Positions 1 to 64,000 of a stretch of 64,000 nt of DNA are shown here, one piece after another; position 1 is the stretch's first letter, and each line of letters starts with the position of its first letter. Below the pieces are notes generated by a model. That model was not told the DNA's origin, did not search any database, and saw only the letters and a list, made by a program, of their open reading frames with translations. The DNA is from Methanohalophilus halophilus (GTDB lineage Archaea; Halobacteriota; Methanosarcinia; Methanosarcinales; Methanosarcinaceae), in NCBI RefSeq assembly GCF_001889405.1, contig NZ_CP017921.1, positions 1,254,057 to 1,318,056 of the forward strand, written 5' to 3'. The position numbers were made by a program, and so were the translations under genes.

Positions 1-266
1 ACTTTGCCTACATCTTCCACCTGTTCATCCGGTACATTCCAGATACACATGGCGTTGGCAGTTATGCCGATGGTACGATGGCCAATTGATGCACCAAAAC
101 GACGTATGATTCCCTGGCTTTGCATTTCCTTTAGCCGATCTACAATTTCCTGTTCACTTAATCCCGTTTCTTCTGCGATTTTCTTGAATGGGGAATGGGT
201 ATATTCGATTCCGTGTTGTGTTACTTCCAGGATTTTACGGGAAAGAGGATCAAGCTTATCGGACAT
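1..266 (-). CDS. ahbB: Siroheme decarboxylase subunit (AhbA/AhbB family), 3' part beyond left edge
   Basis: The first 88 codons of a gene running off the left edge on the minus strand. The protein begins MSDKLDPLSRKILEVTQHG and continues with an Lrp/AsnC-type winged helix ending in GIIRRFGASIGHR. The RRxG...R pattern after the helix-turn-helix is typical of siroheme decarboxylases, which pair as AhbA and AhbB and convert siroheme to 12,18-didecarboxysiroheme in the archaeal haem pathway. The ATG at 266 overlaps the end of the upstream paralogue by 11 bases, so the two are translationally coupled. It could be mistaken for a transcription regulator, but the tandem paralogue pair near ahbD argues for the enzyme. 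Assignment of A versus B follows gene order only. Confidence 0.8.
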   Translation of the reverse strand, partial: MSDKLDPLSRKILEVTQHGIEYTHSPFKKIAEETGLSEQEIVDRLKEMQSQGIIRRFGASIGHRTIGITANAMCIWNVPDEQVEDVGK

Positions 267-711
267 CGAATTTCACCCCTATCTTGAAAAGACGTTTTGT
301 GGGTAAATCCAGTATAGGACATCCGGTTTCATCTACAATCTGCCTGATTATGGTGTCGAGGCGTTCACGATCTGCTGCAGATATGGTAAACCATATATTA
401 TACTCCGCCGGGCGCAAATAGTTGTGAGAGACTTCCGGATGTTTATTAATGATTTCTCCAATCTCATGGGTTTGTGAATAGGGGGCTTTCAGGGCTATGA
501 GGGTACTTGTCCCCCCGATCTTGCGGGTATTTATTATAGGACCAATGCGCCTCACGGCTCCCCGATTATTGAGTCTCTGCAGTCTTTTTAGCAATTCCTC
601 TTCAGGAATATCTATCCTTTCAGCCAGTACTTCATAGGGATTAACGGAAAGGGGAAATTCAAGCTGGATCTCATTCAATATCCTTTTGTCCATTTCATCA
701 AGCCGGATCAT
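256..711 (-). CDS. ahbA: Siroheme decarboxylase subunit (AhbA/AhbB family)
   Basis: 151 residues: an N-terminal Lrp/AsnC-like winged helix (about 1-60, starting MIRLDEMDKRILNEIQLEF), then an RAM-like alpha/beta domain with RRIGPIINTRKIGG and a C-terminal GCPILDLPTKR segment. This is the usual length and layout of the AhbA/AhbB siroheme decarboxylases, whose heterodimer removes two carboxyl groups from siroheme. The next gene downstream (1-266) is its paralogue and overlaps it by 11 bases. ahbD lies about 240 bases upstream on the same strand, so this is part of the alternative haem branch. The DNA-binding fold is thought to be vestigial in this family. The A/B label is a guess from order. Confidence 0.85.
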   Translation of the reverse strand: MIRLDEMDKRILNEIQLEFPLSVNPYEVLAERIDIPEEELLKRLQRLNNRGAVRRIGPIINTRKIGGTSTLIALKAPYSQTHEIGEIINKHPEVSHNYLRPAEYNIWFTISAADRERLDTIIRQIVDETGCPILDLPTKRLFKIGVKFDVR

Positions 712-724
712 GGGAACTCACATT

Positions 725-738
725 TATTCTTGAGAATA
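725..738. promoter_or_regulatory. Perfect 14-bp palindrome in the ahbA leader
   Basis: TATTCT-TG-AGAATA sits 14 bases upstream of the ahbA start codon. On the minus strand a TATA-like run (ATTATAAT, near 765-775) lies upstream, placing the palindrome close to the expected transcription start, a usual site for an archaeal repressor. It could be an operator for haem or iron control; no regulator is identified. Nothing else recognisable lies in the 712-954 gap. Confidence 0.4.
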
Positions 739-954
739 GAATAGGTTACGAGATGTAATCATGGATTATAATGTTTTCTTTCATATTATCTGGAATATTT
801 GCAATAATGGTATTTTATACGGCAATCCAGTCCTAAATTATAGATTCATAGGTGGAAACCATATTATATGCTCAAAACAGTGACAGAAGGCAATAAAGTA
901 CCGCATCTACTATAAAAAATAAAATGGGAATTTTCGCCCACTTAAAACCTGTTT

Positions 955-2016
955 TTATTTTTGGCGTGGATGATAGATACAATAAGGTTCTTCTTCCAGA
1001 TAATCCCCGGTTGCTGCATATGCCCGGGCACGGCACCCACCGCAAACATTCTTGTATTCACATTTGCCGCATTTTCCCTTTAGGAGACTGAAATCCCTGA
1101 GTTCATTGAACAAAGTTGAATTGTTCCATATTTCTCCGAAAGATTGCTGTCTTATATTGCCGGCAATTGCAGGAAGGTAGCCGCAGGGCTGCACATCCCC
1201 GGTACTTGAAACAAAACAAAAGGCAGTCCCTCCCAGACACCCTCTGCTCACAGCATCAAAGCCATGGGTTTTGATTGAAACTTCCACTCCTTCCTTTTCC
1301 GCACACTGGCGCATAATACGGAAATAATGGGGCGCACAGGTAGCTTTGAGTTCAAGGGAAGTATGCTTTTTCTGTTCATAGAACCAGTGCAGTATCCTTT
1401 CATACTCTGCCGGGGGTATCTCCTCATCTGCAAGGTTTTCCCCTCTGCCTGTAGGCACAAGCAGGAAAATATGGAGGGCTTCGGCTCCCAATGAAGTAGC
1501 CATTTTAAGGATACGTGGAATCTCTCCAAGATTTCTTTTGGTTATTGTAGTATTAATTTGAAAATCCATGCCTTCTGCTTTGAGGGCATCAATTCCCTCC
1601 ATGGCTTTGTCAAAGGCACCTTTAACTCCCCTGAACCCATCATGGGTTGCAGAGTCTGCCCCATCAAGACTTATACTGACCCTCTTTATTCCTGCTTCTT
1701 TGAGTTTTCTTACAGTTTCCCTGTCAAGGAGGGTGCCGTTTGTAGCAAGTACCACCCTGAGGCCTTTATTTGTGCCATAACGGGCAAGTTCATATACATC
1801 AGGGCGAACAAGTGGTTCACCTCCACTGAGAATTAATATTGGGGAACCAAAGGAAGCGACCTGGTCAATGAATGTTTTTGCCTCGAATGTGTCCAGTTCA
1901 CCAATAGCTTTTTCGTCGGTGGATGCACCTCTGCAATGCATGCATGAAAGGTTGCATCTGGATGTCAATTCCCAGGCAATTAATCTTGGAGGGTTGGGTT
2001 CTTCTGACATGGTCAT
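955..2016 (-). CDS. ahbD: Radical SAM haem synthase AhbD (Fe-coproporphyrin III decarboxylase)
   Basis: 353 residues. The radical SAM cluster motif is CNLSCMHCR (Cys21, 25, 28), followed by the glycine-rich SGGEPLVRPD. The C-terminal third is a cysteine-rich SPASM-type region (CLGG, QPCGYL, CGKCEYKNVCGGCRARA, PYC), giving enough ligands for an auxiliary 4Fe-4S cluster. AhbD performs the last step of the siroheme-dependent haem route, converting two propionates of Fe-coproporphyrin III to vinyl groups. The nearby ahbA/ahbB pair and divergent cytochrome c maturation genes support AhbD over AhbC or a peptide-modifying SPASM enzyme. A TTTAAATAA box near 2034-2046 suggests a leaderless transcript starting at the first ATG. 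Confidence 0.85.
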   Translation of the reverse strand: MTMSEEPNPPRLIAWELTSRCNLSCMHCRGASTDEKAIGELDTFEAKTFIDQVASFGSPILILSGGEPLVRPDVYELARYGTNKGLRVVLATNGTLLDRETVRKLKEAGIKRVSISLDGADSATHDGFRGVKGAFDKAMEGIDALKAEGMDFQINTTITKRNLGEIPRILKMATSLGAEALHIFLLVPTGRGENLADEEIPPAEYERILHWFYEQKKHTSLELKATCAPHYFRIMRQCAEKEGVEVSIKTHGFDAVSRGCLGGTAFCFVSSTGDVQPCGYLPAIAGNIRQQSFGEIWNNSTLFNELRDFSLLKGKCGKCEYKNVCGGCRARAYAATGDYLEEEPYCIYHPRQK

Positions 2017-2157
2017 ATCACAGTCATTTTAATTTATTTAAATAATGGTATACTGATTGTACCATTAATCAAATATATAGAATTGTTTGTCAGGACCGCA
2101 TGACACATATAAGAGATAGGTAATCTAGTTATTTGTAAATGGCTTGCGGTGTGAAAT

Positions 2158-2277
2158 ATGGATTCACTGAATACAGCATTTTTGATTGTTGTCATGGCAA
2201 TAGTTTCATATACAATATTCCTGATTCGAAAACGTTCACAGCTTCTTCGTGAATTTGAAAGGTTAAATCCTGAATGA
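2158..2277 (+). CDS. ccmD: CcmD-like 39-residue membrane protein
   Basis: A 39-codon gene, ATG at 2158 to TGA at 2275-2277, preceded by GGTGTGA. The product begins MDSLNTAFLIVVMAIVSYTI, a single transmembrane helix, followed by a basic and then amphipathic tail (IRKRSQLLREFERLN). Size, one N-terminal helix and charged cytoplasmic tail match CcmD, the small subunit that helps release holo-CcmE from the CcmABC haem export complex. It lies ten bases upstream of ccmE, which strongly supports the call because CcmD is too short to identify by sequence alone. A TATA-like ACATATAAG at about 2106 would serve both genes. Confidence 0.7.
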   Translation: MDSLNTAFLIVVMAIVSYTIFLIRKRSQLLREFERLNPE

Positions 2278-2287
2278 AGGGACATTG

Positions 2288-2668
2288 ATGGATAAAAAAC
2301 AAAAACAAATTCTTGCAGTTATTACAATACTTGCCTTTGCTATCCTGGGCCTATGGGGCATAGATACCGGCCAGACTTATTACATGGTATCAGAAATTAA
2401 GGAAAATATAGATGATTTTGGCGGGAATGATATCAACACAATGGGTGCTATCAGGCAAGGAACACTGGATGTAAAACCCGGTAATATAACTTTCATGCTT
2501 CAGGACATAGAGCAACCTGAAAAGTACATTGAAGTTGAATATACCGGTGACCTGCCACCCAATCTTGAAGAAGGTAAAGAACTGAGTATTGAAGGAAAAA
2601 TAGATAAACAGGGCAATCTCAAAGCGGAAAAAATTGTCATGGGTTGCCCTTCCAAGTACTCCGAATAA
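2288..2668 (+). CDS. ccmE: Cytochrome c maturation haem chaperone CcmE, CxxxY type
   Basis: 126 residues from the ATG at 2288, preceded by GAAGGG. One N-terminal membrane anchor (about 8-26) is followed by an OB-fold domain with IRQGTLDVKPGNITFML and YTGDLPPNLEEGKELSIEG. Classical CcmE binds haem covalently through the histidine of HxxxY; here the C-terminal motif is CPSKY, the cysteine variant (CxxxY) known from archaea and some sulfate reducers. The protein would carry haem on the outer face of the membrane for transfer to apocytochrome c by CcmF, which is not in the window. It forms an operon with ccmD and two downstream genes; haem synthesis genes are adjacent. Confidence 0.9.
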   Translation: MDKKQKQILAVITILAFAILGLWGIDTGQTYYMVSEIKENIDDFGGNDINTMGAIRQGTLDVKPGNITFMLQDIEQPEKYIEVEYTGDLPPNLEEGKELSIEGKIDKQGNLKAEKIVMGCPSKYSE

Positions 2669-2696
2669 TCTATGGCCATCTCAGAGAGGTTAATCG

Positions 2697-3575
2697 ATGG
2701 ATATTGAAAAATGGGATGAATGCCGGAGTATAAACAAAGCACTAATTGACTTTGTGGAAGAAATTGACAACGACTCTAAAATGAAGAAGGTAGTTGCTCA
2801 CATATGTCAATCCGGCGGGAAAAAAACACGTCCTGTGATCCTCCTGCTATCATCCCGGGTATGCGGCAGTGAAATTGAAAATACCCTTGATGCTGCCCTG
2901 GCAATTGAACTTATCCACTCCGCCTCCCTTATTCACGATGACCTGCTGGACAGGGGGGTGTTGAGAAGGGGATTTAAGACTGCCCATGAGGTATATGGTA
3001 CCGCTGCAGCAATGCTTGCGGGAGATTACCTGATATCCAAGTCAATTGAACTAATATCTTCATATGGCAAAGAAACAGGCACGGAATTTGGAAGGGCAGG
3101 TATGGAAATGGCCGAAGGCGAGGCCATGGATGTGGATTTGCTGGAAAAAAACAGTAAAAATCGTATCGAGTACTTTAATTGTATAGAAAAGAAGACCGCT
3201 TCACTTTTTGCTGCCTCTGCAGCAATGGGGGCCTATGTTGCAGGAGCAGACGAGGATACAGCTTCTAAACTCAGGCACTTTGGAAATAAACTCGGAACTG
3301 CCTATCAAATCGTTGATGATATGTTGGAATACACCAGTAAAGTAAACAACAAGGAATCAATACACATATCCCCTTCGCTGGTAGATATATACAGGCAGGA
3401 CATGGCGGATGCACAAGCAATAGAAAAAACCATGGAAGTGGTTGAACAACTTGTTTCTGAAGCACATGAAATAATCGATCAATTTCCGCCTTCACAATCT
3501 AGAAATAAATTACATGAGCTTACTAATTATGCCACAAAAGGTCTTTTCCCTGAAGTTGGAGCAAGGAAATGCTAA
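2697..3575 (+). CDS. Polyprenyl diphosphate synthase (trans-isoprenyl transferase)
   Basis: 292 residues of the IspA/GGPP synthase fold. It has GGKKTRPVILLL for diphosphate binding, the first aspartate-rich motif as DDLLD (in HSASLIHDDLLD), and the second as DDMLE, where the last aspartate of DDxxD is replaced by glutamate. The enzyme elongates an allylic diphosphate with isopentenyl diphosphate; chain length cannot be read reliably. RBS GAGAGGT precedes the ATG. It is 28 bases after ccmE and 12 bases before a radical SAM gene. In Methanosarcinaceae the obvious long-chain isoprenoids are archaeal lipids and methanophenazine; a place in membrane electron-carrier synthesis beside cytochrome genes is inference. 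Confidence 0.85.
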   Translation: MDIEKWDECRSINKALIDFVEEIDNDSKMKKVVAHICQSGGKKTRPVILLLSSRVCGSEIENTLDAALAIELIHSASLIHDDLLDRGVLRRGFKTAHEVYGTAAAMLAGDYLISKSIELISSYGKETGTEFGRAGMEMAEGEAMDVDLLEKNSKNRIEYFNCIEKKTASLFAASAAMGAYVAGADEDTASKLRHFGNKLGTAYQIVDDMLEYTSKVNNKESIHISPSLVDIYRQDMADAQAIEKTMEVVEQLVSEAHEIIDQFPPSQSRNKLHELTNYATKGLFPEVGARKC

Positions 3576-3587
3576 AAAGGTGAATTT

Positions 3588-4772
3588 ATGAGAGTATATG
3601 AAAAACCCATGATAAAAATTGATGCAAATGTGGAAAATGATAAAGTTGTACTCACCAGTGAGGGTCCCCTCTCCACCATTGCAAAACCCATTCTGAAACG
3701 TATTAACCGAATTTTTCAGGAAGAAAAGCCCATTACATTTAATGGTGAAAAGATTATATTTTCGACATGGGTCCCTCCAATTCCCAGCAATGCATTCAAC
3801 AGGATGATCAGTTCCCAGATTGCTGCCATCATGAAAAAACGTGTGCCTGACCAATTTTCAATAGCTATTACCGATAAATGTCCGAATAATTGTATCCACT
3901 GCGGAGCTGCGGGTTTCCTTACTGAGGAAGAATTAACTACCGACCAAATCAACAGTGCTATCGATCAATCCCTTGATCTTGGTGCCTACCTTATTTCTTT
4001 CGATGGTGGGGAAACAATGCTTCGAAAGGATCTTCCCGACATGGTGAGGGCAGTGGATAATGATAGGTGCATTGCAACCTGTTTCACTTCTGGTTTTGGC
4101 CTTACGCCTGACAGGGCTGCACGGTTGAAGGATGCGGGCATGTATGCCATGAGAATAAGCATAGACAGTCCATTCGAAAAGGAACATGACCGTATTCGTG
4201 GCAGGGATGGGGCATACAAAGACGCTATTGCGGGTATTAAGAATACCTTAGAAGCTGACATTATGGCAGATATGTTTGTAGTAGTGTCACCCGATAATAT
4301 CGATGACCTTGAAGATTTCTATGGTCTTGCTGCAGACATGGGCATGCAGGAGATGTCCATCTATGAGATCGTTGCTGTGGGTCGCTGGCTTGAACATGAA
4401 GATGAAGTCATCACCCAAAAGGACGTGAAGAGCATGGAGCGTTTCCAAAAACGGATGAACAGTGGAGCAGAGGGGCCACGTGTTACTTCATTCCCTTATT
4501 TTATGGGGCCGGATATGTTTGGTTGCTTTGCCGGAAGGCGATGGATGCATGCCACACCTGCAGGTGAGGTCATACCCTGCGCCTACACGCCCCTTTCATT
4601 TGGAAATATAAAGGAAGAAAGGCTTTCATCCATATGGGACAATATGGGCAAACACCGGGCATATCGTTCCAATTCTGATTATTGCATGATGAGGAATCCT
4701 GAATTCAGACAAAAATACATCCATACGATACCCAAAGATGAAATATTACCATATAAAATAAGAAATGAATGA
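3588..4772 (+). CDS. Radical SAM protein of unknown substrate
   Basis: 394 residues with an unusual N-terminal part of about 85 residues before the cluster motif CPNNCIHCG (Cys98, 102, 105). The core has ISFDGGETMLRKDLPD (the GGE motif) and RISIDSP. The C-terminal region has only three more cysteines (GCFAG, IPCAY, YCMM), so it is at most a reduced SPASM/twitch domain. It is the last gene of the ccmD-ccmE-prenyl synthase operon, 12 bases after the synthase, with AAGGTGA as ribosome site. I do not recognise a specific product; it is less like AhbC or AhbD than a separate methanogen family. A role in isoprenoid or quinone-like cofactor chemistry is suggested only by its neighbour. Confidence 0.7.
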   Translation: MRVYEKPMIKIDANVENDKVVLTSEGPLSTIAKPILKRINRIFQEEKPITFNGEKIIFSTWVPPIPSNAFNRMISSQIAAIMKKRVPDQFSIAITDKCPNNCIHCGAAGFLTEEELTTDQINSAIDQSLDLGAYLISFDGGETMLRKDLPDMVRAVDNDRCIATCFTSGFGLTPDRAARLKDAGMYAMRISIDSPFEKEHDRIRGRDGAYKDAIAGIKNTLEADIMADMFVVVSPDNIDDLEDFYGLAADMGMQEMSIYEIVAVGRWLEHEDEVITQKDVKSMERFQKRMNSGAEGPRVTSFPYFMGPDMFGCFAGRRWMHATPAGEVIPCAYTPLSFGNIKEERLSSIWDNMGKHRAYRSNSDYCMMRNPEFRQKYIHTIPKDEILPYKIRNE

Positions 4773-4850
4773 ATTCTATATTATATTTCTAAAAGTAGCC
4801 GTGTTTTTCATGAATAATTATTATAATCGGCAGATTGCGAACCGGTAAGA

Positions 4851-4883
4851 ACCGAATGGCTTATATGTAAAGTTGCTTATGGG
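4851..4883 (+). promoter_or_regulatory. Upstream promoter copy of the A-type ATP synthase operon
   Basis: The block starting ACCGAATGGCTTATATG and continuing to AGTTGCTTATGGG contains a BRE-like A-rich stretch and TATA box CTTATATG (4860-4867). It is repeated 104 bases downstream with matching spacing, which makes a duplicated promoter likely. Confidence 0.6.
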
Positions 4884-4954
4884 TACCTGCTGTTAACTTG
4901 AACTCCCTACACGAATGATTAAACATTATAATTGTTCAATAGCAATCACCTGAA

Positions 4955-4987
4955 ACCGAATAACTTATATGCGAGGTTGCTATAAGG
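4955..4987 (+). promoter_or_regulatory. Downstream promoter copy of the A-type ATP synthase operon
   Basis: Second copy of the block: ACCGAATAACTTATATG followed by AGGTTGCTATAAGG. The TATA box is CTTATATG (4964-4971). Transcription would start near 4992, leaving a leader of about 45 bases before ahaH. Confidence 0.65.
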
Positions 4988-5036
4988 GGCATAAAATCAC
5001 GCTGCTTAATAAATCACAGACGCGATGAGGATTCAC

Positions 5037-5363
5037 ATGGCCAAGGACAAAATCTTATCCGAGATAAAAGAAGCAGAACAAAGTGCTGCCAAAAAGGTGG
5101 AAGCAGGCCTGAAGGAGAAGGAGGACAAAATCGCCAGTGCCCGTGCAGAAGCCAGAGAAATAATTAAAGAGGCAGAATTAGATGCAGAAAAATCTGCAAA
5201 TAATGCACTTAAATCTGCACAGGAAGACCTCCAGAAAGAGCACGAAGAAATCGTCAGCAAAGGCAAAAAGGATGCAGAAAAGCTGATAAGCAACGCAGAA
5301 TCTAATGTTGATAAAGCTGTTGCAACGCTAGTGGAGGAATTCGAGAGGGCGATCTATGCTTAA
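5037..5363 (+). CDS. ahaH: A-type ATP synthase subunit H
   Basis: 108 residues, almost entirely charged alpha helix (MAKDKILSEIKEAEQSA..., repeated Ala/Lys/Glu). Subunit H forms the right-handed coiled-coil peripheral stalk with subunit E, linking the A1 head to subunit I. I place the start at the ATG at 5037 because AGGAT lies seven bases upstream; an ATG four codons earlier lacks this. First gene of the ten-gene aha operon; it overlaps ahaI by eight bases, implying coupled translation. Confidence 0.9.
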   Translation: MAKDKILSEIKEAEQSAAKKVEAGLKEKEDKIASARAEAREIIKEAELDAEKSANNALKSAQEDLQKEHEEIVSKGKKDAEKLISNAESNVDKAVATLVEEFERAIYA

Positions 5364-7290
5364 GCCAAAAAGTATGACCCGTGCTGTTATCGTCGGACAT
5401 AAAGAAGTCATGGATGAAACAGTAGACACACTACACGATATCAATATCTTCCATATTGAAGAATATAATGAAGAAGATTCTACTTTCAAGATAGGGAAAC
5501 CCTTTGAGAATGCAGGGGATGTTTCCAAAAAACTTGTTCAACTGAGGTCAATTTCTAGTTTCCTTGGTATCAAGCCAAAAGAAGTTCCAAAACAGGACAC
5601 AAATATTCTGTGGGCTGAACTCGATGAAAAACTGGCTCGCCTGGAAAATGAACTTGATGAAAAGACTGAAGAAAAGAACAGTTATGAAACACGGTTAAAA
5701 GAACTGGATTCCCTCAAAAAAGAACTGGAACCTTTTGTTTCAATCCCAATTGACCTTAAAAATTACAGAGGTTACGAGAGTCTATCTGTGTTTGCAGGTA
5801 CTGTAAAGGGAGATATTAGTTCTGAAATATCTGGAATTACTAATGATTATGAACTCGAATTTGATCCAAATACACTCACCATTGCTCTGTTTGTCAGGAA
5901 AGATAAAGAGGATCTCGTGGCGGAGATGTTGGCTGATTACGAGTTTCGTGAGATTCGTGTTCCCGATGTGGAAGGGGCACCTTCGGAGATAATTGCTGAT
6001 ATAGAAAGTGAAAGAAACACTATCAATGAGAAAATTACTTCACTTGAAAAGAGTATTTCTGACATAAAGGAACGTTATTCTGATTTCATACTTGCAAGTG
6101 ATGAAATTCTATCCATTGAATCCCAGAAATCCGAAGCACCCCTGAGGATTGCCACATCAGAGCATACTTTTGTAATCGACGGATGGGTTCCATCCGATGA
6201 GTACAACAAAATGACCCGGACACTCGAATCTTCTACTAATGGAAGAGTATTTGTTTCCAAGCAGGAGATTACAGAAGAGGAAGAGGAGGAAGTGCCGGTA
6301 GAGTATAATAACGCAGGGATCACAAAACCTTTCGAAACAATAATGAACCTTTACGCAAGGCCCAAATACAAAGAAATTGATCCAACTGCATTGATATTTA
6401 TCACTTTCCCACTGTTCTATGGAATGATACTTGGAGATATTGGTTACGCTCTAATTCTTCTGGGATTGGCATTTGGAGTTAAAAAATTGGTTAATTCCGA
6501 TGCAATAAAACCCCTGATGAATATATTGATATACTGTCAGGTATCGACCTTGATCTTTGGTGTTCTTTATGGAGAGTTTCTGGGATTCCCTCTTGCAAGC
6601 CTGCATGGGGCACATGGAATTGAACCCGGTCTTATAGCCGGATTCGAAACTATAAACCTATTCCAATCTCCAATCGGTGGGGAAATGATTACATACCCAA
6701 TACACAGAACACATCTGGTAATGACCCTTATCGTGCTTACGGCACTCATTGGTGTTGCTCACATAAACATGGGATATATCCTTGGTTTTATCAATGAGAA
6801 AAAGAAACACGGATTCAATGCAGCGATGCTTGAAAAGGGTAGCTGGATCGTGGTAGAGATTGGTATTGTGCTTGCAATTCTCGGATATGTAGGATACCTA
6901 CCAATTGCTGTAGGTGCCGCAATATTCGTGATAGGTTTCATAATGCTGATTAAAGGAGAAGGTATTAAAGGTCCCATTGAGTTACCCAGTTTGTTGAGTA
7001 ACTCCCTGTCATACACACGTTTGATAGCTGTGGGCCTTTCATCAATTTATATTGCATCCACTGTGAACCTTATCGCCTTTGAAATGATTTGGCCACAGGG
7101 AGGTATAGCAGCGGTATTTGCAATATTGGTATTCATATTCGGACATGCACTAAATACGGTCTTGAGCATAATCGCCCCCGGACTACATGCTTTGAGGCTT
7201 CAGTATGTCGAATTCTTTACTAAATTCTATGAAGGCGGGGGCAAAGAGTACAGCCCATTTGGATATATAAGAAAATACACGGAGGAATAA
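5356..7290 (+). CDS. ahaI: A-type ATP synthase subunit I (a)
   Basis: 644 residues. The N-terminal half (about 1-330) is soluble, with long coiled-coil stretches (LARLENELDEKTEEKNSY), and binds the H/E peripheral stalks. The C-terminal half has about eight transmembrane helices, with the essential arginine in the segment LSYTRLIAVGLSS that works against the c-ring glutamate during ion passage. Length is normal for archaeal subunit I. It overlaps ahaH by eight bases and precedes ahaK by four. Confidence 0.95.
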   Translation: MLKPKSMTRAVIVGHKEVMDETVDTLHDINIFHIEEYNEEDSTFKIGKPFENAGDVSKKLVQLRSISSFLGIKPKEVPKQDTNILWAELDEKLARLENELDEKTEEKNSYETRLKELDSLKKELEPFVSIPIDLKNYRGYESLSVFAGTVKGDISSEISGITNDYELEFDPNTLTIALFVRKDKEDLVAEMLADYEFREIRVPDVEGAPSEIIADIESERNTINEKITSLEKSISDIKERYSDFILASDEILSIESQKSEAPLRIATSEHTFVIDGWVPSDEYNKMTRTLESSTNGRVFVSKQEITEEEEEEVPVEYNNAGITKPFETIMNLYARPKYKEIDPTALIFITFPLFYGMILGDIGYALILLGLAFGVKKLVNSDAIKPLMNILIYCQVSTLIFGVLYGEFLGFPLASLHGAHGIEPGLIAGFETINLFQSPIGGEMITYPIHRTHLVMTLIVLTALIGVAHINMGYILGFINEKKKHGFNAAMLEKGSWIVVEIGIVLAILGYVGYLPIAVGAAIFVIGFIMLIKGEGIKGPIELPSLLSNSLSYTRLIAVGLSSIYIASTVNLIAFEMIWPQGGIAAVFAILVFIFGHALNTVLSIIAPGLHALRLQYVEFFTKFYEGGGKEYSPFGYIRKYTEE

Positions 7291-7294
7291 TATA

Positions 7295-7531
7295 ATGGTA
7301 GGAGAAGAAGCAATTACAATGATGGACCCAGCAGGACTTAAAGCAATTGGTGCAGGACTTGCAGTCGGACTTGCCGGACTTGGATCAGGACTTGCTGAAA
7401 AAGACATCGGTGCCGCTGCAGTAGGCGCAATGGCTGAAAACGAAGCCCTCTTCGGTAAAGGCCTTATTCTTACTGTAATTCCTGAGACCATCGTCATTTT
7501 CGGACTTGTTGTTGCACTGCTGATAAGCTAA
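7295..7531 (+). CDS. ahaK: A-type ATP synthase subunit K (c, rotor proteolipid)
   Basis: 78 residues forming one hairpin of two membrane helices: glycine-rich helix 1 (IGAGLAVGLAGLGSGLAE) and helix 2 (LILTVIPETIVIFGLVVALL). Glu64 in PET is the ion-binding carboxylate. The neighbouring threonine resembles the E-S/T pair seen in sodium-binding rings, but ion specificity cannot be settled by eye. This is the ordinary 8-kDa two-helix form, not the duplicated form of some methanogens. A stem-loop follows the stop codon (see 7542-7561), plausibly related to the need for several c copies per complex. Confidence 0.95.
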   Translation: MVGEEAITMMDPAGLKAIGAGLAVGLAGLGSGLAEKDIGAAAVGAMAENEALFGKGLILTVIPETIVIFGLVVALLIS

Positions 7532-7541
7532 GCGAAGTTTG

Positions 7542-7561
7542 AGAGCATTCAAAAATGCTCT
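7542..7561 (+). promoter_or_regulatory. Intercistronic stem-loop after ahaK
   Basis: AGAGCATT-CAAA-AATGCTCT gives a perfect eight-base-pair stem with a four-base loop, starting ten bases after the ahaK stop, followed by TAAATTCTTTTTAAGG leading to the ahaE ribosome site. It sits in the only sizeable gap (55 bases) of the operon. It could be a partial terminator, a processing site or a 3' stabiliser that raises c-subunit output. Confidence 0.6.
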
Positions 7562-7586
7562 TAAATTCTTTTTAAGGTGAGAGAGC

Positions 7587-8138
7587 ATGGGACTCGAAAC
7601 AGTAATCAAAGACATTATGGATGTTGCGCAGGCGAAAGTCTCTGAGATCGATGCAGAGGCAGATGCCGAAGCGTCCCGTATTCTAGAGGATGCAAAGCAA
7701 TCCGCCAAAGAAATCAAAGGAAAACGTCTTGCCAAAGCGGAAGATGAGATTCAGCGTATGCGAAGGCAGGAACTATCCAGTGCAAATCTCGAAGTCAAAA
7801 GGACAATGCTCAATGCACGCAAAGAAGTGCTTGAAAAAGCCTATAACCAGGCATTCAATGAGATTGCAGGCTTATCTGCGGATAAGCAGGAAACCTTTCT
7901 CAAGAACATCATAGAAAGCCATGAATCAAAAGGCAGCCGTATCTATTCTAACAAGGAATCAGAAGATATGGTGAAAAAACTGTCCTCGATTGAGTATGCA
8001 GGCAACATCGATTGTGTTGGAGGTGTTGTTATAGAGAATGAGGATGGAAGTATAAGGCTTGATTATACCTATGAAGGGATTCTTGACAGCGTATACGAGC
8101 AGAACCTGAAACAGACCTCAGATATCTTATTCGGGTGA
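7587..8138 (+). CDS. ahaE: A-type ATP synthase subunit E
   Basis: 183 residues. The N-terminal half is helical and charged (AQAKVSEIDAEADAEASRI) and would pair with subunit H in the peripheral stalk; the C-terminal half is the globular head (CVGGVVIENEDGSIRLDYT) that binds the top of the catalytic A3B3 ring. Length and the GGVVIENEDG signature are standard for the V/A-type E family. AAGGTGAG precedes the ATG. It follows the 55-base gap holding a stem-loop and precedes ahaC by seven bases. Confidence 0.95.
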   Translation: MGLETVIKDIMDVAQAKVSEIDAEADAEASRILEDAKQSAKEIKGKRLAKAEDEIQRMRRQELSSANLEVKRTMLNARKEVLEKAYNQAFNEIAGLSADKQETFLKNIIESHESKGSRIYSNKESEDMVKKLSSIEYAGNIDCVGGVVIENEDGSIRLDYTYEGILDSVYEQNLKQTSDILFG

Positions 8139-8145
8139 TATCAAG

Positions 8146-9219
8146 ATGAGGCTTTTCCAGAAACTCCGGAGAAAAGGTTCCTCTGCAGCAAGCAGTGGGA
8201 GCTCAAATTATGCTTATGTTACTGCACGTGTACGTGCAATGAAGAGCAATCTGCTTCCGAAAGAGACATATCCAAGACTTATAAATATGGATCTTGATGA
8301 AATTACACGTTTTATCGAAGAAACCCAATATAAGCAGGATGTGGATGAACTTGCGCGGAAATTTAAAGGAGTAGATCTCATCGAGCATGCATTGAACAGG
8401 AATCTTGCAGTCACATTCTCAAAGTTGATAGATATTTCCGAGGGTGAACTCAACTATCTCATTACGGAATATCTGAAAAATTATGACATCTGGGATATCA
8501 AAACTATTCTCAGAGGCAAGTATTACAATGCGCCTCTTGAAGAGATAAAGGATAATCTCGTTTCTGCAGGCCAATTCAAGTATAATTTCCTGTCAGAACT
8601 TGCTGAAAAAGAATCTTATGAGCATGTTATAGATGCACTCAGCAATACTGATTATTATCCAATTCTTAAGAATTATGACGGAACAAACCTTCCTGAAATT
8701 GAAAATCAACTTGACAAATTATATTACCAGAGGTTGTTCGATGCAATCGGTACACCTAAGTCAAGTGATCGTAAACTTTTCTCCAAGCTCATTCGTACTG
8801 AGATTGACATTAAGAACATTAAAACAATGTTCAGGATGAAGAAAGAAGGTGTCGAAGATGGTGAACTTGAAGATCTGGTTCTGGATGGTGGGCTCCGGCT
8901 TAGTCTGAAGGAAATAAACAAAATGGTTCCTTTGCCTTTTGCAGATTTTATAAATTCACTTGAAAAATACCCGTACTGGGAAGCTATGTCCGATCTGGTA
9001 AATCCTGATATGGAATCTCTTGTCGATCTGGAAACAAGCCTCACCAAGTACAGTATAAAGTCCGCTGCCAGTTTTTCACATGAATATCCCCTTTCAATCG
9101 TTCCGATCATGGATTATATGATCAGTAAAAAGAACGAAGTAAACAATCTGAGGATAATCATCAGAGGAAAGGCAGTTAACCTCGATGACGAGATAATCAG
9201 AAATCAATTGGTGATTTGA
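8146..9219 (+). CDS. ahaC: A-type ATP synthase subunit C (socket subunit)
   Basis: 357 residues, mainly helical, with the [19 protein letters not shown] start and internal repeats ([43 protein letters not shown]) typical of the V/A-type subunit C/d. It is the funnel-shaped socket joining the rotor shaft (D, F) to the c-ring. The first about 20 residues are polar and poorly conserved in type. The TGA at 9217-9219 overlaps the ahaF start by one base. Confidence 0.95.
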
Positions 9220-9521
9220 TGGATCTGGCAGTTGTAGGTGATGGTCAATTCGTAACCGGTTTCAGATTAGCCGGTGTGCAAAAAGTGTATGAAATCAATG
9301 ACGATAACAGCCTGGAGGAAAAGGTAAATGAAGTTCTCAACGATTCCTCCGTAGGTATCCTTGTAATGCACAATAATGATTTTGATAAACTACCGGAAAC
9401 CTTGAGAGACACTTTAAGTGAATCCGTCGAACCAACATTGGTAACACTTGGCGGAACCGGCCAAAGTTCCAACTTACGGGATAAAATAAAACAAGCGGTA
9501 GGTGTAGATTTGTGGAAATGA
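9219..9521 (+). CDS. ahaF: A-type ATP synthase subunit F
   Basis: 100 residues beginning [20 protein letters not shown], the conserved nucleotide-fold opening of the V/A-type subunit F, which binds subunit D in the central rotor. A TTG codon lies in frame just before, but the ATG at 9219 overlapping the ahaC stop by one base is the natural start. Its own end overlaps ahaA by ten bases. Confidence 0.95.
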
Positions 9522-11248
9522 ATGGTGAAATTTATCGAGTGGCAGGACCTGTTGTCACAGTCACCGGTATCAAGCCGAAGATGTATGATGTGGTAAAAGT
9601 AGGTCATGAAGGACTGATGGGTGAAGTAATCCGTATAGAGGGTGAAAAAGCTACAGTTCAGGTATACGAAGACACATCCGGCATAAAACCGGGAGAACCT
9701 GTAGCAAATACGGGAATGCCTCTTTCAGTAGAACTGGGTCCAGGCCTCCTGGAAAGTATTTATGATGGTATACAGAGACCTCTGGAAGTCCTCCAGCAAA
9801 AGATGGGAGACTTCATTGAAAGAGGAGTAACAGCAAACGGTCTTACCAGAGAGAAAAAATGGGAATTTACCCCTACAGTATCCAAAGGAGACAGTGTCAA
9901 AGGTGGAGATATTATCGGTGTTGTCCAGGAAACACCCAATCTCGAACACAAGATAATGGTCCCTCCAAGAAAGTCAGGAACTGTAGAAGATATCAAAAGT
10001 GGTAAATTCATAGTCGATGAAACCGTTTGTGTACTTTCTGACGGCTCTGAACTATCCCTTATGCAGAAATGGCCTGTAAGAGATCCCAGGCCAGTGGGCA
10101 AGAAACTCTCGCCAACAAAACCTCTTGTAACAGGACAGAGAATCCTTGATGGAATGTTCCCTGTGGCAAAAGGTGGTACAGCAGCGATCCCCGGCCCTTT
10201 CGGGTCAGGAAAAACTGTTACCCAGCAGCAACTTGCAAAGTGGAGTGACACTGATATTGTGGTTTACATCGGATGTGGCGAACGTGGAAATGAAATGGCC
10301 GATGTACTGAATGAATTCCCGGAACTGGAAGACCCAAAGACCGGAAGGCCACTGATGGAACGTACAGTTCTTATCGCAAACACATCCAATATGCCTGTGG
10401 CTGCTCGTGAAGCATCTGTTTATACAGGAATTACCATTGCGGAGTACTACCGTGACATGGGTTATGATGTATCGCTCATGGCAGACTCAACCTCCAGATG
10501 GGCAGAAGCAATGAGGGAAATTTCCTCCAGGCTTGAAGAGATGCCCGGTGAAGAGGGATATCCAGCATATCTGTCCGCCAGGCTTTCTGAATTCTATGAA
10601 CGTGCAGGAGCAGTCCATTCCCTGGCAGGCCTTGATGGTTCCATTACTGTCATCGGTGCAGTTTCACCTCCTGGTGGTGACTTCTCCGAACCTGTTACAC
10701 AGAATACCCTGCGTATCGTAAAGGTATTCTGGGCACTGGATGCAAAACTGTCCCAGAAGAGACACTTCCCCGCAATTAACTGGCTTACCAGTTACAGTCT
10801 TTACAATGACAGGCTCGCAGGCTGGTTTACAGAAAATGTCGGAAGCGACTGGAATGAACTAAGGGATAATGCAATGGATATTCTTCAGGAAGAAGCCGAA
10901 CTTCAGGAAATCGTGCAACTCGTAGGTTCAGATGCACTCCCTGAGGACCAGCAACTAACCCTTGAAATTGCCAGGATGCTTCGTGAATACTTCCTGCAGC
11001 AGAACGCTTTCCATCCCGTGGACACATTCTGTCCCTTTGATAGGCAGTACAAACTTCTGAAATCTGTATCCCGGTTTGGCGAAAAGGCAACCGATAAAAT
11101 GGAAAATGGTGTCCCCATCAACAAGATCATGGAAATGGAGTCCAAGGATGAACTTGCCAAGGTCAAATATGAAGAAGACTTTGATGCAGCCCTTGAAACA
11201 ATCATGACAAAGATGGATGAAGAGTTCACACAGCTTGGAGGCAACTGA
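9512..11248 (+). CDS. ahaA: A-type ATP synthase catalytic subunit A
   Basis: 578 residues. The Walker A loop GPFGSGKT lies at about 229-236, in the form typical of catalytic A subunits, followed by [37 protein letters not shown] and the bulge region of about 90 residues absent from F-type beta. It hydrolyses or makes ATP at the A/B interface. The start is the GTG at 9512 ([12 protein letters not shown]), which agrees with the usual N-terminus of the family; an ATG two codons later is possible. It overlaps ahaF by ten bases. Confidence 0.97.
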
Positions 11249-11250
11249 AA

Positions 11251-12633
11251 ATGACCAAAGAATACAAAACCATTGTAGATATTGCAGGACCACTCATCTT
11301 CCTTGAAAAAACAGAGCCTGTAGGATATGGGGAACTTGTTCAGATTAATCTCCCTGATGGGACTACCAAGAGAGGTCAAGTCCTTGATACCTCCGCAGAT
11401 ATGGTTGTTGTACAGGTTTTCGAAGGAACTCAGGGTCTGAATAATGAATCCGGTGTAGTATTCAGTGGAGAAACCATCAAACTTCCTGTTGCAAAAGACC
11501 TTCTCGGTCGTATCCTTTCCGGTTCTGGAGAACCCCTTGACGGTGGTCCAAGAATCATCCCCGAAAAAAGGGTAGATGTGAATGGGGCTTCAATGAATCC
11601 CTATTCCAGGAGACCGCCTGAAGAATTCATCCAGACAGGAATATCAACTATTGATGGTACTAACACTCTTGTAAGAGGACAGAAACTTCCTATCTTCTCC
11701 GGATCAGGTCTGCCACACAATGAGATTGCTCTTCAGATTGCAAGACAGGCAAAAGTTCCAGGATCAGAGGAAGAGTTTGCGGTGGTATTTGCTGCAATGG
11801 GTATCACCAATGAGGAAGCCCAGTCATTCATGGAAGACTTTGAGAAGACAGGTGCTCTTGAAAGAGCGACAGTTTTCCTCAATCTTGCAGATGACCCTGC
11901 AGTCGAGCGTATTATTACCCCGAGGATGGCACTGACAGCAGCAGAGTATCTTGCATATGAACATGATATGCATGTACTTGTAATCCTGACAGATATCACA
12001 AATTACTGTGAAGCTCTCCGTCAGATGGGTGCAGCCCGTGAAGAAGTGCCCGGTAGACGTGGATATCCCGGTTACATGTACACTGACCTTGCATCCCTCT
12101 ATGAACGTGCAGGTGTAATCAAAGGTAACAAGGGATCTGTAACCCAGTTTTCCATCCTGACTATGCCTGGTGACGATATTACCCACCCAATCCCTGATCT
12201 TTCCGGTTATATCACTGAAGGGCAGATTGTAGTATCCCGTGAACTTCACAGGAAGGGTATCTACCCACCTATTAATGTGCTACCATCCCTTTCTCGTCTG
12301 ATGAACTCCGGTATCGGAGATGGTAAGACAAGAGATGATCATAAAGCAGTATCCGACCAGTTGTATGCCGGATATGCTGAAGGACGTGACCTTCGTGGAC
12401 TGGTTGCAATTGTCGGTAAAGAATCCCTTTCCGAAAGAGACCAGAGAATCCTGGAATTTGCCGATCTTTTCGAAGACCGTTTTGTAAGACAGGCAAAAGA
12501 TGAAGACAGGAACATCGAAGATACTCTGTCCACAGCATGGGAAATCCTTTCCGAGCTTCCGGAAGCACAGCTCACCAGGATAGACAATAAGTATATCGAT
12601 AAATATCACCCTGCACATCAAAATGCAGAGTGA
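11251..12633 (+). CDS. ahaB: A-type ATP synthase regulatory subunit B
   Basis: 460 residues. It has the degenerate P-loop of non-catalytic B subunits ([10 protein letters not shown] in place of GxxxxGKT), then [32 protein letters not shown] and [14 protein letters not shown]. It alternates with AhaA in the A3B3 ring. Two bases separate it from ahaA, and AAATGACC carries the start. Confidence 0.97.
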
Positions 12634-12650
12634 ACAAAGAGTGATCCACT

Positions 12651-13268
12651 ATGGGTACAAAGGATGTTAAACCAACTCGTTCCGAACTCATTGAACTGAA
12701 GAAAAAGATAAAACTGTCCCAGAGCGGCCACAAGCTGCTTAAAATGAAACGGGATGGTCTTATCCTGGAATTCTTTGAGATTTTGAACAAGGCCAAGGGT
12801 GTAAGGAACGAACTGGATGACGCCTATAACAATGCCACTGAAAAAATAGGGATCGCTGAGGCAGTCGAGGGCAGAATGGTAATAAAATCCACTGCTCTTG
12901 CTCTCAAAGATGGACCAGAAATAAGTCTTGAAAGCCACAACATTATGGGTGTGGTGGTCCCTAAGATCGAAGCATCCAGTGTGCATAAACCCATCAACAA
13001 AAGGGGATACGGTATTCTCGGGACAAGCTCCTACATCGATGAAGCTGTCGATTCATATGAGATCCTTGTTGACAAGATTATTCTTGCAGCAGAGATTGAG
13101 ACCACTATGAAAAGGTTACTTGAAGACATCGAGAAAACAAAAAGACGTGTTAATGCCCTTGAATTCAAGGTAATTCCCGAAATGCAGGAAGCAATGGACT
13201 TCATCCGTTTCCGGCTGGATGAGATGGAACGTGAAAATACCTTCCGCTTAAAGAGGATTAAGGCATAA
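12651..13268 (+). CDS. ahaD: A-type ATP synthase subunit D (central shaft)
   Basis: 205 residues: two long helices flank a short globular middle. The opening (VKPTRSELIELKKKIKLSQS, HKLLKMKRDGLI) and C-terminal RVNALEFKVIPEM are signatures of the V/A-type D shaft, the functional equivalent of F-type gamma. The TAA at 13266-13268 shares one base with the ahaG start. Confidence 0.97.
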   Translation: MGTKDVKPTRSELIELKKKIKLSQSGHKLLKMKRDGLILEFFEILNKAKGVRNELDDAYNNATEKIGIAEAVEGRMVIKSTALALKDGPEISLESHNIMGVVVPKIEASSVHKPINKRGYGILGTSSYIDEAVDSYEILVDKIILAAEIETTMKRLLEDIEKTKRRVNALEFKVIPEMQEAMDFIRFRLDEMERENTFRLKRIKA

Positions 13269-13441
13269 TGCCTAACGCAGCACCTGATCGGCCAGGACTG
13301 GCCGACAGGCTTTTTTTAAAATTCACACAACCCCACAACCTTGCGCGTATTCTGCGCTGGGCATGGTTAATATCCCTTGTGATGCTGGTATTTGGGTATC
13401 TTATCATTTATTTCAGGGTTTCAGAGTACTTGAATATCTGA
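13268..13441 (+). CDS. ahaG: AhaG, small membrane protein of the ATP synthase operon
   Basis: 57 codons, ATG at 13268 overlapping the ahaD stop by one base, TGA at 13439-13441. The product begins MPNAAPDRPGLADRLFLKF and has one membrane helix (about 30-49, AWLISLVMLVFGYLIIYF). Methanosarcina operons end with a similar short gene, ahaG, whose role is not settled; assembly or peripheral association with the Ao part has been considered. The tight overlap, operon position and membrane helix support this identity. Confidence 0.8.
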   Translation: MPNAAPDRPGLADRLFLKFTQPHNLARILRWAWLISLVMLVFGYLIIYFRVSEYLNI

Positions 13442-13676
13442 TTGTATAATTGATTGGAACCAGTCAGTAAAGTATATATATCTTCTTCCACTATATATGA
13501 ACCGATAAATAAACAACATGCGGTTCTACTAGTTGTGATATTTTGCTCAACAAAGGTGATATACCTATTTAATTTCATTTTGCCTGCATTATTTTTTAGC
13601 TGTGCGTATATTTTTATGCAACTTTTGCAGGCAAATTCATTCAATAAGCAATATAAATTTAAAATGTGGTACATTT

Positions 13677-14990
13677 ATGACACAGCACACACAAGCACAA
13701 AAAGAAATAGCTAAAAAAATCGATTCTGATACTGTTATTGCCAACTGGAAGGACTGGAGATGGCAACTCAAGCATTCCATCGGGGATATTGATACATTTG
13801 AGACTTTACTCGGCATCAAATTCAAAGCCGGGGAAAAAGATGAACTCAAACAAACCCTGGAAAAATTCCCATTATCCATAACTCCCTACTACCTGTCCCT
13901 CATAGATGCCGATGATTTCAGGAATGATCCCATATTCCTGCAGGCCTTCCCTTCACCAAAGGAGCTGGACATCGATGAAGATGATCTTGAAGACCCTCTT
14001 TCCGAGGATGAGGACAGTCCTGTTGAGGGAATCACACACAGGTATCCGGACAGGGTACTGTTCCATATAAGTAACACCTGTTCGATGTACTGCAGGCATT
14101 GCACACGCAAGAGAAAGGTGGGAGATGTGGATTCCATTCCTACCAGGGATGCAGTCTCTGAAGGACTGGAATACATAAGGAACACCCCCCATGTACGGGA
14201 TGTCCTGCTTTCAGGTGGAGATCCTTTTATGCTGCCTGATGCTTATCTGGACTGGATTCTGACAAAACTGAGGGAAATCCCCCATGTTGAGATTATTCGT
14301 ATCGGTACAAGGATGCCTGTGGTGCTTCCTTACAGGGTAACTGATAATCTTGTAGAAATACTCAAAAAGCATCATCCTCTCTGGATCAATACCCACTTCA
14401 ACCATCCACGTGAAGTAACAGCATCTTCCAGAGAAGCCCTGCGCAAACTTGCAGATGCAGGAATCCCCCTCGGAAACCAGACAGTGTTGCTTTCAGGAGT
14501 TAATGACTGTCACAGGATTATGAAAAGGCTTGTACAGAAACTTGTACAAAACCGTGTACGTCCTTATTACCTTTACCAGTGCGACCTTTCGGAAGGCCTG
14601 TCCCATTTCCGCACTCCTGTAGGGAAGGGTATAGAGATAATGGAACACCTCATCGGTCACACAAGCGGTTTTGCAGTTCCTACCTATGTTATCGATGCTC
14701 CCCACGGAGGAGGTAAGATACCTGTCATGCCTTCCTATCTTATATCCTGGTCCACCAACAGGGTGATTTTGCGTAACTATGAGGGTGTGATCACCTCTTA
14801 TAAAGAACCGGATTCCTATGAGCCGATATACTGTGATCGTAAATGTGAAGATTGTAAACTCCAGCTCAAACTTGATGATGCAGCTGAATATAAATCTACA
14901 GGTATTGCAAAATTGCTTGCCGATTATGATGAAGTTGTAAGTCTTGTACCGGAAGATACCGAAAGAATGGAGAGAAGGGACGTTGAGTGA
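13677..14990 (+). CDS. ablA: Lysine 2,3-aminomutase AblA
   Basis: 437 residues from the ATG at 13677 ([14 protein letters not shown]); an ATG 25 codons earlier gives an implausible hydrophobic leader. It has the radical SAM motif CSMYCRHC (about residues 133-140), [14 protein letters not shown], and the PLP-lysine region [15 protein letters not shown]. The enzyme converts L-alpha-lysine to L-beta-lysine using SAM, a 4Fe-4S cluster and PLP. Together with ablB it makes N-epsilon-acetyl-beta-lysine, a compatible solute of salt-stressed methanogens. A TATA-like ATATAAAT at 13651-13658 lies only about 20 bases before the ATG, hinting at a leaderless mRNA; there is no Shine-Dalgarno sequence. The 235-base upstream gap is AT-rich with no other clear element. 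Confidence 0.93.
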
Positions 14991-15813
14991 TATAATCGAA
15001 AAAATAGGCAACTCCCTGATCCAGCACGGTACGTACAACAATCGTATTTACCTTATGAAACTGGATACTGGCGATTTGCCGGATATTATACCTGAAATGG
15101 ATCAGTTGGCAGAAAAGCATGGCTATAGCAAGATATTTGCAAAAGTCCCTGCAGATTCCAGAGCTGCCTTTGATGCAAAGGGCTATGTAAAGGAGGCGGG
15201 TGTTCCCGGTTATTATTCCGGCAAGAAAGATGCCCTGTTCATGTGTAAATATTTCTCAGAGCACAGACAGGAAGACACACAGGCCGAGGATGACCGGATC
15301 ATCTCCACTGCCAGAGGTAAGGCAGGAGACATAATGAAACCTGAATTGCCCGAAAGTTTCCTTATACGGATATGTACGGAAGCGGATGTGCCTGCAATGG
15401 CAGAAATCTACGCCAAAGTGTTCCCTACATATCCTTTTCCTATCCAGGACCCGGCCTACCTGAAAGAGACCATGGAAGATAATGTTGTATATTTCGCAGT
15501 TGAAAATGAAGGTGACATAGTTGCTCTTTCCTCTTCAGAGATTGATTTTGAAAACTGGAATGCGGAAATGACCGACTTTGCTACACTTCCTCAGTTCAGG
15601 GGAATGGGTCTGTCCACTTACCTCCTCTCAAAAATGGAAACAGAAATGAATAAGAAAGGGATCCTTACCCTTTATACCATTGCCCGGGCCGCATCCTATG
15701 GTATGAATACTGTTTTTGCAAGGCTTGGGTATGAATTTACCGGAAAACTTGTTCAAAATACCAATATCTCTGGCAATCTTGAGAATATGAATGTATGGTA
15801 CAAGCGCCTTTGA
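14983..15813 (+). CDS. ablB: Beta-lysine N6-acetyltransferase AblB
   Basis: About 276 residues. The C-terminal half is a GNAT acetyltransferase domain ([39 protein letters not shown] as the acetyl-CoA pyrophosphate loop; [18 protein letters not shown]). It acetylates the epsilon-amino group of beta-lysine to give the osmolyte. The start is unclear: I chose the TTG at 14983 ([20 protein letters not shown]) because the family normally opens with DxIxKIG, overlapping ablA by eight bases; another TTG at 14944 would add 13 residues. The ablA-ablB pair is the standard operon and indicates adaptation to salt. Confidence 0.9.
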
Positions 15814-15877
15814 GTAACTCTTAAATAAACATTCTCCATATAATTATTGTTTACCAAAAAGGGAAAGATGATATTTT

Positions 15878-17218
15878 ATGGAAGGCAGAGACAATCCAGG
15901 GAATTACAAACAAGCAAGTATGGATAATGAAACTGTATTTCCCTGGGATGATGGGCCCCACCATTTGGAAAAAACACAACCTGATGAAAGTTATATTACT
16001 GAAAGTCCTGCGGGTTTTGTCCAAAAGTTGACATCAATTATAGGTCGATTGACCCGCCGCAGGGATTTCTTCCAGAAGATGGATAATATTAAGGAAGGAA
16101 ATCAAAGATCCAAAACAAAAGATCCTGGAAAAAAATTCTCCCCTGCAGAGTTACAGGTTTCAGATGATTTTGACAATGAAGATTTTTTCGATAATACAGA
16201 AACCTACGGGAAAAATCAGGAATCATCCCAGTCGTACGCTGAAGAAGTGATATCTCTTCAATCCAATACGGAAATTGCAAAAATAAATACTCAGATAGAG
16301 AACATCTATCAGGCCATGCAGAGTCTTGAGAGTGAACAAAATACATTATCTTCAGAAAAAAAGCAAGTTCAGGAAACTTTTGCCTCACAGCTTGATTATA
16401 ACGGCTCCAAAATAAACGATCTTCAGGACAAGATCGACACTATTGAATTAAATGTTCAGTCCCTGCAGGAAGAAAGAAATGAAATTCGTGATTCACTGCA
16501 GGCTATAGAACAAAATATGCAAACAATTAATTCTTCACATACCAACCTTCAGCAATTACTGGAAGAAAACAGGGAAGTTGCTCAATCAAGCATGGAATAT
16601 TCCAACAAAATTGTCCAGGTTTTTGCGGATGACCTCGATGAACTCAAGATTTGCGGCCAAAAAAATGAAAACAGGATGGATACAATTACAGATACCCTTT
16701 CCCTTCTTATGGAAGACATATCACTTGTGAACAGTCTGAATCAGGAAGAAGGCAGTAAGGTTGAAGAGTATCGGAAGGAAAGTATGCAGGTAATCGAGGA
16801 AATGAAAGATTTTGTTGATGAAGAACTCAAAAAATCAGGTTCTTCCGGTTACCATACTGGCAACAATGGTGTGATGATAAATAATATTGCCAAGAATTCT
16901 ACTAACATAAAACTCTGTATGGAATGGCTTGAATATCTCATGGAACTTGTTGGAAGGAACAATTTACAGGAAATCCTGGCTTATTACGAAGAACTTGGAT
17001 GGATAAGTGAGGATGTACGCCTGGATCTTTTGAGGTATGCTGAAGGAATTGATTTCTATATCGAAAAAACTGATTGGAAAATATCTCCCGATGATCATGT
17101 ACGATCCATCTGGTTTATGGAAAAACTGGCAGGACGTGAAATAGACAGGAATAAACTTTCTGTTGTGGAAAAAGACATAAAGAAAGTCAAGAACGGCACA
17201 GAAATATACGGGTTATAA
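15878..17218 (+). CDS. Coiled-coil protein with ArlC/D/E (FlaD/E)-like C-terminus
   Basis: 446 residues. The first about 100 are polar and probably disordered, about 130-330 form a long Gln/Glu-rich coiled coil, and the last about 110 (NNIAKNSTNIKLCMEWLEYL... LAYYEELGWISEDVRLDLLRY) match the conserved domain of archaellum accessory proteins FlaD/FlaE, which belong to the cytoplasmic ring linking the archaellum motor to chemotaxis. No archaellin, ArlH/I/J or CheF gene lies in the window, and five pilin-like genes follow immediately. It may be an archaellum ring protein next to an unrelated pilin set, or a cytoplasmic platform protein for that pilus. The family match is clear; the function in this context is inference. 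Confidence 0.75.
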   Translation: MEGRDNPGNYKQASMDNETVFPWDDGPHHLEKTQPDESYITESPAGFVQKLTSIIGRLTRRRDFFQKMDNIKEGNQRSKTKDPGKKFSPAELQVSDDFDNEDFFDNTETYGKNQESSQSYAEEVISLQSNTEIAKINTQIENIYQAMQSLESEQNTLSSEKKQVQETFASQLDYNGSKINDLQDKIDTIELNVQSLQEERNEIRDSLQAIEQNMQTINSSHTNLQQLLEENREVAQSSMEYSNKIVQVFADDLDELKICGQKNENRMDTITDTLSLLMEDISLVNSLNQEEGSKVEEYRKESMQVIEEMKDFVDEELKKSGSSGYHTGNNGVMINNIAKNSTNIKLCMEWLEYLMELVGRNNLQEILAYYEELGWISEDVRLDLLRYAEGIDFYIEKTDWKISPDDHVRSIWFMEKLAGREIDRNKLSVVEKDIKKVKNGTEIYGL

Positions 17219-17251
17219 TAATAGTTATATTTTATAAAATACTAATGTATA

Positions 17252-18238
17252 ATGATTAGTAGTATGAAAGATGAATCTGGACAGATAGCAATTGATTTTT
17301 TAGCGGGACTAGCACTCTTCCTGATAGCACTTACTTTCACTGTACAGTTTGTACCCGGCCTATTTTCAACTATATCTTCCAGTGATGAAGATTTAAGTAT
17401 AATTTCGTACAGAACTGCCACTATCCTTTCAGAGGACCCCGGCTGGTGGGATGAGAAATCCGGAGTTCCAAATAGTACTGGTACTGATTGGGAAGATCAT
17501 ACAGATCATGTGTTCAGATTGGGGTTTGCAGAAGATTCCAGTCATCAATCCAGAACAACAAACAAACCAAATATTTTGAACTATTCAAAAATAGAAAGTA
17601 CAAAAGGTCTTAATGAAGATGAAATCATCACAATGCTAGGGCTTTTTGATAATATAAATGGAGCAAGAATTGAATATGAATATAATATTTCGATTCTCCA
17701 GAACGGCATACCTGTTCGTATAGGTAACCAAACGGCAACATTTGGCACTCAATCCCCTAGCAGAGATAATGTATTCCAGACCAAAAGACTGGTTCTTGTG
17801 GAAAAAGGAGAAATTGCAAATTTTAGTGCAGATGATTTAAAGGCATTCAGTTCCAATGACGATATGGCTATACTAAATATCACAGGTACGATTGAAAAGA
17901 ATATTATAGTCCAGATTTCAGGTTTCAATGTGACAAACAACACATCTTATATGAATTCGAAATTAAATGGGGATTTACTTATACAAGATTCACAAAATTA
18001 CAGTGCCTATATAAAAAAGGACGGTAGCAATGACTTTAGGCCCTATACAGACCCCATTAATCCCAACGACACACTTAAACTTGTATATTATCAGGATATT
18101 TTCAATGAAACTCACAACCAGTTGGGAATCAATTTTTCGGAGATGAATATTGCACCGGGTCCTCCATATATAGAATATGCAGATTATGCCAAACAACATT
18201 ATGAAAAGGCTGAATTGGTTGTGAAAGTATGGAGATGA
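17252..18238 (+). CDS. Type IV pilin-like membrane protein (DUF7287-like)
   Basis: 328 residues. A short charged N-terminus is followed by DESGQIAIDFLAGLALFLI and a continuous hydrophobic helix, the layout of a class III signal peptide or pilin stem, then an extracellular domain with many potential N-glycosylation sites (NxS/T). First of five consecutive small proteins with the same plan; overlap with the next gene is ten bases. The start may be the ATG at 17252 or 17264. The family is known from haloarchaea and Methanosarcinales beside archaellum or pilus genes; it is probably a minor pilin or assembly component. Confidence 0.65.
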   Translation: MISSMKDESGQIAIDFLAGLALFLIALTFTVQFVPGLFSTISSSDEDLSIISYRTATILSEDPGWWDEKSGVPNSTGTDWEDHTDHVFRLGFAEDSSHQSRTTNKPNILNYSKIESTKGLNEDEIITMLGLFDNINGARIEYEYNISILQNGIPVRIGNQTATFGTQSPSRDNVFQTKRLVLVEKGEIANFSADDLKAFSSNDDMAILNITGTIEKNIIVQISGFNVTNNTSYMNSKLNGDLLIQDSQNYSAYIKKDGSNDFRPYTDPINPNDTLKLVYYQDIFNETHNQLGINFSEMNIAPGPPYIEYADYAKQHYEKAELVVKVWR

Positions 18239-18753
18239 ATGATAAAGCCCAGCTCCAGACTATAGAGGGTCTTGCTGCCGCATTACTGATAACATTAACC
18301 ATAATGACGGTGACACAGAACTCTGTACTTGTTACTCCACAATCTGAAATGCAAACAGAAGTGCAACTTCAGCAAATAGCAAATGATGCATTAAATATTG
18401 TTGATAGTGCCCCAGAAGGTACTTTCCAGACAAATCTTACAGAATCAGTTGCCGGGTTGAATCTAAGTCAAAATGCGAATTTCAACCAACCTATTACTGA
18501 AGAACTCGACTTGTTATTGAGTGGAAAAATCATTCCGGATACTGTGTACAACGTTGATATTGCATACGTTGAAGGAAATAACCTGAAAACAAAAAACGTC
18601 ATAATGAATGGTGTGCCTACGGAAAATGCAGTTGTGGGAAGAAGACTTGTGACACTTGATAACAGTACCGTTACGGCAGCTGGAGGGAGCTGGAATATAA
18701 ACGAATCCAGTATACGTGTTGTAGAAGTGAGGTTGATATTATGGAAGGTTTGA
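18229..18753 (+). CDS. Type IV pilin-like membrane protein (DUF7288-like)
   Basis: 174 residues: MEMNDKAQLQTIEGLAAALL runs into one membrane helix, then a secreted beta-rich domain. The AQxxTIEGLxAALLI opening resembles the haloarchaeal DUF7288 family. The gene overlaps the previous one by ten bases and the next by thirteen, so all five are translationally coupled. Probable minor pilin; no catalytic motif seen. Confidence 0.65.
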   Translation: MEMNDKAQLQTIEGLAAALLITLTIMTVTQNSVLVTPQSEMQTEVQLQQIANDALNIVDSAPEGTFQTNLTESVAGLNLSQNANFNQPITEELDLLLSGKIIPDTVYNVDIAYVEGNNLKTKNVIMNGVPTENAVVGRRLVTLDNSTVTAAGGSWNINESSIRVVEVRLILWKV

Positions 18754-19202
18754 AAAACGACACATCCGGTCAATGGATATTGTTATCTGGTCTTGCAATT
18801 GCAATCGCACTTGTAACCATTGCAGTCTTATTAAATCAGGCAAATCTTAACGGATACTATTCAGCAGACACTGCAATTGGTTTCCCTAAGGATGACATTC
18901 GTGAACTTAAATTACAAACTCACGAAGTCGCAGGTATAGCTGCAGATATTGCTTATAGCGAGAATCAGACTTCAAATCAGAGTATTGATGTCGGACTTTC
19001 AACTGTAATGGATAGTTATAATGAACAAGTGCAAGTACTATATGCTGCCCATGGGGAATTTGTGGATGTGGAATACATGAAATACACAAGGGAAAATAAC
19101 TCTACAAACAATTCCATTGGGCAGGTGTGGGTCAATGTTACTTTCCTTAATGCCGACACTTCCTACTCATCAAAACCTGAAATTATTGAGGTGGGTCCAT
19201 GA
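18741..19202 (+). CDS. Type IV pilin-like membrane protein (DUF7261-like)
   Basis: 153 residues: KNDTSGQWILLSGLAIAIAL is a GQ-containing hydrophobic start, like the cleavage and stem region of pilins, followed by an outer domain with several NxS/T sequons near DUF-type ENNSTNNSIGQVWV. Overlaps both neighbours (thirteen and four bases). Function inferred only from topology and the cluster. Confidence 0.6.
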   Translation: MEGLKNDTSGQWILLSGLAIAIALVTIAVLLNQANLNGYYSADTAIGFPKDDIRELKLQTHEVAGIAADIAYSENQTSNQSIDVGLSTVMDSYNEQVQVLYAAHGEFVDVEYMKYTRENNSTNNSIGQVWVNVTFLNADTSYSSKPEIIEVGP

Positions 19203-19642
19203 AATCATTTCTGAAAAATGAGAATGCTGTTTCGATAACAATGGGATATATCATTTTTTCAGCTATTTTCATCTCATTTTTTATAATTGTCCAGTTTGGA
19301 ATCACAGATGTCATCGTAGATGAGCCTACCGAAATTGTTATGGAAAAAAATTATGCGGATGTTGGAAATAAAGTCGCAACACTAGTTACTGAAATATATC
19401 TGATAGCTCCGGAAAACGGGAAAATAGAAACAAGTTATTCCATACCATACCGTATTGCTGGGGAATCTTATCTAATTAGTGCACAGCCTATAAAAGATGA
19501 TCAAATTATCTCGGTAACTTCTTCTACCTCTGAAAAAGAGGTCAATGTAACCCTTGCGGGCATTTCACCTGTTGTTGGAATATATGGAACAACAATGAGC
19601 AACAATGAAACACATGGTATCACATATGTATCAAATGAATAA
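19199..19642 (+). CDS. Type IV pilin-like membrane protein (DUF7266-like)
   Basis: 147 residues: MKSFLKNENAVSITMGYIIF gives an AVS-type junction followed by a membrane helix; the rest is a beta-rich domain. ATG overlaps the previous stop as ATGA. Unlike classical archaellins there is no long variable domain, so this is more likely a minor subunit. Name inferred from resemblance to the haloarchaeal series of single-helix proteins. Confidence 0.6.
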   Translation: MKSFLKNENAVSITMGYIIFSAIFISFFIIVQFGITDVIVDEPTEIVMEKNYADVGNKVATLVTEIYLIAPENGKIETSYSIPYRIAGESYLISAQPIKDDQIISVTSSTSEKEVNVTLAGISPVVGIYGTTMSNNETHGITYVSNE

Positions 19643-20366
19643 TTTTATGGACGACAGGGCTGTCTCAGAAGTAGTGGGTTTTATCCTGATATTTGGGATA
19701 GTTGTACTTTCCATCGGTATGATTTATACAGTTGGTTATCCGATTTTAAGTTCAAATATGGAAGCCAGTGTATTTGAAAGTTCGGAGCAGAGTTTTGTTG
19801 TTTTACAGAGTAATATGGAAACAGTTGCCTTTAATGAATTGCCTGTAAAAACAATGAAATTCAAATTATATTCATCAAGCTTGGGTTTATCAAACAAATC
19901 AAATATAACCATAGATTATCCGGGGATAGACTCATCGCCCCAGGCCATTGGTACTGTGGAATACGGCAAAAATGATAAACGAATAGTCTATGAAAACGGC
20001 GCAGTCTTCAAATATTACCCCGGCCAGAGGGTGGTGCTTACTTCCGCTCCTCCGATATTCACTTCAAAACTTGATTCGGAAAATATTACCACGATCACAG
20101 TTATAAGGACTTCAGGAAATTCATTTCAATCCGGTAGCGGAGTATCCACTCTAAAAATGAGCTACAACAATAGTAGTCTTACAACGAACAGTTCTGTGAA
20201 TAATTTAACAATTACCATAAACAGTGAATTTGCAAGTCTTTGGAAAGAATATCTGGAAGAAAATGATTTTTCCATATCTTCATCTTCACCAGATCAGGTA
20301 GTAGCTCATAGGAATGACACTTATCTGATATACGGCGAGCATCTTATTGATGTCGATATCAATTAA
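19635..20366 (+). CDS. Type IV pilin-like protein with AVSEVVGFIL motif (DUF7289-like)
   Basis: 243 residues from the ATG at 19635 (MNNFMDDRAVSEVVGFILIF). RAVSEVVG followed by a hydrophobic helix is the archaeal type IV pilin N-terminal signature processed by EppA/PibD-like peptidases. The long outer domain has many NxS/T sequons. Earlier in-frame starts would put an odd polar leader in front; homologues normally carry only a few residues before the motif. It ends eight bases into the 3' end of the convergent adhesin gene. Confidence 0.7.
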   Translation: MNNFMDDRAVSEVVGFILIFGIVVLSIGMIYTVGYPILSSNMEASVFESSEQSFVVLQSNMETVAFNELPVKTMKFKLYSSSLGLSNKSNITIDYPGIDSSPQAIGTVEYGKNDKRIVYENGAVFKYYPGQRVVLTSAPPIFTSKLDSENITTITVIRTSGNSFQSGSGVSTLKMSYNNSSLTTNSSVNNLTITINSEFASLWKEYLEENDFSISSSSPDQVVAHRNDTYLIYGEHLIDVDIN

Positions 20367-23300
20367 GGGTTATAGAGCCTTTTGGTCTGACATAGATTTT
20401 TGCTGAGTCAGAAACACTGTTATTTCCATTGCTTGCAAATGAATAAATAAATGCATTCCCGGCAGTTGAACTACTGAAATTGACAGTTTCAGAACCGCTT
20501 ACCGTGAGATTAAATGGATAATGGCTTCCACCAAATCCTCCCAGGTTTGTATATAGCAACACATTTGCAATAGCAGGGTTGCCATCGGAATATCTTGCCG
20601 TTATTGTAACAGGATCATTATCACTGATATTGATAATATCTGATTGTGGCTCGATATTTACGTCTCCCAAGGATACATAATCAACAGAAGCCCCGCTTCC
20701 GCCAATACTTGTATCTCCACTGTAGGATATACTGATATCTATTGAAGTCCCATTGACATCAGTGTAGTTCAATGTGGATGTGGGGAGGATCAGTGGAACT
20801 GTACCTGCTCCCTGTACCTTCAATTGATACCAGACACCCCATTTGTCGCCCATACCCATAGTAGGGGGAAGATCCCACATGAGCACGTCTCTGTCACCTA
20901 TATTTTCAATATCTGGCTCACTACTATCAGTTACGTTAGAAGGATAACTTGGCTCTACAAATGTAGAGTTGTTCCCTATCGTTGAGTTACTGCTATTGTC
21001 CCGATAAGTAGCCGTTGCAATGGAAAGATTGGTTATGTAGTTGTGAGGAATGTGCAGTTCAAGTCTTGGGCCTGTTGCACTAAAGTTTGTTATATCTGAT
21101 GCAATGCCCACAAATATATCTTCAAGAACTGTGGAGTTGGGTGCAAAGTAATATTCCCCTCCCGTGATATTTGCAATCTGTTCCAGCACCGGATCAACTT
21201 CAGATTCGTTGTTACCAAAGCCCACGGTATATATCACTGTGTTCTGGTCACGTGCACGCTGTGCTTGCTCCAGAAGAGAATGGGAACCTGCATTGTCAAT
21301 TCCGTCTGTCATGAGAACCATTGTGGAATTACCGGTTATTGAGGATAATTCATTATTGGATTCATACAATCCTTCATCTATAGCTGTCAATCCCTCACAA
21401 CTCATTGTACCTATGGCATTTTCAATATGAGATATGGAATCATTGTTGAGATCTGAACTGAGCCATGCGGACCACGATTTCCAGCTTACGGATGCTTCTG
21501 CAGCGGTATTGTTCCTTTTTTCAAAAACCAGATCGAAATTTTCATATTCAGAGGAAGAAGACGTTTCAAGTTCAGAGGATACAGACCAGCTGCCATCATC
21601 CCATTTCTGGATGTTAATATCATCGTGGTCATCAGACGTGATCAGCAATATAGAATCTGAATATGGGTCAGGATGTAACTGTACCCAGTTCATATCATCG
21701 TATTCTGAAAGAGTAGATGCGTCCATCTCTTCACTCCAGCTGCCGTTCCATGTACGGTATTTTGGTGTGCTGGTTTTGTCACCCCATACTATCATACCGG
21801 TTCCACTATTCTTCTCAAAGACTACATCAAAGGCACGTTTATTGTAAGTATAACAGTCATTTTCGATCTGAATTCTGGAAGCTGACCAGTCACTACCATT
21901 CCAGGTACTTACATATAGGTCCTCATCAAGGTCCAGCATACCCATTATAAGATTATTTGAAGATGATTCAGAGGCCATTTTTATCCAGTATACCCTGTGA
22001 CTATCATCAAAACTGTAAAGATCCTTTTCGGCACTCCACTGACTGCCGTTCCATGTACGAGAATGTACGTTCCCCTCGATGTCCGACCAAGCCACAATGG
22101 CATTACCTCTTTGCTGTTCATAGACCACATTGAAACACTGGTAACCATAGGCACGTGCACTGTTTGTAATGGTCACAGGATTTGCCCAGTTATTCCCATC
22201 CCAGACCTGTGCACGTATGTCCCTGGCATCATCCAGGGTTACCAGAATCATTTCATCGGAAGAAGGATGTGCTGCAAGGGATGCCCACCAAACGTCTCCT
22301 GCTCCCATATTACTACCGTCTACAGAAGATTCGGCAGACCATGAGTTCCCATCCCATATCCTGTATCTGGGTGTACTGGACGAATCAGCATAAACTGCCA
22401 TTGCATCCGATGATAAGCTTTCATAGGCTAGGTCAAAACCCCTTCTTGAGTATGAATCAAGGGAAGTGGAAAATTCCCTTACCTCGCCCCAATCGTCGGA
22501 ATATACTTGGAAGTTTGCATCATAATGGTTGTCCAATGTACCAAGAATTATTTCACCAGAAGCAGGTGAAGTTTCCAGTACCATTTGCCTGATGCTCCCT
22601 CCTACATAATTTGCCGAGTACTCAGAAGACCAGTCAAAACCCTCGAGGCTGCGATATCTGGGAGTTCCCGGGCTGCCGGTGTCATAGTATGCTACCATTG
22701 CCCCGTGCAATGGTTTTCTGGTTACATTGAAATCAAAGGCAGAATCGTTTAACTTACCACCTGTCTTTTCCACAACAAGACGATAATCATTACCAGCATA
22801 GAGGGTTGATGTCAGGTCGACGGGTGAAGCAGAAGCAGTGGTAGAATTGAGAAGATCAACGCCGTTATAGAGTCCGATCTCCATCGAAGAATTATCTTGC
22901 CAAGAAAGATCAAATGAATATGTTCCCTCCTCATCCACATTGAAGTAACCTGTCCATTCACTTCCATTACGCAAATAAGATGATAGACTACTACTGTTTA
23001 CAATCGAATCAGTACTGTATAATACAAGGCCTATGCGATCCCCGTTACTTTCATTGAAACTTGAAAGGAATGAGTTCGATGCCAGTCTTGTTGCACTTTT
23101 TTTATCAATATAGGTTTCCAGATCAAATTCTCCTTCTGGGAAAGATGAGGCAATTCTGACAGTCCAGTTCCCTTGTTCAATTGTTTCATCGTCATCTTCA
23201 GGATAAGATCCGGAAAGGGGGTATAGCCAGATGTATTCCGAATTGTTGGCAGTGTAATAGCCGGTAGTATCCGCCCCATTTCCATATTCGGTTCCAGATG

Positions 23301-26217
23301 GGCTTTTCAAGTATAGGTCCATGTCAGTTGAATTATTTACCCAGCTTAGACTTACCTTAAGGTCATTAAGGGTATTGTTGACCAAAAATGAATCCTGAAA
23401 GCCTGTATATGAAGTATTGAATTCACAGTTATAAGATGTCAGATCACCGCTTTCTTCCGGATATTCTGCCAGCCTTATTTCATTTTCATAGATATTGATT
23501 TCACGAATCTCATTTGTATAATCTTTTTCATCCCGGAAGGTAACCGTGTTATCCCCATCTTCAACAAGAGGTGTAATATTATATTCAAAAGACACCCATT
23601 CTTCATTGGGATTTGAGGATGAGCCAGCATCTGTGAGATAATTGCCGTTCACTTCAATTACGCATTCGCCACTGAAGTCAAGGTCCCATCCTTCAAAGTA
23701 AAGGTAGTAAGGAGGTTCGGAATCCAAGACGTCTAAAGATATGTTATCAGCACTGTATGTGTAGGGAGTAAATCCCTCTTCTCCATATTCAATATCACTT
23801 ATATCGTAATCCGATATTTCTTGTGCTATGGAATAATATACATCCTGAAGGTCTGCACCTGTGGGTGCGTTGTAATAGTTACCAGATGTTTCTAAGGCGA
23901 TTCGTTGCAATGTCGGCTCATCTATATAATCTGGACTTCCCAGACCAATGGTATATATGGTGATGCCATTGGAGTTTGCCCTTTGGATACCATTAGTACA
24001 ATCCTGATCGGAGCCGGCGTTACAAACACCGTCCGTAAGCAACACAATTACTTTTCTTGATGAATCTCGGCCATCGTCAATCAACATATCGATTGAATCA
24101 GCCAATCCGTCCCCCATTGCGGTAGATCCGGATGCGGAAAATGAATAGATTGCATCTTCGATCTGGTCTTTGGAACTCGAGGAGTTCAGGAGGGTAAGGT
24201 CTGATTCGATTGTACTGTCACTTGCAAAAGAGACAACACCAGTCAGGCTATTTGAGACAAGATTATCCATAAATGTCCTGGCAGCATCCTGAGCATCTGT
24301 AAGGGGTTGTTCCGGTGAGGATCCAAGGTCATTCATACTACCCGAGCGGTCCAGAACAAGTACCACATCAAGGGGGGTGCCTGCATATGAATCAGGGTCC
24401 ATGCTGCCGGATCGATCCAAAGTGAGCATGGCAGTTGCTGCCTGTCTTGTTACAGGTAATTCACCTTCTACAGAGACTACCGTTGTTACATTTACTATAT
24501 CGCCTGAATCGACTTCATCAGGTTCAGCCAAAACATATGAACTGATGAAAGGTGAATCACGTATGTCAATGATTGTAGAACTTTTTATGTCACCACTGGT
24601 GGCATTAATTGTACAATTGCCTTCAAGATTCTTGCTCTCAAAGGTTGCACTGAATCTGCCTGCTGAATTGGTGGTGGTGTTAATTGAGTTTGTTTCATTT
24701 ATCCCTTCCATGGTAAGATTTCCCATGGATACATTCGTGTTAGCAAGGGATATATTCATATCACTTAGAGAATGGCCCCATTCATCAAGTGCTATCCCCC
24801 GAATTGAAGAAATATGGTTACCAATCAGATTTTTAGTTAAGATCATTGAAGGGGTTGCAAATAACTTTATCTGCGCAAGGTCACCTTTAATAAAATTCAA
24901 ATTTGTTGAATTATTTATACCTGTATCACCGGTTTCATTTCTGAAACTCGCTGTCACGGAAATATTTTCTACATAAGGGGTAGGGCCCACTTTCGTAGTG
25001 GCAGTGCCATAAGGATTCAGGGGAATTTTTGTTGATCCTTCATCGAAGTATACCTGCTCTTTTATATTTGGGCCGTTTGGAAGGATTGGATTCAGGAACT
25101 GGTCTACAGGAGTTGCTGATAGGCGGTAATAGTCTACATTGTTTGCATAACACAGGGAAGGGGAATACGTCAAATGCATATCTTCTGCGGAATCTGCGAT
25201 ACCGGTTATGGATATTTCCTTATAGAGTGTCTCATTTTCAGATACTGATATATTTATAATGTTGTCCCCTGCTCTTTTATCAGTCCTGAATGTAGCATTG
25301 CCAATACCTTCGATGTTGGTTATTGTAGAAGAGGGATGAATTTCAAGTGAATCATAGGTAATAGGTGAGTTGTAACTCGTATTTATGGGTGGTGTAATGT
25401 TAAATATTAAAGTCGAATTATTGACCGGATTCCGGTAACGATCATAGATGTTGACTGATATGTCTTCTGTTGTATTGACCGTATATTCATCTCCATAGCT
25501 TATATCAAGTATTGAAGGACGAGCTGGAGAATAACTTATATTTGTTGCATTTGATATAGAATCAGAGGACACATTTAAATTCACTTTGGATGCAAAAGTA
25601 GAATTTATTTCAAAGGTAATGAAAGGGTTTGTTGTGGATGAAAAATTGAATTCCAATGAATCAGCAGTAATATTGACCCGACTCAGTTCATAAGGTGATA
25701 TACTTGTAGAAGTGCTTGTTTCTTTTATGTTTCCTTTTAGGTCAATTACTGAAATCTCAACGTCCATAGGTGCAGTTGTGTTGATATTGCCGTAGGTATC
25801 GTATGCAGTGAAATTGATGGTAGAAATGTTTCCTACTACAAGAGCCTGAGACGAACTGGACCAGTCAATAAGGTTTACCTCAGCAGGTTCAACATCGATG
25901 GTCAGATTATCGGATATGTTCCCGTAGGTTGCGCTTATGTTTGCCCTTTCCGCTACTGTGGAGTTAAATATTGCAGTTGCTACACCTGAGTCATCGATAG
26001 TTCCATTGGAAGATATCTGGCCAACGTCAGCAGAAAAATTGATCATCTCACCGGAAACAAAAGTCGAATTATTACTCAAAGTGGCATAGATGAATGCATC
26101 TTCGCCTGCTTCTAAAGAATCAGGGCCACTTATTTCAAGAGTCTGTCCCGTCACAGGTGTAACTGATAATGCAAGAATAAAAAGGAAGCATATTGCAGGG
26201 ATTATTTTCACTACCAT
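20359..26217 (-). CDS. Giant secreted protein with nested von Willebrand A domains
   Basis: 1952 residues from the ATG at 26217, chosen because it opens a clean signal peptide (MVVKIIPAICFLFILALSVT, then VTGQ); longer in-frame starts intrude on the upstream gene. Residues about 25-590 form Ig-like or invasin-type repeats. A MIDAS motif LDRSGSM at about 600 is followed only 20 residues later by a second, VLVLDRSGSM (about 621), which opens a complete VWA domain ending near 800. Pre-peptidase-type beta domains follow. The sequence KSATRLASNSFLSSFNE (about 1038) and NSTMVLMTDGIDNAG (about 1630) supply the rest of the first VWA domain, separated by about 500 residues with eight WDG/WNG-type repeats. 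Many NxS/T sequons and no C-terminal anchor. Likely a cell-surface adhesin working with the adjacent pilins. Confidence 0.8.
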   Translation of the reverse strand: MVVKIIPAICFLFILALSVTPVTGQTLEISGPDSLEAGEDAFIYATLSNNSTFVSGEMINFSADVGQISSNGTIDDSGVATAIFNSTVAERANISATYGNISDNLTIDVEPAEVNLIDWSSSSQALVVGNISTINFTAYDTYGNINTTAPMDVEISVIDLKGNIKETSTSTSISPYELSRVNITADSLEFNFSSTTNPFITFEINSTFASKVNLNVSSDSISNATNISYSPARPSILDISYGDEYTVNTTEDISVNIYDRYRNPVNNSTLIFNITPPINTSYNSPITYDSLEIHPSSTITNIEGIGNATFRTDKRAGDNIINISVSENETLYKEISITGIADSAEDMHLTYSPSLCYANNVDYYRLSATPVDQFLNPILPNGPNIKEQVYFDEGSTKIPLNPYGTATTKVGPTPYVENISVTASFRNETGDTGINNSTNLNFIKGDLAQIKLFATPSMILTKNLIGNHISSIRGIALDEWGHSLSDMNISLANTNVSMGNLTMEGINETNSINTTTNSAGRFSATFESKNLEGNCTINATSGDIKSSTIIDIRDSPFISSYVLAEPDEVDSGDIVNVTTVVSVEGELPVTRQAATAMLTLDRSGSMDPDSYAGTPLDVVLVLDRSGSMNDLGSSPEQPLTDAQDAARTFMDNLVSNSLTGVVSFASDSTIESDLTLLNSSSSKDQIEDAIYSFSASGSTAMGDGLADSIDMLIDDGRDSSRKVIVLLTDGVCNAGSDQDCTNGIQRANSNGITIYTIGLGSPDYIDEPTLQRIALETSGNYYNAPTGADLQDVYYSIAQEISDYDISDIEYGEEGFTPYTYSADNISLDVLDSEPPYYLYFEGWDLDFSGECVIEVNGNYLTDAGSSSNPNEEWVSFEYNITPLVEDGDNTVTFRDEKDYTNEIREINIYENEIRLAEYPEESGDLTSYNCEFNTSYTGFQDSFLVNNTLNDLKVSLSWVNNSTDMDLYLKSPSGTEYGNGADTTGYYTANNSEYIWLYPLSGSYPEDDDETIEQGNWTVRIASSFPEGEFDLETYIDKKSATRLASNSFLSSFNESNGDRIGLVLYSTDSIVNSSSLSSYLRNGSEWTGYFNVDEEGTYSFDLSWQDNSSMEIGLYNGVDLLNSTTASASPVDLTSTLYAGNDYRLVVEKTGGKLNDSAFDFNVTRKPLHGAMVAYYDTGSPGTPRYRSLEGFDWSSEYSANYVGGSIRQMVLETSPASGEIILGTLDNHYDANFQVYSDDWGEVREFSTSLDSYSRRGFDLAYESLSSDAMAVYADSSSTPRYRIWDGNSWSAESSVDGSNMGAGDVWWASLAAHPSSDEMILVTLDDARDIRAQVWDGNNWANPVTITNSARAYGYQCFNVVYEQQRGNAIVAWSDIEGNVHSRTWNGSQWSAEKDLYSFDDSHRVYWIKMASESSSNNLIMGMLDLDEDLYVSTWNGSDWSASRIQIENDCYTYNKRAFDVVFEKNSGTGMIVWGDKTSTPKYRTWNGSWSEEMDASTLSEYDDMNWVQLHPDPYSDSILLITSDDHDDINIQKWDDGSWSVSSELETSSSSEYENFDLVFEKRNNTAAEASVSWKSWSAWLSSDLNNDSISHIENAIGTMSCEGLTAIDEGLYESNNELSSITGNSTMVLMTDGIDNAGSHSLLEQAQRARDQNTVIYTVGFGNNESEVDPVLEQIANITGGEYYFAPNSTVLEDIFVGIASDITNFSATGPRLELHIPHNYITNLSIATATYRDNSSNSTIGNNSTFVEPSYPSNVTDSSEPDIENIGDRDVLMWDLPPTMGMGDKWGVWYQLKVQGAGTVPLILPTSTLNYTDVNGTSIDISISYSGDTSIGGSGASVDYVSLGDVNIEPQSDIINISDNDPVTITARYSDGNPAIANVLLYTNLGGFGGSHYPFNLTVSGSETVNFSSSTAGNAFIYSFASNGNNSVSDSAKIYVRPKGSITLN

Positions 26218-26287
26218 CAATAAATATATTGTGTGTTTTAGTATGTAAGATTTATGGAAATTAAAAGATAAAAAAAATTGAAAAAAA

Positions 26288-26905
26288 TTAAAGGGGCCTC
26301 TGAACCCCTTCATTTGCATCAGAAGAAGTGTCATCAACTTCTTCAAAATCCGCCACATAGGTATATGCGGTTTCATTATTTTCGATCATACGATATGTAA
26401 CTACCACAGATGCGATCACAACAATCGGAGTGGTAATCAGGGAACCAAAGACTACATAGCTGCCAATGCCACTGATAATCCAGAGGATGACGGAGATGAT
26501 TGCTGTATCCAGGAAATTGTTTTTTCCAATTTCAACACTTTCCTTGATGGCATCAACTCCACTGTAGCCCCTGATGACAAGTAATGGAAAAGCATACAGC
26601 AGCAGGATGGAAAGGATTAATCCCGGTATAATGAGCAACATGTAGCCGACTATCAATAAAACACCCGCCACAATAGCGAAAACCCAGCTTCTCACGAAGT
26701 GATCAAATCCACTGAATACATCTTTGTAATCAATAGGCTCTCCCTTAACGCCCCTGACGGCCATATCTACCAGCCCATAGAGCAGCGGGGCAATTGTTAC
26801 AATAAGAATCGAACCGATCATAGCAACCAATGTAGCAATGATGTATGTTACGAAGTTTTCTTTGAAAACATCCCATGTGTCTGAAAATATCTTTTCATAA
26901 TCCAT
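26288..26905 (-). CDS. DUF4013-type multi-helix membrane protein
   Basis: 205 residues with about five membrane helices: an amphipathic start (YEKIFSDTWDVFKENFVTYI), a GLVDMAVRGVKGEPIDY loop, the LIIPGLILSILLLYAFPLLV helix pair and a polar acidic tail. The alternating D-x-F/W loops resemble archaeal DUF4013 proteins of unknown role. It is upstream of the large adhesin on the same strand with 70 bases between, so it might be cotranscribed, but nothing shows a shared job. Confidence 0.6.
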   Translation of the reverse strand: MDYEKIFSDTWDVFKENFVTYIIATLVAMIGSILIVTIAPLLYGLVDMAVRGVKGEPIDYKDVFSGFDHFVRSWVFAIVAGVLLIVGYMLLIIPGLILSILLLYAFPLLVIRGYSGVDAIKESVEIGKNNFLDTAIISVILWIISGIGSYVVFGSLITTPIVVIASVVVTYRMIENNETAYTYVADFEEVDDTSSDANEGVQRPL

Positions 26906-27090
26906 AAATGATCTCCTGGAATTGTGTATAATAGCGACTCTAAAATATATGAGAACTTTATTATATAAATAGATAACCTGTCGATTTATAGTCGCCCCTG
27001 TGATATGGAGTGGAAATGGATTGCTCAGGTTGTATTCTCTTGAAAAGCAATTTAATGTAAAACATACATAGTAAAGCCAGGAGAGTAAGA

Positions 27091-27447
27091 ATGAAAAATA
27101 CCATCACCAAAAGTTTTGGACTGGGGGATTATGCAATAAAAGGAGCACAGATTGATGGATTCTCCATGACGCTGCATGACCGCGAACATTTGAGCACTGA
27201 AGTTAAATATGTGCCCGCCTGCTGTGACAGTTTTACAAAAGACCAGGTAGAGGAACTGATCCAAAGAATTATGGAAAAAGCAAGATATTTCATGGAAAAA
27301 CTTCATGAAAACATCAAATGCAAAATCATTCTCATGGATTTTGAAGAAACAGGTTTCACGCCTGATAGTGACCTGCCATCAATAGAAGTGCGCTCCCTGG
27401 AAAAGTTACACGTAATATACAGGTTCTCAGTGGAATATTATATATAA
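27091..27447 (+). CDS. Hypothetical 118-residue protein
   Basis: Soluble protein with a good ribosome site (AGGAGAG seven bases before ATG). It opens MKNTITKSFGLGDYAIKGAQ, has CC at about 49-50, a central amphipathic helix (QVEELIQRIMEKARYFMEKL) and a beta-rich end. I do not recognise the family. It faces the cupin gene tail to tail, ten bases apart, and stands alone in its direction. Confidence 0.5.
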   Translation: MKNTITKSFGLGDYAIKGAQIDGFSMTLHDREHLSTEVKYVPACCDSFTKDQVEELIQRIMEKARYFMEKLHENIKCKIILMDFEETGFTPDSDLPSIEVRSLEKLHVIYRFSVEYYI

Positions 27448-27456
27448 AAAAAGAAA

Positions 27457-27795
27457 TTACAGGAGCCGGGTAGATTCTTCCTGCTTTTGCATTTTCACAA
27501 CCAAAAAGCGCAGAATCCCCTCGCCTGCGTTACCCACCAGATGGGGAATCTTTGCCGGACTCTCGACAATTGAATCCTTCTCCACAATCTCGGCTTCATC
27601 GCCAATCTCAACCCTGGCCTTGCCTTCAAGTATATAGAAAAACACATCTACCGGAGTAATATGTTTTTTTAGGGACTGTTTTGGTTCAAGGGTTATGTGC
27701 ATTGCCTGGCCATGGTCTGATGCATACATCTTTCGCACATCTGCACCATGTGGATTCTTTTTTTGCTCGGCATCTTTTACGTATCTGATTTGCAT
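27457..27795 (-). CDS. Small cupin-domain protein
   Basis: 112 residues forming one cupin barrel: motif 1 is KKHITPVDVFFYILEGKARV (with histidine, and EG in the usual place), motif 2 is PAKIPHLVGNAG. Only some of the metal-binding histidines are retained, so activity is uncertain. It begins 33 bases after the upstream hcp gene ends on the same strand, and probably forms an operon with it under the HxlR-controlled promoter. A sensor or small-molecule binding role in stress response is inference. Confidence 0.75.
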   Translation of the reverse strand: MQIRYVKDAEQKKNPHGADVRKMYASDHGQAMHITLEPKQSLKKHITPVDVFFYILEGKARVEIGDEAEIVEKDSIVESPAKIPHLVGNAGEGILRFLVVKMQKQEESTRLL

Positions 27796-27827
27796 ATTCG
27801 ATTCTCCTAAAAAGGGGATGGGAGGCT

Positions 27828-29519
27828 TTAGAGCAGCCTCTCCAGATCATTTTCTACAGTTGTGTTCTTGCTGATGTTGAAATTTTCAACCAGCACGTTC
27901 AACACATTCGGGGAAACAAACGCCGGCAATCTCGGTCCCAGTACAATGTCCTTGACACCAAGACTTAGCAGGGCAAGCAATACAAGGACTGCCTTTTGCT
28001 CATACCATGCGATATTGTAGGAAACGGGCAGGTCGTTTATATCATCCAGTTCAAAGGCTTCAGCCAGCTTTTGGGCAATGACAACCAGTGAGTAGGAATC
28101 ATTACACTGGCCCGCATCCAGTACTCTGGGGATACCGCCGATGTCTCCAAGGTCCAGTTTATTATACCGATACTTGGCACAACCTGCTGTAAGAATTACA
28201 GCATCCTGTGGCAGTTGTTTTGCAAATTCAGTGTAGTATTCCCTGTCGTGCTGTCTCCCGTCACAACCCGCCATTACAATAAACCTGGAGATCTGGCCGG
28301 CTTTAACTGCATCCACGATCTTGTCGGCAACTGAAAGGGCGGCATTGTGGGCAAATCCGGCAGGTATTGCGCCATTTTCCAGTTGTTCGGGTGGTCTGGA
28401 TTGTTTTGCCATTTCAATGATTTCAGAGAAGTCTTTTGTCCCGCCTTCTTTCTCTTCGATATGCTTGAGCCCTTCAAATCCGACCATTGCTGTTGTGAAT
28501 ACCCGGTCAGAATAGGAATCTTTTGGAGGTACAAGACAGTTTGTGGTCATAAGCACCGGGCCATTGAATTTTTCAAACTCGGTTTTCTGTTGCCACCATG
28601 ATCCACCATAGTTGCCCACCAGATGTTCATACTTCTTAAATTCTGGATAGGCATTGGCAGGCAGCATCTCACCATGGGTATATACATCAACACCGGTGCC
28701 TTCAGTCTGCTTCAGGAGCTGGTCCATATCCTTTAGATCATGCCCGCTGATAAGGATACCCGGATTGTTCCCGGTTCCAATATTGATCTCTGTGGGTTCC
28801 GGATGGCCATAGGTTGTAGTGTTAGCTTCATCCAGCATTGCCATTGTCTTGACACCGAAACTTCCACATTCCAGCACCAGGCCTGTGAGGTCATCTACGG
28901 AAAGGGAGTCATCAAGAGTGGCTACCAGTGCCCTGTCAATAAAGACTGCAATATCTTTATCTTGGTGACCAAGCACACTGGCATGGTATGCATACGCAGC
29001 CATTCCCTTTAGACCGTATACAAGTAATTCTCTCAGGGATCTGATATCTTCATCTTCAGTTGCAAGGATACTGACTGATTCAGCGTTTCCAAGTTCATCG
29101 GGGTTGATCTTTGCAGCCTGTGGAAGATCGCTCAGGTCCACTCCATGTGCCTGAAGTTCGGATTTAATTTGTTCCCTTTTATCATATGCATCCTGGATCC
29201 ACTTCTCGAAATCAGTAGCACTGAAGTTTACATTGGTTACTGTCGAGAAAAGGGCTTCTACCATGAAATGGGAATCAATATAATCTTCTGGTTCCCCTTC
29301 CTTTGATTGTTCGTTTCCTTTCAGGGCATTTATTAATCGGGTTTTCAGGCCCGGATTTTCATGTACTGTGTCTCTTGCTTTCTGGTTGACAGCGGCAAGA
29401 CCTTTAAGCATATAAATAAGCTGATCCTGCAGATCTGCAACTTCATTCGATTTCCCGCATGCTCCACCCTTTGTACAGGCTTCTCCTTTTGCTGTTTCTT
29501 CGCATTGGTAACAAAACAT
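27828..29519 (-). CDS. hcp: Hybrid cluster protein (hydroxylamine reductase / NO-stress enzyme)
   Basis: 563 residues from the ATG at 29519, supported by GGAGGAAAAAT directly before it; a start 16 codons earlier lacks a site. The N-terminal ligands are C-x2-C-x8-C-x5-C ([19 protein letters not shown]), the 4Fe-4S form of class I. Hybrid-cluster ligand regions are visible: [54 protein letters not shown]. Hcp reduces hydroxylamine and probably nitric oxide in nitrosative or oxidative stress. Downstream is a cupin gene; divergent upstream is an HxlR regulator with repeated operator-like sites in between. A second copy is at 36185. Confidence 0.93.
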
Positions 29520-29567
29520 ATTTTTCCTCCACACTTTATTGGTATTTTTGACATTTGTCTCTATCAA

Positions 29568-29636
29568 AGTATCTTATCGATACTAAGTATTATTAGGATA
29601 CTGGTTTATATAATAGAAGGTTTCTAACTAGATACT
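29568..29636. promoter_or_regulatory. Shared hcp/hxlR control region with repeated GATACT sites
   Basis: AGTATC (29568-29573) and GATACT (29579-29584) form a perfect inverted repeat with a five-base spacer. Further GATACT copies lie at 29597-29602 and 29631-29636, and ATACT-A-AGTAT (29580-29590) is a second overlapping palindrome. Between them a near-symmetric TTTATATAA box (29605-29613) could serve both directions. The last GATACT touches the regulator's ATG, whose transcript would be nearly leaderless. Probable HxlR operator array with autoregulation. Confidence 0.65.
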
Positions 29637-30011
29637 ATGAAAGATTGCACCCTTTACAAGATGATGGACATAATTGGCAAGCGCTGGACCCTGTGTATCC
29701 TACTGGAATTGCATAAAGGCGATAGATACCAGAAACAGTTCAATGAACTCAAAGCAATGTTGGGAGATATTACGCCAAAAATGCTGTCTACCCGCCTGAA
29801 GGAACTTGAGGCACATGGCCTTGTCGAAAAAAGAATTGATTCCTCGGCTATTCCAGTAAAATCCTTCTATTCACTAAGTGAAAGTGGACAGGATTTTATC
29901 GAAATAATCAAGCAAATCAAGGGATGGGGACTCAAATGGAAATTTGACAATCCTCTTTGCAGTGTTTCCGATTGTAGGTATTGCGGTGTTGGGAAAACAG
30001 CCGGTAACTAA
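29637..30011 (+). CDS. HxlR-family transcription regulator with cysteine-rich tail
   Basis: 124 residues with the HxlR winged helix: IIGKRWTLCILLELHKGD, then FNELKAMLGDITPKMLSTRL and KELEAHGLVEKR. Cys20 sits in the classic position of redox-sensing HxlR proteins such as YodB/HypR; in addition there are Cys4 and a C-terminal C108-x4-C113-x2-C116 set. Such a spread could bind metal, an iron-sulfur cluster or form disulfides. It is divergent from hcp and shares its promoter region, so it most likely represses hcp and itself until oxidative or nitrosative stress. No Shine-Dalgarno sequence is present; the TATA box is about 28 bases before the ATG. Confidence 0.85.
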   Translation: MKDCTLYKMMDIIGKRWTLCILLELHKGDRYQKQFNELKAMLGDITPKMLSTRLKELEAHGLVEKRIDSSAIPVKSFYSLSESGQDFIEIIKQIKGWGLKWKFDNPLCSVSDCRYCGVGKTAGN

Positions 30012-30022
30012 AACTGTAATTT

Positions 30023-31417
30023 TTATCGGGTAGAAATTTCCAATATTCCTCTTGCTGCCAGGACACCAGTTGCAGAAGCATTAACTATGTCCCTGGACAA
30101 TCCTGCTCCGTCCCCGGCTGCAAACAGGTTCCTTATACTTGATTGCATATTTGCGTCAATCTGTATCCTCATGGAATAAAACTTGACCTCCGGAGCATAG
30201 AGAAGGGTGGAGTCACAAGCCACGCCGGGAATGATCCTGTCAAGGGTTTCCAGTCCTTCTATGATGTCCATAACTATCCTGTGAGGCATGGCCATCGAAA
30301 TATCCCCGGGAGTTACATCTTTTAGAGTATTCACCACCGGATTCCTTACAAGACGCGCTTCGGTGGAACGCCGCCCTCTTCTCAAATCCCCCATTCTCTG
30401 GAGGACAGGTTTGCCACCTCCTATGGTGGTTGCCAGTTTTGCCACTGACCTGGCATACTTGATTGTGTTCTCAATGGGTTTTGTCAGTTCGATATGTACC
30501 AGAAATGCGAAATTGGTATTCTCAGAAACCGTGTCATGCATTGAATGCCCGTTAGTGGCAATGAATCCTTCATACTCTTCCCTGACTACAAAACCGTGTT
30601 CATTGGTACAGAAAGTGCGTACAAAATCGTCATATTTGCGGGTCTGGATGTGGAATTTCGGATCACGGTTTATTTTGGTCACAGGGTCCATTATAATTCC
30701 GGGAACTTCAACACGAATCCCGATGTCCACCCCTGCATAACGGGCACTGATTGAATGTTTATCAACTATTTCATTGACCCATTTCCCCCCAATCCGGCCT
30801 GGTGCCAGAAGTGTATAACTGCATTCTATTGTCCTGCCGTTATTCAGGAAAACACCTTTGCAGACATTGTTCTCTATCCAGAGGTCTTTTACATCAGTAT
30901 TCAGGAGAAAATCCACTTCACTTTCATCCAGTTTCTTTTTAAATTTCCCAATAACAGCAGGTGCATTATCGGTTCCTATATGCCGTTGCTTTGTATCGAT
31001 GAATTTTGCTCCCACCGATGCAGCCCGGCGTTGAAGTTGCTCTACATCTTCCTCCTTTGGTGAGATCATTTTTTTTGTGGCACCACACTGCAGGAATATA
31101 TTATCCACATAATCCACAAGTTCCCATGCTCTCTTCTGGTCATGAGTGAATTCTAACAGGTCTCCTCCAATATCCGGTCTTAAATTCAGGGTCCCGTCAG
31201 AAAATGTCCCCGCTCCGCCAACTCCGCACATTATATTGCAGGGAGTACAGTGCATACAGTGTTGAACGGATTCCATGGGACAATGTCTTTTTTCGACATC
31301 TCTACCCTTGTCAATTACCAGGATTTTCAAACCATGACCGGAAAGTTCATTGGCTGCAAACATCCCGGCAGGTCCGGCTCCGATAATGATTACATCGTAT
31401 CGATTGTTTACTGCCAT
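30023..31417 (-). CDS. FAD-dependent oxidoreductase (COG2509-type)
   Basis: 464 residues. N-terminal dinucleotide motif IIGAGPAGMFAANELSGHG and acidic IDKGRD place FAD binding; the C-terminal LFAAGDGAGLSRDIVNASAT completes the FAD fold. A cysteine-rich stretch follows the first motif: Cys46, 54, 57, 60 and 64 (HCMHCTPCNIMCGVGGAG), then TFSDG. The family is annotated as uncharacterised FAD-dependent dehydrogenases; substrate unknown. It is convergent with hxlR (11 bases between ends). Start ATG at 31417; a plausible AAGGAGAAAGATG lies ahead. Confidence 0.8.
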   Translation of the reverse strand: MAVNNRYDVIIIGAGPAGMFAANELSGHGLKILVIDKGRDVEKRHCPMESVQHCMHCTPCNIMCGVGGAGTFSDGTLNLRPDIGGDLLEFTHDQKRAWELVDYVDNIFLQCGATKKMISPKEEDVEQLQRRAASVGAKFIDTKQRHIGTDNAPAVIGKFKKKLDESEVDFLLNTDVKDLWIENNVCKGVFLNNGRTIECSYTLLAPGRIGGKWVNEIVDKHSISARYAGVDIGIRVEVPGIIMDPVTKINRDPKFHIQTRKYDDFVRTFCTNEHGFVVREEYEGFIATNGHSMHDTVSENTNFAFLVHIELTKPIENTIKYARSVAKLATTIGGGKPVLQRMGDLRRGRRSTEARLVRNPVVNTLKDVTPGDISMAMPHRIVMDIIEGLETLDRIIPGVACDSTLLYAPEVKFYSMRIQIDANMQSSIRNLFAAGDGAGLSRDIVNASATGVLAARGILEISTR

Positions 31418-31563
31418 AATGTCATCTTTCTCCTTATAAAACTGGATTTTTTATGATTAAATAGTTGCCCTTATTTTCATCCGGTATTTGATATAAGACC
31501 AAAATCTGCTGATGGTCAGGAGTAGTGTTCCTGACCTGACGTCCAAAATTAATATAAGTTATT

Positions 31564-32214
31564 TTGATAGAGTATTCTATAACAAATTTAGAAAAAAAAG
31601 CCAATACATACAATTTCAATGGGGGTATATTAATAGGGCATAGTAAAAAAGTAATTTTCCTGGTCAGTTTAATTCTACTGGGAACAATTACATCATGTTC
31701 TGCTTTTGTAGATAGCGACACACAGAGCACTGTAGTTGCATTTGATATCAGTGTAAACGGATATACGGATGTAGATGTAAATCAGGCAAAACAGATGCTT
31801 GATACTGAAGATATTTTCCTGCTGGATGTCAGGACACAAAGTGAATTCGATGAAGGCCATATCAAATATGCAAACCTGATCGGTGTCACCCAGCTGTCTT
31901 CCCGACTGGATGAAGTGCCGAGTAATGAAACAATACTGGTATATTGTAAAAGTGGGGTACGCAGCGCAAGTGCAAGCAACACGTTGGTAGGAGCTGGTTA
32001 CACCGATGTGTACAACATGGACGGAGGTATCACTGCCTGGAAGGCCGCAGGATATCCTGTTGTGACATATGACATTTATGATGACAACGAAAATTACGTG
32101 ATAGATATTGAAGAGATATCCACTTCAATAGATGATTATCTGGTGGGTCAATTGGAAATAAGTGAAATATCACAACTTGTGGATTATTTCCTTTCAGGAG
32201 ATGAATATTGTTGA
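31564..32214 (+). CDS. Rhodanese-domain lipoprotein with EF-hand/dockerin-like tail
   Basis: Up to 216 residues. The export signal (KKVIFLVSLILLGTITSC) ends in a lipobox-type cysteine, followed by a linker and a single rhodanese domain (FLLDVRTQSEFDEGHIKYA) with active-site loop CKSGVR. The last about 45 residues (DIYDDNENYVIDIEEIS, then a second acidic helix) resemble the EF-hand/dockerin-like module common on methanosarcinal surface proteins. It would transfer sulfane sulfur or act in redox chemistry outside the membrane. The start is uncertain: the listed TTG precedes the signal by about 27 residues, and no in-frame ATG lies between. Confidence 0.7.
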   Translation: MIEYSITNLEKKANTYNFNGGILIGHSKKVIFLVSLILLGTITSCSAFVDSDTQSTVVAFDISVNGYTDVDVNQAKQMLDTEDIFLLDVRTQSEFDEGHIKYANLIGVTQLSSRLDEVPSNETILVYCKSGVRSASASNTLVGAGYTDVYNMDGGITAWKAAGYPVVTYDIYDDNENYVIDIEEISTSIDDYLVGQLEISEISQLVDYFLSGDEYC

Positions 32215-32266
32215 AAATAGATCTAAATCAGAATAATTGTAAAATTTATGCAAAGGAGGAGTTTTC

Positions 32267-32497
32267 ATGGAGCAGAATAAACAGAAAAGCCCGATTATTG
32301 CTATTATTTTATCTTTCATATTTCCTGGACTGGGACAAACCTATATTGGCCAGCAACAAAAAGGTGTTTTATTCATAGTTATCGGAATATGCCTGGTCCT
32401 GATGATCTACATACTTATTGGAATTGTCCTATATCCTTTGTTCTGGTTATATTCAATGTATGATGTTTACACGTCGGCCACAAAACTCAATGCGTGA
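32267..32497 (+). CDS. TM2-type small membrane protein
   Basis: 76 residues with two membrane helices: SPIIAIILSFIFPGLGQTYI then GQQQKGVLFIVIGICLVLMI, ending LYSMYDVYTSATKLN. FPGLGQxYxG is the signature of the TM2/DUF5683-like family, of unknown function. A strong AAAGGAGGAG ribosome site stands before the ATG. Stands alone; about 50 bases after the rhodanese gene. Confidence 0.7.
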   Translation: MEQNKQKSPIIAIILSFIFPGLGQTYIGQQQKGVLFIVIGICLVLMIYILIGIVLYPLFWLYSMYDVYTSATKLNA

Positions 32498-32545
32498 TTA
32501 ACTGTAAAATATTAGGATAGGACAATCATCAGAATCTTCTATGGT

Positions 32546-32716
32546 AATAGGTGAATAAAGTTGATGCTAAAAGCAGTTGGGTATGTGGTGGTGGTACGAT
32601 ACAAAAGCGGCTTTGAACTTTATTCACCTATTTTTTAATAGATTATGCAATAGATATAAACTTGGTGAATAAATAAAAAATAGTCAAATATATCATTCAA
32701 GGCTATTTTGTTCACC
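32546..32716. repeat. 17-bp perfect inverted repeat plus further GGTGAA half-sites
   Basis: AATAGGTGAATAAAGTT (32546-32562) is repeated in exact reverse complement at 32616-32632, with 53 bases between. The core GGTGAATAAA recurs at 32664-32673, and TTCACC at 32711-32716 closes a second, imperfect inverted repeat. No coding sequence or target duplication is visible. It could be a MITE-like remnant, a large hairpin or an operator array for the B12-sensor gene downstream. The rest of the 326-base gap (32498-32823) is AT-rich with a TTTTATAAAAATAG promoter-like run at about 32747-32760. Confidence 0.6.
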
Positions 32717-32823
32717 ATAAGTAATTAGTAAAAGGCCAACTTATTCTTTTATAAAAATAGATTTATAGCCATACGACATTGCCGTTTAAACTGAATTAGA
32801 ATATAAAATTTCCGGGATAAAAT

Positions 32824-33915
32824 ATGCAACTCAGTAATACAATACCTGAAAAATGTACAACAATGGGCCGATTCTTGTACACTAATTGTAACACTCTTTC
32901 AGAAAACGTTATCGAAAGACAATATGCCCGACAACCCGAATTGGCTGCAAAGTATGGCAAAAAAGGAAAGAAACTGTCCTTGCAGGATTGTAGATATCAC
33001 ATATTCTACCTGGGAGAGGCTATCTGTATTCATAGTAAACCTCTATTCCTGGATTACATGCAATGGGTCAAAGTTTTGATGCATAACCTAGGAATTCCGG
33101 AAAAATACCTGATCACAAACTTGCAGATTATAAAAGAAATTGTTTCCGAAAACATTGCTGAAAACCAGTTTACAAAGGAAGAAGCAGATATTATACATGA
33201 ATATCTCGACGCTGGATTAATGGTATTTGAAAAAAAAGAAAATGATACAGTATCTTATATTGATCGAAATGCATATTATGGTAAATTAGCAGGCAAATAT
33301 ATTGACCTGCTTATTGAAGGAAAAAAGAATGCTGCATCCGATCTAATTTTCAGTGCTCTTGAAAAAGGAGCGACTATAGAAGATATCTATCTTAATATAT
33401 TCCAGCCTTCACAATATGAAGTGGGAAGACTCTGGCAAACCAACGGGATAAGCGTTGCCAAAGAACACTATATTACTGCTTCAACTCAACACATTATGTC
33501 CCGGCTTTATCCAGAAATGATTTCACAGGGTAATAAGGATAGGACCGTTGTGGCTACCTGCATAGGGAATGAATTACACGAATTGGGCGTGAGAATGGTT
33601 GCAGACTTTTTTGAGATGGATGGCTGGAATAGTTATTACCTGGGAGCAAATACGCCTGCAGAAAGTATCATCCAGACAGTTAATGATACAAATGCACAGG
33701 TTGTTATTGTTTCTGCTACCCTTTCAATCAATGTTCATAAGCTAAAAGCATTGGTTCAGGAATTAAGGAATTCAAAAGACCTGGAAAATACAACCATCAT
33801 GGTAGGTGGGCATCCATTCAATATCGATCCCGAATTATGGAAAAAGGTAGGAGCGGATCTCAATGCTCCGGATGCAAAACAGTCCCTGGCACTTGCAAAT
33901 GAATTATTTGAATAA
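32824..33915 (+). CDS. B12-binding sensor protein with CarH-type Wx9EH motif
   Basis: 363 residues. About 1-150 is a helical domain I do not recognise (YARQPELAAKYGKKGKKLS, LFLDYMQWVKVLM). About 155-235 is a helical cobalamin cap (B12-binding-2-like) holding W204-x9-E214-H215. About 240-363 is a Rossmann B12 domain with ELHELG (ExHxxG, the lower-axial-histidine motif; methyltransferase corrinoid proteins normally have DxHxxG), then GANTPAESII and IMVGGHPF. Wx9EH is the hallmark of the light-sensing adenosylcobalamin domains of CarH/LitR. There is no MerR DNA-binding domain, so output is likely by protein contact, perhaps with the kinase two genes downstream. A corrinoid methyl carrier is less likely. 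Confidence 0.8.
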   Translation: MQLSNTIPEKCTTMGRFLYTNCNTLSENVIERQYARQPELAAKYGKKGKKLSLQDCRYHIFYLGEAICIHSKPLFLDYMQWVKVLMHNLGIPEKYLITNLQIIKEIVSENIAENQFTKEEADIIHEYLDAGLMVFEKKENDTVSYIDRNAYYGKLAGKYIDLLIEGKKNAASDLIFSALEKGATIEDIYLNIFQPSQYEVGRLWQTNGISVAKEHYITASTQHIMSRLYPEMISQGNKDRTVVATCIGNELHELGVRMVADFFEMDGWNSYYLGANTPAESIIQTVNDTNAQVVIVSATLSINVHKLKALVQELRNSKDLENTTIMVGGHPFNIDPELWKKVGADLNAPDAKQSLALANELFE

Positions 33916-33981
33916 AAGAACCTTTAATTTGTTTGATCAAGGTAAATGATTTTCCTGTCCCAAAACTAATCAGGTGATCGA

Positions 33982-34476
33982 ATGGGTATACGAAAAGAAG
34001 AAACACTCATCTCAATGCTTGAAAAAATCTACTGGATCGAAACGGAAATGGTTCAATTAAGCATATGGGAAGCACGTATTGAAATCGATGATAATTCAGA
34101 TGAAGAATTAGAAAAAATGGCACTTGATGCAGAGAGACACGTAAATTTACTTATCCGATGGTTTGATGAAATCGGCAAAGGTGCTCCAGATGAAATACCC
34201 CCTGGTCTACCTGAAGAAAATATTGATTTTAAAGGGCTGGACACACCGGAAATATTTGAAGAAATTTTAAAGTATGTGATACTGGCACGAAAAGTGTATT
34301 CATCGATAAAAGAGGCAAAGGTTGAATCATTAGGTGAAGTAATTGCCGATAAAAATGTAAATACATTCTTCTCAGATATTGATAAAATAATGGCTGATAA
34401 AGAAAAGCATATTGAGATATGTGAAGAGAAAATAGGTAGTTACAAATCAATTAGTAGTAGCCATTCTTTTCAATAA
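33982..34476 (+). CDS. Hypothetical helical protein in the B12-sensor cluster
   Basis: 164 residues, predicted all-helical and acidic, with ERHVNLLIRWFDE in the second helix and DKEKHIEICEEKIG in the last. The paired ExxH-like positions loosely recall ferritin-like four-helix bundles, but the full ligand set is not convincing. It lies 66 bases after the B12 protein and 40 bases before the PAS kinase on the same strand, so a link in signalling is suggested by context only. Confidence 0.5.
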   Translation: MGIRKEETLISMLEKIYWIETEMVQLSIWEARIEIDDNSDEELEKMALDAERHVNLLIRWFDEIGKGAPDEIPPGLPEENIDFKGLDTPEIFEEILKYVILARKVYSSIKEAKVESLGEVIADKNVNTFFSDIDKIMADKEKHIEICEEKIGSYKSISSSHSFQ

Positions 34477-34516
34477 AGCAAACGAATCTATGAAATATAT
34501 TTAATACTCGAATACC

Positions 34517-35617
34517 ATGGATGACAACGAAATCTACAACGAAATTTCGCAGTTGAATAATGAGTTAGTAAATACTCAACGTGATCTTGTAAAGACAAAC
34601 AAAAGTCTGGAATATCAAATAGAGAGATTCAAAGTCACGCTCCAAAATATTGCAGATCCCGTTATTGTGACAGATGAGAATTTTAATATCACATTGGTTA
34701 ATCAAAAAACACTCTCTTTTATCGGTAGTAAACGGGACATCATCAACAAACCAATAGATGAAGTGTTGCAATTTAAAGAGATAACATCAAATTCTGAAAA
34801 TGTTGTATTTACAGTACCACAGCAGAAAAATATATTTCCATTACAGAATAAAGAAATATTACTGGTTCTGAAAGAGCAGGAACCGTTTTTTGTAGAACTC
34901 AGTATTTCTGCAATTGAGGAGAAACCCGGAAAAACAAATGGGTATGTAGTGGTAATTCATTCTATTGCTGAAAGAAAAAAAATAGAGATGCAACAAACTG
35001 AGATCAAAGATTTTTTGCAGGTAATCAATCGAATATTGCGCCATGATATATTGAATCACCTCAACGTGATTCAGATGGCAACATACCTGTCAGAAAAAAA
35101 AGGTGATTTTACTTATCTGGGCAAAGTCATGAAATCTGTAGAAGCCAGTATAAAATTGGTCAATGACATGAAAAATCTGGAGTATACGGTATCCAAAGGG
35201 GGTGAACTTGCAGTATATGAAGCTCGTGAAATAATAGAAGAAGTAAGTTCCTATTACCCTATCCAGTTCAATATTAGTGGTAATGGGAAGATTGTAGCTG
35301 ATGAGGCCTTCCGTTCTGCAATTGACAATCTGATTCGAAACGCCATTAACCACGGCAAAACAGAAAAAATGGATATCGTGATATCTCCTAACAAAGACTA
35401 TTGTGAGATCAGTGTTAGGGATTACGGGACGGGGATGGAAAAAGATATCCTTGACAAAATATTTGATGAAAATTTCAAGGCTGGAAGTACCGGGAATACT
35501 GGAATTGGTTTGCACATTGTAAAAAAAGTTATTGAAAGGTACGGGGGTAATATCAGGGTGGAAAGTGAATTAGGAGAAGGAACGACATTTACACTAAAGG
35601 TGCCATCACAGAACTAA
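34517..35617 (+). CDS. PAS sensor histidine kinase
   Basis: 366 residues, soluble. A short coiled coil (about 1-35) leads to one PAS domain (about 36-160, LQNIADPVIVTDENFNITLV), then the phosphoacceptor box RILRHDILNHLNVI (about 173-186) of the methanogen/haloarchaeal type, and the ATPase domain with N box NLIRNAINHGK, G1 DYGTGMEKD and G2 GNTGIGLHIVKK. No receiver or membrane segment. It is 40 bases after the helical protein and belongs with the B12-binding sensor; no response regulator gene is nearby, as is often the case in methanogens. Confidence 0.9.
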   Translation: MDDNEIYNEISQLNNELVNTQRDLVKTNKSLEYQIERFKVTLQNIADPVIVTDENFNITLVNQKTLSFIGSKRDIINKPIDEVLQFKEITSNSENVVFTVPQQKNIFPLQNKEILLVLKEQEPFFVELSISAIEEKPGKTNGYVVVIHSIAERKKIEMQQTEIKDFLQVINRILRHDILNHLNVIQMATYLSEKKGDFTYLGKVMKSVEASIKLVNDMKNLEYTVSKGGELAVYEAREIIEEVSSYYPIQFNISGNGKIVADEAFRSAIDNLIRNAINHGKTEKMDIVISPNKDYCEISVRDYGTGMEKDILDKIFDENFKAGSTGNTGIGLHIVKKVIERYGGNIRVESELGEGTTFTLKVPSQN

Positions 35618-36184
35618 AATTTGCAAAACCTACTACCTGGGATCGTAACAAGTACAGGGGTTTGCAAAAGAAAAGCATGAACAGAATAATAGTGACAGAT
35701 TGGTGATTCATTCTTATTCTTCTTTTTTTTGTAACCTCCTTTTATGAAATACTTTATCTAAAACAGGCCACAGTTTTTCTCTAATTATATTCTCCAATAA
35801 TATTATGGAATAATTTGGGTTATATAATATACTATAATATTTTCAAGAGCACAATGTGCACAATAGATACATTATATACTTTGTATATATCGGATTTGGG
35901 ATAACAAATTCCAGTGGAAACTATGGGGTTATTATAGAAAGAAACGTAAAAAAAGAAAAACCACAACTAATTTTTATCACTAGCATTTTAAGTAGTTGTG
36001 ACAACATAGTTTATAGAGAAGTGGGTTTTAGCAGTATTCGTTTTTGGGTATCGAAGTGGAAACTATCTCTATAAATAGCCATATCTCAGATATGTCAGTG
36101 TTAACTTACAAAGTGGCGACCACAATTTCAGACGGATAAATGGTTGCAAATCTATAATCGTAACTAAAAAATAAAGGTGACAAA
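35618..36184. other. 567-base AT-rich intergenic region with two hairpins and a direct repeat
   Basis: No convincing gene. CACAACTA (35962-35969) pairs with TAGTTGTG (35993-36000), and TTTATAGAGA (36010-36019) with TCTCTATAAA (36066-36075). AGTGGAAACTAT is repeated at 35913-35924 and 36055-36066. A 72-codon GTG-started frame crosses the area but resembles no protein. It may contain the promoter and leader of the second hcp, or an untranslated RNA. Confidence 0.4.
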
Positions 36185-37804
36185 ATGTTCTGCTATCAGT
36201 GTGAAGAAACAATGAACGGGGAAGGTTGCACTAAGAGTGGTATATGTGGTAAGAAGGGGGAAGTTGCAGACCTTCAGGATGATCTCATCTATGTGCTTAA
36301 AAGCATTTCATTCTACAACCAGAAAGCAAGAAAGGCAGGCATCTCTGAGACAAGCACTGATGATTTTATGTTCGATGCGTTGTTCTCAACCATAACAAAT
36401 ACTGATTTCAGAGCAACCGGTATTCAGGAACGTATTGATAGGGGTTTCGAGCTTCAGAAGGATATCAAACAGAAACTTCTGGATAACAATGCACTTGACG
36501 AGAACGATCTGCCCGGGATAGCAACTGTGACCCCGCAAAATCTCAAGGACAGAAATACCGGCATACTTGCAACAGAGAACGAAGATATCCGGTCATTAAG
36601 AGAATTACTGGTATATGGTATCAAAGGAATTGCAGCATATGCACATCATGCTATGATGCTTGGGCATACCAATAAAAAAGTTAATTCGTTTATAGAAGAA
36701 GGCCTTGTGGCAACCACGGATGACAGCCTAACTGAAAAGAAACTTATCTCTCTGGTCCTGAGATGTGGAGAAAAGGGTTTTGATGTAATGGCAGCACTTG
36801 ACATGGCAAATACCACTACATTCGGGCATCCGGAATCGACTCAGGTCAATATCGGAACCGGGAACAATCCGGGTATCCTTATCAGCGGGCATGACCTGAA
36901 TGACCTGAAACAGTTGTTGGATCAGACAGAAGGCACCGGTATCGATGTATATACCCACGGTGAGATGCTGCCTGCCAATGCATATCCAGAATTCAAGAAG
37001 TATGAACATCTGGTGGGCAACTATGGTGGATCATGGTGGCAACAGAAGCAGGAATTCGAAAGTTTCAACGGGCCAATATTACTAACAAGTAACTGTATAG
37101 TTCCTCCAAAGAAGACCTACATTGACAGGTTATACACTACAGGCTCTGTAGGTTATGATGGTGCCACACACATAGTACCTAAAGATGGTAAGAAAGACTT
37201 CTCAGGAATCATCGAGCAGGCAAAGGCCTGTGAACCTCCGGTGCAACTGGAAGAAGGTACCATCACGGGCGGTTTTGCCTACAACTCTGTATTGTCTAAT
37301 GCAGACAAGATTGTTGATGCTGTCAAAGCCGGCAGGATAAAGAAATTCATTGTCATGGCAGGGTGTGACGGACGTCGCAAAGAACGACAGTACTACACAG
37401 ATTTTGCAGAGGCATTGCCTGAAGACACCGTCATACTTACCGCCGGATGTGCAAAATATCGCTACAATAAACTTAACCTGGGGGACATTGATGGAATTCC
37501 CAGAGTACTGGATGCAGGACAGTGCAATGATTCATTTTCACTGGTAATCATTGCACAGGGCCTTATGGCCAGACTTGGATTTGAAGATGTCAACGACGCA
37601 CCGATCTCGTACAATATCGCATGGTATGAGCAAAAGGCAGTCCTTGTATTGCTTGCCCTCCTGAGGCTTGGAATAAAGGATATCACCCTTGGACCGAGGC
37701 TCCCGGCATTTGTTTCCCCGAATGTGTTGAAAGTGTTGGTGGAGAAGTTCAACATAACACCGAATACCACTGTAGAAGAGGACATGGGGAGACTCTTAAA
37801 GTAA
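36185..37804 (+). CDS. hcp: Hybrid cluster protein, second copy
   Basis: 539 residues, AAAGGTGAC before the ATG. N-terminal ligands C-x2-C-x8-C-x5-C ([19 protein letters not shown]) and the same hybrid-cluster regions as the copy at 27828 ([55 protein letters not shown]). It is about 25 residues shorter, mainly after residue 50. The GATACT operator-like sites of the first copy are absent upstream, so the two are probably regulated differently. Role in nitrosative or oxidative stress from family knowledge. Confidence 0.93.
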
Positions 37805-37821
37805 ATTTTTAAAAATGCAGA

Positions 37822-37849
37822 CAGGACCCTTCGGGTCAACTGTTTTTTT
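37822..37849 (+). terminator. Stem-loop terminator after the second hcp
   Basis: CAG-GACCC-TTC-(TC)GGGTC-AA-CTG folds into a stem-loop followed by seven T residues, just after the stop codon. The rest of the 37805-38110 gap is AT-rich with nothing else recognised. Confidence 0.6.
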
Positions 37850-38110
37850 ATTCAATAATGGCCAATATGAGTAATTCCGTCATCAGACTCATCAATGGAT
37901 AGTGGACAGTAAGGCAAAATGGCATCAAATTACTGCTTTTGCATATCATCCAACACAATAAAAGGGCAATACATTTTCTTTTGTTTTTGTAAAATTATTT
38001 ATTTCCTATTTAATGTATCTTCTTCAAGGTCTGCTTGTTTAAAAGACAAATACTTTATTACTAAAAACCTTACTAAGGGCGGAATACTTCAGATAATCGG
38101 GAATTTTAAA

Positions 38111-38518
38111 ATGGAAAGGATAATTGCTGTAGATATATCAGGGCGGCATCGGCATAATTCCAGATACCTGATGGTATGTGCCGCTGTATCCCTTTCGGTG
38201 TCAGGAGGGCATGTGAAACAGATACATGGTGTAAATATCAAACCATTTGTGAGTGACAACCCTCCCGAGGTTGTGGATGTTGTGAAGATGATTGAAAGAA
38301 CAGTTGAAGGAATGGAAGGGATTACCATAGTGGCAGAGGAAGGAGACCTTTTCAACCAGCCTGAATGGCTTTCAAACAGTATGTTCACCGCATCTTTCAA
38401 ATATCCCGAATCCCTGAGTGAAAGAATGGGTATCGAAATCGCTCACCATATATCCCTGAGCAGCCGCAATTTACTTCTTGATCCCCAATCATGGGAACCA
38501 ATCAAAGAGAATCTATAA
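38111..38518 (+). CDS. DUF2209 family protein
   Basis: 135 residues from the ATG at 38111 (MERIIAVDISGRHRHNSRYL); the longer frame upstream is AT-rich and low in coding character. The DISGRHRHNSRYLMVCAAVS opening and later AEEGDLFNQPEW identify DUF2209, a methanogen-conserved family that may adopt an RNase H-like fold; function unknown. It is 31 bases before hflX and probably cotranscribed with it. Confidence 0.7.
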   Translation: MERIIAVDISGRHRHNSRYLMVCAAVSLSVSGGHVKQIHGVNIKPFVSDNPPEVVDVVKMIERTVEGMEGITIVAEEGDLFNQPEWLSNSMFTASFKYPESLSERMGIEIAHHISLSSRNLLLDPQSWEPIKENL

Positions 38519-38549
38519 ACTATATTTTCATAATCCAGAGTTAAACCAT

Positions 38550-39806
38550 ATGAAAGATGTAATTCTTGTACAGAGGAGAATTCCCCGTTGTAGTGAGTCG
38601 GAAAACCAACGCAAACTCGCTGAATTAAGGGAACTTGCCAGGGCTGGAAATTATAATGTGGTTCAGGAAGTGATCCAGACCCGTTATCCTGACAGGCAGT
38701 ACCAGATAGGGAAAGGTAAGGCAGAAGAGGTTGCAGAACTGGCTCTGTCACAAAAACCTGCAAAAATTATATTCTACAATCCACTCTCCGTAACCCAGGT
38801 CTATAACCTGTCCGAGATGTGCAAGTGCGAGGTGATAGATAAGTTTCAATTGATCCTGGAAATTTTTGCAAGCCGGGCCACCACCAGGCGTTCCCGTATG
38901 CAGGTTGAGCTTGCCCGGCTGGAATATGAACTTCCCAGAGCCAGGAAAATCGTATCCCTGCTTAAAATGGAAGAACGTCCCGGTTTCATGGGGCTGGGAG
39001 GTTATGAAGACTCCTATGAGCAGGATGTCAAGAAACGTATAAGCCGCATAAAGAAAGAACTCAGTACAGGGCAGAGGGACAGTGAAAACCTGCGTGGTTA
39101 CCGCCATTCCAAAGGTTTTTCCCTGTTGTCCCTTGCAGGTTATACGAATGCAGGAAAAAGCACATTATTCCGCACCCTGGTCGATGAAAATGTGGAGGTG
39201 GAAAATATGCTTTTTACCACCCTTTCTCCCACCACAAGATATCTGAACATTAATGGCCGATGGACCCTCCTCACAGACACCGTGGGATTTATAGAAGATC
39301 TCCCCCACTTTCTGGTGGATGCATTCCGCTCAACCCTGGAAGATGTATTCAGGGCCGATATTATCCTGCTTGTGGTGGATATCAGTGAGCCGGTAGATGT
39401 TATAAGGAAGAAACTCGCCGTATCACATGGAATATTCTGGGAACAGCTCGAAAAAGCCACAATAATCACCGCTATCAACAAGGCCGACAGGCTTTCCCAC
39501 GAAGAGCTCAGCTCCCGGCTCAAATCGATTGCCTACCTGGCTCCCAATCCAGTGGTGGTCTCTGCAACGACCGGTGAAGGGCTGGATGAGCTCAAGGATA
39601 TTATTTATGCCCATCTGCCTGAATGGAAACGGTTTACCCTGGAGTTGCCTATGTCAGGTGAAACCATGTCTGCTGTTTCCTGGCTTTTCGAGGAAGGAAT
39701 TGTGCACAGTGTAAATTATGGTAATACTGTTGTTATGGATGTGGAGGCCAGAAATGAGGTCTATCACAAAGCCAAATCTCTCGAAAAAAGATTAAGTTTC
39801 CGGTAA
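38550..39806 (+). CDS. hflX: GTPase HflX
   Basis: 418 residues from the ATG at 38550. The N-terminal HflX domain (VILVQRRIPRC, YQIGKGKAEEVAELA, DKFQLILEIFASRATTRRSR) is followed by a helical linker and a G domain: G1 GYTNAGKST, G3 DTVGFIEDLP, G4 NKAD, and TTLSPTTR around switch I. HflX binds ribosomes, and in bacteria splits stalled ones under heat stress. The archaeal function is less studied. The preceding in-frame region is not conserved, so the longer start is rejected. Confidence 0.9.
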   Translation: MKDVILVQRRIPRCSESENQRKLAELRELARAGNYNVVQEVIQTRYPDRQYQIGKGKAEEVAELALSQKPAKIIFYNPLSVTQVYNLSEMCKCEVIDKFQLILEIFASRATTRRSRMQVELARLEYELPRARKIVSLLKMEERPGFMGLGGYEDSYEQDVKKRISRIKKELSTGQRDSENLRGYRHSKGFSLLSLAGYTNAGKSTLFRTLVDENVEVENMLFTTLSPTTRYLNINGRWTLLTDTVGFIEDLPHFLVDAFRSTLEDVFRADIILLVVDISEPVDVIRKKLAVSHGIFWEQLEKATIITAINKADRLSHEELSSRLKSIAYLAPNPVVVSATTGEGLDELKDIIYAHLPEWKRFTLELPMSGETMSAVSWLFEEGIVHSVNYGNTVVMDVEARNEVYHKAKSLEKRLSFR

Positions 39807-39862
39807 TATGGCCGAAACCACCTCCAAAGATTTATAAATTCAGATTGCATAGCCTTTATTAT

Positions 39863-40522
39863 ATGTTGATCGATCTGCATGTACACTCCTGTTTTTCAAA
39901 AGATAGTGATTCTCAATTTGATTCCATCCTGGAAGGGGCTAAAAAAAACGGGATAGATGGGGTTGCTATATGTGATCATGACAGTGTTGAAGGTGGTTTT
40001 GCCTGTGCAAGACGTGCGTTAGAAATTGCTTCGGACATACTGGTAATTCCGGGGCAGGAAGTAAGTTCTGCTGAAGGTCATGTGCTTGTGCTGGGTGCAT
40101 CGGAAAGTATACCTGCGGGGATGAGTGTCCTTTCTACCATCGAATATGCACACAATCTGGGCGGCCTTGTAATTATTCCTCATCCCTACAAAAAAACCTC
40201 TCATGGAATCGGGTACCTGAAAGGGCTGGATGTGGATGCAGTTGAAGTTTTCAATTCCCGTTGTTTAACTTCTTATGCCAATACAAGGGCAAAGATAGTT
40301 GCCGATAAGCTGGGATTGCCGCAAGTAGGAGGCAGTGATGCTCATGAGCCATGTATGGTTGGCAGGTCCTATACTGACATCGATGTAGAAAATGAATCGG
40401 TGGATTCCGTTCTCTCCGCGATAAAAGCAGGGCGTGTAAAACCGGGGGGTAAGCTGACACCTCAGAAATATGTGGTAGGACAGATGTTCAGGAGCATCAG
40501 GAAAAAAATAAATATTAATTGA
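39863..40522 (+). CDS. PHP-domain metal-dependent phosphoesterase
   Basis: 219 residues. Metal motifs of the PHP fold: LIDLHVHSCFS (HxH), CDHDSVEGG, GQEVSSAEGHVL, IIPHPY and GGSDAHEP. This is the short TrpH/YciV-like group that removes phosphate from nucleotides or short oligonucleotides; substrate not certain here. I chose the ATG at 39863 directly before the motif; an upstream start adds six unlikely residues. Convergent with the next gene, three bases apart. Confidence 0.8.
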   Translation: MLIDLHVHSCFSKDSDSQFDSILEGAKKNGIDGVAICDHDSVEGGFACARRALEIASDILVIPGQEVSSAEGHVLVLGASESIPAGMSVLSTIEYAHNLGGLVIIPHPYKKTSHGIGYLKGLDVDAVEVFNSRCLTSYANTRAKIVADKLGLPQVGGSDAHEPCMVGRSYTDIDVENESVDSVLSAIKAGRVKPGGKLTPQKYVVGQMFRSIRKKININ

Positions 40523-40525
40523 AAA

Positions 40526-41539
40526 TCAGGTTTTGATGTAATCCTCATGGAACATTCTTAACATCAGCAGGAAGGAAGAAAGAACCAGTGGCCCAACCAC
40601 GATACCGACCAGTCCGAATAGGTATATTCCTATGAAAATTCCCAGCAGGGAAACAAAGGGATGGATTGCACCTACCTTTTCCTGAATATAAGGACGCAGG
40701 AAATTATCTATATTGCTGATTATCATTCCTGCTATGAAAATGCCCCCTGCGGCAAAGAAATCTCCTTCTATAGCTTTGAAAATGATTGCAGGGACCCATA
40801 CAAGAGGGGCACCTACAACAGGCATTATTGAAAGAATCAGTGTGACAAATCCCCATAGTACTGCTCCCTGGATGCCAAGCAGATAAAAGGTGAACGCAAG
40901 TAATCCGCCCTGCACGGCTGCTATGAAAAAGGTGGCTATTATTGTGGAATGGATGATATTCTTCATTTCCCTCATCAATTTATCCTTGTTGCTATCACTG
41001 AAAGGGATTATATTGGAAGTCATGTCCCTTAGTGTCTTATCATCCGTGGTAAACAGGTAGTACAACAGGAAAACCATTATAATCAGGCCAATAAGCTGGT
41101 TACCCAGGTTCTGAATGGTGCCCAGCACAAGCTGGCTGACGAATCCCCCGATTGTTGTGACGATATCCGATGCCTTCTGTTCCAGGTCCAGGGCCGGAGC
41201 CAGCTCATTTATTTTTTGCAAATCCCCGTAGACAATATCCATATTTGCTGTTACGATTTCCAGCACCTGTCCTACCTGCTGGGATAGAAGGATTATCAGG
41301 TAGTACAAGGGAATTATTATAATTACAATAGATAGCACTATCAATACAACAGAGGCAACCCGGTTATTGATTTTCAGTCTTTTTGTCAGCAAATCATGCG
41401 CGGGTTTCATTATTATATAAATAATCAGGCCGGCAAAAAAAGCTTCAATATAGGGATACAGGGCATAGGTAATTGCAATTGCAAGTATTGTTATAAAAAG
41501 CAGGGCGATTGCTATTTTTGCATCCTTTTCATTTTTCAT
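40526..41539 (-). CDS. AI-2E/PerM family membrane transporter
   Basis: 337 residues with about eight membrane helices: paired N-terminal helices (IALLFITILAIAITYALYPY), a central soluble stretch (about 85-140), and the conserved C-terminal series (QGGLLAFTFYLLGIQGAVLW; PVVGAPLVWVPA; GMIISNIDNFLRPYI; FGLVGIVVGPLVLS). Members include autoinducer-2 exporters and Na+/H+ antiporters, so the substrate cannot be read. A GGAGGT site lies six bases before the ATG. Confidence 0.85.
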   Translation of the reverse strand: MKNEKDAKIAIALLFITILAIAITYALYPYIEAFFAGLIIYIIMKPAHDLLTKRLKINNRVASVVLIVLSIVIIIIPLYYLIILLSQQVGQVLEIVTANMDIVYGDLQKINELAPALDLEQKASDIVTTIGGFVSQLVLGTIQNLGNQLIGLIIMVFLLYYLFTTDDKTLRDMTSNIIPFSDSNKDKLMREMKNIIHSTIIATFFIAAVQGGLLAFTFYLLGIQGAVLWGFVTLILSIMPVVGAPLVWVPAIIFKAIEGDFFAAGGIFIAGMIISNIDNFLRPYIQEKVGAIHPFVSLLGIFIGIYLFGLVGIVVGPLVLSSFLLMLRMFHEDYIKT

Positions 41540-41616
41540 CTTATACCTCCGCTTGAGGTTTGTTGCCGGGATTTGAAATAGGCTCGCCTTTTTTATTTGC
41601 CTGTGTTTTCGGACCT

Positions 41617-42705
41617 TTACATTTTCACACGTGTAATATCAATATGACGTATTTCATCGGCTTCGATTGCAAAGAGCATTTTTTTACGCACACTGTTGGC
41701 CAGCCTGATTGCCCTTGACATAACTGGTAGGGAAAATTCATGTTGTGTGCCGATCGAGTGGGCCAGGTATTCGGAATGAGGAATCTTTGATGCGGACTTC
41801 ACTTCGCTGTAGACCCTGAAATGAGTACCAAACTTGAATCCGGTTTTAGGTACGAGTTTCCGGGTCCTGAGGTCTTCGTACACCCTGTATTTCCTCTGGA
41901 AAAGAGGCTCGATATGCGCGGCCCTTTTGCAGAATTCATCAAAATTGAGTTTATTGTCATCTTTTCGTGTGGTTACTTCAATTATGTTGTTCTTTAGCAG
42001 GAAAGCGCCTTCTACAAGAGACAGTTGTAGACGTTTCTGGTCCAGGGGTTTGCCATAAAAACCATTTTCGTACAGTTTACCGGAAGCTTCACCGTCCCAG
42101 ACAATGACACGATCTTCAAGCATTGTTGCAGGAGTTTGCAGTGAAGGATACAGTTGTTCCATATTACCTGTAGGGTCTGATTCCTGCACTTCATAATAGG
42201 TAATGTCGCTTTCTTCGTCCACAACTGCAATTATGAGCTGTTTGCGCACGTTGCCGGCAGATTCCAGATTTTTCAGAAGGACAGAGAGGGGTAGGGCCAC
42301 TCTTTCCGAATGGACATACACATAACTTCTGGATGAGGATTTCCCGGGTTTGCCACCCCGCGGATATACCCTGAAATCCGCAACTCCAGGCTGAACGTAA
42401 AATCCACGCTCTCGAAGGTCCTTATATACAATATATTTGAGTTCAAAATAAGGGTTTAACAGGGATGCATTTTTGAAATATTCTTCAAATCCAAGTGATT
42501 CGCCTTCTTTTTCAATTTCGAGTTTCTCGCGGTAAAGCAGGTGTGCTGCTTCAACCAGGGTGAGTATTAAATTGTCGTTTTTGGGTCTGCCGTAATAACT
42601 GGTTTCATATATCTCTTCAATTGCCTCTTTGCCGGCAACAACCCTGTCTTCTTTCAATTTTCCTATCAAGCCGAGCACCCGGTAAACAGTAAATAGCGAT
42701 GGCAC
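41617..42705 (-). CDS. endA: tRNA-splicing endonuclease, duplicated-domain type
   Basis: 362 residues made of two tandem endonuclease units. The first (about 1-180) retains the fold (FYVQPGVADFRVYPRGGKPG, YVHSERVALP) but is degenerate; the second has FKFGTHFRVYSE, HSEYLAHSI and SVRKKMLFAI, supplying the Tyr/His/Lys triad. This is the Archaeoglobus-type alpha2 enzyme that cuts bulge-helix-bulge introns in pre-tRNA. Start is a GTG at 42705. It is 31 bases downstream of cfbB on the same strand, apparently at the end of the F430 operon. Confidence 0.9.
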   Translation of the reverse strand: MPSLFTVYRVLGLIGKLKEDRVVAGKEAIEEIYETSYYGRPKNDNLILTLVEAAHLLYREKLEIEKEGESLGFEEYFKNASLLNPYFELKYIVYKDLRERGFYVQPGVADFRVYPRGGKPGKSSSRSYVYVHSERVALPLSVLLKNLESAGNVRKQLIIAVVDEESDITYYEVQESDPTGNMEQLYPSLQTPATMLEDRVIVWDGEASGKLYENGFYGKPLDQKRLQLSLVEGAFLLKNNIIEVTTRKDDNKLNFDEFCKRAAHIEPLFQRKYRVYEDLRTRKLVPKTGFKFGTHFRVYSEVKSASKIPHSEYLAHSIGTQHEFSLPVMSRAIRLANSVRKKMLFAIEADEIRHIDITRVKM

Positions 42706-42736
42706 AATGAGATTTGCTTTTATTTATAAGTTGGTT

Positions 42737-44182
42737 TCATTCCAGTATAGAATCTACAAAGGACCTGGCAAATTCACGATAGGAAACACCTTCCAGATGT
42801 GCATAGGATCCCAGTGTATTTTCTACTGTCATTCCATCCCATTCACCTTTGATTCCGGTTCCCCGTGAAAGTTTAATGGCAAAATCCGTACTATCCGGGA
42901 TATCCCTTATCTCAGAATGATGGAATTCATGCCCTCTGAATGTATTTCCCTTTTTGCCTATGATCGCATCCTTTACGATTTGGCCGTTATTGTAACTAAC
43001 CACACGGGTATGTCCCATAAGGGTGTGGCCGGGTAATGCTCCTACCATTTCGGTTGTGGCTTCGGGCATTTCTGCCATATGGTATGTTCCTTTACCTTTT
43101 ACGCCGGTGGTGAGTTTCTCTGTCAGGTACATAAGCCCGCCACATTCTGCATAAATGGGCATTCCTGATCTGGATGCTTCCCTTATCTCCCGGCGCAGGG
43201 ATTCATTGTCCTGAAGTTGGGGGGCAAAAAGTTCGGGATATCCTCCCCCTATATACAATCCATCAACATCGGGTAACTTATTATCATGGACCGGGCTGAA
43301 ATACTCCAGGTCTGCACCTGCCAGCTGGAGCAGTTCGATGTTATCATGATAATAAAAATTGAAAGCCTCATCAAGAGCCACACCTATTTTAGGCCTTTTT
43401 CCTTTTATATCACGTGATGTGAACATGGTTTTTGAAGGTTTTTCGACAGGTTCTGCAGATCTTGCGATTTTAAGTATCTCTGAAATATCCACTCCTTCAT
43501 CCACCCTGTCCCGTATAGTCTCGATTCGCTGGTCCAGGTCACTGATACGCCTGCGTCCTTCAAGAGCCGGGATCAGCCCAAGATGGCGCATAGATATCTG
43601 CATTGCATTATCCCTGCGGATGGTTCCAAGTACGGGAATCCCGGTGTAGTATTCAATGGCTTCACTGGCCTTTTTTGCATGGCGGGGATTTCCGATATTA
43701 TTCAGGATCACTCCTGCAATGTTTATACTTTCATCAAAAGAGGTGTAACCTTTTACAAGGGCTGCGGCTGAACGTGTGATACTGCGGGCATTGATTACCA
43801 GCACTACGGGGCAGTTGAGTATTTTTGCTATCTGGGCAGTACTGCCGGTGTCGGTGAAACTATCAAATCCTTCATAGAGGCCCCTTACACCTTCAATGAT
43901 GGCAACATCTGCCTTTCCGTCAGTTTCACACCCATGGGTGAACACGTCACGGATTCCTTCCTCATCCATGAGGTAGCCGTCTATATTGCGGGCATTGCGG
44001 CCTGTGATTTCAGAATGATAACTCGGATCTATGTAGTCCAGGCCAACCTTGAATGGCTGTACCCTGTATCCCTTTGCAGTAAGGGCTGCCAGCATTCCGG
44101 CAACAATTGTCGTTTTACCTGAAGAAGAACGATCTGCGGATATCAGCAGACGGGGCATCTCCATAAGCTTTTGGTCGGGCAT
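42737..44182 (-). CDS. cfbB: Ni-sirohydrochlorin a,c-diamide synthase CfbB
   Basis: 481 residues of the cobyrinate a,c-diamide synthase type: N-terminal ATP-binding SADRSSSGKTTIVAGMLAAL and KVGLDYIDPSYH, central GVRGLYEGFDS, and a glutaminase-type domain with catalytic cysteine in YAECGGLMYL. With glutamine and ATP it amidates the a and c acetate chains of Ni-sirohydrochlorin. The cfb neighbours favour CfbB over cobalamin CbiA. Nine bases after cfbC, with TAAGGA as ribosome site. Confidence 0.92.
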   Translation of the reverse strand: MPDQKLMEMPRLLISADRSSSGKTTIVAGMLAALTAKGYRVQPFKVGLDYIDPSYHSEITGRNARNIDGYLMDEEGIRDVFTHGCETDGKADVAIIEGVRGLYEGFDSFTDTGSTAQIAKILNCPVVLVINARSITRSAAALVKGYTSFDESINIAGVILNNIGNPRHAKKASEAIEYYTGIPVLGTIRRDNAMQISMRHLGLIPALEGRRRISDLDQRIETIRDRVDEGVDISEILKIARSAEPVEKPSKTMFTSRDIKGKRPKIGVALDEAFNFYYHDNIELLQLAGADLEYFSPVHDNKLPDVDGLYIGGGYPELFAPQLQDNESLRREIREASRSGMPIYAECGGLMYLTEKLTTGVKGKGTYHMAEMPEATTEMVGALPGHTLMGHTRVVSYNNGQIVKDAIIGKKGNTFRGHEFHHSEIRDIPDSTDFAIKLSRGTGIKGEWDGMTVENTLGSYAHLEGVSYREFARSFVDSILE

Positions 44183-44190
44183 ACAATTCC

Positions 44191-44988
44191 TTACCGGGTA
44201 AGTTCCCTGAGCCGCTCATCTTCAAGTGCCCGGGGGTCGACCGCACAATCGCTGGCCATTATATTTCTTGCAAGGGTGCGATACACTTCAGCAATATCTG
44301 TATCTCCTGCCTTTTCAAGCACGGAATAGCCATCCCTTTCGCAGTCCTGAACGATCTGCTCCTTGGGGATAAAGGCCACCAGTTCACTTCCAATCTCATT
44401 TGCAAATTTGCTTACTATCTTTTCTTCCCGACTGACGCTGCGTGAGTTGCAGATTACACCGCTAAGTTTCGTATTGATACGGGACAATCCTTTGCAAATA
44501 TTGTTGGCTGCATATAGGGGCATGTATTCGCCGGATGTAAGGACGTAGGCTTCACTGACCAGTCCTTTCCTGATCGGGGCGACAAAACCGCCACAGACGA
44601 TATCCCCGGGCACATCGTAAATGATAAGGTCCATTTCTTTCATGGATTGGGATATCTTCTTGAGTTTCTGGATTGCAACAATGATTCCCCTGCCTGCACA
44701 ACCTATACCAGGTTCCGGTCCACCGACCTCTACACATTTCACTCCCTTGTATCCCTCAAAGACCACTTCATCTTCCTCTTCTATCTCCATACCATCCCTG
44801 AGTAGATCCAGGATAGTGGGGATACGTTTTCCGCCCAGGAGGGTTATGGATGAATCGCTCTTGGGATCACATCCGATGATCATTACATTATAGCCCTCAT
44901 CGGCACACGCGGCAGCTACATTGGATGCAGTACTTGATTTCCCGATGCCGCCTTTACCGTAGATTGCAATTCTTTTTTGCGGATTCAT
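44191..44988 (-). CDS. cfbC: Ni-sirohydrochlorin a,c-diamide reductive cyclase, reductase CfbC (NifH-like)
   Basis: 265 residues from the ATG at 44988, set by GGAGG seven bases upstream and overlapping the end of cfbD. P-loop [14 protein letters not shown]; cysteine ligands in GCAGRG and GDIVCGGF for the bridging 4Fe-4S cluster of a homodimer. It is a nitrogenase-iron-protein homologue that passes electrons to CfbD with ATP hydrolysis during the six-electron reduction to seco-F430. No nif genes are nearby, so a nitrogenase role is rejected. Confidence 0.92.
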
Positions 44989-44989
44989 T

Positions 44990-46099
44990 TCACTCCTCCC
45001 GGGCAAGTTGTCTCAAGGTAGCTCCGAATTCGGATTCGACTATATTTGTCACGCCCAGTGTTTTTGGATGGAGGTCTATCTCCACAAGCACATGCTCATG
45101 GCCCATATCTTTCAGGGGATGAACCTGGCGGGGGCCGTTTGTGATTGATATAAGTTCCATGCCTTCAAGCGCTTCCATTGGTATTGCATGGGGTACACCG
45201 GAGATTACGGCAAAATCAAAATCCCTGTATTTTGCTTCTATCAGTTGCCTGACCTGCTGGCCTGCAATGGGATATTCATCAAGTCCGCCTATAATTTCAT
45301 CTATTTTTACGTTATCATCCATATCTGCAAGAATATGTTCTGCATGCTGGCGTACCCGGGGTAAGCCAAGTTCTGTATCAAGATTTGCGAAATTGACTAT
45401 ATTGTCCTCAACACCGAGATTTTCGGCCACTTCCTGCAGGGCCAGCGTTATATCGGCAAACATGTAGGCGGTCTCTTTTTTGGCATTGAGGATGCAGATT
45501 CCTTTTTTCCCTTCCTTGAGCATTTCTATGACTCTTTTTGCCACGGTATATTTTACATCGCCACGGGAAGGTTCAAGATACTCCTTGCTGGCTGCACCAT
45601 ATTTTTTTTCGACATTTGTGGCTTCATTGAGAAGATGTTGCTGTCTTTCAAATTCCTGCCTGTCGATGATTCCGACATCAAGGGCGGATTCCAGGGCAAA
45701 CAAAACACCTTTGGTGTTATCATTGTAACCGGCATGGACCTCTACTTCGATTACGGGGGCATCCAGATTTGCTTCCATGACCGCTTCATGGAGTTCCTCG
45801 CCGATTATCATGCTCACACATGTCCCGACGACACCGATGCGTTTCGGGCTGAACCTTTCTTCGACTTTCTGTAACATATCTACAAGTCGGTCATGTCCCC
45901 CAAATACGAAACCGTTTTCATCCAGGGCAGTGGTCACAACCCTGATCCCGTCCTCTTCCAGCAACCTTGCATGCTTGAAAGAACAACCCGGGGGCCCGTG
46001 GAGGATTGCGACTTCTACATTAAGGTCTCTCAAAGTGTACAGCGCCGCGACTATGGAACTCGGGCGGGGATGCATGATAGAAAGATTCTTCTGCTGCAT
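44990..46099 (-). CDS. cfbD: Ni-sirohydrochlorin a,c-diamide reductive cyclase, catalytic subunit CfbD (NifD-like)
   Basis: 369 residues. Opening [20 protein letters not shown], cysteines in [10 protein letters not shown] and [11 protein letters not shown] as cluster ligands, and [11 protein letters not shown] later. It is shorter than nitrogenase NifD and lacks cofactor ligands, as CfbD does. With CfbC it reduces Ni-sirohydrochlorin a,c-diamide and forms the gamma-lactam ring. GAGGAGAAAAA precedes the start. It is 15 bases after cfbE. Confidence 0.92.
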
Positions 46100-46114
46100 T
46101 TTTTCTCCTCTTTT

Positions 46115-47449
46115 TTACCTGAAACATTTAACACAGGATATAATGGTGTCGCCGCTGTCGGTTAACGAAAGGGCACATTCCAAGCCTTCCTGCAGATTTT
46201 TCATGTGAATGATATTCTGTGAACTTAAGTTTTCCATGCGTTTGCCTATCAGGATCACATGGTCAAGGAACTGTTTGTATTCTGAAAGCAGGATCTGGAC
46301 GTTTTCCGGAGCAAAGCCTTCGCATACCTGGGCGGCATGTTCTCCGATAATCAACACATTCTTTGCAGATTTATTCAGTCCCATTTCAATGGCCGATCTT
46401 GCTGAATCAATACCCAATCCCGAACTGGAGTTATCAATTAGTCTCCTTTGTTGAAACTCCACCTGTCGCATTCTTCCTTCCAAACCACTAAATCCTTCAA
46501 AGGTTCTCTTTATGTCGTGCGGGTCTGCTCCTGCCTGCAGGCCGGCACATGCGCTGGCGGCAAAAGCAATTGCATATTCTTCAGGATTGTAACCTGGTTG
46601 GAGTTTGCATTCGATGGTTTTCCAATCATAAGTAATACTGATATTTTCTCCGGATATTCTGCTGATAAGATCGGCTTTTTGATTGCTGTTAGCAAATGTT
46701 ATGATCTCAGTCTTTGTGTTATTTTCTATGGGCCCGATGTCCTGATGATTCATTATCACAACAGGATGTTGCATAATCTGCAATTTGGCTTCACTTGCCC
46801 ATTTGCTGTCTGAAGCGATCCTGTAGTCAGGGGTGAGGGTTGTGAGTATACCCATTTCTCCCGTGCCAGTTGTGCCCAGCGATTCTTCCAGCACATATAC
46901 AGATGGCTCAATTTCCTGCTCTATGACAATATTAACAACTTCAAGTATGCTTGCGGGAGTTATACTGAGACCTTTATGGAGCATGATGTGTTGGTTTTCT
47001 GATAGGTATTCTATGCCCCGGGTAGTATGTAGTATGACTTTTTCTTTAAAGGAAAGTATCCTGGCCAGAAGGGTTGCAGTACTGGTCTTGGCTTTAACCC
47101 CGGTGATCTCGATTACTTTTGCTTGACTGAAGATGCCTTCCTCGCGCAGGATCTGGCCGGTGATGTAATGGTGAGAATAGATGGTATTTCCCTGCGATCT
47201 GGCTTTTGCAAGAACAGGATAGTTGGGATCCAGATGAACAGGTGTGATTATAATAGCGTTTTTGTCCGGCAGAGGTGGCTTACTAACCACCTCTACTCCA
47301 GCAGGCAGGTCAGAGAATTTCTCTTTTGGGAGTGTGCCGTAAACATCCACTGCGGTTACTCTGTATCCGTGGCCTGCAAGTTTATTGCTTATCAACAGGC
47401 CACCGTGATTCAGGTCAAGCACTATGAAATGTCTCTTCCCTGCTGTCAT
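46115..47449 (-). CDS. cfbE: Coenzyme F430 synthetase CfbE (Mur ligase-like)
   Basis: 444 residues with a Mur ligase-like layout: N-terminal VLDLNHGGLLISNKLAGHG, ATP loop EITGVKAKTSTATLLARIL, and C-terminal LIDNSSSGLGIDSARSAIE. The P-loop glycine/lysine pattern is modified (GVKAKTSTA), as in this family. It activates the propionate of seco-F430 and closes the carbocyclic ring to F430 with ATP. Lies 18 bases after cfbA and 15 before cfbD. Weak ribosome site; the ATG at 47449 gives the expected N-terminus. Confidence 0.9.
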   Translation of the reverse strand: MTAGKRHFIVLDLNHGGLLISNKLAGHGYRVTAVDVYGTLPKEKFSDLPAGVEVVSKPPLPDKNAIIITPVHLDPNYPVLAKARSQGNTIYSHHYITGQILREEGIFSQAKVIEITGVKAKTSTATLLARILSFKEKVILHTTRGIEYLSENQHIMLHKGLSITPASILEVVNIVIEQEIEPSVYVLEESLGTTGTGEMGILTTLTPDYRIASDSKWASEAKLQIMQHPVVIMNHQDIGPIENNTKTEIITFANSNQKADLISRISGENISITYDWKTIECKLQPGYNPEEYAIAFAASACAGLQAGADPHDIKRTFEGFSGLEGRMRQVEFQQRRLIDNSSSGLGIDSARSAIEMGLNKSAKNVLIIGEHAAQVCEGFAPENVQILLSEYKQFLDHVILIGKRMENLSSQNIIHMKNLQEGLECALSLTDSGDTIISCVKCFR

Positions 47450-47467
47450 GTGGTCTCAGAAATTATT

Positions 47468-47863
47468 TCAGATTACTTCCTTTGCCCTTTCAAAGACAAG
47501 ATCTGCAAGCATTTCGTGGTTACCGAGGGGTTTTCCGTAGACTACGGGAACTTCATTGCCATCGACCTCAAATTTTCCTTCATTTGTTTGGGGGTCGAGT
47601 TTGAGAATCTCAGGAATGTCTTCGGTGATATGTACGCCTGATGCCAGAAATACCGGTACTGCTGCAATCCTGGTGACGCCGGTTCCCTCGAATTCTTTCA
47701 TGGCTTCTTGCACGGAGGGGCCGCAGTTTTCCATGAAACCTGTACGGATTACATATTCAGGATGTTTTTCTGCGATGGTGTTGGCGATGTTTGTCACTAC
47801 TTCTTTGTTGTAAGGTAATCTGCTTCCATGTCCGATTGCTAGAATTCCTATTTTTTCACTCAT
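47468..47863 (-). CDS. cfbA: Sirohydrochlorin nickelochelatase CfbA (CbiX small type)
   Basis: 131 residues starting [20 protein letters not shown] at 47863, supported by AGAGGT upstream; a longer frame is not conserved. Two histidines expected of the small CbiX/CfbA chelatase are seen in GHGSR and [10 protein letters not shown]. The homodimer inserts Ni2+ into sirohydrochlorin as the first F430-specific step. First gene of cfbA-E-D-C-B. Cobalt insertion for B12 is the alternative, but the context selects nickel. Confidence 0.92.
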
Positions 47864-48038
47864 GTGGAATACCTCTTTTTTGTCAGTGTAAGACACATAT
47901 AAAAACACCAGTCTTACTTTAGTAGGGTGTTTGTGTTACTCCCTATGAATGAGTGATTACATAAAAATAATTCGGATCGATTTTGCAGGGTGAACTTTTA
48001 TTAAAAATAAGGGTGGAGGGGATCAAAAAGGTTGGATT

Positions 48039-48665
48039 TCAGACAACGTCGTATTCGCCATCGTCTTCCTTGTAACTGTCAGTACCTACCATTGCGGCTT
48101 CTATGGAATCAATTCCGTCCATCCATTCGGCAACAATGCCATAGGGCATATCTTCCATTTCTTTGCCCGGAAGTTCCTTGCCATCCAGTACAAGGGCACC
48201 TATCCTTGCAACATATCCCAGGGCGGCCTCGAAATCTTCATCCTGTTCGGCTTCGACTGCACCTTTTATGAGGTCGGATATTTCTGATTCCTGATCAAAG
48301 TCCCCGTTCAGGTAGCATTCAAAGGAGACAAATGTTGCCAGTAAAGAATTCTGCAGCGATTCGATCATCATATCGGTGTCTTCGGATATGGAATCTACCT
48401 TTTTCAGAACGATTTCTTCGATGCTGGAGAGGATATCAAGGGTTTCTTCTACAGAATTTTCTCCACGCTGGTAGGTAGCTATGACCTTCAGGCATGCCAG
48501 GATTACATCATCCTGCATGTTCACAAAAATAGCACTATCCTTCTCGGGAGTATCCCCGGATTCTTCAAGCTTGAAATTACTTTCTCCAACTTTTTGAAGC
48601 CAGTTGTTCCATCGCTTTTCCGTATAAAATTCATGAAATATCTGTTTATCACTAGTTTCTGGCAT
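48039..48665 (-). CDS. DUF2150 family protein
   Basis: 208 residues, acidic and helical, from the ATG at 48665 (MPETSDKQIFHEFYTEKRWN) after GAGGGG. The FYTEKRWNNWL start and the tail GKEMEDMPYGIVAEWMDGID identify the methanogen-conserved DUF2150 family of unknown function. It is 41 bases downstream of the UPF0179 gene's start-side neighbour on the same strand, so the two may be cotranscribed; nothing reveals a reaction. Confidence 0.7.
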   Translation of the reverse strand: MPETSDKQIFHEFYTEKRWNNWLQKVGESNFKLEESGDTPEKDSAIFVNMQDDVILACLKVIATYQRGENSVEETLDILSSIEEIVLKKVDSISEDTDMMIESLQNSLLATFVSFECYLNGDFDQESEISDLIKGAVEAEQDEDFEAALGYVARIGALVLDGKELPGKEMEDMPYGIVAEWMDGIDSIEAAMVGTDSYKEDDGEYDVV

Positions 48666-48705
48666 TCTAGCCCCTCGCATTATAAATTATATCGGGATTT
48701 CCTTT

Positions 48706-49149
48706 TCAAAACTTAAGTTTGACTTTCTTATGTCCGCTGCATTTGTCACTTTCAATATTTCCCATGACTTCTGCAACTGTACATTTATCACCATTTTTTA
48801 TTCCTGCAGGGTGGAACAGGTCGTATAATTCCTGGTCATCTGTGTCACATTTTGGTTCCTTATAGCTGATAGTGGAACCCTGGACAGCATTGCGTGAATC
48901 AATGGCAGCAACAATCGGAGCTTTTGCCACATCAACTACGTATGCTCCTTGTTCATGAACAAAACATTCGTGCAGGGTATTTGTCCTTATTTTCCGGACT
49001 ACATACTTGCGTCCCTTTTCCAGATTCATGCATGTATTCCTGAGTTTGCATTTTTCGCATTCAGGAGCTTCCCCTTCAAATATGAACTCTTCCCCTTCCC
49101 GGGCAAGTTGAGTTCCGATGAGTGTAATCATGGTATCTTCTTCATCCAT
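48706..49149 (-). CDS. UPF0179 family protein
   Basis: 147 residues. Cysteines group as CEKCKLRNTC near 30-40 and in LHECFVHEQ, PKCDTDD, DKCTV and DKCSGHKK later, enough to bind zinc or an iron-sulfur cluster. The family is conserved in methanogens and other Euryarchaeota with no assigned role. AGGTGATGCTT before the ATG at 49149 supports this start over an ATG six codons later, although the family's core begins at ITLIGTQLA. Confidence 0.75.
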   Translation of the reverse strand: MDEEDTMITLIGTQLAREGEEFIFEGEAPECEKCKLRNTCMNLEKGRKYVVRKIRTNTLHECFVHEQGAYVVDVAKAPIVAAIDSRNAVQGSTISYKEPKCDTDDQELYDLFHPAGIKNGDKCTVAEVMGNIESDKCSGHKKVKLKF

Positions 49150-49174
49150 AAGCATCACCTGTAATGACCAATAA

Positions 49175-50236
49175 TCATGAAATTACTCCGGTGGTCCTTG
49201 CCACCACCTCGGCTGCGTCAGGTGTTATCCCGGTCCCGAGTATTGTGTACCTTTCCGGCCTAATTTTATGAGACTCAACAAGCGCTTGTAATATATATTT
49301 ATCTTCGATGCCCAATTCATGGGCGGTTGTGGGAGCACCAATTATCCTGAGTGCATCCCTTATTTCCTTCCAATCCCCGCCATGCAGGTACATCATCAGG
49401 ATCGTCCCGATACCACATTGTTCTCCATGCAGGGCAGGATTTGGAGCTATGCGGTTTAATGCATGGCTGAACATGTGCTCTGAGCCTGAAGCGGGCCGGG
49501 ATGAACCGGCGATACTCATGGCAACCCCACTTGAAACAAGGGCTTTGACAACGATGCGGACCGAACTTTCAAGGTCAGGCTTAATGGAGTCTGCAGATTC
49601 TATGAGAATGTTTGCAGTCATACTGGCTAAAGCTGCCGCATACTCACTGAATGCAACATTCTGTAATCTGTGTGCCAGTTGCCAGTCAAGTACTGCCGTA
49701 CAATTTGAGATAATGTCCCCGCAGCCTGCTGCAAGTAACCTGAATGGTGCTTTTGCGATGACTTCGGTGTCGGCGATTACTGCCATGGGTGCACTTGCCT
49801 GAATGGAGGTTGTTTCTCCGTTATGTGTTATGGAAGCCCTGGACGAGACGATGCCATCATGGGAAGCTGCTGTGGGTATGCTCAGGAAAGGTACATTGTG
49901 TCTGGTAGCAGCCAGTTTGGCTACATCTATGGATTTGCCACTGCCCACTCCCAGCAGGAAATCTGTATCCATCTCTCTGGCAATTTCCATGACATTTTCC
50001 ACTTCTTCCATGGAAGCACTGCCTGATACATGGATCTGGACATTTATGCCGGTCTCTTCAAGTTCTTCTGCGACCTTAATGCCTGCGATATCCCGGGTTT
50101 TCTGGCCCGTTACGATAAGCGCATTGCGGCCGAGTTGAAGATCGCTGCATACATCGGATACCTTCCCTAACATGTCGCTGCCAACCAGAACGTCCCGGGG
50201 CAGTTGCATCCACTTGTTGCTCTTGAGTTCGTTCAA
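49175..50236 (-). CDS. egsA: sn-Glycerol-1-phosphate dehydrogenase
   Basis: 353 residues. NAD(P) motif [16 protein letters not shown], phosphate and metal region [16 protein letters not shown], and zinc ligands in [14 protein letters not shown] and [11 protein letters not shown]. It reduces dihydroxyacetone phosphate to sn-glycerol-1-phosphate, the backbone of archaeal lipids, thereby setting their stereochemistry. Start is probably the TTG at 50236 ([18 protein letters not shown]); the ATG nine codons later is possible. Iron-type glycerol dehydrogenase is excluded by the archaeal motif set. Confidence 0.93.
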
Positions 50237-50360
50237 TTGAATTACCCTGCTCTTATTTGTGAAAACACTTATATTATATCTATCTCTTCTATAATTGTGT
50301 TTTCCGCCGTACTCTTCTGTATTTTAGCCCCAACGGGAATTTTCGGATTGTGATTTATAG

Positions 50361-51212
50361 ATGAATACGTTTACTGATAAGATTTTGCAATTTGTAAATA
50401 AGTATTATATTGAACCCATTATTTATGATAGTGGTTACAACCCGGTTAATACACTAACATGGGCGCTGATTCTTGGTGCATGTGTTTTTGGTGTTATAAA
50501 GTTGCTTGACCGGATGAAAGTTGAAGTGGATGAACGCTTCATTTTTTCCATAATTCCCTTTATCCTGGCAGGTTCGTCCCTCAGGGTGCTTGAGGATGCC
50601 AATGTATTCAGTGCTCCCCTGAAATATCTCTTTATTACCCCCAACATCTACTTCGTGGTTTTTGTTGTGACCCTTGCCTGTCTGGTAGTATCCAAAAAAC
50701 TCTATGATCTGGATGTTGTAGGCGACTGGAAAAAGACATTTGCTGCTGCAGGAGGATTGTGGTTTTTATCCAACCTGTACGCCCTGCTTTATTTTGAGGA
50801 TATTGTAAGACCCGATGCACTTATCCTGATTCTGGTGATAGGGACATTGGTTGCCTTTTCTATCTACGGCCTGGCACGCTGGCAGGGAATCGGCCTGATC
50901 ACAGACAGGCTCAATTTCACCATTCTCTGGGCTCATTTAATGGATGCATCTTCCACATTTATCGGTATTGATATGCTGGGATATTACGAAAAACATGTTG
51001 TGCCTGCCTACCTGATCGATCTGACAGGAACGGCACTTGTGATGTATCCCCTCAAACTTGCGATCTTCATCCCGGTGATATATGTGCTGGATTCCCAGTT
51101 TAACGATAGCGAGGAATCAATATCTTTAAGAACTTTCGTAAAGATGGTTATTATTGTACTGGGATTGTCTCCTGCTACGAGAAACACACTGAGGATGGCA
51201 CTGGGTATCTGA
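50361..51212 (+). CDS. DUF63 family membrane protein
   Basis: 283 residues with about seven or eight membrane helices. MNTFTDKILQFVNKYYIEPI, then YNPVNTLTWALILGACVFGV, FILAGSSLRVLEDANVF, HLMDASSTFIGIDMLGYYEKH and GLSPATRNTLRMALG are typical of DUF63, an archaeal family related by some profiles to rhomboid-like or diguanylate-free membrane enzymes but of unknown activity. One base separates it from the next gene, indicating an operon. Confidence 0.75.
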   Translation: MNTFTDKILQFVNKYYIEPIIYDSGYNPVNTLTWALILGACVFGVIKLLDRMKVEVDERFIFSIIPFILAGSSLRVLEDANVFSAPLKYLFITPNIYFVVFVVTLACLVVSKKLYDLDVVGDWKKTFAAAGGLWFLSNLYALLYFEDIVRPDALILILVIGTLVAFSIYGLARWQGIGLITDRLNFTILWAHLMDASSTFIGIDMLGYYEKHVVPAYLIDLTGTALVMYPLKLAIFIPVIYVLDSQFNDSEESISLRTFVKMVIIVLGLSPATRNTLRMALGI

Positions 51213-51213
51213 A

Positions 51214-51828
51214 ATGAAACGCAATAATATCTTTCCCGGCTCTCTGGTTGCTGAAGACCTGCAGAGGTACTTTATTTCACTGAAAAGCCTTTTTGTCCTG
51301 TCCATTGCGGTATTTTTCATCTCGGCAGTGGCGGGTTATATTTATACTTCCATGAATCCTGCCTCAGCTGACATGTCCCTGCAGGAGTTGCAGAGCCTGG
51401 TTGATATCATCAAGGAACTTTCTCCCCTGCAGATAATGCTCTTTATTTTCCTGAACAATGCCCTGAAAAGCCTGGCGGCTATACTGCTGGGCGTGAGTCT
51501 AGGTATCATTCCCCTTTTGTTCCTGGCTTATAACGGTTATGTGCTGGGTGCAGTGGCCTATATAACCGGTGCCCAGGAGGGCCTGTCATTTGTATTGCTG
51601 GCGATAATTCCCCATGGTTTGATCGAGCTGCCGATGATATTTATCTCGGTTGCTATCGGAGTACGTATAGGATTGACCACTCTTGCAAGGCTGCGGGGCC
51701 AGACAGTATCGGTAAAACAGGAAATAACAGCAGGCGTGGCCGTTTTCCTGCGCTTTGTCGCCCCTCTCTTGCTGGTGGCATCAGTGATCGAGACATTCGT
51801 TACACCCATGATCATTGCCCTTGTCTGA
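51214..51828 (+). CDS. SpoIIM-like (DUF95) membrane protein
   Basis: 204 residues, five to six membrane helices. IMLFIFLNNALKSLAAILLG, then FLAYNGYVLGAVAY and IPHGLIELPMIFISVAIGVR are the signatures of the stage II sporulation M family, widely found in archaea that do not sporulate. Function unknown; in bacteria SpoIIM localises a peptidoglycan hydrolase, which has no meaning here. Cotranscribed with the DUF63 gene. Confidence 0.8.
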   Translation: MKRNNIFPGSLVAEDLQRYFISLKSLFVLSIAVFFISAVAGYIYTSMNPASADMSLQELQSLVDIIKELSPLQIMLFIFLNNALKSLAAILLGVSLGIIPLLFLAYNGYVLGAVAYITGAQEGLSFVLLAIIPHGLIELPMIFISVAIGVRIGLTTLARLRGQTVSVKQEITAGVAVFLRFVAPLLLVASVIETFVTPMIIALV

Positions 51829-51895
51829 GGGCTTACAACAAATCTTTTATTGCAGATTCCTATTATGTTCCAGAAAGATTCACGAGGATTATCCC

Positions 51896-53053
51896 ATGAT
51901 TGACAGGAAAGAGATCATCGATATAGTTAATGATTATAACACGGACAATATTCGGATAGGTACAGTAGCTTCCCACTCGGCTCTTGATGTTTTTGACGGG
52001 GCTGTCGAGGAAGGTTTCCACACTCATGCCATATGCAAGAAGGGACGTGAAAAGACCTATTCGGATTATTTCCGCGCCCAAAGGGACCTGAATGACAATG
52101 TTGTACGTGGCGTGGTCGATGATTATGTGAATTATGATAATTTCGATGAGGTCCTGCTTGAAAAAAACCAGAAAAGCCTTGTGGACAATGACGTGCTTTT
52201 CATTCCCAACCGCTCCTTTACTTCCTACTGTGGGATTGATGAGATAGAGAATGATTTTGCAGTTCCGCTTGTGGGTAGCAGGAACATGTTGCGCAGTGAG
52301 GAAAGAGGACTGGAGAAGGATTATTACTGGCTTCTGGAAAAAGCGGGAATGCCCTTCCCGGAGAAGATCAGTGATCCACAGGATATCGATGAACTCTGTA
52401 TTGTCAAACTGGCCCATGCTGTGAAGAAACTGGAGCGGGGATTCTTTACGGCTTCAAGTTATGAGGAATACCTTGAGAAATCCGAGTCCCTGATCAAGCA
52501 GGGAGTTATCACCCGAGATGCACTTGCTGAGGCACGTATTGAGCGCTATGTTATCGGGCCGGTGTTCAATTTTGACCTGTTCTATTCCCCTCTTGAAGAG
52601 GATATGAACCCGATAGAACTGCTGGGAATCGACTGGAGGTTCGAGACGAGCCTGGACGGTCATGTGAGGCTGCCCGCACCACAGCAGATGGCCCTGGCAG
52701 AGCACCAGTTGACACCTGAGTATACCGTTTGTGGACACAATACCGCAACCCTGAGGGAATCCCTGCTGGAGAAGGTTTTCGAACTGGCAGAGATGTATGT
52801 GGATGCTTCCAGGGAATACTATGACCCCGGTGTTATCGGGCCATTCTGCCTGCAAACCTGCGTGGACAAGGACCTGAATTTCTACATCTACGATGTGGCA
52901 CCCCGGGTTGGCGGTGGTACCAATGTGCATATGTCTGTGGGCCACCCCTATGCCAATACCCTGTGGAGAAAACCCATGAGCACGGGACGCAGGGTGGCTT
53001 ACGAGGTCAGAAGGGCCATCGAGACCGAACAGCTGGATAAGATAGTAACCTGA
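51896..53053 (+). CDS. purP: FAICAR synthetase PurP
   Basis: 385 residues of the ATP-grasp family from the ATG at 51896, after GAGGAT; earlier starts overlap spoIIM. RIGTVASHSALDVFDGAVEE opens the preATP-grasp domain, VPLVGSRNMLRSEE and FFTASSYEEY follow, and DVAPRVGGGTNVHMSVGHPY ends the ligand-binding part. It converts AICAR and formate with ATP to FAICAR, the archaeal replacement for the folate-dependent transformylase of PurH. Confidence 0.93.
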   Translation: MIDRKEIIDIVNDYNTDNIRIGTVASHSALDVFDGAVEEGFHTHAICKKGREKTYSDYFRAQRDLNDNVVRGVVDDYVNYDNFDEVLLEKNQKSLVDNDVLFIPNRSFTSYCGIDEIENDFAVPLVGSRNMLRSEERGLEKDYYWLLEKAGMPFPEKISDPQDIDELCIVKLAHAVKKLERGFFTASSYEEYLEKSESLIKQGVITRDALAEARIERYVIGPVFNFDLFYSPLEEDMNPIELLGIDWRFETSLDGHVRLPAPQQMALAEHQLTPEYTVCGHNTATLRESLLEKVFELAEMYVDASREYYDPGVIGPFCLQTCVDKDLNFYIYDVAPRVGGGTNVHMSVGHPYANTLWRKPMSTGRRVAYEVRRAIETEQLDKIVT

Positions 53054-53229
53054 TTAGTATTTTTTAGCAAGGTAATGCGGCTAAGTTGCCGCAATTTCTT
53101 TTTATTTATACTTTTGTGCTCTTCTTTCTACCCAGAGTTAACAAGATTCTTATACCATAATTCCATTATAATAATTATGAGGAAAGACCTGAATCTATAC
53201 TCACAATTTATATATCGGGAGTGTTATAA

Positions 53230-53430
53230 ATGAAAATCGTACATGCTCAAACTGTACTGACGGACGAGCAACTCGAGGCACTGAAGAAGAAAAGTAATGA
53301 ATCTTCCACCAAAGATGCGCTCAGTATTGCAGTTCAACATTACCTTGAGTGTGAGTACACCGACATGGATGATGAAATGTGGACTCGCAAGCTCGAAAAG
53401 GTCGTACAGAAAAAGAACCAGAAATACTGA
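53230..53430 (+). CDS. DUF5371-like small protein
   Basis: 66 residues: MKIVHAQTVLTDEQLEALKK, then a helix-rich segment (SSTKDALSIAVQHYLECEY) that recalls ribbon-helix-helix regulators, and a basic end. It is separated by 14 bases from a pilin gene on the same strand and shares its promoter (TTTATATAT at about 53206). The family is known from methanogens with no clear role; a DNA-binding regulator of the pilin is a possible but unproved reading. Confidence 0.6.
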   Translation: MKIVHAQTVLTDEQLEALKKKSNESSTKDALSIAVQHYLECEYTDMDDEMWTRKLEKVVQKKNQKY

Positions 53431-53444
53431 AAAGGAGAGTTATA

Positions 53445-53930
53445 ATGAGGATTCCTGAAATGTTTAAAAAAGACGATGCAGTATCCCCGGTCATCGGTGT
53501 CATTCTGATGGTCGCCATTACTGTCATCCTAGCAGCGGTTATAGCAGCGTTCGTATTCGGACTTGGCAGTCCTGAGACAGCACCACAGGCAAGTGTAAAG
53601 GGTAGTTCTGTAGACATGAATGACCAGAATGCCATCAAAATTGAGCACCAAGGTGGTGAAGTAATCACTTTGACTGATGCAAATACCAAAGTTACCTTGA
53701 ATGGTGGCACTGTCAATCTTTCAAAGTTAACTACCACTGACCTTGAAGCATTTGAAGCAGGTGAAACACTTTACATCTACAATGAAACTGATAGTATCCT
53801 TTACCTTGGAACTTCCACAGATGCAGCTACTGCAAATTCATCTGCTGTCAGCACTGGAGAAACCGGTGAAGTTAAGTTTATTGATGTCGGTAGCCAGCAA
53901 CTCATTGGCGACTTCGATGTAAGGTTCTAA
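53445..53930 (+). CDS. Archaeal type IV pilin
   Basis: 161 residues from the ATG at 53445, preceded by AAAGGAGAGT. MRIPEMFKKDDAVSPVIGVI gives the positively charged leader, DAVSPVIG junction and hydrophobic helix of archaeal Pilin_N (DUF1628) proteins, followed by a short beta-rich domain ending LIGDFDVRF. Cleavage by a prepilin peptidase would occur just before AVSP or nearby. Likely a major adhesion pilin or single-subunit surface protein; distinct from the five-gene set at 17-20 kb. Confidence 0.85.
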   Translation: MRIPEMFKKDDAVSPVIGVILMVAITVILAAVIAAFVFGLGSPETAPQASVKGSSVDMNDQNAIKIEHQGGEVITLTDANTKVTLNGGTVNLSKLTTTDLEAFEAGETLYIYNETDSILYLGTSTDAATANSSAVSTGETGEVKFIDVGSQQLIGDFDVRF

Positions 53931-53950
53931 ACCCTAACCTAACACCTACC

Positions 53951-53985
53951 GCCGCATCACATGCGGCACCATTTTCTCTTTTTTC
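53951..53985 (+). terminator. Terminator after the pilin gene
   Basis: GCCGCAT-CAC-ATGCGGC forms a perfect seven-base-pair stem with a three-base loop, followed by ATTTTCTCTTTTTT. Part of it (CACATGCGGCACCA) recurs after the transporter gene at 58351. Confidence 0.75.
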
Positions 53986-54137
53986 CCGAAAACCCTGTTT
54001 TGCGTATGCCATGAATCCAATGGGAGTCATGTTGTCATGTAACTTCGATTTGTCCGGTCATTGATCGCCTCGCTAATTCATATCAAAAAGATAAACAAAA
54101 AGTACATTACAAATTATTGAGTTTAAACCATTGAATC

Positions 54138-54782
54138 ATGGCAGGGATACAAAATATTGATAAAGATCTAAAAGGTGATCTGGTACGCAAATCCATACAT
54201 ATACTGTCCGGTTTGCTTTACATACCGCTTATTTATATTTCAGGGCCTTTTGCGTTTGAAGTTCTGGTTTTACTTGCATTGATTTATGCTTGTGTGATCG
54301 TGTCCCTTCTAGTCCTCCACAGAATGCATTACCGGCCGGTTCGTGAAATGATTAAATGCTGGGGGCGGCGAAATGAAAATTACATCCCTCTAAAACCAAC
54401 ACTTTTGTTGCACACCGGTATTGGCATATCGTTATTGCTTTTTCCCGCCCACATCGTTTATGCTTCAATAGCTATAACTGCTATGGGGGACGGGATTGCA
54501 ACAATTTCGGGCAAAAAGATCGGTAAACATAAATTACCCTATTCCAAAAGTAAATCTGTCGAAGGAACAATTGCAGGATTCGCAGCCGCCTTTTTAGGAG
54601 CAGCCCTTTTTGTCCCTTCCCTGCAGGCAATTGTAGCAAGTGCAGGAAGTATGTTGCTGGAAAGTTTAATAGGGAGGGATATAAAAACGAATTCCCCGAT
54701 AAAAAAGGCATTCAACCTGCTAAAAAATGACAATTTGTTGTTGCCTGTCTTTTCAGGCTTCCTGATGATGCTAACAGGTTGA
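54138..54782 (+). CDS. Dolichol/polyprenol kinase-like CTP-dependent membrane protein
   Basis: 214 residues with about six membrane helices. LVRKSIHILSGLLYIP, MGDGIATISGKKIGKHKLPY and SKSVEGTIAGFAAA match the SEC59/DGK1/VTE5 group of CTP-dependent lipid kinases. It would phosphorylate a polyprenol or similar lipid alcohol for glycan or isoprenoid salvage. Phosphatidate cytidylyltransferase is the nearest alternative by motif. Faces the MtmB-like gene tail to tail, 69 bases apart. Confidence 0.75.
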   Translation: MAGIQNIDKDLKGDLVRKSIHILSGLLYIPLIYISGPFAFEVLVLLALIYACVIVSLLVLHRMHYRPVREMIKCWGRRNENYIPLKPTLLLHTGIGISLLLFPAHIVYASIAITAMGDGIATISGKKIGKHKLPYSKSKSVEGTIAGFAAAFLGAALFVPSLQAIVASAGSMLLESLIGRDIKTNSPIKKAFNLLKNDNLLLPVFSGFLMMLTG

Positions 54783-54851
54783 ATGGTATTTATTTCAAAT
54801 TGACATCAATGGCCAAAAAAAGAATTGATGAATTATATTCATCTGTCTTTT

Positions 54852-56225
54852 TTAAAACAGACCTCTATAGTATTCATCAATTTCCCCAATGATTTCAGAA
54901 TACATATTCATGTATTCCTCAGTTGGTTTCATTTCGTATTTCGAATTTACATCATAACATGATTCGAAATCTTTTCCTTGCGGGGCATCTGAAAGCCGGT
55001 CTACGTATTTAGAATAGAGCATTTCAATAATTTCATTTGCCTCTGCCAGGTCCAGATTCAGGGCCATCTTGCTCACCTCGCCCATGAATCTTGATTCCAG
55101 GCCAGTTGAATGATCAACTTTTTCTCCTCTACCACCAAGAGGTCCGATCAACATTTCTCTGCCGCAAACCGTATCGCTTATTGCCTGAGCTGCGGTTTCA
55201 TAAAACATCATATCAGTACAGCACCCTGCAATGTTGTGGTAATATTTTGCTGTAGAATGTTGCATATTACGTGAAACCGCGAGGGAGGAAATATTTGAAG
55301 CCCACAATATTTCTTTTGTAGATGAAGATTTTGTAGCCGAATCAATTGCTCCGCAGGCATGTATGCTTGCACTTGTAACCAGCCGGGATTGTATTGTTTC
55401 TGCAACATCAATAATTGCCAGTGCTTCAGGTGAATCTATAGCATCTTTGCCCAGAACGGGACACTGGCCACTTATGAAATTATTCCCGTGCTCCTGATGG
55501 AATATTGATTTATGAAAAGTTTCAAAATCGGTTTTCAGGTTACCAGATTGGTATACCTCATGAATATCATTTTTTGAATATAACTCATTTGAAGATACGA
55601 CCATATGTGCCTGTGAGGTATTTGGTGTTGCCGGACCTACAAGGGTCAACCCCTCCCTGCCGGCGATTTTTGTAGCCAGTCTTTCAAGTCTTGCTTCTTC
55701 TAAAGCTACAAACATTTCCTCTGGAGTATTGGTTCTTATAGGACCGTCATTGATTGTTTGCATGGATCCCGGATATATTCCCTGGACTATGGGCTCAATT
55801 GCAGAACTGATATGAATATTCAGGAAATTTTTTTCAGAAACCTTTCCACCCATTGGCCCTCCTATAATTACAGGGGGTTTGCAATCCATTTCTGTCCTGC
55901 TAACAACATTTATTTTTTCCTTGAATCTCCCAATGTCCACGGCATTGGGCGTACCAAGAGACTTCAATATTTCATCGTTATTTACCTGGATAGTTCTGCC
56001 TGTATCAGTACAGTATATTCCTACATTTGTCAGAAGTTCGATAGCGGCTGAAAAAACAGCATCTGCCATGTCAAGTTCGTATGGTATGAATTCTTCGCCG
56101 TCATTTATTATATCATAATCAGCAGCCAGTTCGGTGGATAATTTTAAAACATCTTCATTATGGGTATTTTCACTTTTTTCTTCACCTGAAAAAGAGTTTC
56201 TTAGATATTTATATATGTCTGACAT
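54852..56225 (-). CDS. MtmB-family methyltransferase paralogue lacking pyrrolysine
   Basis: 457 residues, same length as monomethylamine methyltransferase MtmB (458) and alignable along its whole length: VGIYCTDTGR (MtmB CGIYCTDTHR), GREGLTLVGPATPNTSQAH (GRPGMGV-Pyl-GPETSLSAQG), AQAISDTVCGREML, HSTGLESRFMGEVSKMA, DFESCYDVN and PTEEYMNMY. At the site of Pyl202 the gene has GTA (Val196, bases 55638-55640). There is no in-frame TAG and it ends in TAA. MtmB moves a methyl group from methylamine to corrinoid protein MtmC, the Pyl imine holding the amine; without Pyl the substrate must differ or activity be lost. It is divergent from a betaine-type BCCT transporter; no corrinoid protein gene is adjacent. 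Confidence 0.85.
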   Translation of the reverse strand: MSDIYKYLRNSFSGEEKSENTHNEDVLKLSTELAADYDIINDGEEFIPYELDMADAVFSAAIELLTNVGIYCTDTGRTIQVNNDEILKSLGTPNAVDIGRFKEKINVVSRTEMDCKPPVIIGGPMGGKVSEKNFLNIHISSAIEPIVQGIYPGSMQTINDGPIRTNTPEEMFVALEEARLERLATKIAGREGLTLVGPATPNTSQAHMVVSSNELYSKNDIHEVYQSGNLKTDFETFHKSIFHQEHGNNFISGQCPVLGKDAIDSPEALAIIDVAETIQSRLVTSASIHACGAIDSATKSSSTKEILWASNISSLAVSRNMQHSTAKYYHNIAGCCTDMMFYETAAQAISDTVCGREMLIGPLGGRGEKVDHSTGLESRFMGEVSKMALNLDLAEANEIIEMLYSKYVDRLSDAPQGKDFESCYDVNSKYEMKPTEEYMNMYSEIIGEIDEYYRGLF

Positions 56226-56639
56226 GTAGTATACCTCCTATATTTCTATTACTTATTCCCTTATATCAATAACTGGTAATCTACAAACAACATTCAATAT
56301 CTTACTAAACAAAATTTATTGTTTATAAAATTATAATATAGATGTTTTTACACATAAATGTTTAATAACTATTGTTTTATATTGATATACTTTAAATAAA
56401 AATAGGACGATTTTGAATTTTTTCATTTAAAGACTCTATTTCTAAAAGTTACATATATAATGAAAGGATACTTTATAGTTTAATTAAGAAGTAAAATCAA
56501 AGTTGTTTTTGTCACATTGGGTATAAAATAATGTAACTTAAACACTTTTTATTATTGAAGTTAAACAGAATCTTCACGACTAAATATATAAAATTTCAAA
56601 TTTGTTCATGGTTCTTATAATTATCAAAGGAGGCATGTA
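56226..56639. other. 414-base AT-rich divergent promoter region
   Basis: Lies between the MtmB-like gene (minus) and the BCCT gene (plus). TAAATATATAAA at 56581-56592 is a good TATA box for the transporter, giving a short leader with AAAGGAGG (56626-56633) seven bases before the ATG. On the minus strand TTTATAAA-like runs near 56320-56345 could serve the methyltransferase. No gene seen. The region is strongly AT-rich and long for this window, suggesting regulated expression of both genes. Confidence 0.5.
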
Positions 56640-58244
56640 ATGAGAAAAATGCAAAAAGGACTCACAGAATTTTCAGACACTTTAAAGACACCGACACTAT
56701 TGGTATCGTTATTTTTATCTTTTGCATTTGTTTTAGCCGGAACGGTTTTTCCGGAGCGTTTCGGAGTTTATATGGATTTCACCTTTAATTGGATGGTCGG
56801 AAATCTTGGTTGGTCTTTCTTATTTGGTGGCAGTATTTTTTTATTGCTTATTGTATATTTGATGCTAAGTCCACTTGGGGATATAAAATTGGGCGGGGAC
56901 TATGAAAAACCTGCTTATTCCAATCTTTCATGGTTTGCCATGCTTTTCAGTTGCGGAATGGGGATTGGCCTACTTTTCTGGGGTGTTTCAGAACCGATAT
57001 GGCATTATATGTGGCCGCTTTATGAACAACCCAATACATCTGAATCCCTGCATGCAGCCATGAGATATTCTTTCTTCCACTGGGGCTTCCACCCGTGGGC
57101 AATATATTCTGTGGTTGCGGGCTCATTAGCATATTTTTCCTACAGGAAAGGCCTGCCGATGCTATTGAGTTCTACACTGGAACCTATCCTGGGAAGAGAG
57201 GGCATTGATAAAAAGTGGGGTATTGCTGTTAATACCATTGGTGTCCTTGCAACTCTCTTTGGTATTGCGACAACTCTTGGTTTAGGTGTTATGCAGATAG
57301 GCGCCGGGCTTGAGGAATTATTCGGTTATTCCAGCGGACCTACGTTATGGGTACTTATAATTACTGTTGTTACGATTCTTGCGATAATGTCCACAGCATC
57401 CGGTATTGACCGGGGTATAAAATGGTTGAGTCAGATTAATCTGGGCGTGGCAGCTCTTTTAATGATTCTGATATTCATTCTTGGACCAACGCTATTTACC
57501 CTTGAGTTATTCACTCATTCAGTAGGAGGCTATTTGCAAAACTTGCTCCAGATGTCCTTTGGAACAGATCCTGCAGGGGTCGGAGCTGAAGGCTGGGGAG
57601 ATTCATGGACTATTTTCTATTGGGCATGGTGGATTGCCTGGGCTCCATTTGTTGGGTCATTCATTGCCAGGGTTTCAAGGGGCAGGACAATCAGAAGCTT
57701 TGTTGTAGGTGTAATGCTTGCTCCTACAGTTGTCAGTATGGTATGGTTCAGTATCTTTGGAGGATCTGCTCTTTTCATCGAGCATTTCGGAGCCGGTGGA
57801 ATTGCTGAGGCTGTTGAAGTTGATTCTGCACTGGGCTTTTTCAGTATGCTTAGTTTTTTCCCTTTCTCTGACATCCTTATTGCAGTTGCAATGTTCTCAG
57901 TAGCGATCTTTTTCATAACTTCGTCTGACTCGGGTACTTATGTCATAGGAATGCTGACCTCTAAAGGCAATCCCAATCCTCCGCTTCCACTGAGGATTAT
58001 CTGGGGTAGTCTTGAAGGAGCTGTTGCAGCAGTTCTTCTGCTTGCAGGTGGTCTGGGTGCCCTCCAGACAGCTTCAGTAGTCGGTGGATTTCCCTTCATG
58101 ATAGTTATGCTTTTGATGCTCTATTGCTTATTGAAAGCATTGTTTATGGAACTGCAGGAAGAGTCCCTGCCGTTAGAGAGGGCTAAATTAAGGGCAACAA
58201 TTAATGAAATTAAAATACGGGAAGATCAAAAGGATAAAGAGTGA
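56640..58244 (+). CDS. BCCT-family betaine/choline-type transporter
   Basis: 534 residues, twelve membrane helices. The sodium-coupling motif GMGIGLLFWGVSEPIWHY, the TM4 box HWGFHPWAIY (equivalent to Trp189, Trp194 and Tyr197 of BetP) and the TM8 signature FYWAWWIAWAPFVGSF are all intact, predicting Na+-coupled uptake of a trimethylammonium compound such as glycine betaine. The long acidic or basic regulatory tails of BetP are absent except for a short charged C-terminus. It has a strong ribosome site and is divergent from the pyrrolysine-free MtmB paralogue. It may import an osmoprotectant, or a methylated substrate for that enzyme. Confidence 0.92.
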   Translation: MRKMQKGLTEFSDTLKTPTLLVSLFLSFAFVLAGTVFPERFGVYMDFTFNWMVGNLGWSFLFGGSIFLLLIVYLMLSPLGDIKLGGDYEKPAYSNLSWFAMLFSCGMGIGLLFWGVSEPIWHYMWPLYEQPNTSESLHAAMRYSFFHWGFHPWAIYSVVAGSLAYFSYRKGLPMLLSSTLEPILGREGIDKKWGIAVNTIGVLATLFGIATTLGLGVMQIGAGLEELFGYSSGPTLWVLIITVVTILAIMSTASGIDRGIKWLSQINLGVAALLMILIFILGPTLFTLELFTHSVGGYLQNLLQMSFGTDPAGVGAEGWGDSWTIFYWAWWIAWAPFVGSFIARVSRGRTIRSFVVGVMLAPTVVSMVWFSIFGGSALFIEHFGAGGIAEAVEVDSALGFFSMLSFFPFSDILIAVAMFSVAIFFITSSDSGTYVIGMLTSKGNPNPPLPLRIIWGSLEGAVAAVLLLAGGLGALQTASVVGGFPFMIVMLLMLYCLLKALFMELQEESLPLERAKLRATINEIKIREDQKDKE

Positions 58245-58350
58245 GAACTGAGATTCGATTGTTTTAGGGATGATTGATAGAAGCTACATCATCCCCTTTA
58301 TTTCTTGTTTTTCATTTCATCATAAATCTTAACCTATGCACCCGCTGCAG

Positions 58351-58372
58351 CACATGCGGCACCACTTTTTTT
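58351..58372 (+). terminator. Putative terminator after the BCCT gene
   Basis: CCGC...GCGG with CACATGCGGCACCA (58351-58364) then CTTTTTTT. Stem is short; the 14-base core is identical to the pilin terminator at 53958. Modest evidence of function. Confidence 0.4.
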
Positions 58373-58429
58373 GAAATAACCATTTGGTGAATATATATTT
58401 AAATGATCGATTTAGTTTTCAAAAAAAGA

Positions 58430-58446
58430 GCCGCCGTGTAGGCGGC
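58430..58446 (-). terminator. Terminator of gatD
   Basis: GCCGCC-GTGTA-GGCGGC is a perfect six-base-pair stem. Read on the minus strand it is followed by CTTTTTTT, and on the plus strand by AATATTTTGTTTT, so it can stop transcription from both convergent genes. Confidence 0.7.
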
Positions 58447-58458
58447 AATATTTTGTTT

Positions 58459-59703
58459 TCACTCAAGACTGCAATCTGATATCTCGTTAGCTCTTTTTTC
58501 CTGCATCAATTTTCGCACTTCTGGCAGGTCGGATGTCTGGCCCAGTACACACATAAGTTTTACAAGGGCAACTTCCGGCAACATGTCCTCGGCCTCGATT
58601 GCTCCGGCTTTGAGCATATCCGTGCCGGTGTCATAGACACGGTCACAGACACGTCCGTGCAGACACTGGGATGCGATCACTATCGGTATGTTTGCTTCTG
58701 TTGCACGCTTGATTTCAGGGACCCAGTCGGTGGATACATGGCCCAGCCCGGTTCCTTCGATTACAATGCCCTTGTAGCCTGCATCGATATAATGACCCAG
58801 GATTTCAGCTTTTGCGCCGGGTGTGAACTTTACAATAGCACATTCTGGCTCGATTTTCTCCTTGAGGGCCAGTTCTGTCTCTCCGCGTGCGGTATATTCT
58901 GATTCTGTGGTAATCTCGCCTGTGGCATAATCCACAAAACCAATCTGGCGGGAATTGATGGACTGGAAAGCATCCCTGCGTGAGGTGTGCATCTTCCTGA
59001 CTCTGGTAGCATAATGGATGGCACATCGATCATCGGAACTGCTCTCATGCATGACTGTGCAGATTTCTGCAATATCACTGACAGCAACCTTCGTTGCACA
59101 GATTGCATTCATCACATTGTCACTGCTTGGCCTGTCTGCACTGCGCTGGGAACCTACAAAAACAACGGGAACCGGCGTGTCAAGCATGAATGCCAGGGCT
59201 GCTGCGGAATACATCATAGTATCCGTACCATGAGCAATCACTATGCCGTCTGCTCCGTTACTAATTTCTTCATATACGGCCCGTGCAAGTTCGGTCCAGA
59301 TATGTGGCTTCATGTTCTCGGACAGGATATTCGTAACAACCCGTCCTCTTATATTGGCAATATCATCAAGTTCAGGGATTGTCCGGACAATATCATCTGC
59401 AGAGCACTGTGAGCTCACAGCACCGCTACGGTAATCGATCTTACTGGCAATGGTACCTCCGGTGGAAATGAAAACAACATTTTTAAGTCCTTTATTTTTG
59501 GTAACCTTGCCTTGCTTTTCGGGCTTTTGAATTTCCTTTTTTTGCTCCAGGAAAGTGATCTGTGCACCATCCGGCTCAATTCCTACATTGTATCCACTGA
59601 CCATTTTCAGCACAATATGGCCGGTGACACTGGGCATAACAACTCCTTCGTAGGCAGCTCCGCCCTTCTCGACCCTTATCCTATCTCCTTCCTTGTAATC
59701 CAT
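58459..59703 (-). CDS. gatD: Glu-tRNA(Gln) amidotransferase subunit D
   Basis: 414 residues. An N-terminal about 85-residue beta-barrel ([20 protein letters not shown]) precedes an asparaginase-type domain with [35 protein letters not shown] and [14 protein letters not shown]. Archaeal GatD frees ammonia from glutamine for GatE, which amidates Glu-tRNA(Gln). gatE is not in the window. The N-terminal extension separates it from a free L-asparaginase. Confidence 0.93.
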
Positions 59704-59730
59704 AATTATCCCTGCAATGAATTTATTATC

Positions 59731-61209
59731 TTATTTTTGCTGTATGTAATATTCGACAACCTGCATCAGCTTTTCAATGGAATCTGTGGTATGGTCCCTG
59801 ATCCTTTCAACCTCTTCAGTCCACATTCCCGTTTTAATACCAAAGTTATCGATTGATATTTTCATGGCTTCCGGGCCGGGTCCTCCGGTGACCTTTCTCT
59901 TCTGTATATTGAGCATTGGGTCCAGAGCCTGTTTTACCATATCCTCATTCAATCCCTTTTCTGTCAGGCTTTCCCCGAGGACCGTGCGCCCCACAGCTTC
60001 TACATCTTCCAGGGTTGGTTCGACATCTCCTTTTGCCAGGATGCCCACAATCTGGTGTGCGGTCCTGAAAGGTATCCCGCATTCCCTGACCAGGGTGTCG
60101 GCAAGTTCGGTGGCGGTAGTAAATCCGGTTGAGGCCTGCACTTTCATAGCATTATTATTAATTTTCATGCTATCCAGCATGCCTGCCATGATCCTTACTG
60201 ATGCACGTGTGGTTTCCACGGATTTCCAGATATGGGGACTGGCGTCCTGCATATCCCTGTTATAACTCATTGGCAGGGATTTGCAGACCGTAAGTAATGA
60301 CATAAGGCTTCCCACAGCGATCCCGCTTTTTCCTCTTACAAGTTCTGCAGTATCAGGATTCTTTTTCTGTGGCATTATAGATGAGGTGGATGCGTATTGA
60401 TCGGATAATTCAATAAAACCGAATTCTGTAGAAGACCACAGGACCAATTCCTCTGAAATCCTGCTCAGTTCGATCATAATGTTTGCAAGTACAGAAGCCG
60501 TTTCCAGCAGGAAATCCCGGCCACTGACCGCATCCATGGAATTTTGCATTACTTCTTCAAATCCGAGTAACTCTGCAGTCCTGCTTCTGTCAATCGGAAA
60601 TCCCGTGGAAGCAAAAGCCGCAGCTCCGAGGGGGCAACGATTGATCCTGTCCAGGCATCCAAGTATCCGTTCCACATCTCTTCCCAGGCTCTCCGTGTGG
60701 CCCATGATATGGTGGGCCAGTGTGGTAGGTTGGGCATGCTGCAGGTGTGTATATCCCGGCATAATGGTATCATAGTTCTTAGAAGCAATTTTTGCCATAG
60801 TGTTAACAAGCTGCAACATTTCTTCTGCCAGTTCCAGTACCTCTTTGCGCAGTCTCAGGCGGATACAGGTAGCCACTTCATCATTGCGGGAGCGGCCGGA
60901 ATGCATCCTTCCACCGACGTCTTCCCCTGCCATATCAATAAGCCGGGCTTCCAGGGATATGTGTATATCTTCGTAACTATGGTCAAGGGAATCGATTCCC
61001 TCCTCACGGATGCGTTTCAATCCATCCAGGATTTTGGCACAATCATCTGCGGGGACGATTCCCTGCTCTTTCAGCATGACCGTGTGGGCAAAATCCACCA
61101 GGACATCAGAATCAAATATCCATTTATCGTCTTCCATGGATGAAGTATAACGCATAATTTCCTCGTCCGGGAGAGAATCAAGGCGTCCTCTTCGTAAAAT
61201 ATCACTCAT
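59731..61209 (-). CDS. argH: Argininosuccinate lyase
   Basis: 492 residues. Family motifs: FDSDVLVDFAHTVML, the catalytic-loop GRMHSGRSRNDEVATCIRLR, TIMPGYTHLQHAQPTT and signature STSSIMPQKKNPDTAELVRG. It splits argininosuccinate into arginine and fumarate, the last step of arginine synthesis. It is 27 bases upstream of gatD on the same strand and may share a transcript. Confidence 0.95.
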   Translation of the reverse strand: MSDILRRGRLDSLPDEEIMRYTSSMEDDKWIFDSDVLVDFAHTVMLKEQGIVPADDCAKILDGLKRIREEGIDSLDHSYEDIHISLEARLIDMAGEDVGGRMHSGRSRNDEVATCIRLRLRKEVLELAEEMLQLVNTMAKIASKNYDTIMPGYTHLQHAQPTTLAHHIMGHTESLGRDVERILGCLDRINRCPLGAAAFASTGFPIDRSRTAELLGFEEVMQNSMDAVSGRDFLLETASVLANIMIELSRISEELVLWSSTEFGFIELSDQYASTSSIMPQKKNPDTAELVRGKSGIAVGSLMSLLTVCKSLPMSYNRDMQDASPHIWKSVETTRASVRIMAGMLDSMKINNNAMKVQASTGFTTATELADTLVRECGIPFRTAHQIVGILAKGDVEPTLEDVEAVGRTVLGESLTEKGLNEDMVKQALDPMLNIQKRKVTGGPGPEAMKISIDNFGIKTGMWTEEVERIRDHTTDSIEKLMQVVEYYIQQK

Positions 61210-61337
61210 GATTATTCCTCAAATGAACAAGTTTAAAGGGCCTGCACTCACGAAAAGTTATTTAGCGGGACTTTCTGACTGCCCTTCTATTTAAGGTCTT
61301 AGCAAATAAAAGTAGCTGTTCTGATAAATGTAATTTT

Positions 61338-64000
61338 TCAATTTTCGGCTACAGGAAGTTTGATATGGACTTCTGTTCCCTTTCCTTTACCTTCGCTTTC
61401 CACCCAAATTTCTCCCTCATGTGCCTCTACTATGGTCTTGGAGATATAAAGGCCAAGCCCCGTACCGCCGTATTTACGTTTCTGGGAAGAATCTATCTGG
61501 TAAAATCTCTGGAACAAGTTGTCTATCATATCTTTCGGTATGCCGATACCCGTATCTTTGATATTGGTATGTATGTATCCATCTTCTTTGTTTGCAAAGA
61601 AGGTAATGGAGCCACCTTTAGGTGTGAATTTGATTGAATTATCTATAATATTGGTAAACATATCTGTAAGTTTGTCCCGGTCTCCTTTTATGGGGGGAAG
61701 GTCCCGTTCAATTTTTTTAATCATTTCCAGGTCTTTCTCTTCTGCTTGGATTTGCAGGTCCTCTATAATCTGGTCTGCCAGTTCTGATACATTCAAGGTT
61801 TCAAAATCATACTGAACAGTGCCTGCCTGTGTGCGACTTAGATATAGCAGTGAATCCACAAGTCTCTGCAGCCTTTTTGTATTACGCATCACGGTTTCTT
61901 CTGCATGTTTCTGTTCGTCTCCCAGTTCTCCGAGACTGCCGTCATTTAGAAGTTCTGTATAACCCATGATCGATGTGAGGGGTGTTTTCAATTCATGACT
62001 TACATTGGAAAGGAACTCATCTTTCATTTCATCCAGTGACTTCAATTCCTCATTTGCCTTTGCCAGATCTTCTGCATATTTCCTGAGTTCTTCTTCGGCC
62101 CTTTTACGTTCGGTAATATCACGGGCAACAACCAGTATTGTTGGTTTATCATTATATTCAATTACCCGGGCACTTATTTCCACTGGGATTGTAGTATCAT
62201 CCTTGCGTCTGTATGTAGCCTCAAAGATTGCATGTCCCTTTTCTTTGACCTCTTTGATCCTTTGGGGTATCTCTTCCATAGACAGACTGGTGTTTATTTC
62301 TTTTGTCTTCATGCGGAGTAATTCATCCCTGCTATAACCCACGGTTTCACAGGCTGCCTTATTAACTTCCATGATGTTGCCTTTAAGGTCATGCATAAAT
62401 ATCGCATCATTGGTGCTGGCAAAAATTGTGCGGAACTTATCTTCTGATTTTGCAAGCTCCTTTTCAGCTTTGCGGCGCTGTACGATTCTCCACATTCCCT
62501 GCATGAGGAGGGTAAGCTGTCTTACATCAGAACTGTCATAATTTTCATTCTTATTCCCCACACCTGCAAGGGCTACAATCTTTCCCCGCTCAAAAATGGG
62601 TACATCCATATGTCGAATCAGTTCCACATGGTCCTTTGGGTATCCGCTTTTCCTGGGATGTGGTTTTTTGTAATCGTTATTTATAAATGGACGTCTTTGT
62701 CGTATACTCTCTCCCCAGAGTCCCACATCTTCGATCTTGTATTCTATCTTCTTGTCCTTAATTTTACAACGGTTCATTGGGGTATCGGACCAGGATTTAA
62801 GTTGTATGGTACCTATATCTTCATCCACAAATGCAAGATAACCAATCTTGCTTTCTGTAAGTCGCACTCCCTCAGCTCTTGCAAAATCGATGATTTCTTC
62901 CAGGGAGGCCTCTGTCATCTGGTTAAGCTTTACAAGGGTTTCCAGGCGCGATTCATCCAGGTGGAGGGCTTCTTCGGCTTTCATACGGTCACTGATATCT
63001 TCAACAATCCCGACTCCTCCCAACAACTCGCCATCTTCTGATATGTAGGGGCTGTAATCGGCTTTTATGGGGGTTACCTTTTCGCTTGTGGTGGAATGGT
63101 AATTTCCCTCATAATGGCCGGAGCGTCTCCTGAATACTGCTTTTACGGCTTCATACATCTTTTCGTCCTTCAGGTCTTTAAGCATGTTGAAACCGATTAT
63201 TTGGTCTCTGGTTACCTCGAGTATTTGCATTATATTTTCGTTGCAGTGGGTAATCACCCCGTTTTCATCAAAATGGAATATTCCCAGGGGTGAATTCTCA
63301 AAAATCAATCTGTATTTCTTTTCAGATTCTCGCATAGCCTCTTCGGCCATTTTACGGTCTGTAATATCAATTATGATGCCCTGGTAGTACGAAGGTTCCC
63401 CAACTTCATCTCTTCCTATAAAGGACCGCTCGATCACCCAGCGTACTTCTCCGGATTTGGTGAGTATGCGGTACTCCTTGGAAAAAAAGATCTTACCTTC
63501 AATTTCATGTTCGGTTACCTCGCTGCGTACCATATCGAGGTCCTCTGGGTAGATTATGTCTCCATAGATAAGTTTGCCGGAAGTGAAATCTTCGGGGGTA
63601 TAACCAAATTGGGATATGTTTCCGGATACGAATTCCACGGGCCAGTCTTTCTCTGCGGTCCACAGGAAGGCCACAACTGGACTGTTTTTATAGATCTCTT
63701 CGAGTTTCCTGTCCGAACGGAGTCTTTTACGTAAAGTTTTCTGGCTTATCTTCTGCTCACTAACACTTTCTACAGTACAGATCATCCCGTCATAATTTCC
63801 TTTTCTGTTGAGTAAAGGAATCAATCTGCCTGTCTGGAAACTTAAGTTGCCACCCTTTGTAATGATTGGCATGGTTTTGTAGGGTATGGGTTTAAGAGAA
63901 TCTCTCGCCCTCAGGAACATTTCCCTGAAATGGGCCTCATCACCAACGCTGTGGCGGGAAGCGGACATATATTGTTCTAGTTTTTTGCCCACCACTTCTT
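61338..64000 (-). CDS. Multi-PAS/GAF sensor histidine kinase, 5' end beyond right edge
   Basis: At least 887 codons; the frame is open to the window edge, so the true start is probably outside. Order: end of a first PAS, PAS (about 95-210, ending DITDRKMAEE), PAS (about 225-340), GAF (about 350-510, with Cys410 in NRCKIKDKK), PAS (about 520-635), then HisKA with SHELKTPLTSIMGY and the ATPase with NIIDNSIKFTPKGG, DTGIGIPKDM and GGTGLGLYIS. Soluble as seen. GAF domains of similar methanosarcinal kinases (MsmS, RdmS) bind haem through a cysteine, so Cys410 is a candidate. No response regulator follows in the window; argH is next downstream. Confidence 0.88.
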   Translation of the reverse strand, partial: EVVGKKLEQYMSASRHSVGDEAHFREMFLRARDSLKPIPYKTMPIITKGGNLSFQTGRLIPLLNRKGNYDGMICTVESVSEQKISQKTLRKRLRSDRKLEEIYKNSPVVAFLWTAEKDWPVEFVSGNISQFGYTPEDFTSGKLIYGDIIYPEDLDMVRSEVTEHEIEGKIFFSKEYRILTKSGEVRWVIERSFIGRDEVGEPSYYQGIIIDITDRKMAEEAMRESEKKYRLIFENSPLGIFHFDENGVITHCNENIMQILEVTRDQIIGFNMLKDLKDEKMYEAVKAVFRRRSGHYEGNYHSTTSEKVTPIKADYSPYISEDGELLGGVGIVEDISDRMKAEEALHLDESRLETLVKLNQMTEASLEEIIDFARAEGVRLTESKIGYLAFVDEDIGTIQLKSWSDTPMNRCKIKDKKIEYKIEDVGLWGESIRQRRPFINNDYKKPHPRKSGYPKDHVELIRHMDVPIFERGKIVALAGVGNKNENYDSSDVRQLTLLMQGMWRIVQRRKAEKELAKSEDKFRTIFASTNDAIFMHDLKGNIMEVNKAACETVGYSRDELLRMKTKEINTSLSMEEIPQRIKEVKEKGHAIFEATYRRKDDTTIPVEISARVIEYNDKPTILVVARDITERKRAEEELRKYAEDLAKANEELKSLDEMKDEFLSNVSHELKTPLTSIMGYTELLNDGSLGELGDEQKHAEETVMRNTKRLQRLVDSLLYLSRTQAGTVQYDFETLNVSELADQIIEDLQIQAEEKDLEMIKKIERDLPPIKGDRDKLTDMFTNIIDNSIKFTPKGGSITFFANKEDGYIHTNIKDTGIGIPKDMIDNLFQRFYQIDSSQKRKYGGTGLGLYISKTIVEAHEGEIWVESEGKGKGTEVHIKLPVAEN

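Follow-up and report, generated by a model that had tools for sequence, protein, structure and literature searches.

An intact pyrrolysine-free MtmB-family protein encoded beside a BCCT transporter in Methanohalophilus halophilus, and its possible role in quaternary amine demethylation

Overview

Methanohalophilus halophilus DSM 3094T encodes an intact member of the MtmB methyltransferase family in which a valine occupies the position of pyrrolysine (Pyl), and whose gene is divergent from that of a BCCT (betaine/carnitine/choline) transporter. From sequence comparisons we favor, with modest confidence, the interpretation that this is a working corrinoid-dependent methyltransferase that would act without Pyl on an amine, most likely a quaternary one, imported by the BCCT carrier, and that an orphan corrinoid protein encoded elsewhere in the genome would be its methyl acceptor. 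The two genes lie in a 64,000-nucleotide stretch, referred to here as the window, which corresponds to positions 1254057-1318056 of the single-contig genome (2,022,959 bp); unless otherwise indicated, all coordinates are those of the window.

An initial annotation of this region had proposed a repurposed Pyl-free MtmB-family enzyme, and stated that no characterized equivalent was known in that family. The first part is right in outline, supported both by purifying selection on an intact gene and by the conserved BCCT neighbor, but the second, the central claim to novelty, is now outdated, having been overtaken by the report on 19 March 2026 of MtqB from Methanococcoides methylutens Q3c, a Pyl-free MtmB homologue with demethylating activity toward tetramethylammonium and choline, weak activity toward monomethylamine, and none toward TMA or glycine betaine (PMC13044021). 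The Pyl-free MtmB principle is thus already known from a distant cousin of the protein described here, with a first function assigned to any of the Pyl-free MtmB relatives only in 2026; the remaining Pyl-free MtmB proteins are described as having no known function (PMC13044021), and we found no reported function in the literature for the clade to which the M. halophilus protein belongs. What is new is that this clade is widespread and separate, that its pocket is rebuilt, that the link to a transporter is conserved, and that a corrinoid protein can be predicted as partner.

An MtmB-family gene without a pyrrolysine codon

The gene occupies positions 54852-56225 on the minus strand, begins with an ATG, and encodes a 457-residue protein. 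The product scores 470.6 bits against the Pfam MtmB model PF05369 (gathering cut-off 25), with positions 2-448 of the 450 in the profile covered, has no other Pfam match, and matches M. barkeri MtmB1 (1l2q/1tv2) in a phmmer comparison at 1e-68; the GREGLTLVGPAT motif and the C-terminal GKDFESCYDV...PTEEYM are both found. NCBIfam provides no name for this protein, for its clade relative, or for the MtqB-like protein. We rejected the identification of the gene as an MtgB type (MttB superfamily, COG5598) because Pfam gives MtmB alone, with no match to PF06253; the sole PF06253 gene in the M. halophilus genome is a TAG-bearing mttB. The genome also contains two further mtmB genes, both of which have a single in-frame TAG.

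At the position corresponding to Pyl202 of MtmB the gene has a GTA codon (55638-55640, minus strand), encoding Val196. There is no in-frame TAG anywhere in the open reading frame, and a Pyl codon elsewhere in the gene is thus rejected, in agreement with the alignments. The initial description of a full-length MtmB-type protein, with GTA at the Pyl site and with its flanking and C-terminal motifs in place, is borne out by the sequence itself, by the PF05369 match, and by the alignments. The orthologues in M. portucalensis (97% identity) and M. mahii (94%) also have a valine, so that its occurrence at this site is far beyond chance.

We aligned 110 MtmB family members, and find a TAG-encoded residue at position 202 in 53 of them; in these 53, Glu259 and Gln333 are invariant wherever they are present. 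Both residues reportedly act beside Pyl in the MtmB structure of Hao et al. (2002). In the M. halophilus protein Glu259 is replaced by Gly253 and Gln333 by Tyr328, while Glu229 is kept as Glu223; position 259 is mostly Gly and position 333 mostly Tyr among the Pyl-free members of the alignment, and two of the three checked residues beside Pyl (Glu259 and Gln333) are replaced across the whole of the Pyl-free clade described below. Position 202 is a Met in most of this clade and a Val, Ile, Leu, or Phe in the subclade to which the M. halophilus gene belongs, and the Trp that the clade has at position 335 is a His or an Arg in Methanohalophilus and in Methanolobus bombayensis. Because the pocket differs even from that of the remainder of the clade, the substrate may well be altered too.

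An AlphaFold (AF2) model of the 457-residue protein (pLDDT 93) has the MtmB TIM-barrel fold, with a TM of 0.95 and 1.4 A against both MtmB 1tv2 and 1nth; the barrel is complete in the model, and Val196 is located in the barrel strand formed by residues 194-197. The partial loss of residues that handle Pyl and substrate could be taken to indicate an MtmB-like protein without catalytic function, such as a sensor or a regulator that binds corrinoid, and it would fit with this that the cognate corrinoid gene is not adjoining and that no growth phenotype is known. We consider this very unlikely, however, as Glu229 is kept and the full barrel is modeled at high confidence, purifying selection acts over the whole protein, and a same-strand corrinoid gene adjoins a clade member in M. 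bombayensis.

A widespread Pyl-free clade under purifying selection

Phylogenetic comparison of the MtmB family, in a tree of 50 rows for which the tool flagged long branches, places the gene in a separate Pyl-free clade and not as a single divergent copy. An eight-row subclade (100/100) holds the M. halophilus gene, and the clade as a whole joins 31 Methanosarcinaceae rows at 99/98 and 33 at 100/98. The Pyl-MtmB enzymes (100/100) and an MtqB-like group (100/100) both lie apart from it; the separateness of the three groups is not in doubt, but the branching order among them is uncertain. The monophyletic Pyl-free clade is found in 47 of the 112 Methanosarcinaceae genomes, with relatives at 54-97% identity to the M. 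halophilus protein, and is the common Pyl-free MtmB type in marine and halophilic members of the family. Identity to Pyl enzymes is 30-36%, the Pyl copies in the same genome being at about 31%.

We infer that three members of the MtqB-like group (L062-L064), together with L082 in the same tree group, represent MtqB, from the corrinoid gene directly upstream, the Methanococcoides and Methanosarcina members, the patchy distribution, and the position in the tree beside Pyl-MtmB, as in PMC13044021. With the MtqB-like group so assigned, orthology of the M. halophilus gene to MtqB is rejected on the grounds of its separate clade (both at 100%), the identity of about 30%, and the differences in the pocket.

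Two other observations concern related genes. Another Methanohalophilus genome contains a different, long-branch Pyl-free MtmB type (L092, G393:C2:384948-386267) beside mttB-like and corrinoid genes, and this groups with Methanosarcina proteins in the tree. In M. portucalensis the two mtmB genes of the Pyl type (G085:C1:747601 and C1:1672832) match over the C-terminal part only; scaffold gaps that have been reported in this assembly may be the reason.

Comparison with M. portucalensis FDF-1T (G085) and M. mahii SLPT (G012) gives dN/dS values of 0.056 and 0.094 respectively for the Pyl-free gene, 0.055 and 0.094 for the neighboring argH, and 0.042 and 0.051 for the BCCT gene. The change at the Pyl site, taken alone, might suggest a decaying duplicate of a Pyl enzyme from which the TAG codon has been lost, as the initial annotation had allowed, but we find this hardly credible and reject it: the gene shares only about 31% identity with the genome's own Pyl enzymes and belongs to a distinct, deep-branched clade represented in 47 of 112 genomes, its dN/dS is 0.06-0.09, and the frames are full-length in nearly all of its relatives. 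It is not, therefore, a lone and rapidly decaying copy, although Glu259 and Gln333 are replaced clade-wide.

A conserved divergent pair with a BCCT transporter

Across a divergent intergenic region of 414 bp (56226-56639, 21% G+C) lies the gene for a 534-residue BCCT transporter (56640-58244, plus strand; PF02028, 608 bits). The protein contains a GMGIG motif and the aromatic TM8 motif WWIAWAPF, and matches TIGR00842 above cut-off, with the specific betaine and choline models below cut-off. The same divergent pair is present in six genomes representing at least two genera, namely M. halophilus, M. portucalensis, M. mahii, M. bombayensis (L034), Methanolobus M17C (L036), and a Methanosarcinaceae MAG (L037), with 374-477 bp between the genes; across genera the enzymes are 70-75% identical and the BCCT proteins 81-92%. 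The outer neighbors of the pair differ between Methanohalophilus, M. bombayensis, and M17C together with the MAG. We looked for a shared operator in the intergenic region, and note that only a short block beside the mtmB-like start is conserved between genera, with nothing clearly palindromic by eye. BCCT orthologues are present at 73-98% identity in nine other genomes, and seven of the ten BCCT-bearing genomes (at least 73%) also hold the subclade of the M. halophilus gene. One of the BCCT frames, in Methanohalobium (G022:C2:127528-128979), has a single in-frame TAG, which could mean that the transporter contains Pyl or that the gene is broken.

The pair is part of a variable segment, the third gene of which (54138-54782, plus strand) codes for a small membrane protein with a weak match to CTP_transf_1 (Pfam E 4e-4, below cut-off) that is probably outside the enzyme system. 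Five other Methanohalophilus genomes have none of the three genes of 54138-58244 between a pilin-like gene (53379-53930) and gatD (58459-59703), and among the Methanohalophilus genomes examined, the three with the Pyl-free mtmB-like gene are the only ones to carry the 54138-54782 gene here.

Osmoprotection is a common role of BCCT carriers, and it could be argued that this one is an osmolyte importer and a chance neighbor, in which case the enzyme would demethylate, without Pyl, a different amine that might be primary, secondary, or tertiary. There are BCCT orthologues with no adjoining Pyl-free gene in Methanosalsum and Methanohalobium, the remaining members of the clade have other neighbors, such as mtbA in many Methanolobus (NF041608 above cut-off) and cdc6-like genes in Methanococcoides, and MtqB itself retains weak methylamine activity (PMC13044021). 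We nonetheless regard this explanation as rather unlikely, given that the divergent arrangement persists from one genus to another while the outer neighbors differ, and that in Methanohalophilus the segment is either there in full or missing altogether.

A candidate corrinoid partner

No B12-binding gene adjoins 54852-56225, and the nearest B12-binding gene within the window is about 20 kb away and encodes a sensor-like protein of 363 residues. This gene (32824-33915) is followed by a histidine-kinase-like gene (34517-35617), and its product looks like a corrinoid- or methyl-group sensor. The window also encodes, within 10 kb of sequence, two proteins of the hybrid-cluster (hydroxylamine reductase-like) type (27828-29567 and 36185-37804), recognized by eye from the translations.

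There are ten B12-binding genes in the M. halophilus genome, and one of them, an orphan MtqC-like corrinoid gene at C1:1977381-1978034 (L160:6382-7038), lies outside the window, 0.67 Mb from the mtmB-like gene. It is adjoined at its 3′ side by a DUF1638-type gene and by no methyltransferase gene, and the DxHxxG motif of its product is intact. The closest relative of this protein (58% identity) is encoded directly upstream, and on the same strand, of a member of the Pyl-free clade in M. bombayensis (L045), the next closest being MtqC-like proteins at 40-46%. An orthologue (at least 57%) is present in 10 of the 112 genomes, all ten of which have the Pyl-free clade (Fisher p 9e-5, uncorrected for kinship); 37 of the 47 clade-bearing genomes have no close relative of it. 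The corrinoid gene is unlinked to the Pyl-free mtmB-like gene in both Methanohalophilus and Methanococcoides. Within Methanohalophilus it is found in exactly the three species that have the Pyl-free gene, and in a four-gene tree of the genus, in which supports are modest (41-88), these three do not form a clade, M. portucalensis being placed with three species that lack both loci (support 88). Because the three species do not group, the two loci, which are unlinked, seem to have been acquired or lost jointly. The orphan MtqC-like protein is likely to be the partner of the Pyl-free enzyme.

Proposed function and substrate

In the reaction that we envisage, the BCCT carrier would import a small amine that is N-methylated and most likely quaternary. 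Pyl gives methylamine a positive charge, and a quaternary amine already carries one; with such a substrate the Pyl imine would thus not be needed, which could account for the rebuilding of the barrel center with Val196, Gly253, and Tyr328. The Pyl-free barrel would present the methyl group to the Co(I) of a corrinoid protein, with the enzyme handing one methyl to the orphan MtqC-like protein encoded at C1:1977381-1978034, and an MtbA-type enzyme would then carry it from the corrinoid to coenzyme M.

Growth reports bear on what the substrate might be. M. mahii holds all three components, the Pyl-free gene, the BCCT gene, and the orphan corrinoid gene, yet reportedly fails to grow on either choline or betaine (PMC3017947), which weakens the case for either choline or glycine betaine as a growth substrate; for M. 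portucalensis the reported growth substrates are methanol and methylamines only (PMC4928046). It is possible that the role is one of osmolyte turnover and not of growth, and turnover or co-metabolism would explain the negative growth tests on choline and betaine. A bolder proposal, about which we are doubtful, is that the clade constitutes a third functional class of MtmB, in which an amine of the osmolyte type (glycine betaine, dimethylglycine, or a different betaine, for instance) would be demethylated via a dedicated MtqC-like corrinoid protein in betaine-making halophiles, for turnover or co-metabolism, the substrates being neither MMA, as with Pyl, nor those of MtqB.

It is also conceivable, though not probable, that the enzyme is functionally a second MtqB, that is, a tetramethylammonium or choline methyltransferase despite its distance from MtqB. 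The two are of the same family and lack Pyl, the corrinoid protein predicted as partner resembles MtqC (40-46% identity to MtqC-like proteins), and Methanococcoides vulcani, which shows a clade member and no MtqB-like gene, uses choline and betaine according to the title of reference 46 in PMC4928046. However, the identity is about 30%, the clade is a different one, the Cys259-Met260 pair is missing, and choline does not support the growth of M. mahii (PMC3017947); moreover, M. vulcani may owe its use of choline to different enzymes, for instance Pyl-free relatives of MttB.

If the clade makes a further methylated amine available to methanogens, a direct osmolyte-to-methane route would be added, and there would be a second test case for the relation of Pyl and Pyl-free enzymes within one fold. 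With a predicted corrinoid partner and a transporter in hand, the system is directly testable.

Comparison with known systems

MtqB resembles the M. halophilus protein in being a Pyl-free member of the MtmB family from the same methanogen family, with a likely MtqC-like corrinoid partner in common. The MtqB-like group has the Cys259-Met260 pair, however, whereas the M. halophilus protein has Val196-Gly253-Tyr328 instead; and while mtqC is directly upstream in the MtqB system, the MtqC-like gene of M. halophilus is 0.67 Mb away and the neighbor is a BCCT gene. MtmB1 of M. barkeri (PDB 1l2q, 1nth, 1tv2) is homologous over its whole length and closely similar in structure (TM 0.95, 1.4 A), but is 31% identical and has Pyl202, Glu259, and Gln333 where the M. 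halophilus protein has Val, Gly, and Tyr; the Pyl-MtmB enzymes have mtmC in the same operon, in contrast to the Pyl-free gene, which has no adjoining mtmC. MtgB, the glycine betaine methyltransferase of the MttB superfamily (COG5598), is unrelated in sequence and similar in fold at the barrel level only (TM 0.5-0.57, about 10% identity), but it too lacks Pyl while being related to a methylamine enzyme that has it, and it takes a quaternary amine, as we propose the M. halophilus enzyme may do.
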